Shown here one piece after another: positions 1 to 34,127 of a DNA stretch of 34,127 nt; positions within the stretch are counted from its first letter, which is position 1; every line of letters starts with the position of its first letter. The translations under genes and the position numbers were made by a program. The stretch is from a virus: positions 1 through 34,127 of IMG/VR virus record IMGVR_UViG_3300031857_000711; one strand, given 5' to 3'. The notes beneath the pieces were generated by a model. The model searched no databases. It had not been told where the DNA came from and worked only from the letters and a program-made list of their open reading frames with translations.

Positions 1-94
1 CTACCGCTACTGCGTTATCAGCTTTTAATGTTTCGATAGCACCGTTTACTTCGGTTTTAACGCCTTCGAAAGCACTTTTAATTTCTTCTACCAT
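1..94 (-). CDS. Major capsid protein, 5' fragment (duplicate of the 34095 end)
   Basis: This is the first 31 codons of the capsid gene, repeated because of the circular overlap. The complete copy is at 32929-34095. The ATG (minus strand, base 94) shares its A with the TAA stop of the protease gene (TAATG), so capsid translation is probably coupled to the protease. It is a contig-end artefact and not a second gene. Confidence 0.9.
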   Translation of the reverse strand, partial: MVEEIKSAFEGVKTEVNGAIETLKADNAVAV

Positions 95-126
95 TAGTTG
101 AAAATTTTAAATGATTGTAAATATTT
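1..126. repeat. Terminal redundancy, copy 1 (circular assembly overlap)
   Basis: Identical base for base to 34002-34127. The repeat covers the 5' end of the capsid gene and the 3' end of the protease gene. A boundary inside a structural gene is what an assembler leaves when it opens a circular or circularly permuted genome, so the true unit is 34,001 bp. It is not likely to be a physical end of the virion DNA. Confidence 0.95.
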
Positions 127-873
127 GCTTACCTCGATTTCAACGGAAACCATCGGGTCTTCTTCTTCTTCCAATGCCTCTTCTTCTTCTACACCTTCTG
201 GTTGCAAGTCAGCTGGTATAACTTCTGGCGGTTGTTGTTCTGAAGGGACTGATTCTTCATCTTCCATTTCTGCGAGATATTGCTGTAATTGTTTAAGTTT
301 TAACTCTAACAAACCGAATGTCTCATCTGTATAGAAACCATTTCTCAAAGACTTGATAGTTTTAGCTATCTCATCAATTAGAGTTGATTTGATTTCAGAC
401 TTAACCATTACCGTTGGCGTATTAGAATTAGCTCCCCATAAAACTGAGGAACCTTCAAACAATTTAATTTCTTGAATTTCGTTATATCCAGACTTAGCTT
501 GAGACTTTACAGTCTGGAAACCAATGCTATGTTCTGTGATATGACCTTCTTTATACAACTCATAAGTATCTCTACCTAAAGTTGTATTTGGCATCTTAAC
601 TCTTGACAATAAACCAAAATTATCTTCTGCCAATTCTTTTGGCTTAGATACTGGTTTGTCTGTAGAGTGGTTAAACAAGTGCCAGATTCTATTCTTGCCT
701 TGTGGGCCGTTCTCTTTTATTGACTTAGTAAAAGCACCTGGCATAATTACATCGCCATCGCTATCTACATTACCAAATGCAGAATAGTAAACCGTAATGG
801 TTCTTGAGTCATCAGCCATATCGACTGGTACTCCACTTACTGCTTTCTTATTATAAAAATTACTCATATTCAT
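94..873 (-). CDS. HK97-family prohead maturation protease (S78/U35)
   Basis: Serine protease that processes the capsid precursor inside the prohead. A TTG at 885 would give 263 residues but overlaps the upstream stop. The ATG at 873 gives 259 residues and sits four bases after that stop, so I prefer it. In the 263-residue numbering, the family opening motif AFGNVDSDGDVIMPGAF is at residues 36-52, the candidate catalytic His is H73 (LFNHST) and the candidate Ser is S120 (HSIGF). The C-terminal third is strongly acidic, with runs of Glu around residues 234-242. That extension could act as a scaffold-like tail, which is inference. The gene lies between the minor head protein and the capsid, the usual HK97 order, and its TAA overlaps the capsid ATG by one base. 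Confidence 0.88.
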   Translation of the reverse strand: MNMSNFYNKKAVSGVPVDMADDSRTITVYYSAFGNVDSDGDVIMPGAFTKSIKENGPQGKNRIWHLFNHSTDKPVSKPKELAEDNFGLLSRVKMPNTTLGRDTYELYKEGHITEHSIGFQTVKSQAKSGYNEIQEIKLFEGSSVLWGANSNTPTVMVKSEIKSTLIDEIAKTIKSLRNGFYTDETFGLLELKLKQLQQYLAEMEDEESVPSEQQPPEVIPADLQPEGVEEEEALEEEEDPMVSVEIEVSKYLQSFKIFN

Positions 874-877
874 TTTT

Positions 878-1717
878 TTAAGCAATAAACACAGTACAAC
901 ATCTACAGTTACAATTATTCATTGCACCTCCGTTTGCATCATGTGCGTATTGCATCTCAATTACTCCTCTATCTGGCGTATTCACAAGGAACGGTTGATT
1001 AATCGGTATCCTCACTCCACCTGCATCTGGATTGGTTTGCCTATCCAATGTTCGGTGCCAATCTCTGTACCTATTATTCTTAGCAGGATAATCTGCCGCC
1101 ACCCATTGCTTTAGCAAAGGTATGTTAACAAATTTAACTGCACCCATCATACCAGCACTTAATGCTTGATGTGATTCCGTTCTTGCAATCAGCAGACTCC
1201 TTGCGTTGTTAATCTTCCCTTCTTGTAGGTTTTTAATCGCAAGTGAATTAACCTCGTTAAGACTCAAGTTATTTTCTTGTCCGTATCTAATAGAGCCGTT
1301 CAATATCCTTGTAATCTCATTCTTGGTAGTATTTTCAATCCCATACATTTTAGTTCCGCTGTAGGTTGTCCAATAAGACAACATAAAAGCTAACCATTCA
1401 TCCATAATGTTCAATGGGTCTAAATCTACTGATTCTGCTTTTTTATACTTGTCAAATATCTTTTGATACGTCATGGCAGTATATCCGCCAGTGGTCTCAT
1501 ACAAAGTTCGTAAAATATTATTAATATTCTTTCCGTCAAATAAAGCATTCTGATTATTGACAGTTTGCTGAGCTCCATAATCTTTAACCAACTGAGCAGC
1601 TTTATCAAAGTCAGATTGTAAAGCAGCCAATATCTTAGGCTGATACTCTCTTACTGATTTCCTTGCAATCTTTTGTTGCAAATCAAACTGCTGAGAAGGC
1701 GTGACTATTTTAGCCAT
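878..1717 (-). CDS. Minor head / head morphogenesis protein (SPP1 gp7, Mu gpF family)
   Basis: 279 residues. Proteins of this family attach near the portal inside the capsid and assist DNA packaging or ejection. The C-terminal half carries the family signatures: ARTESHQA around residues 178-185, a W-x-A-A-D / RDWHRTLD stretch, and the terminal cysteine motif NCNCRCC just before the stop. The N-terminal half is helical and not distinctive. The ATG at 1717 overlaps the portal TAA by one base (TAATG). The position between portal and protease fits. Confidence in the family is good. The exact molecular role is inferred from the family. Confidence 0.82.
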   Translation of the reverse strand: MAKIVTPSQQFDLQQKIARKSVREYQPKILAALQSDFDKAAQLVKDYGAQQTVNNQNALFDGKNINNILRTLYETTGGYTAMTYQKIFDKYKKAESVDLDPLNIMDEWLAFMLSYWTTYSGTKMYGIENTTKNEITRILNGSIRYGQENNLSLNEVNSLAIKNLQEGKINNARSLLIARTESHQALSAGMMGAVKFVNIPLLKQWVAADYPAKNNRYRDWHRTLDRQTNPDAGGVRIPINQPFLVNTPDRGVIEMQYAHDANGGAMNNCNCRCCTVFIA

Positions 1718-3129
1718 TATTTTACTGGTGGTATATTATAATCACCTTGTTGTTGTGCACTCGTAGGGTCTTGTAGCATCGTTAACTCATCGATAGGTAA
1801 GTAACCTGCTGGGATAAATATTTCATCCATAACTGGGTCATTAGAAGTATCGTAACGCATAGCTGCTCTTTTCTCGTTAGGAGTAATCCACCAAGATTGA
1901 GACAAGATACCAGAAAGTTCTTTCATATCTTCTTGCAACTCTGGGAATACTGTAATATCAAAATCGATATAGTACCCTTGTCCAATTTCTGCTGCAAAGA
2001 ATCTATTGAAAGCATCACGAAGTGCCACTAATTCTGGAAGTACTACTTGCGTAAGCATTTCCTTCTTAGCTTCTTTCATGTTGTTATAAGTCTTGTTATC
2101 TGGGTCGTTAAACAACGCAGAGTTTACACCATACACATTACAAAGTTCTCTAAGGGTGACTTTCTCAGATTCTAAAAGCTGAAGGTCAATAGGGGATAAA
2201 CCCATGTTTACCCAACCTAATTTAGCACCAGCGATTAAAATCTTACCAGCGTTCTGAACAATGCTACCTTGAGTCTTAGTTCCGTACTGATTGTAGAAAT
2301 CTTCTTTTAACTTACCAGCTTCCTCTTGTCCGAAGTTGTTAGACTCATCGGCATACAAGATACCTTTAGGGCCTTGATTCTGTAACATACCAACAGATGT
2401 ATCTTTCGCATCGTTGCTACGTTGTACCGTTCTATATGCAGCTTGTAGAGGACTCAGCCCATAGAGCTGTGACCCGTTCGTGTCGAAGTAAGGGTTGAAG
2501 TATTTTAGATGGATTACGTCTTTCGCATCTAAGAAATCCCATCCAACAAGTGTAAAAGAATAACCTTCAACCCCATTGATAGTACCATCTGAAATAATGG
2601 CCATGTATTGCGGAGGGAGCACGACTAATTCTTGAACCTTACCGTTTTCTAATCGGTTAGCCCATACAAAAGAATTGCCGCAAATAAGTTTATAACCAAT
2701 TACGCTTTCAATGAACTCAGAAAGAGATTGATATTCGTTTGGTTTTTCTAATAAAGTGTTTAATGGGGAATCAGCAATCTCATCAACAGCCTTAATCCTA
2801 ATCAACTCGGCCTTAGCTAAGTCTTGAGTAGTTGTTGAGTTTTTAGTGAGTGCTGCATATCTTGTAAGGGATTTCTTATCCTTTACCTTGTAAACGTAAA
2901 ATGGAACACTTGATACAGTTTTTGATATACGCTTAATGATGGCATACACCTCACTATTGTTATCGTAATCGTTTACGAATTTTCTTTGGTTAAGTTCTGG
3001 ATATAAAGTTCTTCCAGCAAGTAATCCTCCGAAATCAGCAAATGGACTGGTAACTTGTATCATTCCATTAGGAGCTTGTGCCTTTTGGTTGAAAGGGTTA
3101 ATGGCTCCGAATATGTCAGTTAATTTCAC
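1717..3129 (-). CDS. Portal protein, HK97 type
   Basis: 470 residues, a usual length for the family. It would form the dodecameric ring at one capsid vertex through which DNA is pumped and to which the tail attaches. Recognisable portal features are the NSEVYAIIKRISKTVSSVPFYV region near residues 58-79, LLEKPNEYQS with a following GNSFVWANR near 126-158, and the YGLSPLQAA clip/stem region near 223-231. The C-terminus is Gln/Pro-rich. The start codon is GTG (bases 3129-3127), unusual beside its ATG-starting neighbours. A TAnnTTTG promoter element lies 18 bases upstream. Confidence 0.92.
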   Translation of the reverse strand: MKLTDIFGAINPFNQKAQAPNGMIQVTSPFADFGGLLAGRTLYPELNQRKFVNDYDNNSEVYAIIKRISKTVSSVPFYVYKVKDKKSLTRYAALTKNSTTTQDLAKAELIRIKAVDEIADSPLNTLLEKPNEYQSLSEFIESVIGYKLICGNSFVWANRLENGKVQELVVLPPQYMAIISDGTINGVEGYSFTLVGWDFLDAKDVIHLKYFNPYFDTNGSQLYGLSPLQAAYRTVQRSNDAKDTSVGMLQNQGPKGILYADESNNFGQEEAGKLKEDFYNQYGTKTQGSIVQNAGKILIAGAKLGWVNMGLSPIDLQLLESEKVTLRELCNVYGVNSALFNDPDNKTYNNMKEAKKEMLTQVVLPELVALRDAFNRFFAAEIGQGYYIDFDITVFPELQEDMKELSGILSQSWWITPNEKRAAMRYDTSNDPVMDEIFIPAGYLPIDELTMLQDPTSAQQQGDYNIPPVK

Positions 3130-3146
3130 GCTATATGATATTTTTA

Positions 3147-3154
3147 CAAAAGTA
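3147..3154 (-). promoter_or_regulatory. Predicted late promoter -7 element upstream of portal
   Basis: The minus strand reads TACTTTTG, matching the Bacteroidota TAnnTTTG element. The last G is 18 bases before the portal start codon. It is followed by TAAAAATA, so the 12-mer TTTGTAAAAATA is shared exactly with the elements at 27419 and 32837. I see no convincing -33 TTG at the expected distance. Confidence 0.55.
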
Positions 3155-3167
3155 ACAAATTTTTAGC

Positions 3168-4304
3168 CTATACTACCCAGCCTCTTTTTGGTTTAGCAAA
3201 TTTTGAGTATATAGCATACCTCATGGCATCCATCAAGTGGTCTCTAAACTTAACTGGTTCATCAAGTGTATTGCCATCGTTGTCTGTTTTCCACTTGTAG
3301 TTTTTAAACTCATCCAACAAATCTAAGGAATCGCTTTTAACTATCAATGGAAATGACTTTACCTTGTTGATACCAGCAAAAACATCTTTAACGGCACTTT
3401 TAAGGCTAAATCCAGCCTTATTAATCTCAGCTATGGTCTTGGGTTCAGCGGCATCAGCGAATATCTCTGTACGCTTGTCAAAGCCAAATGCCTTTAGCCT
3501 ATCGATGAGTAGTGATGTAGACATTTTAGTTTCGTAGATGAGTTGCTCCACGAACATCTCGTTATCGAAGTGTTTGATACGCACCAGTGCGGTTTGATTG
3601 TTGTAGCCAAAATCCAGTCCATAAAATATTTCTCCTCCTTCGGGAAAGTTACGTCTGCGTTTCCAATGGGTATAAATAGTTGCTTCTGATATTGCTCTTT
3701 CACCTAAACCATAAACTCTCCAATATTCATGGTCTGCATCTTTAAGTCTCTCAATCTCCTCCACCAAAGATTTCTCAAGGAATGGGTTGTCTTTGTAGGT
3801 AGTGATGGTAAAGTCAGTATCTTCTCTGGTAATTACCTTGTCGTATATCCAAGAGTAGTAATCTGAAGGGTTATAGTCAATTACAATCTTTTCTGTGGTT
3901 CTTAATGCTAACTGCATCCAAGATTCATAGTTAACCTCGTTGGCCTCGTTAATAAACAAGTAGTTTCTTTTACGACCTCTTATTTTTTGTGGTTGGTCTG
4001 TAGAGACAAACTCTACGGTATTGCCTCCTAAGAAGTAAAGATTTTCTGACTTGTTGTGCTTTTCTTCTGAGTATAGGCCATATTTTGACAGAATCTCGAT
4101 AAAGTCTCTCATTACTGAGCCTTTTATGGATGGCAACGAGGAACGGCAGATAGTTAGTGTCTTCCCTTTTTCTTGTAATAATTTTACGATAAACCAGGTC
4201 AATACATTGTAGGTTTTGCCAGACCTTGTTCCGCCTTGCATAACAGATATTTTTTTCTGGCTGTTTTGCAGTATCTCGAAAACGATGTTTGTGGTTACGT
4301 TCAT
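3168..4304 (-). CDS. terL: Terminase large subunit (TerL), ATPase and nuclease
   Basis: 378 residues. It is the packaging motor that pumps DNA through the portal and cuts concatemers. The Walker A motif GGTRSGKT is at residues 24-31. A Walker B-like segment YLFINEANEV (residues 135-144) ends in the acidic pair expected of terminases. The C-terminal RNase H-like nuclease domain starts at GLDFGYNNQTALV (about residue 229), with later acidic residues in EIFADAAEPKTI and a closing DHLMDAMRYA. The arrangement suggests the PBSX/phage terminase_3-type group. A 189-bp non-coding gap separates it from TerS. Confidence 0.92.
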   Translation of the reverse strand: MNVTTNIVFEILQNSQKKISVMQGGTRSGKTYNVLTWFIVKLLQEKGKTLTICRSSLPSIKGSVMRDFIEILSKYGLYSEEKHNKSENLYFLGGNTVEFVSTDQPQKIRGRKRNYLFINEANEVNYESWMQLALRTTEKIVIDYNPSDYYSWIYDKVITREDTDFTITTYKDNPFLEKSLVEEIERLKDADHEYWRVYGLGERAISEATIYTHWKRRRNFPEGGEIFYGLDFGYNNQTALVRIKHFDNEMFVEQLIYETKMSTSLLIDRLKAFGFDKRTEIFADAAEPKTIAEINKAGFSLKSAVKDVFAGINKVKSFPLIVKSDSLDLLDEFKNYKWKTDNDGNTLDEPVKFRDHLMDAMRYAIYSKFAKPKRGWVV

Positions 4305-4493
4305 AGGGCATTAGGGAAAAATTAAAAAATTGGCTTTGGTAAAGCGAAACTAATACTTTTTGGTTTTATACAAGGGTAGGCCCCTAAAAGTTTACCAATA
4401 GAAAACTTTATCAATCACAAATAACTTGTTTATAGCTCATATAAATCATTTTTTGACCGATAACGTCAAGTTTTTTGAACGATAAACTTGACA
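4305..4493. other. Non-coding gap between TerS and TerL
   Basis: 189 bp without a credible ORF, in an operon where most neighbours touch or overlap. The gap lies next to both terminase genes and contains a tandem and inverted repeat (4449-4492). Packaging sites commonly lie in or beside terS, so I infer a cos or pac site here. No direct evidence of cutting can be seen. Confidence 0.4.
4449..4492. repeat. Tandem imperfect 22-bp repeat with inverted arms (candidate packaging site)
   Basis: Two adjacent 22-bp units (4449-4470 and 4471-4492) match at about 16 of 22 positions. Both open with TTTTTTGA followed by CGATAA after one variable base. The second half also forms an inverted repeat, GTCAAGTTT (4465-4473) and AAACTTGAC (4484-4492), with a 10-base spacer. 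No T-run follows it, so it does not look like a terminator. Paired repeats next to terS would suit TerS binding. Confidence 0.45.
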
Positions 4494-5030
4494 CTACTCC
4501 TCGAACTCATCTTGGTCGTTCATATCCAACAACTCACCTTTGCTATGGTCATATAATGGAATCTCTGGTATCTCGGAAGCCAATGTGGCTGGAACAGTAA
4601 AGCTGTTATCTTTCTGAGTATCGAAGTTTATTATATTCTCATCTCCATCGAGCTGCTTCTGCAAGTTAGGTAATTCTGATGGCTTCACTACGTTAACCGT
4701 AATCTGCTTCACCACATCTCCCTCATGAGCCACCTCAGTCTTTTCAATGTACCCTCTTCTTTTGCCCTTAGTCTTAAGTAAAAACATGGTAGCTAAAGTA
4801 TCACCCTTAGTAATCCTCTCCATCAACTTGTGCTCCCCCCAGTCAAGCATAATCTCCTCTGGCTCTATTTCAGCTAAAGCCTTCTTAAACTCAGTATCAT
4901 TCTTCATCCAATTCTGATACATAGTCCTACTAATCCCACACGCTTGACAAGCAATGGTAATATTTCCAAAATTCTCCCTATAAGCAATGATAAATGCTTC
5001 TTTCGTTATATCCTTAAACTCTGCGTTCAT
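4494..5030 (-). CDS. terS: Terminase small subunit-like DNA-binding protein
   Basis: 178 residues. TerS proteins recognise the packaging site and load TerL. The N-terminus holds a helix-turn-helix: NITIACQACGISRTMYQNWM, about residues 18-37, followed by a helical segment (EFKKALAEIEPEEIMLDWGEHKLMERI) and an LATMFLLKTKGKRRGYIEK stretch that is common in this family. The C-terminal 70 residues are low in recognisable features and end in an acidic tail. The ATG overlaps the upstream TGA (ATGA), so it is coupled to the small gene before it. TerL follows after the repeat-bearing gap. Confidence 0.72.
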   Translation of the reverse strand: MNAEFKDITKEAFIIAYRENFGNITIACQACGISRTMYQNWMKNDTEFKKALAEIEPEEIMLDWGEHKLMERITKGDTLATMFLLKTKGKRRGYIEKTEVAHEGDVVKQITVNVVKPSELPNLQKQLDGDENIINFDTQKDNSFTVPATLASEIPEIPLYDHSKGELLDMNDQDEFEE

Positions 5031-5167
5031 ATTATCCAGATTTTGATGTCTCGTATTATTGACCTCAGCTTATTAGTCTTATAAGTCCTCTTAAACCTTT
5101 TTACATTTCTTTTTGCCTTTAATAGGCTTATCTCAAAAGCCGCTTTTGAAGTATAAGATAACTTCAT
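5027..5167 (-). CDS. Small basic hypothetical protein (46 aa)
   Basis: Starts MKLSYTSKAAFEIS and is rich in Lys and Arg (RNVKRFKRTYKTNK in the middle), so it could bind nucleic acid. I do not recognise a family. Support comes from its junctions: it begins one base after the upstream TAA (TAATATG), and its TGA overlaps the TerS ATG. It is too short for most gene callers. Confidence 0.55.
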   Translation of the reverse strand: MKLSYTSKAAFEISLLKAKRNVKRFKRTYKTNKLRSIIRDIKIWII

Positions 5168-5168
5168 A

Positions 5169-5300
5169 TTATCTATTCTTTAGTTTGTTTACCAAATTTT
5201 CAGACTTAACAATACTTCTATACTTCCTTGCTATATCTCTTGGTATAAAAAATGAAGGTATTTTTATCATAATAGGCTTTTCTTTTAAATCTTGTGTCAT
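5169..5300 (-). CDS. Small hypothetical protein (43 aa)
   Basis: Starts MTQDLKEKPIMIKIPS and ends VNKLKNR. It is basic at its C-terminus and has no recognised domain. It fits exactly between the zinc-ribbon gene (stop at 5302) and the 46-aa gene (start 5167), with TAATATG at both junctions. That spacing repeats through the series and is the main evidence that it is translated. Confidence 0.5.
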   Translation of the reverse strand: MTQDLKEKPIMIKIPSFFIPRDIARKYRSIVKSENLVNKLKNR

Positions 5301-5301
5301 A

Positions 5302-5496
5302 TTATCGGTTTTTGGTTGGCGTTCTGATTGATATAATTCCCACCTTACTCTTCACCATTAGGTTATTGTGCCCCATCCAAGCTCCACACTTATCACACTC
5401 AAACTGCACCTCCCTAATCTGACTATTCCAAACATACTCCTCCTGGACTACACCACACTTGCATTGATAGTTCTTCTTACCAAATGTATCTTTCAT
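5302..5496 (-). CDS. Zinc-ribbon protein (64 aa)
   Basis: Contains one C-x-C pair near the N-terminus (QCKCGVV) and a C-x2-C pair (ECDKCGAW) about 20 residues later, a typical zinc-ribbon spacing. No other domain is present. Small zinc ribbons in phages often bind nucleic acid or act as adaptors, but nothing here defines the partner. It is the second gene of the late unit, ahead of the terminase genes, and its TAA is followed by the next ATG after one base. Confidence 0.65.
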   Translation of the reverse strand: MKDTFGKKNYQCKCGVVQEEYVWNSQIREVQFECDKCGAWMGHNNLMVKSKVGIISIRTPTKNR

Positions 5497-5526
5497 AGTT
5501 CTTGCTTTAACTTGGTTACGTTATTG

Positions 5527-5649
5527 CTAAGAGGCTTTACCAAGTATTAAAATTAAACCTAATGTAATACAAAGAATAAATTTTACAAAAACTAAAGCAA
5601 TTATAAAATGCCTATCTGCAGTTTCTGATGTTGTTTCAAATCTACTCAT
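5527..5649 (-). CDS. Small single-pass membrane protein (40 aa)
   Basis: Starts MSRFETTSETADRH, followed by a hydrophobic segment of about 22 residues (FIIALVFVKFILCITLGLIL) and a short KAS tail. I do not recognise a family. It is the first ORF downstream of a TAGCTTTG promoter element, whose last base lies exactly 16 bases before this ATG. It is therefore probably the first gene of the late transcript. Confidence 0.5.
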   Translation of the reverse strand: MSRFETTSETADRHFIIALVFVKFILCITLGLILILGKAS

Positions 5650-5664
5650 AGCGTTAACTGAAGT

Positions 5665-5695
5665 CAAAGCTACAACTATTATACCAAAACAACAA
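5665..5695 (-). promoter_or_regulatory. Predicted late promoter at the head of the minus-strand unit
   Basis: On the minus strand a -33-like TTG (5695-5693) is followed after 20 bases by TAGCTTTG (5672-5665), matching the Bacteroidota TTG-N19/20-TAnnTTTG pattern. The first ORF begins 16 bases after the element, the same distance as at 27419 and 32837. A TATAAT lies between the two elements and may be coincidental. Confidence 0.5.
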
Positions 5696-5831
5696 TACAA
5701 AAGTTAAAATTGGTGAAAACAATGTTTTATATCAAAAATGTGAAGGGCACATTGGCGTTGTAACATTGATTACACGAATGAAAGGGGTATGGGGTATACC
5801 ATCCCAAAAAATCCACATAGATAGCTCATAC

Positions 5832-5849
5832 AATAGGTAAGCACCTATT
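5832..5849. repeat. Inverted repeat, operator-like
   Basis: Perfect 7-bp arms AATAGGT and ACCTATT separated by AAGC. The size and symmetry suit a dimeric regulator, but no obvious repressor gene is present. There is no T-run after it, so it is not a terminator. Confidence 0.35.
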
Positions 5850-6063
5850 TTCTCAAGTTTAGGTATGTCTATGTACTATGCAGTCGACAAAGTGTCTAAA
5901 TTAGCCTCTAAATAGCCATAAAATTGATACTAACTTATTTAGTAGGTAATATAGTTATAAATACAATTTAGATTGCTGTCAGTTGCGTTACATAAGAACA
6001 AACCAGATAAATAATCACTACCTCAATTCAATTTCTTTGGTATAGTATGCACAATATAATTAA

Positions 6064-6165
6064 GGATATATTATTTATTTTAGTATATATTATATCTTAT
6101 ATTATACAATATATCTTATATTATATATTATATATTATATACTATATATAGTATAGAATATATCC
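6064..6165. repeat. AT-only block bounded by inverted repeats
   Basis: The block begins GGATATATT (6064-6072) and ends with its inverse AATATATCC (6157-6165). Between them the sequence is almost entirely A and T, with repeated ATTATAT units. It includes a perfect 18-bp palindrome TATACTATATATAGTATA at 6138-6155. Such DNA melts or extrudes easily and could serve as an unwinding element or a regulator platform. Confidence 0.5.
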
Positions 6166-6193
6166 TCACTGGATTATCATAGTAAAGTTTCTG

Positions 6194-6204
6194 TACCACT
6201 GGTA
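6194..6204. repeat. Short palindrome TACCACTGGTA
   Basis: Perfect 5-bp arms around a single C, immediately before the phased repeats and about 110 bp upstream of the first early ORF. It is operator-like in position only; no matching second copy was noticed. Confidence 0.25.
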
Positions 6205-6220
6205 TGAATTTAGACTGGAT

Positions 6221-6260
6221 ATCATTTCACATTATTTCATATTATTTTAGATTATTTAAG
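6221..6260. repeat. Four 10-bp tandem repeats with phased T-tracts
   Basis: Consecutive decamers ATCATTTCAC, ATTATTTCAT, ATTATTTTAG and ATTATTTAAG, each with its T-tract at the same place. T-tracts repeated at one helical turn are the classical arrangement for intrinsically curved DNA. They sit 50 bp before the first early ORF, where curvature often strengthens a promoter. Confidence 0.45.
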
Positions 6261-6310
6261 ATATTATTCTTAATATTACACTGCCATATAAAACAAATGG
6301 CATACATATT

Positions 6311-6415
6311 ATGGAAAATTTATATATCTTATTGGTCATTCAATTGACACTTTTTGCAGTAATGATTGCAAATCTGGGTAAGTTATTAATTCACCTAATC
6401 ATCAAAGAAAATTAA
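6311..6415 (+). CDS. Tiny hydrophobic membrane peptide (34 aa)
   Basis: Starts MENLYILLVIQLTLFAVMIA, one transmembrane segment from about residue 4 to 28, and ends HLIIKEN. No family is recognised. It is the first ORF of the plus-strand unit. Its TAA is followed by the next ATG after one base (TAACATG), which supports both small ORFs. Confidence 0.5.
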   Translation: MENLYILLVIQLTLFAVMIANLGKLLIHLIIKEN

Positions 6416-6416
6416 C

Positions 6417-6509
6417 ATGAACACACACATCACCATCATCGAACTTGCACTGCTTTTTGTAGGCAGTATTTTTTTCTACGTTCTTATCAAGACACTAATT
6501 AAAAAATAA
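6417..6509 (+). CDS. Tiny hydrophobic membrane peptide (30 aa)
   Basis: Starts MNTHITIIELALLFVGSIFF, one transmembrane segment at about residues 7-25, with a basic tail (KTLIKK). It follows the 34-aa ORF with one base between them and precedes the 537-aa gene by 14 bases. The pair may insert in the host inner membrane, possibly together. The function is unknown. Confidence 0.5.
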   Translation: MNTHITIIELALLFVGSIFFYVLIKTLIKK

Positions 6510-6523
6510 AAAACACACACACC

Positions 6524-8137
6524 ATGAAAACTATCAAAGAGTGGTTTCAATTATTACCACAAGCAATAAGAGACAAGGCAGCAATTAACTACATCATCCA
6601 GAAAGGTGCTGACTCTTATGAAAATCACACAGCAGAGTCACTTAAAAATGCAGTAGACTCCTTTGTATGGAGTGAGACAACAGAAGGACAAGATTACTGG
6701 TATACAATTAAGCAATCATGTAATGGTGACCAATATTGTCAAGGTATTACCATGTCATCATCATTCATTAAGATGCTGAGAAGTATTGAGAATAGTAGTG
6801 ATATTGCAAGGTTGCTACTGACACCAATGTACACTACCATCACAGATTTTGCTGACTACATCACCATGCGAGGTGATATGGGAAGTTATCTACCTAATGG
6901 CAGAGAGCATAAGACTAATGATGAAGGGAAATGGAGTAGAGATGGTAGACAAGAAATGAAGATTGGAAAACTTGCAAGAAAGCTACTGAGACAATCATAC
7001 ATAGATACTTTGACAGATGCAGATTTTGAGAAGTTCACTAATTGTGTCAAGTCTTATATTTCTTTGATAGGTGATGATGATGGTGATGGTAAGAAATTAG
7101 AATTGAGACTGATTGAAGGTGATGATATTTATGATGCGTATGATGCAGATAATTATAGCACAATATTGGGGAAGGATAGCAACTTATGGGGAAGTTGTAT
7201 GAGACATGAAGAGTGTAGAGACTGGTTAAGTATTTATGCAGATAACAAAAAAGTATGCCAGTTGCTAATTGCAGAGGACACAGAAAAAAAGATATTAGGC
7301 AGAGCAATTATCTGGAAGTTAGATGATGGTAGAGTGGCAATGGACACCATCTACTCACCAGATAGTATAAGAGAAACTTTTTTCAATTATGCTATCAAAG
7401 AAGGATGGTATTACAAGTCATCACAATCATGTCATAATCATAATTTTGATAGATTTGATGGTGAGTATCATCAAGAGTCTAATTTCAATAGAGCAATCGT
7501 AACACTTACACATCATCAATATGATGTCTACCCATATATGGATAGTTTATATTATTTAAGCACTGATGGTAGACTAAGCAATGAAATGTTCACTGGTGAT
7601 AAATTCTACATATTAAGAGACACTGGTGGAGGATATGAGAGGGGTGGATATGTAGAGTGTGAGTGGAGTGGAAGATGGGTAGATGAGGAAGAGACTACCT
7701 ATGTAGATTATGAGAGACCTAATGGACAACAATTGGATGGTAGAATACATCAAGATGAACTGGTATGCACAATTGATGAAGATTGGATATTAAGTGAAGA
7801 TGCAGTTGAAGAGTATAGCACTGGTGATTGGTATTTAAGAAATGATGAAAGGATTGTGAATGTACCATCAAGGGATGAATATAGACTGCTTGAGGATTGC
7901 ACATATAGTGATTATCATAGTCAGTATATATTGAGTGATGAGGTAGTTCAAACTGGTGATGGACATATCATACATGAAGATGAGGCAGTGGAGTGCTGTA
8001 TTGATGGATTAATGTATGATGAAGATGATATCATGACAGAAATAATTGATGGCATCACATATAAATTCCATCAAGACAATCAAGAACAATTTTTCGAACA
8101 ATTTAAACAAGTAAGCAATGAGACAGGAGTTAATTAA
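6524..8137 (+). CDS. Large hypothetical protein with degenerate C-terminal repeats
   Basis: 537 residues. I do not recognise a named family. The N-terminal 200 residues are helical. The middle holds GSCM (223-226), then LSIYADNKKVCQLLI and GRAIIW (259-264) followed by MDTIYSPD, a block that looks like a folded domain. Residues about 376-515 form a chain of short modules of 15-20 residues, each an aromatic/hydrophobic stretch followed by an acidic pair and Val or Ile (for example DEDWILSEDAVEE, GDWYLRNDERIV, QYILSDEVV, HIIHEDEAVE, GLMYDEDDIM). The protein is rich in Asp, Glu and Tyr. The stop overlaps the peptidase gene by 20 bases, so the two are probably made together. It could be a scaffold or an inhibitor; nothing shows which. 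Confidence 0.8.
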   Translation: MKTIKEWFQLLPQAIRDKAAINYIIQKGADSYENHTAESLKNAVDSFVWSETTEGQDYWYTIKQSCNGDQYCQGITMSSSFIKMLRSIENSSDIARLLLTPMYTTITDFADYITMRGDMGSYLPNGREHKTNDEGKWSRDGRQEMKIGKLARKLLRQSYIDTLTDADFEKFTNCVKSYISLIGDDDGDGKKLELRLIEGDDIYDAYDADNYSTILGKDSNLWGSCMRHEECRDWLSIYADNKKVCQLLIAEDTEKKILGRAIIWKLDDGRVAMDTIYSPDSIRETFFNYAIKEGWYYKSSQSCHNHNFDRFDGEYHQESNFNRAIVTLTHHQYDVYPYMDSLYYLSTDGRLSNEMFTGDKFYILRDTGGGYERGGYVECEWSGRWVDEEETTYVDYERPNGQQLDGRIHQDELVCTIDEDWILSEDAVEEYSTGDWYLRNDERIVNVPSRDEYRLLEDCTYSDYHSQYILSDEVVQTGDGHIIHEDEAVECCIDGLMYDEDDIMTEIIDGITYKFHQDNQEQFFEQFKQVSNETGVN

Positions 8138-9086
8138 TGTACTAAGTGTGCAAAGTGAATCTTATAATAGCACTATGATGGAATCTTATATTACACACCA
8201 GATAGAAAGCATGGGACTAACTGCAATACATGACAAGGGAAATATCTATTGTATTAAAGGGATTGCAGATACTTACCCATGTATTGTTTCTCACATGGAT
8301 AGTGTGCATAAGATAATACCAGATGATGACTATCATATCATGTTTGATGATCGTATGGCAATGGGTATAAATTTAGCTACCATGAAGCCCACTGGATGTG
8401 GAGGTGATGACAAAGTGGGTATCTATGCTTGTCTAAGATTATTACAAGAGTATGAATGTATCAAAGTAGCTTTTTTCAAAGATGAAGAAGTGGGATGTGA
8501 TGGTAGCTATGATGCAGATGTAGAATTTTTTAAGGATGTAAGATTCATACTGCAATGTGATAGAAGAGGTAACACAGATTTTGTGAATGAAATATATGGC
8601 ACCCAGTTGCAGAATAAGAAATTCAAAAAGCAAGTAGCACCACTACTTAGAAATCATGGCTACAATTTTAGCAGTGGAATGTTGACAGATGTTTATGCAC
8701 TTACACAGATAGGAGTAAGCGTGTCAGTTGCTAACATATCATGTGGTTATTACAATCCACATTGTGATGATGAGATTGTGATGTTTGAAGATGTTGACAA
8801 CTGCTTAGACTTATGTAGAGCAATCTTTGACACTCTGGAGGACACATATCCAGTGCAAAGGCAAAAAGCGTATAAGAGTCTATCAAAATACAACTACAAT
8901 AGATACAGCTATGATTATGATGATTTTGAGACTGGATGGGGAGCTACTACACCAGTGAAGGACACATCCACTACTGATATTGAAATATGCGAAGGATGCA
9001 ATGAATGGAGGCTCACAAAGGATATTGAGTATGTGTATAAGTATAGCACTTATATGTGTAAGGATTGTGTTGAAGTGTATAGTTAA
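8118..9086 (+). CDS. Predicted di-zinc peptidase (M20/M28/PepT-like) with C-terminal zinc ribbon
   Basis: 322 residues. All metal-site motifs of the co-catalytic zinc exopeptidase fold appear in order: SHMD (H59, D61), GGDD (D97, D98), DEE (E123, E124 as catalytic base and ligand), QCD (D148) and NPHCDDE (H215). This resembles tripeptidase T and related aminopeptidases, but it is short and seems to lack most or all of the inserted dimerisation domain of M20 enzymes. After about residue 255 comes a Tyr-rich linker and a zinc ribbon with C291, C294, C314 and C317, which may supply substrate or partner binding. The substrate is unknown; small peptides or a modified host or signalling molecule are possible. 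It overlaps the preceding gene by 20 bases and is followed by a strong terminator. Confidence 0.72.
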   Translation: MRQELINVLSVQSESYNSTMMESYITHQIESMGLTAIHDKGNIYCIKGIADTYPCIVSHMDSVHKIIPDDDYHIMFDDRMAMGINLATMKPTGCGGDDKVGIYACLRLLQEYECIKVAFFKDEEVGCDGSYDADVEFFKDVRFILQCDRRGNTDFVNEIYGTQLQNKKFKKQVAPLLRNHGYNFSSGMLTDVYALTQIGVSVSVANISCGYYNPHCDDEIVMFEDVDNCLDLCRAIFDTLEDTYPVQRQKAYKSLSKYNYNRYSYDYDDFETGWGATTPVKDTSTTDIEICEGCNEWRLTKDIEYVYKYSTYMCKDCVEVYS

Positions 9087-9111
9087 CCAGATACACATAT
9101 AATATTGACAA

Positions 9112-9139
9112 GGGAAGCATCACAAGTGCTTCCCTTTTT
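9112..9139 (+). terminator. Rho-independent terminator after the peptidase cassette
   Basis: Perfect 8-bp stem GGGAAGCA / TGCTTCCC with a 7-base loop, followed by five T. It lies 25 bp after the peptidase stop and separates the 6.3-9.1 kb cassette from the replication genes. Confidence 0.88.
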
Positions 9140-9283
9140 GGGTGAAAAGAAGCCTTGATATTAAGAAAGCTAATTTAAAGACTATTTAAGCCACTTAAAA
9201 TTAAAAATGATGTAACTACCTTACCAACATATTAGATGTGCTTATTTTGGCTAAAAATAGGCAAAGAATTGATTTTTAGATGC

Positions 9284-9327
9284 ATGTCAATATATGTCAT
9301 GCAATGTCAATACTATATTGATGTTGC
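9284..9327. repeat. Direct ATGTCAATA repeats and an inverted repeat
   Basis: ATGTCAATA occurs at 9284-9292 and again at 9304-9312, 20 bp apart (about two helical turns). The second copy lies in an inverted repeat, GCAATGTCAATA (9301-9312) and TATTGATGTTGC (9316-9327), matching at 10 of 12 positions around CTA. It is a plausible protein binding site next to the iterons. Confidence 0.45.
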
Positions 9328-9372
9328 AACATTGTTGACTATGCAACTAATTACCAGTTGCTAAATATCTTA

Positions 9373-9473
9373 GCCAAAAACCTGCCAAAAATCTTCTATG
9401 GGCATAGCCAAAAATCCAGCAAAAACTCCCAAAAACCTGCCAAAAATCCATGACAAAAATCTGTGACAAAAAC
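9373..9473 (+). repeat. Eight helically phased CAAAAA iterons
   Basis: The unit is roughly (G/C)CCAAAAA(C/T)C. CAAAAA cores begin at 9375, 9386, 9409, 9420, 9430, 9441, 9454 and 9467, so spacings are 11, 23, 11, 10, 11, 13 and 13 bases. All are in the same orientation and close to one or two helical turns apart. The array runs directly into AT-rich DNA. Confidence 0.6.
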
Positions 9474-9553
9474 CTTTTTAACAATAAATTAACTAAAATA
9501 AATTAAAATATCACAAATAATATATAATTTTACCAAACCAAAACAAAAAACCA

Positions 9554-9760
9554 ATGCACCAATTAATTACCTTAACCCATCCTATGAAGTGTGCTATTAC
9601 TGGCATACTCATTGACAAAGGCGAACAAGCCTATTACAGCCATGAGACAAAAAACTGCATACACCCATTAGAGTATGAGAGTAATATGTCTAAAGCCAAG
9701 ATAGGAGACCCAAAAACTTATTTCAGCAGATTATCTAAACTAAACACCAAAAATCCTTAG
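9554..9760 (+). CDS. Hypothetical protein (68 aa)
   Basis: Starts MHQLITLTHPMKCAITGILI. It has two Cys separated by about 22 residues and no clear metal motif, and the C-terminus is basic. It is the first gene after the candidate origin. Its TAG is followed by the next ATG after two bases. No family is recognised. An internal Met at residue 11 (MKCAITG) is a possible alternative start. Confidence 0.6.
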   Translation: MHQLITLTHPMKCAITGILIDKGEQAYYSHETKNCIHPLEYESNMSKAKIGDPKTYFSRLSKLNTKNP

Positions 9761-9762
9761 AT

Positions 9763-9900
9763 ATGCCATTTTCTACTTGCTGTGGAGCACATACCAATTA
9801 TCCAGAGATTAACCTATGTCCAGAGTGCTTAGAATACTGCGACTGGGAAGATGAAGAAGAAACCAACGAAGAAACAACAACAACACCAAAAAACCCATAA
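9763..9900 (+). CDS. Small cysteine-rich, acidic-tailed protein (45 aa)
   Basis: Begins MPFSTCCGAHTNYPEINLCP. A CC pair near the N-terminus and C-x2-C (CPEC) about 13 residues later could bind one zinc. The second half is acidic and Thr-rich (DWEDEEETNEE). It lies exactly between its neighbours, with two bases before its ATG and one base between its TAA and the next ATG. It is short enough to be missed by gene callers. Confidence 0.6.
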   Translation: MPFSTCCGAHTNYPEINLCPECLEYCDWEDEEETNEETTTTPKNP

Positions 9901-9901
9901 C

Positions 9902-10102
9902 ATGAAAAACCTACAATTTATCGAAGAGCTCGACTTTTTACTTAACGAAACTTTTTATTTTACCAGACAAGACGGAATGATTGTTTCTGGGTCAATGTCT
10001 AAAGATTATGATAAGGCGTATTCAATATACAGCAATATGATTAAAGGACAACCTAAGAGCCAAGAAAGAGTATTGTTCGAGGTACTAATCCCATCAAACT
10101 AA
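9902..10102 (+). CDS. Hypothetical protein (66 aa)
   Basis: Starts MKNLQFIEELDFLLNE. A longer reading from 9851 is open, but its extra 17 residues (Lys/Gln-rich) overlap the preceding zinc-ribbon-like gene in another frame. The ATG at 9902, one base after that gene's TAA, fits the operon spacing better. No domain is recognised. Confidence 0.6.
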   Translation: MKNLQFIEELDFLLNETFYFTRQDGMIVSGSMSKDYDKAYSIYSNMIKGQPKSQERVLFEVLIPSN

Positions 10103-10106
10103 ACAA

Positions 10107-10343
10107 ATGAATCAAAAACTATCCCTTGAACAAAAGAAAAAAGGCATCAAAGAAGAGTTTACCTATGTGAACAGCAACGGCAGAATCTCAAAACAATACA
10201 CCTACAAAGGCATGATTATCAAATGGGATAACATGATACTAAATGGTAAATGGTTTTACTGGAGACATAGCTATTACGCCTCACTTGATGCAGCAGTACA
10301 AGGAATAGACAGACACTTAAAAATTTATAACAAAAACAAATAA
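10107..10343 (+). CDS. Hypothetical protein (78 aa)
   Basis: A basic protein with many aromatic residues (KWFYWRHSYYASL around residues 48-60) and an N-terminal Lys-rich helix. No family is recognised. It sits in a run of small plus-strand genes with gaps of 4 bases before it and 2 after. Confidence 0.6.
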   Translation: MNQKLSLEQKKKGIKEEFTYVNSNGRISKQYTYKGMIIKWDNMILNGKWFYWRHSYYASLDAAVQGIDRHLKIYNKNK

Positions 10344-10345
10344 AC

Positions 10346-10639
10346 ATGGACAACCAAGAAACACAATTAGTAGAAAAAACATTAACGCCTATTTTCCCTT
10401 GTGAGTGGTGCTTTAAGTTTGGCGATAATGAGCCACAAGTATTTGCAGCAACCAATGAAAAAATAGATGACCAAGAACCAGCTATTAGATTGATGTTACC
10501 TAATACGGAAGAGACATCAGTAACATTCCAAGATGACGACAACACTTTCACATTATTCTGCAGACCATTAACAGAAGCAGGACAAGTATTAATTAACCAA
10601 AACAACCAACTACAAGATGATTCAAGTAACGGATTATAG
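10346..10639 (+). CDS. Hypothetical acidic protein (97 aa)
   Basis: Starts MDNQETQLVEKTLTPIF. It has three Cys (CEWC and a later FCRP), many Asp and Glu, and an Asn/Gln-rich C-terminus. Nothing points to a function. Its end overlaps the next ATG by 23 bases. Confidence 0.6.
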   Translation: MDNQETQLVEKTLTPIFPCEWCFKFGDNEPQVFAATNEKIDDQEPAIRLMLPNTEETSVTFQDDDNTFTLFCRPLTEAGQVLINQNNQLQDDSSNGL

Positions 10640-10817
10640 AGCAATGCTTAGACATGGAGATATGAAAAAAATCTGTGCTATCACTGGGCTTTCACCATAC
10701 CTATTAAAGACAAGATTAGAGAAGCACGATTACGAGACAGTTGAAATAGTAAAAACTTACTACGCCAACAAGTTAGAAGCACTTAAAAACCAAATCAATG
10801 ACTACAGCGAAATTTAG
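10617..10817 (+). CDS. Small helix-turn-helix-like protein (66 aa)
   Basis: The stretch GDMKKICAITGLSPYLLKTRL (residues 14-34) has the pattern of a helix-turn-helix: helix, Gly-Leu-Ser turn, second helix. A basic helical C-terminus follows. It may be a small DNA-binding regulator, and is the only regulator-like early gene I noticed. It overlaps the gene before by 23 bases and the DnaA-like gene after by 20 bases. Confidence 0.5.
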   Translation: MIQVTDYRAMLRHGDMKKICAITGLSPYLLKTRLEKHDYETVEIVKTYYANKLEALKNQINDYSEI

Positions 10818-11169
10818 AATGACACGCAAGTCTTTACTAAGACCAAAAAACTATGAGGTAGATAAGGTTATAGTAGATAATGTAATCAATAATGCGGCTA
10901 AAGTATTTAATATAAGGCCTATTATGATTACAAATAAAGGTAGATATAGAGAGAATGTACTTGCACGAAATATGTGCTTTTATATCCTTCATGTTCACTA
11001 TAAACAAAAATCCGCCCAAATTGCCCCATACTTTAAAAGAGATAGGACTACAGTTTTACATGGCATAAACACTTTCGCAAACGATGTTGAAGTAGTGCCA
11101 TATTACATGGAGAAATATCAAGAAGTAAGAAAGAAGATTAAGGTACCTAAATTATATTCAGACAAATAA
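10798..11169 (+). CDS. Free-standing DnaA domain IV-like protein (123 aa)
   Basis: Residues about 24-95 resemble the DNA-binding domain of DnaA: an opening helix (VDNVINNAAKVFNI), a basic loop (NKGRYRENVLARNM), and the recognition segment RDRTTVLHGI at 81-90, close to the DnaA signature D-H-T-T-V-L-H. The AAA+ ATPase of full-length DnaA is absent. It could bind phage origin DNA, recruit host DnaA or compete with it; the family does not settle this. It lies 1.2 kb after the iteron block and before the recombination and helicase genes. Confidence 0.72.
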   Translation: MTTAKFRMTRKSLLRPKNYEVDKVIVDNVINNAAKVFNIRPIMITNKGRYRENVLARNMCFYILHVHYKQKSAQIAPYFKRDRTTVLHGINTFANDVEVVPYYMEKYQEVRKKIKVPKLYSDK

Positions 11170-11180
11170 AAACAAACACT

Positions 11181-11363
11181 ATGGGATGGAAATCAACAGT
11201 AGATATTACAAGAGCAGATGCTTATAATATGATAGCCTTATATTTTAGTACTGTTATGCAAATGTCTGATGAAGAATTGACTGACTTACTTGAAACACTT
11301 GGATTTGGTGATAACCTAAATTTACCATATGTTGGACACAATTTTAATATTATATATTCTTAA
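11181..11363 (+). CDS. Hypothetical protein (60 aa)
   Basis: Starts MGWKSTVDITRADAYNMIAL. A helical acidic middle (SDEELTDLLETLGFG) is followed by a GHNF motif near the C-terminus. I have an impression of similar short proteins in other Bacteroidota phages, but no function is known to me. The leader AAAACAAACACT before its ATG is repeated before the next gene. Confidence 0.6.
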   Translation: MGWKSTVDITRADAYNMIALYFSTVMQMSDEELTDLLETLGFGDNLNLPYVGHNFNIIYS

Positions 11364-11373
11364 AACAAACACT

Positions 11374-11583
11374 ATGTATTCTACATTTCACCAACTTTCA
11401 GAACAAGACAAAAAACTATTTGTAGCTAAGATTCTACATGAGATTAACTACAGCCAAGAGTCTTACAACCTAATCAGTAGATTAGTAAACTATTGGGAAC
11501 ACAATCCAATAGTAGAAGCATCCTATTTTAACCAACCAATTAACACAACCAAAAAACTAAATTATGAGCACAGAATTAACTAA
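11374..11583 (+). CDS. Hypothetical protein (69 aa)
   Basis: Starts MYSTFHQLSEQDKKLFVAKI, mostly helical. An ATG at 11329 in the same frame would add 15 residues but overlaps the previous gene. The ATG at 11374 is preceded by AAACAAACACT, the same leader as the gene at 11181, so I prefer it. It overlaps the next gene by 20 bases. No domain is recognised. Confidence 0.6.
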   Translation: MYSTFHQLSEQDKKLFVAKILHEINYSQESYNLISRLVNYWEHNPIVEASYFNQPINTTKKLNYEHRIN

Positions 11584-12259
11584 TCAACCGAGGTTTGATT
11601 TAATCAACTCGGACTCAATGCTAAACTTATCTAAAGATTTAGCGAAACTTATCAAAGAAAAAGGATTGTCAAGCAACATTCAAGGAAAGCAATTCGTTAA
11701 TGTTGAAGGATGGCAATTCGCTGGAGCTTCTTTAGGGTTAATGCCGATTATCACAGAAACTACGGACTTAACTCGAAGAGGCACAGAACCTGGTCAAGTA
11801 GAAATTAAGTACATGGCTAAGTGCGAAGTACGAAACATTAATACTGGTCAGTTAGTAGCTACTGGAGTAGCAATATGTAGCAACTTTGAGCATAGCAAAA
11901 AGAGATTTGATGAGTATGCAATCTTATCTATGGCACAGACAAGAGCAATCGGTAAGGCGTATCGTAACTTACTTGCATGGTTAATGAAAGCTGCAGGATT
12001 TGAAGCTACACCAGCAGAAGAGATGGACTTTGCACCATCAGAATCACCTAAAAAACCTTCTCAAACAGTTCAAGAAGTTGTAGCAGAAATAGTAGAAGAA
12101 GAAGAAATAGATATTGATGCTATTAAGATGGAGATTGCTAATTGTACTAAAGTAAAACAACTAACAGATTTGTACTTTGGATATAAGCAATTATTTGATA
12201 GTAACGAAACTTTAAAGAAGTTATTGTCTATGAAAAAAGAAAACCTAACCAAAAAATAA
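11564..12259 (+). CDS. Putative phage recombination protein, ssDNA-annealing type
   Basis: 231 residues. The core is VNVEGWQFAGASLGLMP (about residues 46-62), a mixed strand region with KCEVRNINTGQLVATG, and the highly conserved-looking SMAQTRAIGKAYRNLL followed by AAGFEATPAEEM. Similar blocks occur in many phage proteins next to replication genes and recall ERF/Rad52-type annealing proteins, but I cannot confirm the assignment from sequence alone. The C-terminal 70 residues are an acidic linker plus a helical tail. It is followed four bases later by a 154-aa gene that is likely its partner. Confidence 0.45.
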   Translation: MSTELTNQPRFDLINSDSMLNLSKDLAKLIKEKGLSSNIQGKQFVNVEGWQFAGASLGLMPIITETTDLTRRGTEPGQVEIKYMAKCEVRNINTGQLVATGVAICSNFEHSKKRFDEYAILSMAQTRAIGKAYRNLLAWLMKAAGFEATPAEEMDFAPSESPKKPSQTVQEVVAEIVEEEEIDIDAIKMEIANCTKVKQLTDLYFGYKQLFDSNETLKKLLSMKKENLTKK

Positions 12260-12263
12260 AACT

Positions 12264-12728
12264 ATGAGTTTAGAATTATTACCAAAAGTAGAACTTAGTT
12301 CTATCGAACCATCAAAGTTTAGCATTGAGTTGCTAAAACAAACTATCGTACAACATTTTAGAGAGACTGGAGACAACCCACTTGAGATGCTTGTTAAGGC
12401 AGAGGCTATCATTCAGCTTTTAGATGGCATTAGAGCCGATTTAAAGGAAGATGTGGTAGATATACTTTCATCGCATCCACAAGGCAAAGCAGAGGTCTTA
12501 GGAGCAGAAGTAAGTAAGTTTGAATCTGGAGTAAAGTATGCTTATGATGGCGACTATACTTGGCTTAAAATGAACCAAGAATTAGAAGCTATTAAATTTA
12601 AGCAGAAAGAAAGAGAATCATTACTAAAGACAATCAAAGACCCATTGGTTGACCCAGAGACTGGTGAAATGATTTATCCAGCTCCTAAGTATAGCACAAC
12701 CACATTTAAAATCTCATTAAAGAAATAA
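12264..12728 (+). CDS. Hypothetical protein next to the recombination gene (154 aa)
   Basis: Mainly helical. Residues 30-70 (FRETGDNPLEMLVKAEAIIQLLDGIRADLKEDVVDIL) and a later KFESGVKYAYDGDYTWLKMN stretch suggest a compact phage-specific fold. A charged helix (LEAIKFKQKERESLLKTIKD) follows. The position four bases after the putative annealing protein suggests a shared role in recombination or DNA protection, which is inference only. Confidence 0.6.
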   Translation: MSLELLPKVELSSIEPSKFSIELLKQTIVQHFRETGDNPLEMLVKAEAIIQLLDGIRADLKEDVVDILSSHPQGKAEVLGAEVSKFESGVKYAYDGDYTWLKMNQELEAIKFKQKERESLLKTIKDPLVDPETGEMIYPAPKYSTTTFKISLKK

Positions 12729-12729
12729 C

Positions 12730-12888
12730 ATGAACCAACCAACAATGAACAATGAGCAGTTTGCTCTATGGGTAGCTTTAAGTTCTGGTATTGATAGTAA
12801 ACTGTTTGAAAGAGCAGATGAAATATTAAAGTGGCTTGATAAGAGCACAAAAAAACCTGCAATACCTATAACGCCTAAAGGCAAATAG
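12730..12888 (+). CDS. Small hypothetical protein (52 aa)
   Basis: Starts MNQPTMNNEQFALWVALSSG. One amphipathic helix is followed by a Lys/Pro-rich tail. The ATG comes one base after the preceding TAA, the typical spacing of this operon. It ends 9 bases before a hairpin with a T-run. No family is recognised. Confidence 0.55.
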   Translation: MNQPTMNNEQFALWVALSSGIDSKLFERADEILKWLDKSTKKPAIPITPKGK

Positions 12889-12897
12889 TAAACTTAC

Positions 12898-12969
12898 ACC
12901 ACCTCAAGATTATTTTAATATTAAAAAATAACAAACGTAGTAATTTGGGTTCCTTGGGGTGGTTTTTTT
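12898..12969 (+). terminator. Terminator-like hairpin with a long loop
   Basis: Arms ACCACCTCAAG (12898-12908) and CTTGGGGTGGT (12953-12963) pair along 11 bases with one G-T, around a 44-base AT-rich loop, and are followed by six further T. The T-run suggests intrinsic termination. The long loop is unusual and could hold a regulatory element that controls read-through into the helicase genes. Confidence 0.5.
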
Positions 12970-12975
12970 AAACTT

Positions 12976-13047
12976 ATGACAATCATTTTAACAATAGCAA
13001 TATGGGAATTAGGCAAAGCCTTATTCTATAAACTAATTAGCAAATGA
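12976..13047 (+). CDS. Possible leader peptide (23 aa)
   Basis: ATG to TGA, hydrophobic (MTIILTIAIWELGKALFYKL). Its TGA overlaps the next ATG (ATGA), which is the only strong argument for it. It lies directly after the hairpin. It may be a coupling leader or chance. Confidence 0.3.
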   Translation: MTIILTIAIWELGKALFYKLISK

Positions 13048-13205
13048 AAAATAGTCTAATATTTATTTACGAATTGATTTATTTTATACTAATTTCAGTT
13101 CCTTTATCACTTACAATATTATTTACAGCACACTTTATTTACGAACTAAAACGCATCATTAATGGGATTAGATTTAGAACCAAGAGGATTCGAGAACTCA
13201 ATTAA
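13044..13205 (+). CDS. Small single-pass membrane protein (53 aa)
   Basis: Residues about 4-34 are strongly hydrophobic (SLIFIYELIYFILISVPLSL and onward), followed by a basic C-terminus (RTKRIRELN) that would stay in the cytoplasm. It overlaps the 71-aa gene by 44 bases in another frame, which lowers confidence. No family is recognised. Confidence 0.4.
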   Translation: MKNSLIFIYELIYFILISVPLSLTILFTAHFIYELKRIINGIRFRTKRIRELN

Positions 13206-13377
13206 GGTTAGAATGATTTACCTTGATAACAAAGAAGAAGAGCAGTTTATATCCATCGCAGCAGCTAACAGAAAGACCAACATTAACGCACAAGCAATAC
13301 GAGAAGCACTTAATCCACTACAAAAGAAAAGATTTACCTATCAAAATCGATTAGTAGTGTTTCGTATAAAAAAATAA
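13162..13377 (+). CDS. Hypothetical protein (71 aa)
   Basis: A basic protein with a short strand-rich first half (VRMIYLDNKEEEQF) and a helix (NINAQAIREALNPLQKKRF). Met at residue 18 (base 13213) is an alternative start that would remove the overlap with the membrane ORF. It precedes the next gene by 4 bases. No family is recognised. Confidence 0.55.
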   Translation: MGLDLEPRGFENSIKVRMIYLDNKEEEQFISIAAANRKTNINAQAIREALNPLQKKRFTYQNRLVVFRIKK

Positions 13378-13381
13378 CCTT

Positions 13382-13600
13382 ATGTCTAAAAATTTAAAGC
13401 AAACAACTGTTAAATTTAGAAATAAAAATAAATATATAGAATTTATAGTTTATCAAAACTTATATGAGTTTTTTGAACCAGCTTTAATTTGTTGGTTAGC
13501 AAGAACTTATAAATTTACTAAAGAAGATTTATGTGAGTATATAAATAGTAAAAATACTCAACATAGATGTAATACTAAACAAGATTACGGAAAAATTTAA
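13382..13600 (+). CDS. Hypothetical protein (72 aa)
   Basis: Starts MSKNLKQTTVKFRNKNKYIE. Very AT-rich codons (AAA, AAT, ATA, TTA), more so than the following helicase gene, which might reflect recent acquisition. No domain is recognised. It is followed after 7 bases by the replisome organiser-like gene. Confidence 0.55.
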   Translation: MSKNLKQTTVKFRNKNKYIEFIVYQNLYEFFEPALICWLARTYKFTKEDLCEYINSKNTQHRCNTKQDYGKI

Positions 13601-13607
13601 TAACCTT

Positions 13608-14207
13608 ATGTCACAATTTTACACAACAATAATTCATCCTATAAGAAAACACTTTAGCTTGTCTTGTAACGAATACTGCGTATTAGATACAATAATGCGT
13701 ATGCAGAATAACGAATCGCATTGGTGCTATATGTCTAAAGATACCATGGCTAATGATTTAGACCTATCAAAACAAGCCGTTCTAAACATTATAACTAAGT
13801 TGGTAGAGAAGGAACTTATAGTCAAAAATCCAGCAACTAAACACTTACGCATTTCGTCAGTATTTTTAGATTATTTAAACGATTACAAAAAGTTTACCGA
13901 TGGTAAAGAAACTTTACTTGAACGGTCAAAAAACTTTACCGAAACTGGTAAAAAAACTTTACCTAACAATAATACTAACAATAAGAATACATTTATAAGG
14001 CCTACGGCTGAACAAATAAATGATTATTCTAAGGAAATTGGATTTACTTTAGATGGCTCACAATTTATAGACCATTACGAAGCAAGAGGATGGTTAATAG
14101 GTAAAAATCCTATGAAGGATTGGAAGGCAGCAGTAAGAACATGGAAAAGAAATAGCAATCAGTTTACACCTACTACACAACAAACAACTAAAATCAGCCT
14201 TAAATAA
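13608..14207 (+). CDS. Replisome organiser / helicase loader-like protein
   Basis: 199 residues. Residues about 15-85 form a winged helix-turn-helix (SCNEYCVLDTIMRM, then MSKDTMANDLDLSKQAVLNIITKLVEKELI). A low-complexity linker (about 95-125, Lys/Thr/Asn-rich) leads to a C-terminal module PTAEQINDYSKEIG, FIDHYEARGWLIGKNPMKDWKAAVRTWKRN that is typical of phage proteins which recruit DnaB to the origin. The next gene is the DnaB helicase, overlapping by one base (TAATG). The DNA of the linker contains clustered repeats (13892-13963), an arrangement that recalls initiator genes such as lambda O. Confidence 0.7.
   Translation: MSQFYTTIIHPIRKHFSLSCNEYCVLDTIMRMQNNESHWCYMSKDTMANDLDLSKQAVLNIITKLVEKELIVKNPATKHLRISSVFLDYLNDYKKFTDGKETLLERSKNFTETGKKTLPNNNTNNKNTFIRPTAEQINDYSKEIGFTLDGSQFIDHYEARGWLIGKNPMKDWKAAVRTWKRNSNQFTPTTQQTTKISLK
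13892..13963. repeat. Clustered TTTACC / GGTAAA repeats inside the replisome organiser gene
   Basis: Two similar composites about 42 bp apart. The first has TTTACC (13893-13898), GGTAAA (13902-13907) and CTTTAC (13912-13917). The second has TTTACC (13935-13940), GGTAAA (13947-13952) and CTTTACC (13957-13963). They encode related peptides (KFTDGKETL and NFTETGKKTL) in the protein linker, so they may be a protein repeat or DNA binding sites. Confidence 0.5.
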
Positions 14208-15544
14208 TGGAATTAGTAACACTACCACAGAGCAGAGAGTTAGAAAAAAGCATACTTGGAGCAATATTGATGGATAAAAGAACTTTGCCATTAGTTGTTG
14301 GACACCTAAAAACAGAGGTATTCTATGACTTAGGACACCAAAAAATCTTTGACATAGTAAAAAAGATGTATGATGATGGCGTTTATGTAGATATAACTAC
14401 CCTAAACCAAAAACTTAAAGATGATGAGGCGTATAAAGAGTTAGGAGGTGCATTTTACCTATCAAAGTTAACTGATAATGTAACTGGAGCACACAATGTC
14501 AATAGCCATATTGAGATGCTTATTGAGGTTTATAAGAAAAGAGAAGCATTTATGCTGTTTAAACAAAGCGAATATGAATGTTTAGACAATGATAGTCAAG
14601 CTATAGATTTACTTGCTGCAGTTAATAGTAAACTTATAGCTTTACAAGAGTATGGTAATATCCATGAAAAGACAATAACTGATGTCATTTTATCGTTAAA
14701 CTACTCAAGAGATAAGGCACAAAGTGGTGAGTTATTAGGTTATGATACTGGATTTAGTGAGCTTAATAACACTTTAGCAGGATGGTGCCGACCAGACTTT
14801 GTAGTCATAGCTGCAAGACCAGGAATGGGTAAGACAGCTTTCATGCTTTCAAGTATTTACCACCTATGTATTTCAAATAAGATTCCTACGGCCATTTTTA
14901 GCCTCGAAATGAGCTCCGAGCAATTAGTTGAAAGGTTAGAGTCAATAACGAGTGAGATACCGTTAAAACGCCTTAGAATGAATAATTTGAATGACGCTGA
15001 AAGAAAGATACTACTAAAAACTGATGATAAGATATTACTTTCCCCTCTACATATTGAAGATATGGGCGGTATAAGTATTTCGCAACTTAGAGCAAAGGCA
15101 ACCATTATGAAGCAGAAGTATGGCATTAAAGTAATCTTTATCGACTATCTACAGCTTATGAGTGGACAAGGCAAAAACAATCAAAACCGAGAGCAGGAGG
15201 TAAGTTTAATAAGCAGAAGCCTTAAATCCTTAGCAAAAGAGTTACAAGTACCGATTATCGCCCTATCTCAATTATCTCGTAGAGTAGAGGAACGAGGAGA
15301 TAAGATGCCACAGCTTTCTGACCTTAGAGAATCTGGTTCTATTGAGCAAGATGCTGATGCAGTTATTATGCTAATGAGACCTAATTACTATGAGATGACT
15401 AACCCAATAGAAATTGGTGGAACAGAATATGCTACTAATGATTTAGTTATCTGTAAGGTTGAGAAGAATAGACATGGCACCACAAAAAACTTGCCTCTAA
15501 GATTTTTACCAGAAACAATGACATTTATTGACTATAAAAATTAA
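14207..15544 (+). CDS. dnaB: Replicative DNA helicase, DnaB family
   Basis: 445 residues, about the length of bacterial DnaB. It would unwind DNA at the phage fork. The N-terminal domain (LPQSRELEKSILGAIL onward) is the primase-binding helical domain. The RecA-like C-terminal domain has Walker A ARPGMGKT at residues 203-210, FSLEMSSEQLVERL, Walker B VIFIDYLQLM near residue 310, LSQLSRRVEERGDKMPQLSD and SGSIEQDADAVIML, all DnaB signatures. It is translationally coupled to the preceding loader-like gene by TAATG. I see no phage primase, so host primase is probably used. Confidence 0.95.
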   Translation: MELVTLPQSRELEKSILGAILMDKRTLPLVVGHLKTEVFYDLGHQKIFDIVKKMYDDGVYVDITTLNQKLKDDEAYKELGGAFYLSKLTDNVTGAHNVNSHIEMLIEVYKKREAFMLFKQSEYECLDNDSQAIDLLAAVNSKLIALQEYGNIHEKTITDVILSLNYSRDKAQSGELLGYDTGFSELNNTLAGWCRPDFVVIAARPGMGKTAFMLSSIYHLCISNKIPTAIFSLEMSSEQLVERLESITSEIPLKRLRMNNLNDAERKILLKTDDKILLSPLHIEDMGGISISQLRAKATIMKQKYGIKVIFIDYLQLMSGQGKNNQNREQEVSLISRSLKSLAKELQVPIIALSQLSRRVEERGDKMPQLSDLRESGSIEQDADAVIMLMRPNYYEMTNPIEIGGTEYATNDLVICKVEKNRHGTTKNLPLRFLPETMTFIDYKN

Positions 15545-15547
15545 AAT

Positions 15548-15817
15548 ATGAAAACACCAATGCAATTTTTAAAGGATGAAATTGAAAGTAAAATTATACC
15601 ATCAAGTAAAGAAAATGGTGAATTAACTGATTATCAATATGGCCATAATATAGCCTATTCAGTTGTTTTAACATTAGCCGAGTATTTAATTGAAGTAGAA
15701 AAAGAGCAGATACAAAGTTCTTTTAAAGCTGGTATGGATTATGCAGAATTTTCAGTTCCACCAAATTTTAATAATGAATGGGAAGAGTATTACAACCAAA
15801 CTTATGTCAAAGCATAA
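15548..15817 (+). CDS. Hypothetical protein (89 aa)
   Basis: Starts MKTPMQFLKDEIESKIIP. Helical, ending with an aromatic acidic stretch (NNEWEEYYNQTYVKA). Short proteins of this look occur in Bacteroidota phages, but I know no function. It begins 3 bases after the helicase stop and overlaps the next gene by 14 bases. Confidence 0.6.
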   Translation: MKTPMQFLKDEIESKIIPSSKENGELTDYQYGHNIAYSVVLTLAEYLIEVEKEQIQSSFKAGMDYAEFSVPPNFNNEWEEYYNQTYVKA

Positions 15818-16175
15818 TGGCTATAGAAACAGACGTAAATTCGAGATAGAAGAGGCTCGTAATGCTGATGGTACCTATCAAGCTATTAAGTTGTTTGCTA
15901 AGAACACTAAGATTTTAGTTATACAGATGCCTACAGCTTTAATAGATGGATTTATGTGGTTAGAGTACGAAAGAGACAACCAACCTTCTGGCATAGCTGA
16001 TAAAAATGTAGAGTTCTTTGCTATTAACTTTGATTTAAGGGATAGGATATACTTTATGAGGTCAGATATGCTAAGAAAAAAGGCTCGTAGATACTTTAGA
16101 GTAAACAATACTAAGGTCGAAGGAAACGTCAAATATGTTCAAGTTCCAATAGAGGAGATGATTCGCTATGTATAA
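15804..16175 (+). CDS. Hypothetical basic protein (123 aa)
   Basis: Starts MSKHNGYRNRRKFEIEEARN. A longer reading from 15741 overlaps most of the previous gene's end; the ATG at 15804 is more economical. The second half has NFDLRDRIYFMRSDMLRKKARRYF, strongly basic, so DNA or RNA binding is possible. No family is recognised. It lies between the helicase and the nuclease genes. Confidence 0.6.
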   Translation: MSKHNGYRNRRKFEIEEARNADGTYQAIKLFAKNTKILVIQMPTALIDGFMWLEYERDNQPSGIADKNVEFFAINFDLRDRIYFMRSDMLRKKARRYFRVNNTKVEGNVKYVQVPIEEMIRYV

Positions 16176-16193
16176 TATATAATAAATATATTG

Positions 16194-16201
16194 TAATTTT
16201 G
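16194..16201 (+). promoter_or_regulatory. Possible promoter -7 element TAATTTTG
   Basis: Exact match to TAnnTTTG in a 30-bp AT-rich gap, five bases before the nuclease ATG. That distance would make a nearly leaderless transcript, unlike the 16-18 base spacing of the late elements, and no -33 TTG is clear. Confidence 0.28.
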
Positions 16202-16205
16202 GTTT

Positions 16206-16586
16206 ATGGCAACATACAAAACAGCTTCCGAGCTGACCAAAATGATGATTGATTATTTAGGACAAAGAGGAATGGAAGTATGGAGAAATAATAACCTTGC
16301 TGTAAAAGGTAGGGCGTTTATTGGGAGGAAAGGAGTTCCAGATATAATCGGTTATGATAAGAAACATGGTCAGTTTGTAGCTTGTGAGATTAAGAAGTTA
16401 GGCGATAGGATTAGTCCAGAGCAGTTTACTTTTTTAACTCAGTTAGGATTAGCAGGAGGAGCAAGTATGTTATGTAGCCAGACATCAGATGAAACAATAA
16501 AATTAGAAATATTTAAAGATGGCGAAACTAAAATCTTCAGCTGGAGGGAATCAGAAAAAGAATTTCGGGAAGCGAAAAATGGGTAG
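16206..16586 (+). CDS. VRR-NUC domain nuclease (PD-(D/E)xK fold)
   Basis: 126 residues, close to the whole length of a single VRR-NUC domain. The candidate active-site residues are D46 in VPDIIG and E61 and K63 in CEIKK. LSPEQ-like ISPEQFTFLTQLGLAGG follows, as is usual in the family. Phage VRR-NUC proteins are structure-selective nucleases thought to process branched DNA during replication or packaging. It lies downstream of the helicase. The 3' end overlaps a 24-aa ORF by 8 bases. Confidence 0.85.
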   Translation: MATYKTASELTKMMIDYLGQRGMEVWRNNNLAVKGRAFIGRKGVPDIIGYDKKHGQFVACEIKKLGDRISPEQFTFLTQLGLAGGASMLCSQTSDETIKLEIFKDGETKIFSWRESEKEFREAKNG

Positions 16587-16653
16587 GGCTAAAAAATCTT
16601 ACAATAAACACCAAGGTAAACCTAAAAAATATAGGGGGCAAGGAAAATTATAA
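16579..16653 (+). CDS. Possible very small basic peptide (24 aa)
   Basis: ATG overlaps the nuclease stop by 8 bases and the TAA comes one base before the HNH gene ATG. The peptide is Lys/Arg/Gly-rich (MGRAKKSYNKHQGKPKKYRG). Position and junctions suit a translated gene, but the size makes this tentative. Confidence 0.35.
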   Translation: MGRAKKSYNKHQGKPKKYRGQGKL

Positions 16654-16654
16654 T

Positions 16655-17266
16655 ATGTATCCAAAAGGCAAACCATATCCAAGAAGCTCTTATGATGAAA
16701 ATGGATTAAAAATTTGTAGTGATTGTAAAAATCATAAAGAAAAAAATCTATTCCCTTCTAATATTGGTACTTATGATAAAATTTCAAATATATGCAAAGA
16801 TTGTACTAATAAAAGAAGTAGAGAATATTTCTTAAAAAACAAGGAAAAAGAATCAATAAGAAGAAAAAATAAATATTTGAAGTATAAACAAAAAGAAATA
16901 GAAGCATCAAATGTTTATAAGTCTAAAAAATATCATAATAATAATTCATTTAGAATATTAACAAATATTAGAAATAGGCATAGAATTGCTGTAAAAAGTG
17001 CAGGTATAGAAAAAAAGTTTAAAACAACTTTATTACTTGGATGTAATGCAGAATATTTAAAAAAATATATAGAAATACAATTTAAAGATGATATGAATTG
17101 GTCTAATTATGGTATTTTGTGGAATATTGACCATATTTATCCATTATCAAAAGTAGATTGGAATTGCATATATGATACAGCTAAATATTGCCATTATAGT
17201 AATTTGCAGCCATTGTATAAAATTGATAATATTATAAAGGGCAATAAAATAAAATATAAAAATTAA
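16655..17266 (+). CDS. HNH endonuclease with N-terminal zinc finger
   Basis: 203 residues. An N-terminal four-cysteine finger (C21, C24, C47, C50) precedes a Lys-rich helical linker. The C-terminal HNH motif is NIDHIYPLS (D159, H160), then SNLQPL (N183) and NIIKGNK. This is the layout of free-standing phage homing endonucleases. The codons are markedly AT-rich compared with the flanking nuclease and 61-aa genes, as expected of a mobile insertion. No intron is evident around it, and neighbouring genes seem intact. Confidence 0.85.
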   Translation: MYPKGKPYPRSSYDENGLKICSDCKNHKEKNLFPSNIGTYDKISNICKDCTNKRSREYFLKNKEKESIRRKNKYLKYKQKEIEASNVYKSKKYHNNNSFRILTNIRNRHRIAVKSAGIEKKFKTTLLLGCNAEYLKKYIEIQFKDDMNWSNYGILWNIDHIYPLSKVDWNCIYDTAKYCHYSNLQPLYKIDNIIKGNKIKYKN

Positions 17267-17269
17267 ATT

Positions 17270-17455
17270 ATGGAAAACTTAGAATTAGAAAACAAAGAAG
17301 AGAAAGTAGTAAAAGCTACAAAGAAAGCTAAAGAGTTTGTATCTAACGAGACAATACAGCTTATTCAAGACATCTTGGATGATGGTACTGTAGACTTAAA
17401 GTGGAGAGAAGCCTTAAAAGCACAAGTAAAAAAATATAAAAAAGATGCAGAATAA
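17270..17455 (+). CDS. Hypothetical highly charged protein (61 aa)
   Basis: Rich in Lys and Glu, probably one or two helices. No known domain. It follows the HNH gene by 3 bases and overlaps the MazG-like gene by 11 bases. Confidence 0.55.
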   Translation: MENLELENKEEKVVKATKKAKEFVSNETIQLIQDILDDGTVDLKWREALKAQVKKYKKDAE

Positions 17456-17654
17456 CTACGAGTACGATTCAGTCGTTGAGAATGTTATCAATCGTTTAAA
17501 AGACAGAGCAAGGATTGGCTTTGAGAAATACGGAACCGACCTTGACAGAAATGACCTAATAACAGAACAATGGATTGAACACGCAATAGAAGAGGCATTA
17601 GACTTTAGTCTTTACCTCACTAAGTTAAAAGAGCAATTAAAAAAAAGTTTATAA
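17445..17654 (+). CDS. MazG-like NTP pyrophosphohydrolase fragment (69 aa)
   Basis: The pattern RIGFEKYGTDLDRND, QWIEHAIEEALDFSLYLTKL resembles the short MazG-like helical proteins of phages: K-Y-G-T, W-x2-H and an E-E-x2-D metal site (EEALD). Full MazG proteins carry two acidic motifs and are longer, so this is a half-size version that may work as a dimer or may be inactive. Such proteins would hydrolyse nucleotides or alarmones. It is a moderate-confidence family call. Confidence 0.45.
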   Translation: MQNNYEYDSVVENVINRLKDRARIGFEKYGTDLDRNDLITEQWIEHAIEEALDFSLYLTKLKEQLKKSL

Positions 17655-17672
17655 CAATAAAAACCAAACAAA

Positions 17673-17924
17673 ATGTCTAAATCAAAAGAACTCTACCTTG
17701 GGAGATGCTTTACACTTACAACAGCATTCGGTAGTTTAAGAAAAATCTCATTAGGCCCACAAGACCTACAAAAATTAAATGACTTTGCAGCCGATAACAA
17801 AGGATGGGCTAACATCTTAGTAAAGATGAAGAAATCCTTTAACGCTGGTGAATCAGATTTCTATGTGGAAATTGACCCATGGAAGCCAGATGGTGAAGTA
17901 AAAAACAAAGATTTACCTTTCTAA
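17673..17924 (+). CDS. Small protein with an SSB-like C-terminal tip (83 aa)
   Basis: It has a compact N-terminal part (YLGRCFTLTTAFGSLRKISL and GWANILVKMKKSF, alternating strands) and then a tail DPWKPDGEVKNKDLPF. The last residues DLPF match the hydrophobic, acidic tip by which bacterial SSB proteins recruit replication partners. The length is half that of an SSB and I see no certain OB fold, so single-strand binding is only a suggestion. It is near the end of the early unit. Confidence 0.55.
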   Translation: MSKSKELYLGRCFTLTTAFGSLRKISLGPQDLQKLNDFAADNKGWANILVKMKKSFNAGESDFYVEIDPWKPDGEVKNKDLPF

Positions 17925-17933
17925 ATTATTATT

Positions 17934-18116
17934 ATGAAAAATATACTTGAAGCCTTAGTTGGAATGATTGCCCTTATGGGAATGTTATATATCCCTTTTG
18001 CCTTTTTAGTAGGCGAATGGAACCCAACTTTATGGCATATTACTTTTAGAGGATTATATGTACTTTCTATTGCAGCAATAGTTACTTACGCCTTAAAGGA
18101 GTATAATAAAAAATAA
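17934..18116 (+). CDS. Small membrane protein with two transmembrane segments (60 aa)
   Basis: Hydrophobic stretches at residues about 4-26 and 37-54 with a short polar loop (GEWNPTLWHITFR), then a basic tail (KEYNKK). The topology resembles a small holin, but it belongs to the early unit and lies away from the endolysin. No family is recognised. It is the last plus-strand gene before the terminator. Confidence 0.55.
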   Translation: MKNILEALVGMIALMGMLYIPFAFLVGEWNPTLWHITFRGLYVLSIAAIVTYALKEYNKK

Positions 18117-18144
18117 AGTGTTGTGTTTTGTAGATAATAGGTGG

Positions 18145-18172
18145 CCCTCCATTTTTTAATGGGGGGTTTTTT
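18145..18172 (+). terminator. Rho-independent terminator at the end of the early unit
   Basis: Stem CCCTCCATT / AATGGGGGG with one G-T pair and a TTTT loop, followed by six T. It lies 28 bp after the last plus-strand stop. Confidence 0.88.
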
Positions 18173-18436
18173 ATGTATCAATGTGACTTATAACGAACAA
18201 ACATGAGTCAAAAAGTCCTTTTTATGACACATTAAGTAAAGTAAAATAAGAATATCTATATGTTACTTTAAAGCAGATTATTATAATTTAGGTACAACAA
18301 GAGTTTATAATTTCTGTTCACGTTTTCGTGAAAGGTTTAAATTAGTGAACATTTGCGTAGTATTACTACTGATTTATGTAACTTAATTACACTTTATCGT
18401 ATGAATAAGTGTCACAATTTTAGGAATATTTGTGAC
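18173..18436. other. Convergent non-coding region with inverted repeats
   Basis: No ORF of note. It contains TTCACG-TTTT-CGTGAA (18317-18332), a second GTGAAC at 18345-18350 that can alternatively pair with GTTCAC at 18316-18321, and TGTCACAA (18410-18417) with TTGTGACA (18430-18437). The last inverted repeat abuts the minus-strand terminator. Confidence 0.5.
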
Positions 18437-18464
18437 AAAAAAAGCCCCAGATTTTACCTGGAGC
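18437..18464 (-). terminator. Rho-independent terminator at the end of the late unit
   Basis: On the minus strand, stem GCTCCAG / CTGGGGC (one G-T) with a 7-base loop is followed by seven T. It faces the plus-strand terminator at 18145 and closes the late transcript. Confidence 0.88.
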
Positions 18465-18502
18465 CTTCACCAAAACCAACCAAACACCTATGAGAGAGCA
18501 TC

Positions 18503-18775
18503 TTAATTCTGTTTATTAGAACTATCATAAAATTTTGTTAAAACAGTACCATATAACATTGCTTGGTACCTCATGATAAAACTATTTACTGATTCGTTCA
18601 CATAGAAATAGTCCTCGTTTGTCATATAAACGAAACATCTTTCATCATTTTCATCATCCGCAGTAACACTTGCTACTTGGTATATGTTTATGTAAGCATC
18701 AGATTCCTCAGAATTATCTTGGAACTCATAGCTTTCATCTTCATCTTCCGTTAATTGTATGATGTGCATTAACAT
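18503..18775 (-). CDS. Hypothetical acidic protein (90 aa)
   Basis: Starts MLMHIIQLTEDEDESYEFQD and is very rich in Asp and Glu, with several Tyr. No domain is recognised. An acidic, DNA-like surface is a common trait of small phage inhibitors of DNA-binding proteins, but that is speculation here. It is the last gene of the late unit, 38 bp before the terminator. The second Met (18769) could also be the start. Confidence 0.6.
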   Translation of the reverse strand: MLMHIIQLTEDEDESYEFQDNSEESDAYINIYQVASVTADDENDERCFVYMTNEDYFYVNESVNSFIMRYQAMLYGTVLTKFYDSSNKQN

Positions 18776-18896
18776 TTTTGATACTATTTTTTAAAACAGT
18801 GAGCCGCAATTCTTTTTTAATCAACTCAAGTTTAGCTTCCAAATAATTCTTTTCTTTCATTAATTGGTCAATCTTTACGTCTACTTCTCTGTTCAT
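18741..18896 (-). CDS. Small coiled-coil protein (51 aa)
   Basis: MNREVDVKIDQLMKEKNYLE and the following residues form one long charged helix with Leu/Ile spacing typical of a coiled coil. It overlaps the 90-aa gene by 35 bases. A TAAATTTG promoter element ends two bases before its ATG, so translation may start at the internal Met (base 18860) instead. The function is unknown. Confidence 0.5.
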   Translation of the reverse strand: MNREVDVKIDQLMKEKNYLEAKLELIKKELRLTVLKNSIKNVNAHHTINGR

Positions 18897-18897
18897 A

Positions 18898-18905
18898 CAA
18901 ATTTA
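18898..18905 (-). promoter_or_regulatory. Possible promoter -7 element for the last two late genes
   Basis: The minus strand reads TAAATTTG, an exact TAnnTTTG match, directly after the terminator at 18924-18969. That terminator-promoter order is the same as at the capsid junction. The 2-base distance to the ATG is anomalous. Confidence 0.4.
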
Positions 18906-18923
18906 CGATTTAATTCTAATGGA

Positions 18924-18969
18924 AATAAAAAGTGCATACCGCATTGAAAATCAATGTAATACACACTTT
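18924..18969 (-). terminator. Nested hairpin downstream of the metallophosphoesterase
   Basis: Inner stem CATTGA-AAA-TCAATG (18942-18956) lies within outer arms AAAGTG (18929-18934) and CACTTT (18964-18969). On the minus strand the outer arm runs into a T5 tract. It is probably an intrinsic terminator ending the main lysis transcript. Confidence 0.55.
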
Positions 18970-18990
18970 AAAATATTTACTAAACTATTG

Positions 18991-19698
18991 TTACTTCTTA
19001 GGTAACCTAATAATCTTGCTGCCTAATGGCATCGGTACAAATATAGCAACTCTTCCGCCATCTAATACCACTCCGCAGCCTAATGTTGGTCTTTTGGGGA
19101 AAGGTCGTGAATATTCCATAGCATAGGCATCAATGTCGATACCACAGCCTACGTTCATACCAAAAATCATGTCCTTATCTGATGATGAGTATAAAACACC
19201 ACCAAATGAGTGCACATGACCTATAACAGTTGATTGTCGAGCATCTCTTGCTCTGTTGATTGCACCAGCTTGTCCAGAACTTCCAGTGCCATGAGTGTAT
19301 AGAACACCGTCTATTTCCCATTCTAAGGCCCATTTCCAGCCTTTAGGAGCATCCCATGCTTGTTCGTATGATTTGATGAATCGTTCTGGTAAACCGCTTG
19401 TTTGAGCCTTTCTTTTGTGTAGGGCTGAGTGGTTACCGATACAGACTTTAACATTAGGGAAAGCCTTGTACCATTTATACATAGCTGCTTGAGCTAAATC
19501 AGCTTCTCTACCAGCTCCATGACCGTCTGGTTTAGATTCGTGATAAGAGATTGCGTGATTGTCTACTTCATCTCCGATATGTACTACTTCGGAGCATTGA
19601 AACTTGTTAGCCACTTCAAGGCAAAAGTTCCTATAAAGTGGATGACAGAATGGTTCGTGGGTATCGCCTATGATTAAGACGTTTCTCTTAAATGCCAT
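18991..19698 (-). CDS. Calcineurin-like metallophosphoesterase
   Basis: 235 residues with the family metal motifs in order: GDTH (residues 11-14), GDEVDNH (about 42-48), GNHS (about 93-96), a YTHGTG segment, and GHVHSFG. It therefore hydrolyses phosphoester bonds with two metal ions; the substrate (nucleic acid, nucleotide or cyclic signal) cannot be read from the sequence. It is expressed at the end of the lysis block, after the endolysin, an odd place for a DNA repair enzyme. A role against a nucleotide-based host defence is possible but unproven. Confidence 0.85.
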   Translation of the reverse strand: MAFKRNVLIIGDTHEPFCHPLYRNFCLEVANKFQCSEVVHIGDEVDNHAISYHESKPDGHGAGREADLAQAAMYKWYKAFPNVKVCIGNHSALHKRKAQTSGLPERFIKSYEQAWDAPKGWKWALEWEIDGVLYTHGTGSSGQAGAINRARDARQSTVIGHVHSFGGVLYSSSDKDMIFGMNVGCGIDIDAYAMEYSRPFPKRPTLGCGVVLDGGRVAIFVPMPLGSKIIRLPKK

Positions 19699-19712
19699 AT
19701 TGGTTGGTTTGG

Positions 19713-20162
19713 TTAGTCTTTGTGAGGTGCGTAAACGGTTCTCCCATTATCCTTTAACGCATCTAATATTTGCTTTCTATTTTTCCCTGCATTATAGCTA
19801 ACATGAACCCAAGCATAGTTGAACTCATTGATTAACTGGTCAAATTCAAGGTTATATTTTATATATTCAAATATTTCTTTATTGGTAACACTACCCATGC
19901 CATCCATATCAATATCAACAGCCTTACCTTCAAGGTGCTGTGATTTTAACGCACCACCAATGTAATGGTTAAGTGTTTTACTTCGGTAACCACTTGAAAT
20001 AACAATAGGGCCGTATTTAGCCCTAATTGGTTCAAGTATTCTTTCGCAAAGTACTCTAATGTTTTCTAAATGCTCTGGCGTTGGATTGTTAGACACACCA
20101 TGTCTTTTAGCTGATTCGCTACGAGTAAATTCTGCTAAATTAAAATGTGCTGTTAGTCTCAT
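19713..20162 (-). CDS. Peptidoglycan peptidase, M15 family endolysin
   Basis: 149 residues, a single M15A-type domain. Zinc ligands are H76 and D83 in SQHLEGKAVDID and H120 in WVHVSY. The upstream VISSGYRS is also typical. These enzymes cut peptide bonds in peptidoglycan stems to release progeny. There is no signal peptide, so it should depend on the two holin-like proteins encoded just upstream in the transcript (20174 and 20371). The catalytic Glu is probably E113. Confidence 0.9.
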   Translation of the reverse strand: MRLTAHFNLAEFTRSESAKRHGVSNNPTPEHLENIRVLCERILEPIRAKYGPIVISSGYRSKTLNHYIGGALKSQHLEGKAVDIDMDGMGSVTNKEIFEYIKYNLEFDQLINEFNYAWVHVSYNAGKNRKQILDALKDNGRTVYAPHKD

Positions 20163-20173
20163 AGGACATAAAA

Positions 20174-20368
20174 TTAGGACTTTTTATTAAGCTGCTTTTT
20201 TACGAAGCCATACATCTGCATACCTAACCAAGCTATAGTCATTAAATAAACGATTGATTGTAGCAAAGGATTTATCTGTACTATCCCAAAAATATTAAGC
20301 CATGATACTGCTGTAAAAGTGATTCCTATTGGAGTTAAATCTGAGTTCAAATCGTTAAAGTTTGACAT
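20174..20368 (-). CDS. Small membrane protein, holin or antiholin-like (64 aa)
   Basis: Two hydrophobic segments (about residues 13-30 and 34-55) and a basic C-terminus (FVKKQLNKKS). It sits between a second two-segment protein and the endolysin, the place expected for a holin. Two adjacent small membrane proteins of similar length suggest a holin and a partner, but I cannot say which is which. Confidence 0.6.
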   Translation of the reverse strand: MSNFNDLNSDLTPIGITFTAVSWLNIFGIVQINPLLQSIVYLMTIAWLGMQMYGFVKKQLNKKS

Positions 20369-20370
20369 TG

Positions 20371-20571
20371 TTATTTCTTGTTAAATATTGTTGTTACTAC
20401 ACTTGCTGACAATAAAGTAGCAGAATACATAAGCAATGAGTCAAAGGCTGTCTGAGACAATAACGCTGTAAATATCCCAGTTATTGCACATAACAAAGAA
20501 ATCATACCAGCTACTCTTTTTGAGCTAACTTCTGAACCACCAGAGAACATATCCTTTATAAACTTTATCAT
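20371..20571 (-). CDS. Holin-like membrane protein (66 aa)
   Basis: N-terminal amphipathic part (MIKFIKDMFSGGSEVSSKRV), two transmembrane segments (about 21-40 and 45-62), and a basic end (FNKK). This layout matches small class II holins, which form inner-membrane lesions that free the endolysin. It overlaps the next gene upstream by 4 bases and is followed by the second holin-like gene after 2 bases. Confidence 0.65.
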   Translation of the reverse strand: MIKFIKDMFSGGSEVSSKRVAGMISLLCAITGIFTALLSQTAFDSLLMYSATLLSASVVTTIFNKK

Positions 20572-21164
20572 TTCTTACCTATTTTAAAATACAAGCTACC
20601 AGAGTAACTCATATTATTATTATTATTAATATTAAGATTAAGACCTATTAGAGCCTTATTTTTGGCATTTAGCATCAATCCAGGACTTAGTACTTCTAAG
20701 CCATTTAATGGGCTAAAATCGCCTCTTATGCCGTAATAAAGCCTATATTTAGCTTTCTCTGCATAAAACTCCTTAACATAGATGGTTTTTTCGGTAATCT
20801 TGGACTCAAAAGACCTTGATTTTATACTATTTTGGCTGATAGTATCATTAATCACAAAGATATTAGAATCTTGTTTAATAGTGTCAGAATAAGCCCTGCT
20901 TACGTTGTAATCGTACATAATAAAAGCAGTGTCATGAGTAGCAATGGTATCTGTAGCTATAATGACAAAAGGGATAGAATCTCCCTTTATGTACGTTTTT
21001 CTGTACGTTTTTAAGTACACTGTATCATGTATCTCCTTAACCTTATTGTAGTTACTCATATCGGCAAAGTCAGCCTTTTTATCGGTTTTGTGAAGTGACT
21101 CATAGGCAAATACGCCTAAGAAAAAGAATCCAATAATAAGTATATAGTCTCTAAGATGTTGCAT
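20568..21164 (-). CDS. Membrane-anchored protein of the lysis block, possible spanin-like
   Basis: 198 residues. A transmembrane anchor (YILIIGFFFLGVFAYESL, residues about 7-24) is followed by a periplasm-facing region of alternating Asp/Thr/Ile repeats (EIHDTVYLKTY, VIIATDTIATHDTAF, SDTIKQDSNIFVINDTISQ) and a C-terminal strand-rich end (YRLYYGIRGDF, LNLNINNNNN, SLYFKIGKK). Its place before the holins suggests a role in outer-membrane disruption. It lacks a lipobox, so it is not a classical unimolecular spanin. The function remains inference. Confidence 0.6.
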   Translation of the reverse strand: MQHLRDYILIIGFFFLGVFAYESLHKTDKKADFADMSNYNKVKEIHDTVYLKTYRKTYIKGDSIPFVIIATDTIATHDTAFIMYDYNVSRAYSDTIKQDSNIFVINDTISQNSIKSRSFESKITEKTIYVKEFYAEKAKYRLYYGIRGDFSPLNGLEVLSPGLMLNAKNKALIGLNLNINNNNNMSYSGSLYFKIGKK

Positions 21165-21165
21165 A

Positions 21166-21570
21166 TTATACGAAGTCGTAAGGGCCAGTGCCTTGTAATG
21201 TTATAGAATAAGTACCTGGGCTTTCTAATGGGCCACTAATTGATATAGAAGTAATATAGCAGTCAGCATTAATAGTAACATTACCACCACCATTTAAAAT
21301 CACAAACTTTACATTTACCAATGTTCTGTTCTTTTGTAGGCCTAAAAGTGTATAATAGTTAACATTATCCATTGTAATAAAGCCATCAGCACTAATCTCA
21401 AAAGATGTAGATGTAGGCAATATTTGAGTATAAGTGCCAGTAGGAGCTGTTGTAATGTCTATAAATTCAGTATTAACTGACATTGTGCAATTTGTAGAAG
21501 CACCAAAAACATTTGTAGATGCTGTTGAGTTTCGATAAAGAACCATATTTGAACCAGAAGTAATAGCCAT
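21166..21570 (-). CDS. Second tail-tube-like protein (paralogue of the major tail protein)
   Basis: 134 residues, nearly the same length as the tail tube protein at 26369 (139). The two share N-terminal STNCTMSVNTEF / STSCSLSVSTDL, a central FEISADGF / WSVTTDGL, and a C-terminal GPLESPGTYSITLQGTG / GDMESPATFSASFTGTG. It therefore has the same fold and probably arose by duplication. Its location after the tail tip gene suggests a specialised ring at the tip or a decoration, not the bulk tube. That is inference. Confidence 0.7.
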   Translation of the reverse strand: MAITSGSNMVLYRNSTASTNVFGASTNCTMSVNTEFIDITTAPTGTYTQILPTSTSFEISADGFITMDNVNYYTLLGLQKNRTLVNVKFVILNGGGNVTINADCYITSISISGPLESPGTYSITLQGTGPYDFV

Positions 21571-21579
21571 TTTATATTT

Positions 21580-23526
21580 TTATTTATTTGTATTTAAATA
21601 TATGTTTCTAACAATATTAGTAGTTAAGCCAAAGTTAATGGCAAACATATCTACATCTTGAGTTCCTCTTCTTAAATCCCATTTGAAAGATGTTAGTACA
21701 TAGGTTTTAGCAGCAACTCCAGTTGCGTAAGAATAAGAAAACTTAGAAAGTAAATCATATCCTATACTCTTAAAATTACCACTTATGTTTAATTGATTGT
21801 AAAGCTCATCAACGCCAACATCTTCAGAAACAAGGTCAAATATAGCAGCTGTTGTTCCAGAGCCATTTCTTTGCCAATTATTTAATATTGCACTTCTGTC
21901 AGATGTCAACCATGCACTTATAAACCTTGAAGCAGCTACATTATCTCCATTATTAAAAGTAATAGTGCTTGGTATAGTAACAAAAATATTTTGGTCACCA
22001 AATATTGTTATATCATCATAGGTTTCATTATCCTTATTAAATAGGCTGTCTTTAGCAGCTTCATTTACTTGAGCAGTAAAGTTTTGAACGCTTGAGTTTA
22101 CACCATAGTATTGAATCCTAAAAAACCCAACATAAGTATATAAATTAGGAATTGTAGGCCCTACATAATAAGGTTGATATATCCTAACAAATAATTTACC
22201 ATCATTTGGTATATAAGTATATTTATATGTAGAGCCATCAAATGAATTATGATCAAGTATGTAATCAGTATCTTGGAAAGAACCATTTGGATTCCAATAG
22301 TATGTAGGTAAAGTAGCGTCATTTGGTATTAGAATCACTCTTGCAGATTCAGCAAATAAACCACCAGTATTTATATCTGACCATACTGAAATAATATCAC
22401 CAGCAGAACAATTATATGCTTGAGATTCAATGCTTGTACCAGAACCTAAACCAGTTGTTTGACTTGTATAGAACCTTGCTTGGTTAGTAGTACCATTTCT
22501 TTGATACGTTAAACTTCCACTCCAAGCATCTACACTTGTACTTGATGTCCATGAGCTAAAGTCTCCATTAAGTACACATTGAATAACATTCTGTAACTTA
22601 CTATTAGTAGTATATGATTTATTGCCCTTAGATAATGAAACTTGTAATGACTTTCCAATTTGATTAAAGTTATTGGAATCATCTATAGTTACAGTTGTAT
22701 CATTTTCAGTAAAAGTAGACTGGTATGTTCCAGCACTATTATACTTAAAATAGTCTCTTGATGAGCCTCTTGTTAATGAACCGTAAGAAGTTAAATAATA
22801 TTCGCCATTTTTTTGATGACAAATAAAACCAAACTTTCTACATAGTCCATGTAATACTGTGTACCAAGTAATATAATTACCAGCACTCTCTATAAATGCG
22901 TTCTTTTGAACAAACATATTTTCAAGTTCTCTATCTGCAATCCCAGTATTTTTATAATACCAGTTTACGTTATAGTTTAATCCTAAAGCATTAGAAGCAA
23001 AAGCATTAGTTAAAATATCCTTAAATGAATATGTTTCAGAAGCATTAAATCCAATTACAAAAGTACTATCGTAGTATATCTTCTTTTCTTTAAGATTAGC
23101 TAATCCATCGTTAAAAACCATTGAGAACTCTTTAATAGACACTGGACTATAAATAATCTGCTCAACTGGTACATATAAACCAACAAATAAAGTTGTCCAT
23201 GATGCAGGAGGTGCACCAGATACCGATACGCCAGTTTCTACAATTAGCTTAAAATCATTATCATCTGCATTAAAGAACTCTTCTACATCAAAGTTGCTAT
23301 CAGCAATAGCATTTATAGTAGCTTTTTTAGATATAATTGGGTTAAATGATTTACCCTCACTATCTATAGTCTCTATGATAACTGGATTCCCAGTACCTAC
23401 GAGTGCATAGCTACTGCCTCCATATCCATCCTTATAAATAGATGCTCTATATTGAGTCTTATTTGTACTTGTTGGGTTAACAAATACGTTATCGAATGTC
23501 AGTTGATATTTTAGTCCGTATGCCAT
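21580..23526 (-). CDS. Tail tip / distal tail protein
   Basis: 648 residues, β-rich and Asn/Thr/Tyr-rich. It follows the tape measure directly (its ATG overlaps the tape measure TAA), the position of distal tail or baseplate hub genes. The opening MAYGLKYQLTFDN recalls proteins of Bacteroidota prophages in the same position. A middle segment (about residues 310-460: QCVLNGDFSSWTSSTSVDAW, then VRIYQPYYV) looks like an inserted carbohydrate-binding-type β-sandwich, which may contact the host surface. I do not recognise a named family. Confidence 0.65.
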   Translation of the reverse strand: MAYGLKYQLTFDNVFVNPTSTNKTQYRASIYKDGYGGSSYALVGTGNPVIIETIDSEGKSFNPIISKKATINAIADSNFDVEEFFNADDNDFKLIVETGVSVSGAPPASWTTLFVGLYVPVEQIIYSPVSIKEFSMVFNDGLANLKEKKIYYDSTFVIGFNASETYSFKDILTNAFASNALGLNYNVNWYYKNTGIADRELENMFVQKNAFIESAGNYITWYTVLHGLCRKFGFICHQKNGEYYLTSYGSLTRGSSRDYFKYNSAGTYQSTFTENDTTVTIDDSNNFNQIGKSLQVSLSKGNKSYTTNSKLQNVIQCVLNGDFSSWTSSTSVDAWSGSLTYQRNGTTNQARFYTSQTTGLGSGTSIESQAYNCSAGDIISVWSDINTGGLFAESARVILIPNDATLPTYYWNPNGSFQDTDYILDHNSFDGSTYKYTYIPNDGKLFVRIYQPYYVGPTIPNLYTYVGFFRIQYYGVNSSVQNFTAQVNEAAKDSLFNKDNETYDDITIFGDQNIFVTIPSTITFNNGDNVAASRFISAWLTSDRSAILNNWQRNGSGTTAAIFDLVSEDVGVDELYNQLNISGNFKSIGYDLLSKFSYSYATGVAAKTYVLTSFKWDLRRGTQDVDMFAINFGLTTNIVRNIYLNTNK

Positions 23527-25664
23527 TAGTAAGTGCTTTGGTTGTTTCTACTTGCTTTATTCATCAAAATTAGTAAATCATTACCACTTATTCTTGCTTC
23601 AAGTGTTCCTCCGCCACTACCACCAATCATTGATTGTAACTTATCTAAAGGTGCTACAATTTCTGGATTATTAGCAGCTCCAGGATATTCTCCTACAAGT
23701 CTATAAGATGGGCCACCAAATATTCCACCTTTAGCAGTAGGACTAAATAAGTCTGCAGCTAATCCCATTCCACCAGCAACAAGTCCACCAAACATCTTTA
23801 AAGCACCTCCAGCTTTAGCTAAGTTTGCTTGTCCTCCTGGCAATAATGAAATAATTGCGACAGCTATAGCAGCAGCGATTGCAACTTTAATAAGTTTTTT
23901 AATTACATCTTCAAATGCTTGTGCTAAAACCTCTCCTATACTTGCTCCTTTTTCTAATAACATATCTAATGCTGGGCCTAAAGCATTCATAATACCAAAG
24001 CCAAGTTTTTGTAAATCTTCAAATACTTCTTTAGTTATAGCTTTATTATTATTAGCCCATCCTTTAAATGCTTCTCCAAGTCTCTTTAAATAATCATCAT
24101 AAGTAATAAATCCATTATCAGCCATATATTGCAAGTCTTGAGCCTCTTGCTCATAAAGGCCTTTTTGTTCTTCTCTATCACCAGTTGCTAAATTTCTTCT
24201 ATCCTTATAAAATTGGTCAAATAATGATAAAGTATCTTTATAACCTCTCTTTAATATATCAAATTGTTCTTTTTCATCATCTTCAAAAGACTTAGTATTT
24301 TTTTCAGCTTGAGCCATTATTGCTTTACCAAACTCTTGCTTGTTTAAAAGTCTTTGTGCTTCAAAATTAGCTTCTATGTCTTTTCTTTCAAGAGCATAAG
24401 TTCCATCTATTTTTGCTCTTTCTTTTGCAATTCTTTCCTCTTCATTAATAATTAAATTGCCATAATAATAAAACATATCTAAATCATCCTTATATGTTTT
24501 TTGCTTACTCTTTAATAACTCTAATCCAGATGTGCTAACTTTTTTCTTTGGCCCATCACCTTTTGTAGGTTCAATATTTAAACCTGCAGATGCTCCAGCT
24601 CTAAAATCAACTGAATTTTGCAATAAAGACATTGAATTTTGCAAAGACTCATTTGATGTTCTTAATTTGCTATTTGCCTTTTCTAATGTATTAATTTGCT
24701 TGATAGTTCTACCATAAGGAGTTAAAATTGCTCTTCTTACTCCAAATTGGTCTTGAATAATCTGTTCTTCTTTTGTATCATTATATAAAACAAGACTATT
24801 CCTTAAATTAGTAATAGCCTTTTCATTATCATCTATAGTTTTTTTATTTGTAAATAATTCTCCAGCCTTCTTTTCTATTTCTGCAGTCATAGCACTTGCT
24901 TCTGCACGAGCAATAATAGCTTTAGTAAGTTCACCTACAGATGTTGTTAATCCATCTACAGATGTCTTTTCAAGTGACATATTCTTAAAATATTCAGGAT
25001 ATTCATCTTGTAATTTTTTAAGAGCTGCTCTTCTTTGGTCTATAGCTAATGTTTGATTATTAACTACCGAAACAAGTGCTTTTACTTGAGATATTTCACC
25101 ATAAGCAGATGATATTGCACTATTAAGTGATTTATTATATTCATCTTGAGCATCATTAACTTTTTTAGTAGTTTCAAATACTTTAAATAATCCCATATCC
25201 CAAGCAGTAATAGCGGCAGTAACTGCTGAAAATGCAAAATAAGCTGCACCAGCACCAGTAGCCATACTTCCAAATAAAGCTGGTAAGTTGTTTTGAATAC
25301 CTCTAAAACCATAAGGTAAATCTTGCACAACTAAAGATAGTGCTGTCCATTGTTTATTAGAATTTTTTAAGCTATTAGCACTACCAGCTATTGCACCAGT
25401 TGCTCCATTAGCAGCATTTTGAGCTGCTGTTAAAGAACCTTTTAATTGGTCTAAATTAGTCTGTAATAACTTTATAGCACCACTTGTAGGTTTTATACCA
25501 GCAGTCACAAGTTTTACCATGTAAGTCTCAAGTGCAGCTATCTCCTTCTCAATATTCTTAATGCTTTTACCAAATAACTCATTAGAAGCACTTATTTTAT
25601 TAATCGTAGCTGTGTACTGGTCGGTGGCCTTAATTATAATATCTACACCTTCATTATTCGCCAT
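23526..25664 (-). CDS. Tail tape measure protein
   Basis: 712 residues. The N-terminal 100 residues are coiled coil with Ala/Thr spacing, followed by hydrophobic AGAAYFAFSAVTAAITAW (about 136-153). A long helical centre of Lys/Glu/Gln follows, then a second hydrophobic patch (VAIAAAIAVAIISLLPGG, about 592-609) and a Gly-rich end. This is the tape measure pattern. By the usual rule of about 0.15 nm per residue the tail would be near 105 nm (inference). It follows the chaperone pair, as expected. Confidence 0.88.
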   Translation of the reverse strand: MANNEGVDIIIKATDQYTATINKISASNELFGKSIKNIEKEIAALETYMVKLVTAGIKPTSGAIKLLQTNLDQLKGSLTAAQNAANGATGAIAGSANSLKNSNKQWTALSLVVQDLPYGFRGIQNNLPALFGSMATGAGAAYFAFSAVTAAITAWDMGLFKVFETTKKVNDAQDEYNKSLNSAISSAYGEISQVKALVSVVNNQTLAIDQRRAALKKLQDEYPEYFKNMSLEKTSVDGLTTSVGELTKAIIARAEASAMTAEIEKKAGELFTNKKTIDDNEKAITNLRNSLVLYNDTKEEQIIQDQFGVRRAILTPYGRTIKQINTLEKANSKLRTSNESLQNSMSLLQNSVDFRAGASAGLNIEPTKGDGPKKKVSTSGLELLKSKQKTYKDDLDMFYYYGNLIINEEERIAKERAKIDGTYALERKDIEANFEAQRLLNKQEFGKAIMAQAEKNTKSFEDDEKEQFDILKRGYKDTLSLFDQFYKDRRNLATGDREEQKGLYEQEAQDLQYMADNGFITYDDYLKRLGEAFKGWANNNKAITKEVFEDLQKLGFGIMNALGPALDMLLEKGASIGEVLAQAFEDVIKKLIKVAIAAAIAVAIISLLPGGQANLAKAGGALKMFGGLVAGGMGLAADLFSPTAKGGIFGGPSYRLVGEYPGAANNPEIVAPLDKLQSMIGGSGGGTLEARISGNDLLILMNKASRNNQSTY

Positions 25665-25666
25665 TA

Positions 25667-25954
25667 TTATACTGGTTTAATATTTTCGTATTTTTTTAGT
25701 ACCTCTTCTAACTCTTCGTTAGTCATTATCCTAACATTTTTCTTCTTATTCCTCTTATCGCAATCTAAATCTAAAAGCTCAGTAGGTTTAACCTTCTTAC
25801 CTTTAGGTAGCTGCATATTGACAAGGATAGTAGTTTGCCATCTTGACCTCACCCATTCTTGCTCCTCTTTATGCCTATAACCATACCAAATAAAGTCTAA
25901 TTCAGCCATGGTCATCTCCCAAAACAAATGGGGAAGTATTTGACACTCCCCCAT
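25667..25954 (-). CDS. Tail assembly chaperone, frameshift-encoded C-terminal part (gpT-like)
   Basis: As an independent ORF it would give 95 residues from the ATG at 25954. The frame is open upstream to the A10 run at 25985-25994, so it can also be translated as the -1 extension of the preceding chaperone gene, giving a fusion of about 228 residues (bases 26352 to 25667). The added sequence contains MGECQILPHLFWEMTMAELD, the type of block found in gpT-like extensions. The tail assembly chaperone pair of siphophages is usually made this way. The fusion binds the tape measure and tail tube during assembly. Confidence 0.7.
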   Translation of the reverse strand: MGECQILPHLFWEMTMAELDFIWYGYRHKEEQEWVRSRWQTTILVNMQLPKGKKVKPTELLDLDCDKRNKKKNVRIMTNEELEEVLKKYENIKPV

Positions 25955-25980
25955 TGTATATCTTTCTATGTCAATCCATT

Positions 25981-26352
25981 CTAATTTTTTTTTTCTTCAC
26001 CAGCCTCTGTTGACGTAGAACCAGGTTGCTCTAATCCGCTATTCATACTTTCTGATAGTGCAGCCATGATTTCTTGGAACTGAGTTCCAGCGATACCACC
26101 CATGTCATCTATCCAATCGCATACGTCAATCTCTTTAAAATCTGGCGTTCTTCCTTCCTTGTAGAAAGGGTATTCAGCAGCAGACCTTACTAAATTAACG
26201 ATAGCATCTAAAGCAGATTCACCGCTTAAAGCTGTTCCTATCTCTGTTGGGCCAATACCTTGTAACTGACAGAATCTCTTTAGAGACCATGTGCAGAAAC
26301 GTAACGGTATTACCTTACCATCAGAAAGTGATAGGTTAAATTGTCCTCTCAT
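25981..26352 (-). CDS. Tail assembly chaperone, N-terminal form (gpG-like)
   Basis: 123 residues, located between the tail tube gene and the tape measure. Residues about 1-30 hold a strand pair (MRGQFNLSLSDGKVIPLRF) and WSLKRFCQLQGIG, common in Bacteroidota phages at this position. The end TEAGEEKKN is encoded on the A10 slippery run directly before its TAG stop. Most ribosomes would end here, and a fraction would shift to the frame of the gene at 25667. Confidence 0.7.
   Translation of the reverse strand: MRGQFNLSLSDGKVIPLRFCTWSLKRFCQLQGIGPTEIGTALSGESALDAIVNLVRSAAEYPFYKEGRTPDFKEIDVCDWIDDMGGIAGTQFQEIMAALSESMNSGLEQPGSTSTEAGEEKKN
25985..25994 (-). promoter_or_regulatory. Slippery A10 run, candidate -1 frameshift site
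   Basis: Ten consecutive A on the minus strand, read as GAA AAA AAA AAT TAG in the zero frame. A one-base backward slip reads AAA TTA GAA TGG and continues without a stop into the downstream frame. The stop codon lies immediately after the run, which promotes slippage. Confidence 0.65.
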
Positions 26353-26368
26353 ATATTTGGTTTTTAGT

Positions 26369-26788
26369 TTATGCGTTGGTAGTCATCACTAATGCTCCAG
26401 TTCCAGTGAATGATGCAGAGAAAGTAGCTGGAGATTCCATGTCACCAGTAAAGTCTAAAGACTCAACCGCTGCAGTTCCAGTCCAAATCTTGTCACCACT
26501 TACGAAAGTAGAGAAAGTCAAAGTTACATCAGTTCTTGAACTTACAGAAGAAAATAAATCTTCTACGTTTACACCAGCTGCAGCAGATTCGATTACCGCT
26601 AAGCCATCTGTAGTTACTGACCAAGAACGAAGTCCTTGAATTTGAGCCGCCCATCCGCCACTATCTTTTGTAGTAGAATCTGGTAAGTCTGTTGATACTG
26701 ATAAAGAACAAGATGTAGAGTGAGCTACAGCTACTCCACCTATCTTTACTACCAATAGGGTTCCGTTAAATACACCAGTTGTTGCCAT
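26369..26788 (-). CDS. Major tail tube protein (TP901-1 type)
   Basis: 139 residues, Thr/Ser-rich and β-rich. The motifs STSCSLSVSTDLPDSTTKDS, SWSVTTDGL and GDMESPATFSASFTGTG are typical of TP901-1-like tail tube proteins. It forms the stacked hexameric rings of the tail. It precedes the chaperones and the tape measure. A paralogue lies at 21166-21570. Confidence 0.85.
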   Translation of the reverse strand: MATTGVFNGTLLVVKIGGVAVAHSTSCSLSVSTDLPDSTTKDSGGWAAQIQGLRSWSVTTDGLAVIESAAAGVNVEDLFSSVSSRTDVTLTFSTFVSGDKIWTGTAAVESLDFTGDMESPATFSASFTGTGALVMTTNA

Positions 26789-26810
26789 TTTATTTGTTTT
26801 TTTATGTTAT

Positions 26811-27239
26811 TTATGTTGTTTGAGTTACAAAGTGGTCTACCACTATAACTCTTCTAAAAATATATGTTTCTTCTACATAGTCAAAAGTAGCCTGGTTTGA
26901 TACCATATTCCTTGTAACTATTTTGAAATCTGGAGAAGCATCTGGGTAATCTGCAGGAGCTACTCCTATGATTTCCAATAAGCCATTAGCCCATTCATCT
27001 ACTGACTTTTGACCTACCTCTCCAGACTTAAATGTCCTATATACAATGTCAAACTGTATGCTTACATCAAAGTTATAGCTTGTTTTGTCGCTATTCTCTA
27101 CTGATGTCTGAGAGCTTATTAACAAGAATGGAGGCTCGGCACCATCTGGAGCTATGGTATCATATACCGATAACTCGTAGGCGTTAGCATTTATCTTGTC
27201 GAAATAAGCCTTTCGTATAGCATATCCGCAGTCTTTCAT
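26811..27239 (-). CDS. Tail terminator / completion protein (DUF3168-like)
   Basis: 142 residues. An N-terminal helix (KDCGYAIRKAYFDKINANAY), then PPFLLISSQTS and a strand series ending in RRVIVVDHF, suits the tail terminator fold that caps the tube and joins it to the head. The position immediately before the tail tube gene supports this. Its ATG overlaps the preceding TAA (TAATG). Confidence 0.65.
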   Translation of the reverse strand: MKDCGYAIRKAYFDKINANAYELSVYDTIAPDGAEPPFLLISSQTSVENSDKTSYNFDVSIQFDIVYRTFKSGEVGQKSVDEWANGLLEIIGVAPADYPDASPDFKIVTRNMVSNQATFDYVEETYIFRRVIVVDHFVTQTT

Positions 27240-27403
27240 TATCCTTCTACCTCTACTTCTTTAGAATCCGTTTGTTGGCCATTTTGAGCCTCATTTAGCT
27301 CACCAAAGAACTTCAGCAATGGTAATCCATAGGCTGTAGGAATAGTGTTTATAAACGCCTCTAATGACTTCAAGTGCTCTTCGGTTAATTCTAACTTTTT
27401 CAT
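27239..27403 (-). CDS. Small hypothetical protein (54 aa)
   Basis: Starts MKKLELTEEHLKSLEAFINT. Helical, with a charged C-terminus (TDSKEVEVEG). Its TAA overlaps the tail terminator ATG, and a TAAATTTG promoter element lies exactly 16 bases before its own ATG, so it is very likely translated. No family is recognised. Confidence 0.65.
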   Translation of the reverse strand: MKKLELTEEHLKSLEAFINTIPTAYGLPLLKFFGELNEAQNGQQTDSKEVEVEG

Positions 27404-27418
27404 ATTTGGTTATTTTTA

Positions 27419-27426
27419 CAAATTTA
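27419..27426 (-). promoter_or_regulatory. Predicted late promoter -7 element before the tail genes
   Basis: The minus strand reads TAAATTTG followed by TAAAAATA. A TTG lies 20 bases upstream, the expected -33 distance. The following ATG is 16 bases after the element. It would give tail genes their own transcript downstream of the long fibre gene. Confidence 0.6.
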
Positions 27427-27433
27427 GGTAAAA

Positions 27434-30400
27434 TTATTTAGCTGCAATCATTGCTTTTAATTCTTCTATTTGAGCTTGTTGTTCTTGTACTGCTTTTACT
27501 AAATGAGGTATAATAAAGTCCATCCTAACTGCTAATAATTGTTCTTTTTCTTTAAACACGCTTACTGCATCTGGTATTACCTCTTGCATTTCTTGCGCTA
27601 TAAATCCAAAGTTATTTTTTAAACCATCTATTAAGTCAAACTTTTTAGCTTTAAGCCCTAATACCTTTTGTAATCCGTTATCTAAATCAGTAATGTTTTC
27701 TTTTAATCTTATATCAGAACCGCTCCAAGCACCAACTGAATACAAATAACCATCATTTCTTACATATATTAAATCAGTTCCATCTTGTTTACCTACGTTA
27801 AATGATTGTGTGGTGCTATCTGATGTTTGACCTCTTACAACCATTCTAATACTATCATTACCAGATACACCAATACCAATATTGCCATTTGCCCTAATTC
27901 TCATAGATTCAACTCCGCCACGTGCAAAAGATATAGATTGACCACCATCTGCTTCTAAAATAGGAGAACCAGTTGAACTATATTTATATATTGAAAGTCC
28001 CCAAGTTGCTTCGTCAGATATTCTTAATGCAGTTTTAATAAAAACATCACCATTAGACCCGTTTATTTTTAATCTTTGTATTGAATTAGTAGATAAAAAT
28101 AAATCTCTTGTAGACCCACTACCAATAACCGTTGAATAAGCAGTAGTTCCAGATGCTAAATCACCACCCGTTGAATTATCGCATCCTACAATCATATTGC
28201 CACCACCACTACTTTGAATTTGCATTCTTACAGAACTTGTAGTAGTAGGGAATATTAATAAAGATTGACCTGCACCATTAATTCTTACTGTGCTTGCAAA
28301 TGTAGATAAACCAGTTGAGGCTATTCTTAATGAACCACTTGTAGTAGTTAAAAATAAATCATTATCTGCTCTTAATTCAAGGGCATTTAATACTCCAGCT
28401 CCAAGTTGTGCAGAGTTTCCTAAATAACCTATTGGTGTACCACTCCTTCTAAAAGTAATATATCCACCATTTGCATCTGTAGAATTAAAAATCGCATTTA
28501 CCGCACTTGATATTGTAGACGTAAGTACACCAGTTCCTACTGCTCCACTAAAAGTAGCACTTGTACCACTTAAAGTACCAGTAAGTGTACCACCAGTTAA
28601 AGGTAAATAAGATGTGTTATCATAGCTTATAGTTGTACCGCTTATCTTTACAAATCCAGTGCCACTTAATGCAGCTTGTTTTGCATTTAATTGTGTCTGA
28701 ATAGAACTTGTTACACCCTTAACATAACTTAATTCAGTTAATGAAGGATAAGTACCAGTTGATAATGAACTAATCACTCCACTTGTAGAGAAGTAAGCAA
28801 TTTCATTTATAGTTCCAGAACCACCAATATATGTAGGTACGTTTATTACACCACCGCTATAAGTTGCAGCACCGCTTGTACCAGTTGTTGTTAAGCTGAT
28901 AGCACCTTGTGCTCTACCAGTTGTAAAGTATTGATTAGTGCCTTCTGCAACATCTGAAGTTGTTAAAACTACTGTTCCAGCTTGTCCGTTTACAGTTGTA
29001 ACTGGGAAAGCAATGTTTGTATTTGAAGCACTTGTGATTCTACCTTTGCCATCTATAGCTATTGTAGGAACCGCAGTTGTTGTACCATAAGTACTTGCAG
29101 TAACACCAGTATTAGCTAATGTTAAAGCAGCAGTAGCGTTTGCACTACCATCGAAGCTAACTGACCATGCAGCGTCTCCAGTTGCAGATATTGTTCTTGC
29201 AGTTGAAAGTACGTTTGCAGCGTTTGCTGTACCAGCTAAGTTACCTTCTACGTTAGCAACTAATGTGCCAACAGTATATCCAGTTCCAGTAGTGTCTACT
29301 ACGTTAGTAGGTTCATCTACTAATCCAGTAAACATCTTAAATTTACCAGCATCAGAAGCATCTCTAAATAATCCAGTAAACTCAACACGAGTTTGAGCTG
29401 AATCGTAATATCTACCATAATATCCGATGTCTACAGCATCTGTAGTATTGTTATCGTTAGCTACCTCAAACAATGGGTCTTTAGAAGATATTGATTGAGT
29501 GTTTACATAAGTTGCAGTACCATTTATAGTTAAGTTACCGCTTACAACTACGTTGTTAGGGAAAGTAACATCATTTGTGAATCCAACAGTTGTAGTGTTA
29601 CCTACAGTAGAAGCAGCAATCTGATTTGCAGTTCCGTTAATTGTTGTGATACCTTGGTCAGTCCAAGTAGCTGTAACTACGTTAGCATCTTGCTGAGTCA
29701 AAGACAAAGTCTTAGTAGATGTACCAGTTACTGCAGCAGATACGATAGAACGATTGTAAGCTGTATCGTACTCGCCTAATTTAACCGTTGTAGGAATAGC
29801 ATATCCAGCAGTTAAGCTAAGAATACCACTTCCAGATGAATAGTCTAAACCAACAGCGTTTTCGCTGAAGGCTGCTCTTGAACGAGCATCTGTGTAATAT
29901 AAGTTAGTGCCTTCGTCTAAGTCTGTAGTAGTCTTAGCATCAAAAGCAGTATTAAATCTTGCTTGAGTATAGTAAAGGTTTGTACCCTCTGCTAAATCAG
30001 TAGTAGTCTTTGTACCGAATCTTGAGTCGAATCTTGCGTCTGTCCAGTAAAGGTTGGTACCTTCAGCTATATTGCTTGTTGTAAGGCTTATTGAGGCTCC
30101 TAAAGCCAAAGAAAGACCATTGATAGTAACTGAGCTATTAGTCAAACTTGAGTTAGGTATAGAGCCTAAATTAAAGTTTCCAGTAGTGCTATTGTAAGCA
30201 ATACCAGTACCAGCAGTTACACTTAACGCATTTCTTGTTCTTGCGTTAGTGTAGTAGAGGTTAGTAGAACCTTCTGGTAAATCATCTGTATCTTTAGTTG
30301 CAAAGTTAGTTGCAAAGTTTGCATCACCTCTTGCAGTTGTAAAATAAAGATTCGTTCCTTCTGCCAAGTTCGTTGTGCTCTTAGCAGCGAAAGCTGAATC

Positions 30401-31429
30401 AAATCTACCTTGAGTATAGTATAAGTTAGTTCCTTCAGCAATGTTAGTCGTAGTACCAGCTACATTCTCCCATACAGCTAAAGAAGAGTTATATTGTAAA
30501 ATGTTGTCATTTGCAACATTCGTAATTCTTACGTTATGAAGTTCATCGATTTCGTAGCCATTGTCAACCTTAACAAAGATTTTACCTTGTGTCTTGTGAG
30601 CATAAACTACAAAACCTACAATGATAGTATGTTGAGGAGCTACTGGCTTAACCTTAGTAATAGCACCAGGCGTAGTTGGAGAAAGGTATAAAACATCACC
30701 ATCGTTCCAGTCTTGTAATTGTAAATCACCAGTTGTATCTACGTCAGTTATTAAGCCACTTGTTGTAATAAAACCTTCTTGATTATTAGCTATATTTTCA
30801 GCTACTAAACCTAAAGTATCTGTAGAGTTAGCATCGTTATTAGCTTGTGCTAATGCTACAGCCAATCTTTGACCTTGAGCAGCAGCAACTTTAACCACTT
30901 GATAAGCAGCCTTATTTAAGATGCTACCAGAGTTATTAAGTACTCTTGCAACTTGCTTTTGACCTATTGGCAATATAACATTACCACCCATTAAGCCTAA
31001 GTTGTTAGTGCCATCTACATTGTTCCAATACATCTTAGCTACAGCGTTAGCTTCACCAGCACCAGTATTAAGTTGCAAGAAATCACCTTGAACACCACCA
31101 TCTGCAGTTGCAATAGTAATAGTCGGAGTTAAAGTTCTTAAACTATCGTTATAAGCCCAAGTGATACCAGTACCATTCTGAATCAAAGTGGCTACTGTAT
31201 CATCAATTAAATCTTGTATCTGAATACCACCTCCAGTAATAATCAAATCACCAGTGATAGTTAAATCACCAGTAATTGTAGCTGCAGTAGTTGATAAAGA
31301 AAGAGCAGTATTTACTCCACCGCCATCTTGTACTGGCTGTAAACTACCACTTACTCCAACATTATTAGCACCAATTTGTAGTACTTGTCTATATGTATTT
31401 TTTACCGCTTTACCTTGAAGAGTAGCCAT
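27434..31429 (-). CDS. Large tail fibre with C-terminal S74 intramolecular chaperone
   Basis: 1331 residues, by far the largest gene. The centre (residues about 330-510 and again near 840) carries seven copies of a motif (A/D/P)EGTNLYYT-x-AR seen in phage fibres. The middle is Gly/Ser/Thr-rich β-repeat sequence suited to a trimeric shaft. The end contains the S74 module: GSDIRLKENITDLDNGL with S1238, then FGFIAQEMQEVIPDAV, and a terminal coiled coil. S74 domains guide trimer folding and cut themselves off. It probably binds the host surface. The position between a head-tail gene and the tail terminator gene is unusual. Confidence 0.85.
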   Translation of the reverse strand: MATLQGKAVKNTYRQVLQIGANNVGVSGSLQPVQDGGGVNTALSLSTTAATITGDLTITGDLIITGGGIQIQDLIDDTVATLIQNGTGITWAYNDSLRTLTPTITIATADGGVQGDFLQLNTGAGEANAVAKMYWNNVDGTNNLGLMGGNVILPIGQKQVARVLNNSGSILNKAAYQVVKVAAAQGQRLAVALAQANNDANSTDTLGLVAENIANNQEGFITTSGLITDVDTTGDLQLQDWNDGDVLYLSPTTPGAITKVKPVAPQHTIIVGFVVYAHKTQGKIFVKVDNGYEIDELHNVRITNVANDNILQYNSSLAVWENVAGTTTNIAEGTNLYYTQGRFDSAFAAKSTTNLAEGTNLYFTTARGDANFATNFATKDTDDLPEGSTNLYYTNARTRNALSVTAGTGIAYNSTTGNFNLGSIPNSSLTNSSVTINGLSLALGASISLTTSNIAEGTNLYWTDARFDSRFGTKTTTDLAEGTNLYYTQARFNTAFDAKTTTDLDEGTNLYYTDARSRAAFSENAVGLDYSSGSGILSLTAGYAIPTTVKLGEYDTAYNRSIVSAAVTGTSTKTLSLTQQDANVVTATWTDQGITTINGTANQIAASTVGNTTTVGFTNDVTFPNNVVVSGNLTINGTATYVNTQSISSKDPLFEVANDNNTTDAVDIGYYGRYYDSAQTRVEFTGLFRDASDAGKFKMFTGLVDEPTNVVDTTGTGYTVGTLVANVEGNLAGTANAANVLSTARTISATGDAAWSVSFDGSANATAALTLANTGVTASTYGTTTAVPTIAIDGKGRITSASNTNIAFPVTTVNGQAGTVVLTTSDVAEGTNQYFTTGRAQGAISLTTTGTSGAATYSGGVINVPTYIGGSGTINEIAYFSTSGVISSLSTGTYPSLTELSYVKGVTSSIQTQLNAKQAALSGTGFVKISGTTISYDNTSYLPLTGGTLTGTLSGTSATFSGAVGTGVLTSTISSAVNAIFNSTDANGGYITFRRSGTPIGYLGNSAQLGAGVLNALELRADNDLFLTTTSGSLRIASTGLSTFASTVRINGAGQSLLIFPTTTSSVRMQIQSSGGGNMIVGCDNSTGGDLASGTTAYSTVIGSGSTRDLFLSTNSIQRLKINGSNGDVFIKTALRISDEATWGLSIYKYSSTGSPILEADGGQSISFARGGVESMRIRANGNIGIGVSGNDSIRMVVRGQTSDSTTQSFNVGKQDGTDLIYVRNDGYLYSVGAWSGSDIRLKENITDLDNGLQKVLGLKAKKFDLIDGLKNNFGFIAQEMQEVIPDAVSVFKEKEQLLAVRMDFIIPHLVKAVQEQQAQIEELKAMIAAK

Positions 31430-31890
31430 TATATTTTAATTTTTTTTATTTTAGTAACCATTTTATATAGTTCTTCTGAAGCCGATAAGAACAAGAACGG
31501 TCTATGGGGCAAATTTACTAAATTTCCATTACTCCGTTTAAACGTTCTTGCGTAGCCCTCAAGTTGATTCATATTTAGATTTCTATATACTGGAATCTGA
31601 AAATCATTACCAGTACCAAACTCAACAAAAGGAGAATAATTAGACTGTCTACCCATACGACCTCCAGAGCCAACTCTTGCTCCTGCGTTCATTGTGTAAG
31701 GAGTGCTATAGATAGAAGCCTTTAATAAACCAGTTTTACCTCTTGGTGCTCTTTTTTCTGCATTTCTTTCAATAGTCAAAACAGACTCATTTATAATCTT
31801 CTGTATTTGTTGAGTAATTACATGAGGTGCTTCTTTTAACCTTTTTGATAGGTTAGTCACACTTTTGCTTTTATCTATTGAAAATGACAT
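31429..31890 (-). CDS. Head-tail connection protein, HK97 gp10 family
   Basis: 153 residues from the ATG at 31890, which overlaps the preceding TAA (TAATG). An ATG at 31905 would add 5 residues inside the upstream gene. The motifs RAPRGKTGLLKASI, YSPFVEFGTG and PHRPFLFLSASEE are diagnostic of the family, which completes the neck or the upper tail. Its TAA overlaps the fibre ATG. Confidence 0.8.
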   Translation of the reverse strand: MSFSIDKSKSVTNLSKRLKEAPHVITQQIQKIINESVLTIERNAEKRAPRGKTGLLKASIYSTPYTMNAGARVGSGGRMGRQSNYSPFVEFGTGNDFQIPVYRNLNMNQLEGYARTFKRSNGNLVNLPHRPFLFLSASEELYKMVTKIKKIKI

Positions 31891-32276
31891 TAAGTAGTTT
31901 CCCAAGTTGTACTAATGTTCTCCCAGAAAGCAGTAATACTATCCCAAGTACCAACTCTCTTTAAAGTAGAACAAGTGATTCTTAAAAAGTTATGTCCATC
32001 ATATTCATCTATAATGCTGCTAATCAAGTAGATATTACCATCATAAGCAATAGTAAGGTCATTAGAAATAGAGATACTATTAGCATCCCTTATCCTAAAA
32101 ACAATGTTATCTGATATAGAGTCCTTACCAGCTATGTTTGTTTTGTTTTGATTATCTCTAAATATCTCAGCCCAACAAGTATAGTAGTCTACATCTGTTA
32201 AGATTTGACCACCAGCACCATCAGATTCCGATGTTTTAGATTGGAAAGTAATCCTATTTTTAAGTCTACTTATCAT
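31890..32276 (-). CDS. Head closure / head-tail joining protein
   Basis: 128 residues. The opening ISRLKNRITFQSKTSESDGAGGQ, then TCWAEI, is the pattern of phage head-tail joining (stopper) proteins such as SPP1 gp16. It should close the portal channel after packaging. It lies between the connector and gp10-like genes, as expected, and both junctions are one-base overlaps. Confidence 0.75.
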   Translation of the reverse strand: MISRLKNRITFQSKTSESDGAGGQILTDVDYYTCWAEIFRDNQNKTNIAGKDSISDNIVFRIRDANSISISNDLTIAYDGNIYLISSIIDEYDGHNFLRITCSTLKRVGTWDSITAFWENISTTWETT

Positions 32277-32821
32277 TATAATATTATGCTTACTCGTTTA
32301 AAAGGCTTCATTAATTCGTATGCAGATGCTATGTTAGCATTTGGCTTACTATCCTCTACAGATGATTCTCTGTAATCATACAAGTCAGCAAGTATCTTAT
32401 ACAAGGCTGTTTTCATCACTGCAGGAGTAGTCGCATAACCACAAGTGTAGGTAAACCTAAACTCCATGTGACTAAAAGCAGTCATATACAGCTTCTTGTA
32501 AGTTGTGCCTAAAACATTATACTGAGGTACGGTAATCTCTATCCATTCTTCATTATCCCAATATTCAACCTTAGTAATACTATTGATTGGTGCGTATGGA
32601 AGTTCTAAGAACTCATCCACATAAGCTACTACTTGCAATGTACGAGCCGTCATAGCCACACCAGCATATTTCTCTAATCTAACCCTTGCAGAAGTGATTA
32701 AAGAGCTTATTAAGTCGTTATCATCATCAAAGTCAACCTTTAGATAGTTCTTTGCTTCGGACAATGTTATTGGTTCTGAAACTGGCTCTACTGTGGTTGT
32801 AACATCCCTTATAATCTGCAT
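32276..32821 (-). CDS. Head-tail connector (HK97 gp6-like)
   Basis: 181 residues. ITLSEAKNYLKVDFDDDNDLI (residues 18-38), then ITSARVRLEKYAG and later GYATTPAVMKTALYKILADLYDYRES is the standard gp6/gp15 connector pattern. It forms the ring below the portal. A promoter element lies 16 bases upstream and a terminator separates it from the capsid gene, so it heads a separate transcript. Confidence 0.85.
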   Translation of the reverse strand: MQIIRDVTTTVEPVSEPITLSEAKNYLKVDFDDDNDLISSLITSARVRLEKYAGVAMTARTLQVVAYVDEFLELPYAPINSITKVEYWDNEEWIEITVPQYNVLGTTYKKLYMTAFSHMEFRFTYTCGYATTPAVMKTALYKILADLYDYRESSVEDSKPNANIASAYELMKPFKRVSIIL

Positions 32822-32836
32822 ATACCATTATTTTTA

Positions 32837-32844
32837 CAAAAATA
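32837..32844 (-). promoter_or_regulatory. Predicted late promoter -7 element before the connector genes
   Basis: The minus strand reads TATTTTTG followed by TAAAAATA. The following ATG is 16 bases after its last G. It lies right after the terminator at 32864-32894, which supports a new transcription start. No clear -33 TTG is visible. Confidence 0.55.
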
Positions 32845-32863
32845 ACTAAAATATAGTAGACAT

Positions 32864-32894
32864 AAAAAAGGGATAGCTTTTTAGGCTACCCCTT
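32864..32894 (-). terminator. Rho-independent terminator after the capsid gene
   Basis: Minus-strand stem AAGGGGTAGC / GCTATCCCTT (one G-T) with a 7-base loop, then a run of six T. It is 34 bases after the capsid stop. It would allow extra capsid mRNA relative to the connector genes. Confidence 0.85.
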
Positions 32895-32928
32895 TATATT
32901 TAGACTATTAAGTCACATTACCAAAGTC

Positions 32929-34095
32929 TTAGGCTTGATTTCCAAAATCGCCATAGCAGAACGCACCAGCGTAGTAGATAGGGAATGCGATTCTTGCCTC
33001 AACACGAACTGTAATCATGTTCTCAACAGCGTTGTTACCATCTTGGTCAAAGAATTGAACAGAGATACCATTACGTTGCATGATTTGAGCACCCATTGAC
33101 CAGTCACCTACCAAGAACTTATCAGCAGTGATAGCTGTAGACTTGAAGATAGGAATACCAGCGATAGATAATTGACCATCAGTTGTAACCACTGTAGAAC
33201 CTGGTAAAGAGTACGCAGAGTTCACATTCTTAGTGTTTACGATGTTAGCCCAATCTGAAGGGTTAATCAAGATACCAGTTGCAGAGTAGTTACTTGCTTC
33301 AACTTGTGCAATAGCTTGTACTAATTGCTCAACGTCTACAGTAGCAGCACCACTGAAAGCAGAAGCTACAGTAGTCAAACCAGTCAAGTTAACACCAGAA
33401 CCAGAACCGAATAATAATTGAGCATCTTCAGCTACTAAGTATTTCTCTAACAATCTTTGTTGTAAGAAAGAAGTCATAGCAGGAACGTCATCTAACATTT
33501 GACGAGAGATTTTAACGTAACCAGCGATAACTTGTGCAGGAGCATTAACCATGCTGATATCGAAATCAACTTGAGCTTTTGCACTACCTTGAGTTTGGTT
33601 AGCAGGAGCACCTTCACCACCAGTTTCTTGAGGGAAAGTAAATAATCCTTGAGAAATTGTACCTACTGGTAACAAACTTCTAACGTGGATTTTACGAGAA
33701 GGTAAACCGTAAACTTGATTAGCATAAGCACGTGGAATATCTCCAGTTAAGTTAGCTGCTTCAGTCATGTTACCTACTGCCTTAGTGTCCATAATGAAAG
33801 AAGTGTTCTTCATTTCACCACGACCTAATTTTGCGATGTTGTCCGCATTTTTTTCAATTTGCTCACCTAAAGTGGCATTGAAACCTTTGAATTGATTTTC
33901 GTTCATTGTCTTACGATTGCTTTTTGCCTCTAATTTGTCTGCAGCATCTTTAACTACAGCAACTTGAGATTTTAATTCTTCTAATTCTGATTTTAAGCCA
34001 TCTACCGCTACTGCGTTATCAGCTTTTAATGTTTCGATAGCACCGTTTACTTCGGTTTTAACGCCTTCGAAAGCACTTTTAATTTCTTCTACCAT
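32929..34095 (-). CDS. Major capsid protein, HK97 fold
   Basis: 388 residues. The N-terminal 65-100 residues are a charged coiled coil (ALEELKSQVAVVKDAADK-like) that acts as the internal scaffold (delta domain) and is cut off by the protease. The HK97 core follows: RSLLPVGTISQGLFTFPQE, AQVIAGYVKISRQMLDDVPA, a GSGSGVNLTGLTT loop, ILINPSDWANI, and the C-terminal VRVEARIAFPIYYAGAF. The gene begins at the TAATG overlap with the protease gene and is followed by its own terminator. The 126-bp contig overlap lies at its 5' end. Confidence 0.93.
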   Translation of the reverse strand: MVEEIKSAFEGVKTEVNGAIETLKADNAVAVDGLKSELEELKSQVAVVKDAADKLEAKSNRKTMNENQFKGFNATLGEQIEKNADNIAKLGRGEMKNTSFIMDTKAVGNMTEAANLTGDIPRAYANQVYGLPSRKIHVRSLLPVGTISQGLFTFPQETGGEGAPANQTQGSAKAQVDFDISMVNAPAQVIAGYVKISRQMLDDVPAMTSFLQQRLLEKYLVAEDAQLLFGSGSGVNLTGLTTVASAFSGAATVDVEQLVQAIAQVEASNYSATGILINPSDWANIVNTKNVNSAYSLPGSTVVTTDGQLSIAGIPIFKSTAITADKFLVGDWSMGAQIMQRNGISVQFFDQDGNNAVENMITVRVEARIAFPIYYAGAFCYGDFGNQA

Positions 34096-34127
34096 TAGTT
34101 GAAAATTTTAAATGATTGTAAATATTT
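34002..34127. repeat. Terminal redundancy, copy 2 (circular assembly overlap)
   Basis: Same 126 bases as 1-126. Besides the capsid start it holds the last 11 codons of the protease gene (34095-34127, minus strand), which continues at base 127 of the first copy. The two ends can be joined without loss to give a closed 34,001-bp unit. Confidence 0.95.

Follow-up and report, generated by a model that had tools for sequence, protein, structure and literature searches.

The gene at 8118–9086 of the window (the whole 34,127-nucleotide viral stretch that was analysed) encodes what its predicted fold and invariant ligands identify as a PepT/M42-like di-metal peptidase with an intact catalytic domain. 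This gene usually lies side by side with a second one, referred to here as SCM, in phages and conjugative elements alike, and the object of study is therefore the SCM–peptidase pair, both that of phages and that of conjugative elements from gut bacteria, and not the peptidase alone. We put at roughly 0.4 the probability that the peptidase belongs, as one of two proteins, to a conserved unit that modifies peptides or proteins and is used early in the host by both kinds of element. In the window the pair is laid out as follows:

6524–8137, + strand: SCM partner gene, 537 aa, directly upstream of the peptidase gene and overlapping it by 20 nt
8118–9086, + strand: gene for the predicted PepT/M42-like di-metal peptidase, 322 aa, from ATG to TAA
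9110–9136, + strand: intrinsic-terminator-like hairpin with a T run after it (−16.5 kcal/mol, z = −3.3)

The hairpin, which a stricter terminator consensus scan did not list, lies just 3' of the peptidase gene and fits a two-gene SCM–peptidase transcription unit.

The pairing was assessed on 64 peptidase loci (dereplicated at 90% identity), made up of viral contigs collected independently of SCM together with later loci, some of which were reached through SCM searches. An SCM gene was located within 200 bp of the peptidase in 44 of the 64, on the same strand in 43 cases and with gaps of −98 to +133 bp, while the runner-up among neighbour families, counted over six genes from the peptidase as an internal control, reached 8 of 64. 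The same picture was obtained when the 80 loci gathered without reference to SCM were taken alone. A search with the SCM pattern only likewise recovered loci most of which have a peptidase next door; an alignment of the whole SCM family proved too diverse to serve here, and the search worked with a narrower alignment from viral contigs and, for genomes, one from conjugative elements. Counted reciprocally over all loci, a peptidase lay within 200 bp of 49 of 72 dereplicated SCM genes. SCM is upstream of the peptidase in 42 cases and downstream in 8, and at least three changes of gene order are needed on the peptidase tree; since the order changes this often while the neighbours stay, the adjacency survives reshuffling. 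No literature on a phage aminopeptidase–GNAT pair was found, and the pair as a unit is undescribed in searchable papers.

That 8118–9086 is a real gene, with chance excluded, follows from the match of its product to the PHROG 4191 'peptidase' profile (E = 2.8e-54, aa 2–268) and from copies of the protein at 81–92% identity on other contigs; the opposite strand is interrupted by stops. The protein is divided as follows, with the roles of E123 and E124 taken from the M20/M28/M42 families:

8118–8852, + strand: predicted catalytic domain, aa 1–245, without a lid/dimerisation insert (AlphaFold2 pLDDT mostly >93; Foldseek matches to 4op4/4h2k and PepT)
8292–8294, + strand: presumed metal ligand H59 of the HxD motif, invariant in 57 homologues
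8406–8408, + strand: presumed bridging metal ligand D97 of the GGDDKVG motif, invariant
8484–8489, + strand: E123 (presumed general base) and E124 (presumed ligand), invariant
8559–8561, + strand: presumed metal ligand D148, invariant
8760–8762, + strand: presumed metal ligand H215, invariant
8868–8972, + strand: predicted disordered linker, aa 251–285 (pLDDT <50)
8985–9077, + strand: C-terminal zinc-ribbon-like module, C291-x2-C294-x19-C314-x2-C317 (block pLDDT about 78–91)

The AlphaFold2 model of the peptidase (mean pLDDT 88, pTM 0.77) is confident over aa 1–245, disordered over 251–285 and fairly confident again in the ribbon. Compared with the PDB by Foldseek, it matched the Bacillus PepT 3gb0 (E = 6e-12), with further fold matches to M42 TET peptidases (2wyr) and the DapE catalytic domain (4op4), and a sequence-profile search of the PDB led to the same three families. 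These are matches to the alpha/beta fold of MEROPS clan MH (M20/M28/M42), whose ligand order H-D-EE-D-H is also present; H59, D61, D97, E123, E124, D148 and H215 were invariant in 57 of 57 aligned homologues. The sequence-only reading had proposed a di-zinc exopeptidase bearing the complete M20/M28-type motif set (H59, D97, E123/E124, D148, H215), and this was borne out: the motifs are there and invariant, predicted fold and ligands argue for a di-metal peptidase, and the structure prediction and fold comparison suggested at the time returned a two-metal fold, with the two-metal geometry judged from the fold match and the invariance of the ligands. The substrates named in that reading, signalling peptides, antimicrobial peptides and peptide-linked nucleotides, are candidates.

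Within the clan, the protein adds a new member to PHROG 4191, a family already known. It scores 19.8 bits against the curated cut-off of 255 for PepT proper and 17.7 bits against the gathering score of 23.2 for Pfam Peptidase_M42, a threshold passed by some phage relatives and by the conjugative-element copy. The model and Foldseek find the catalytic domain alone, without the lid/dimerisation domain that PepT and M42 enzymes possess.

The enzyme class had been described as rare in phages, a view that did not hold: tblastn detected relatives of the peptidase in 394 of the 50,697 phage records, the family already has the name 'peptidase' in PHROGs, and both the 'putative peptidase' KP34p11 and the upstream KP34p10 are among the proteins common to the KP34-like genus (PMC4411677). 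The phage relatives belong mostly to Autographiviridae of Klebsiella, Pectobacterium and Vibrio, with others in phages of Cellulophaga, Lactococcus, Enterococcus, Bacillus and Thermus, and the environmental phage peptidases group with those of Cellulophaga phages. The text of the fHe-Kpn01 paper, consulted for virion presence or toxicity of the KP34-like homologues, makes no mention of the peptidase. Two unusual loci were observed among the relatives. In one phage (L088:4879–7118), the peptidase gene is split at precisely the GGDD metal motif by an insert of about 1 kb that contains an ORF for a LAGLIDADG-like endonuclease (5291–6037); the insert is intron-like, the gene is unbroken in the close relatives L066 and L068, and an Rfam search gave no group I intron match. 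In the uncultured 636-kb phage LR756504 (L098:5565–11386), two peptidases of 402 aa, with a ribbon, and 719 aa stand in tandem, adjoining genes that we take, from how they read, to encode glutamyl-tRNA synthetase, GrpE and thioredoxin; SCM family matches occur at 14 places in the same genome.

The SCM label is taken from Ser224-Cys225-Met226 of the 6524–8137 protein, of which Ser224 and Cys225 are kept in 44 of 44 members and Met226 in 43. The protein matches no Pfam family, and its AlphaFold2 model (mean pLDDT 83.5, mostly >90 in the core and C-terminus) contains two parts of note:

7091–7558, + strand: conserved core, aa 190–345, GNAT-like by predicted fold, with invariant S224, C225, R260, D274, Y277, P337 and D340
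7634–8068, + strand: C-terminal beta repeats, about aa 371–515 (AlphaFold2 pLDDT mostly 84–97), a stretch of ~145 residues predicted to form short strand-helix-strand units

The top PDB matches of the model are GNAT acetyltransferases (probability 0.96–0.99), with a best E-value of 2.4e-3 that misses 0.001; FemX and L-PGS, which use aminoacyl-tRNA, rank lower, and viral acetyltransferases in BFVD were matched at E = 4e-3. None of the 44 SCM members matched a Pfam acetyltransferase (GNAT) profile, and the CoA pyrophosphate-binding motif Q/RxxGxG/A after beta-4 was absent from the 44 members checked, four regular-expression matches all falling at the GRA of beta-3. Because both the CoA P-loop and a Pfam GNAT match are lacking, SCM is called GNAT-like by fold and not an acetyltransferase, and with GNAT E-values above 0.001 it may be no acyltransferase at all.

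SCM genes without an adjacent peptidase are found mostly in large or jumbo phages that hold several copies. In L130, L135, L144, L160 and other phage contigs, SCM occurs solo or in tandem multi-copy arrangements with no peptidase nearby, and such peptidase-free copies suggest a wider SCM family with several jobs. A separate case was seen in Enterococcus phage H1 (L097:299–2170), where a 623-aa protein combines the SCM motif with treble-clef-like cysteines and a tail resembling beta repeats. It is encoded 2.4 kb away from a peptidase that bears a ribbon, and not adjacent to it; this is likely a Gram-positive-phage version of SCM.

The pair extends well beyond close relatives of the window phage. 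HMM comparison identifies the gene that directly precedes the peptidase in Autographiviridae as a remote homologue of SCM (Vibrio KF2, 2.6e-8; PhiM1, 3e-6; KP-Rio, 0.0045, which is weak alone), with the alignments falling on the C-terminal repeats. Comparison of the SCM model with BFVD added Klebsiella KpV48 (5e-11), Vibrio DE17 (1e-10) and Pectobacterium Nobby (7e-9), and these Autographiviridae homologues keep, in order, the SCM, GRA-/ARA-like and PY[LV]D motifs. Among Bacteroidales, the pair is carried by conjugative elements of Phocaeicola, Bacteroides, Parabacteroides, Barnesiella and Muribaculaceae, with two copies in Phocaeicola vulgatus ATCC 8482. An annotated Parabacteroides element has, next to TraO–TraJ, the order DUF4121, N-6 DNA methylase, SCM, peptidase, an order shared by most sister elements; the gene that follows the peptidase is presumably DUF932-like, as its sequence reads. 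In the searched host genomes only distant chromosomal matches were recovered (E between 4e-12 and 3e-5), with ORF lengths of about 490–507 aa and at most half of the query covered, so that in these genomes the peptidase lineage seems to be confined to mobile elements.

The Autographiviridae pair is positioned beside primase, helicase and polymerase, and the window pair beside a replication cluster. Three features of the window were observed in this region. Before the SCM gene, a gene-poor stretch at 6041–6147 holds AT-rich 19-nt tandem repeats, a possible origin or control region. Imperfect CCAAAAACCTGCCAAAAATC repeats at 9374–9475, between the SCM–peptidase unit and the next operon, could be iterons or binding sites, and the replication region includes, at 10798–11169, a 123-aa protein consisting of a DnaA C-terminal DNA-binding domain only (Pfam E = 1.5e-13).

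The C-terminal zinc ribbon claimed from the sequence was located at C291-x2-C294-x19-C314-x2-C317 and is fairly confident in the model, zinc binding being a putative property read from the cysteine pattern. It is less unusual than had been supposed, as nearly every peptidase of the wider clade bears one, but the idea that it points to a partner proved the useful one, with the SCM gene, with which the ribbon goes, as the likely partner. Scored strictly over the 64 peptidases, ribbon and adjacent SCM occurred together in 37, ribbon only in 2, SCM only in 7 and neither in 18, which gives a Fisher p of 1.9e-8 if relatedness is ignored; three Autographiviridae pairs, whose SCM falls short of the HMM threshold, enter this count as SCM-free. 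On the tree the ribbon changes five times and SCM four times, too few for significance, leaving an independent-pairs test without power, and the association is not independent of phylogeny. Of 51 pairs, 32 carry the ribbon on the peptidase alone, 8 on SCM alone (five from conjugative elements, two from Autographiviridae and one from another phage), 5 on both proteins and 6 on neither. That a ribbon can sit on either of the neighbouring proteins suggests that SCM and the peptidase work together. Homology of the peptidase ribbon with the SCM C-terminal repeats was considered and is not claimed: the secondary structures are similar as predicted, but a ribbon HMM failed to find the SCM repeats (best E = 0.17).

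According to the reading that we prefer, of a joint peptide- or protein-modifying unit, SCM and the peptidase would act on one class of substrate, with the ribbon and the SCM C-terminal beta repeats perhaps serving as docking or substrate-holding modules. SCM might transfer an acyl or aminoacyl group to the N-terminal amino group of a peptide or protein, or otherwise mark it, and the peptidase would remove terminal residues from the same substrate class. The pair would act in the cytoplasm soon after entry, in host takeover or counter-defence; an early cytoplasmic role is suggested by its neighbours, which are replication genes in the phages and, in conjugative elements, a DNA methylase, and by the fact that none of the annotated genomes examined had the pair within a lysis or structural module. 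Neither protein matched a PADLOC defence profile. A more specific version is tentative and, in its full detail, unlikely: an undescribed two-enzyme system in which a CoA-independent GNAT-fold SCM, with C225 as catalytic residue, would mark host peptides or N-termini for processing by a ribbon-docked peptidase, so disarming a widespread host response early.

Among the other explanations, the best placed is still an unlikely one, namely that a plain PepT-like aminopeptidase frees amino acids for phage translation, with SCM either bringing peptides or being unrelated. The closest folds are indeed those of broad aminopeptidases and tripeptidases, PepT and M42 profiles are the nearest named families, and several phages have a family peptidase with no SCM nearby, including Thermus P23-45, Lactococcus P087, Bacillus and Brevibacillus phages and a short ribbon-less clade; these cases, like the solo SCM copies, count against the joint unit. 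Amino-acid supply nevertheless leaves three observations unexplained: a usual partner with invariant residues of its own, the presence of the pair in conjugative elements that have no virion, and a ribbon on either partner.

By analogy with microcin C immunity, SCM might instead acylate, and the peptidase hydrolyse, a peptidyl- or aminoacyl-nucleotide or a similar small toxic conjugate, a combination of GNAT and peptidase that is a known toolkit in that immunity (PMC9239234). SCM is GNAT-like and both genes are carried by mobile elements, but SCM is without the CoA P-loop. The host range of the pair is, moreover, wider than the known microcin C targets, and such detoxification appears improbable. 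Quite improbable too, and again drawn from analogy, is a pathway that makes or turns over a small amino-acid product in N-acyl or carrier-bound form, as in the NAGGN trio (GNAT/ATP-grasp and M42 peptidase) or LysW/LysK (zinc-ribbon carrier and M20 hydrolase). TIGR03106 (NAGGN-system M42) and [LysW]-lysine hydrolase do turn up as weak profile matches to members of the family, deacylases are found among M20-type enzymes, one being DapE, which was matched by fold, and a ribbon on either partner could be a carrier. All these profile matches are, however, far below the curated cut-offs, no ATP-grasp or amidotransferase family is conserved nearby, and the peptidase ribbon does not have the acidic C-terminal signature of LysW. 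Finally, a protease for maturation of virion or structural proteins with a scaffold partner is very improbable, for although many phage peptidases process head proteins and the window comes from a tailed phage with genes for structural proteins, the substrates of PepT/M42 enzymes are short peptides, the pair is on the replication side in phages, and a separate head-maturation protease near the portal gene of the window (phrog_80, 94–885), together with the presence of the pair in conjugative elements without virions, argues against a lysis or maturation role.

The two genes are common to KP34-like phages, a group under study for phage therapy, to environmental phages and to conjugative elements of common gut bacteria. 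Previously the peptidase had a class name only and SCM no assigned function; their pairing gives a two-component unit that can be tested, and it points to an early process with which very different mobile elements find it worth interfering.

Compared with known systems, the window peptidase is nearest to the other members of PHROG 4191, such as KP34 gp11 and Cellulophaga phi38:1 gp038, which have the same catalytic domain and ligands, whereas the PHROG entry gives the function only as 'peptidase' and records neither the SCM partner nor the shifting ribbon. With PepT, the M42 TET peptidases and DapE of clan MH it has in common the predicted fold and the five-ligand di-metal site; it differs from them in the absence of the lid/dimerisation domain and the addition of a linker and ribbon. 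For SCM, the counterpart is KP34 gp10 (PHROG 6980, Drulisvirus), which resembles it in the SCM...PYLD plan, the Foldseek fold and the place before the peptidase; unlike in the window, KP34 gp10 bears the ribbon itself and its peptidase has none, and the similarity to the window SCM is at the limit. Rac of phiKMV-like phages is a phage GNAT that triggers cleavage of the host RNA polymerase alpha-subunit, so that its action leads to the proteolysis of a host protein (PMC7552054); with microcin C immunity, it is a precedent for the joint work of a GNAT and proteolysis. In contrast to SCM, Rac has an acetyl-CoA pocket, is encoded elsewhere in the genome (gp28) and relies on host proteases; SCM was rejected as a Rac homologue, as the chemistry class is the same but the gene position differs and no sequence link was found. 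In microcin C immunity, MccF and MccG are, unlike the window peptidase, not di-metal peptidases, yet together with the GNAT MccE2 they resemble the pair by enzyme class, as a GNAT and peptidases directed against one small substrate (PMC9239234).
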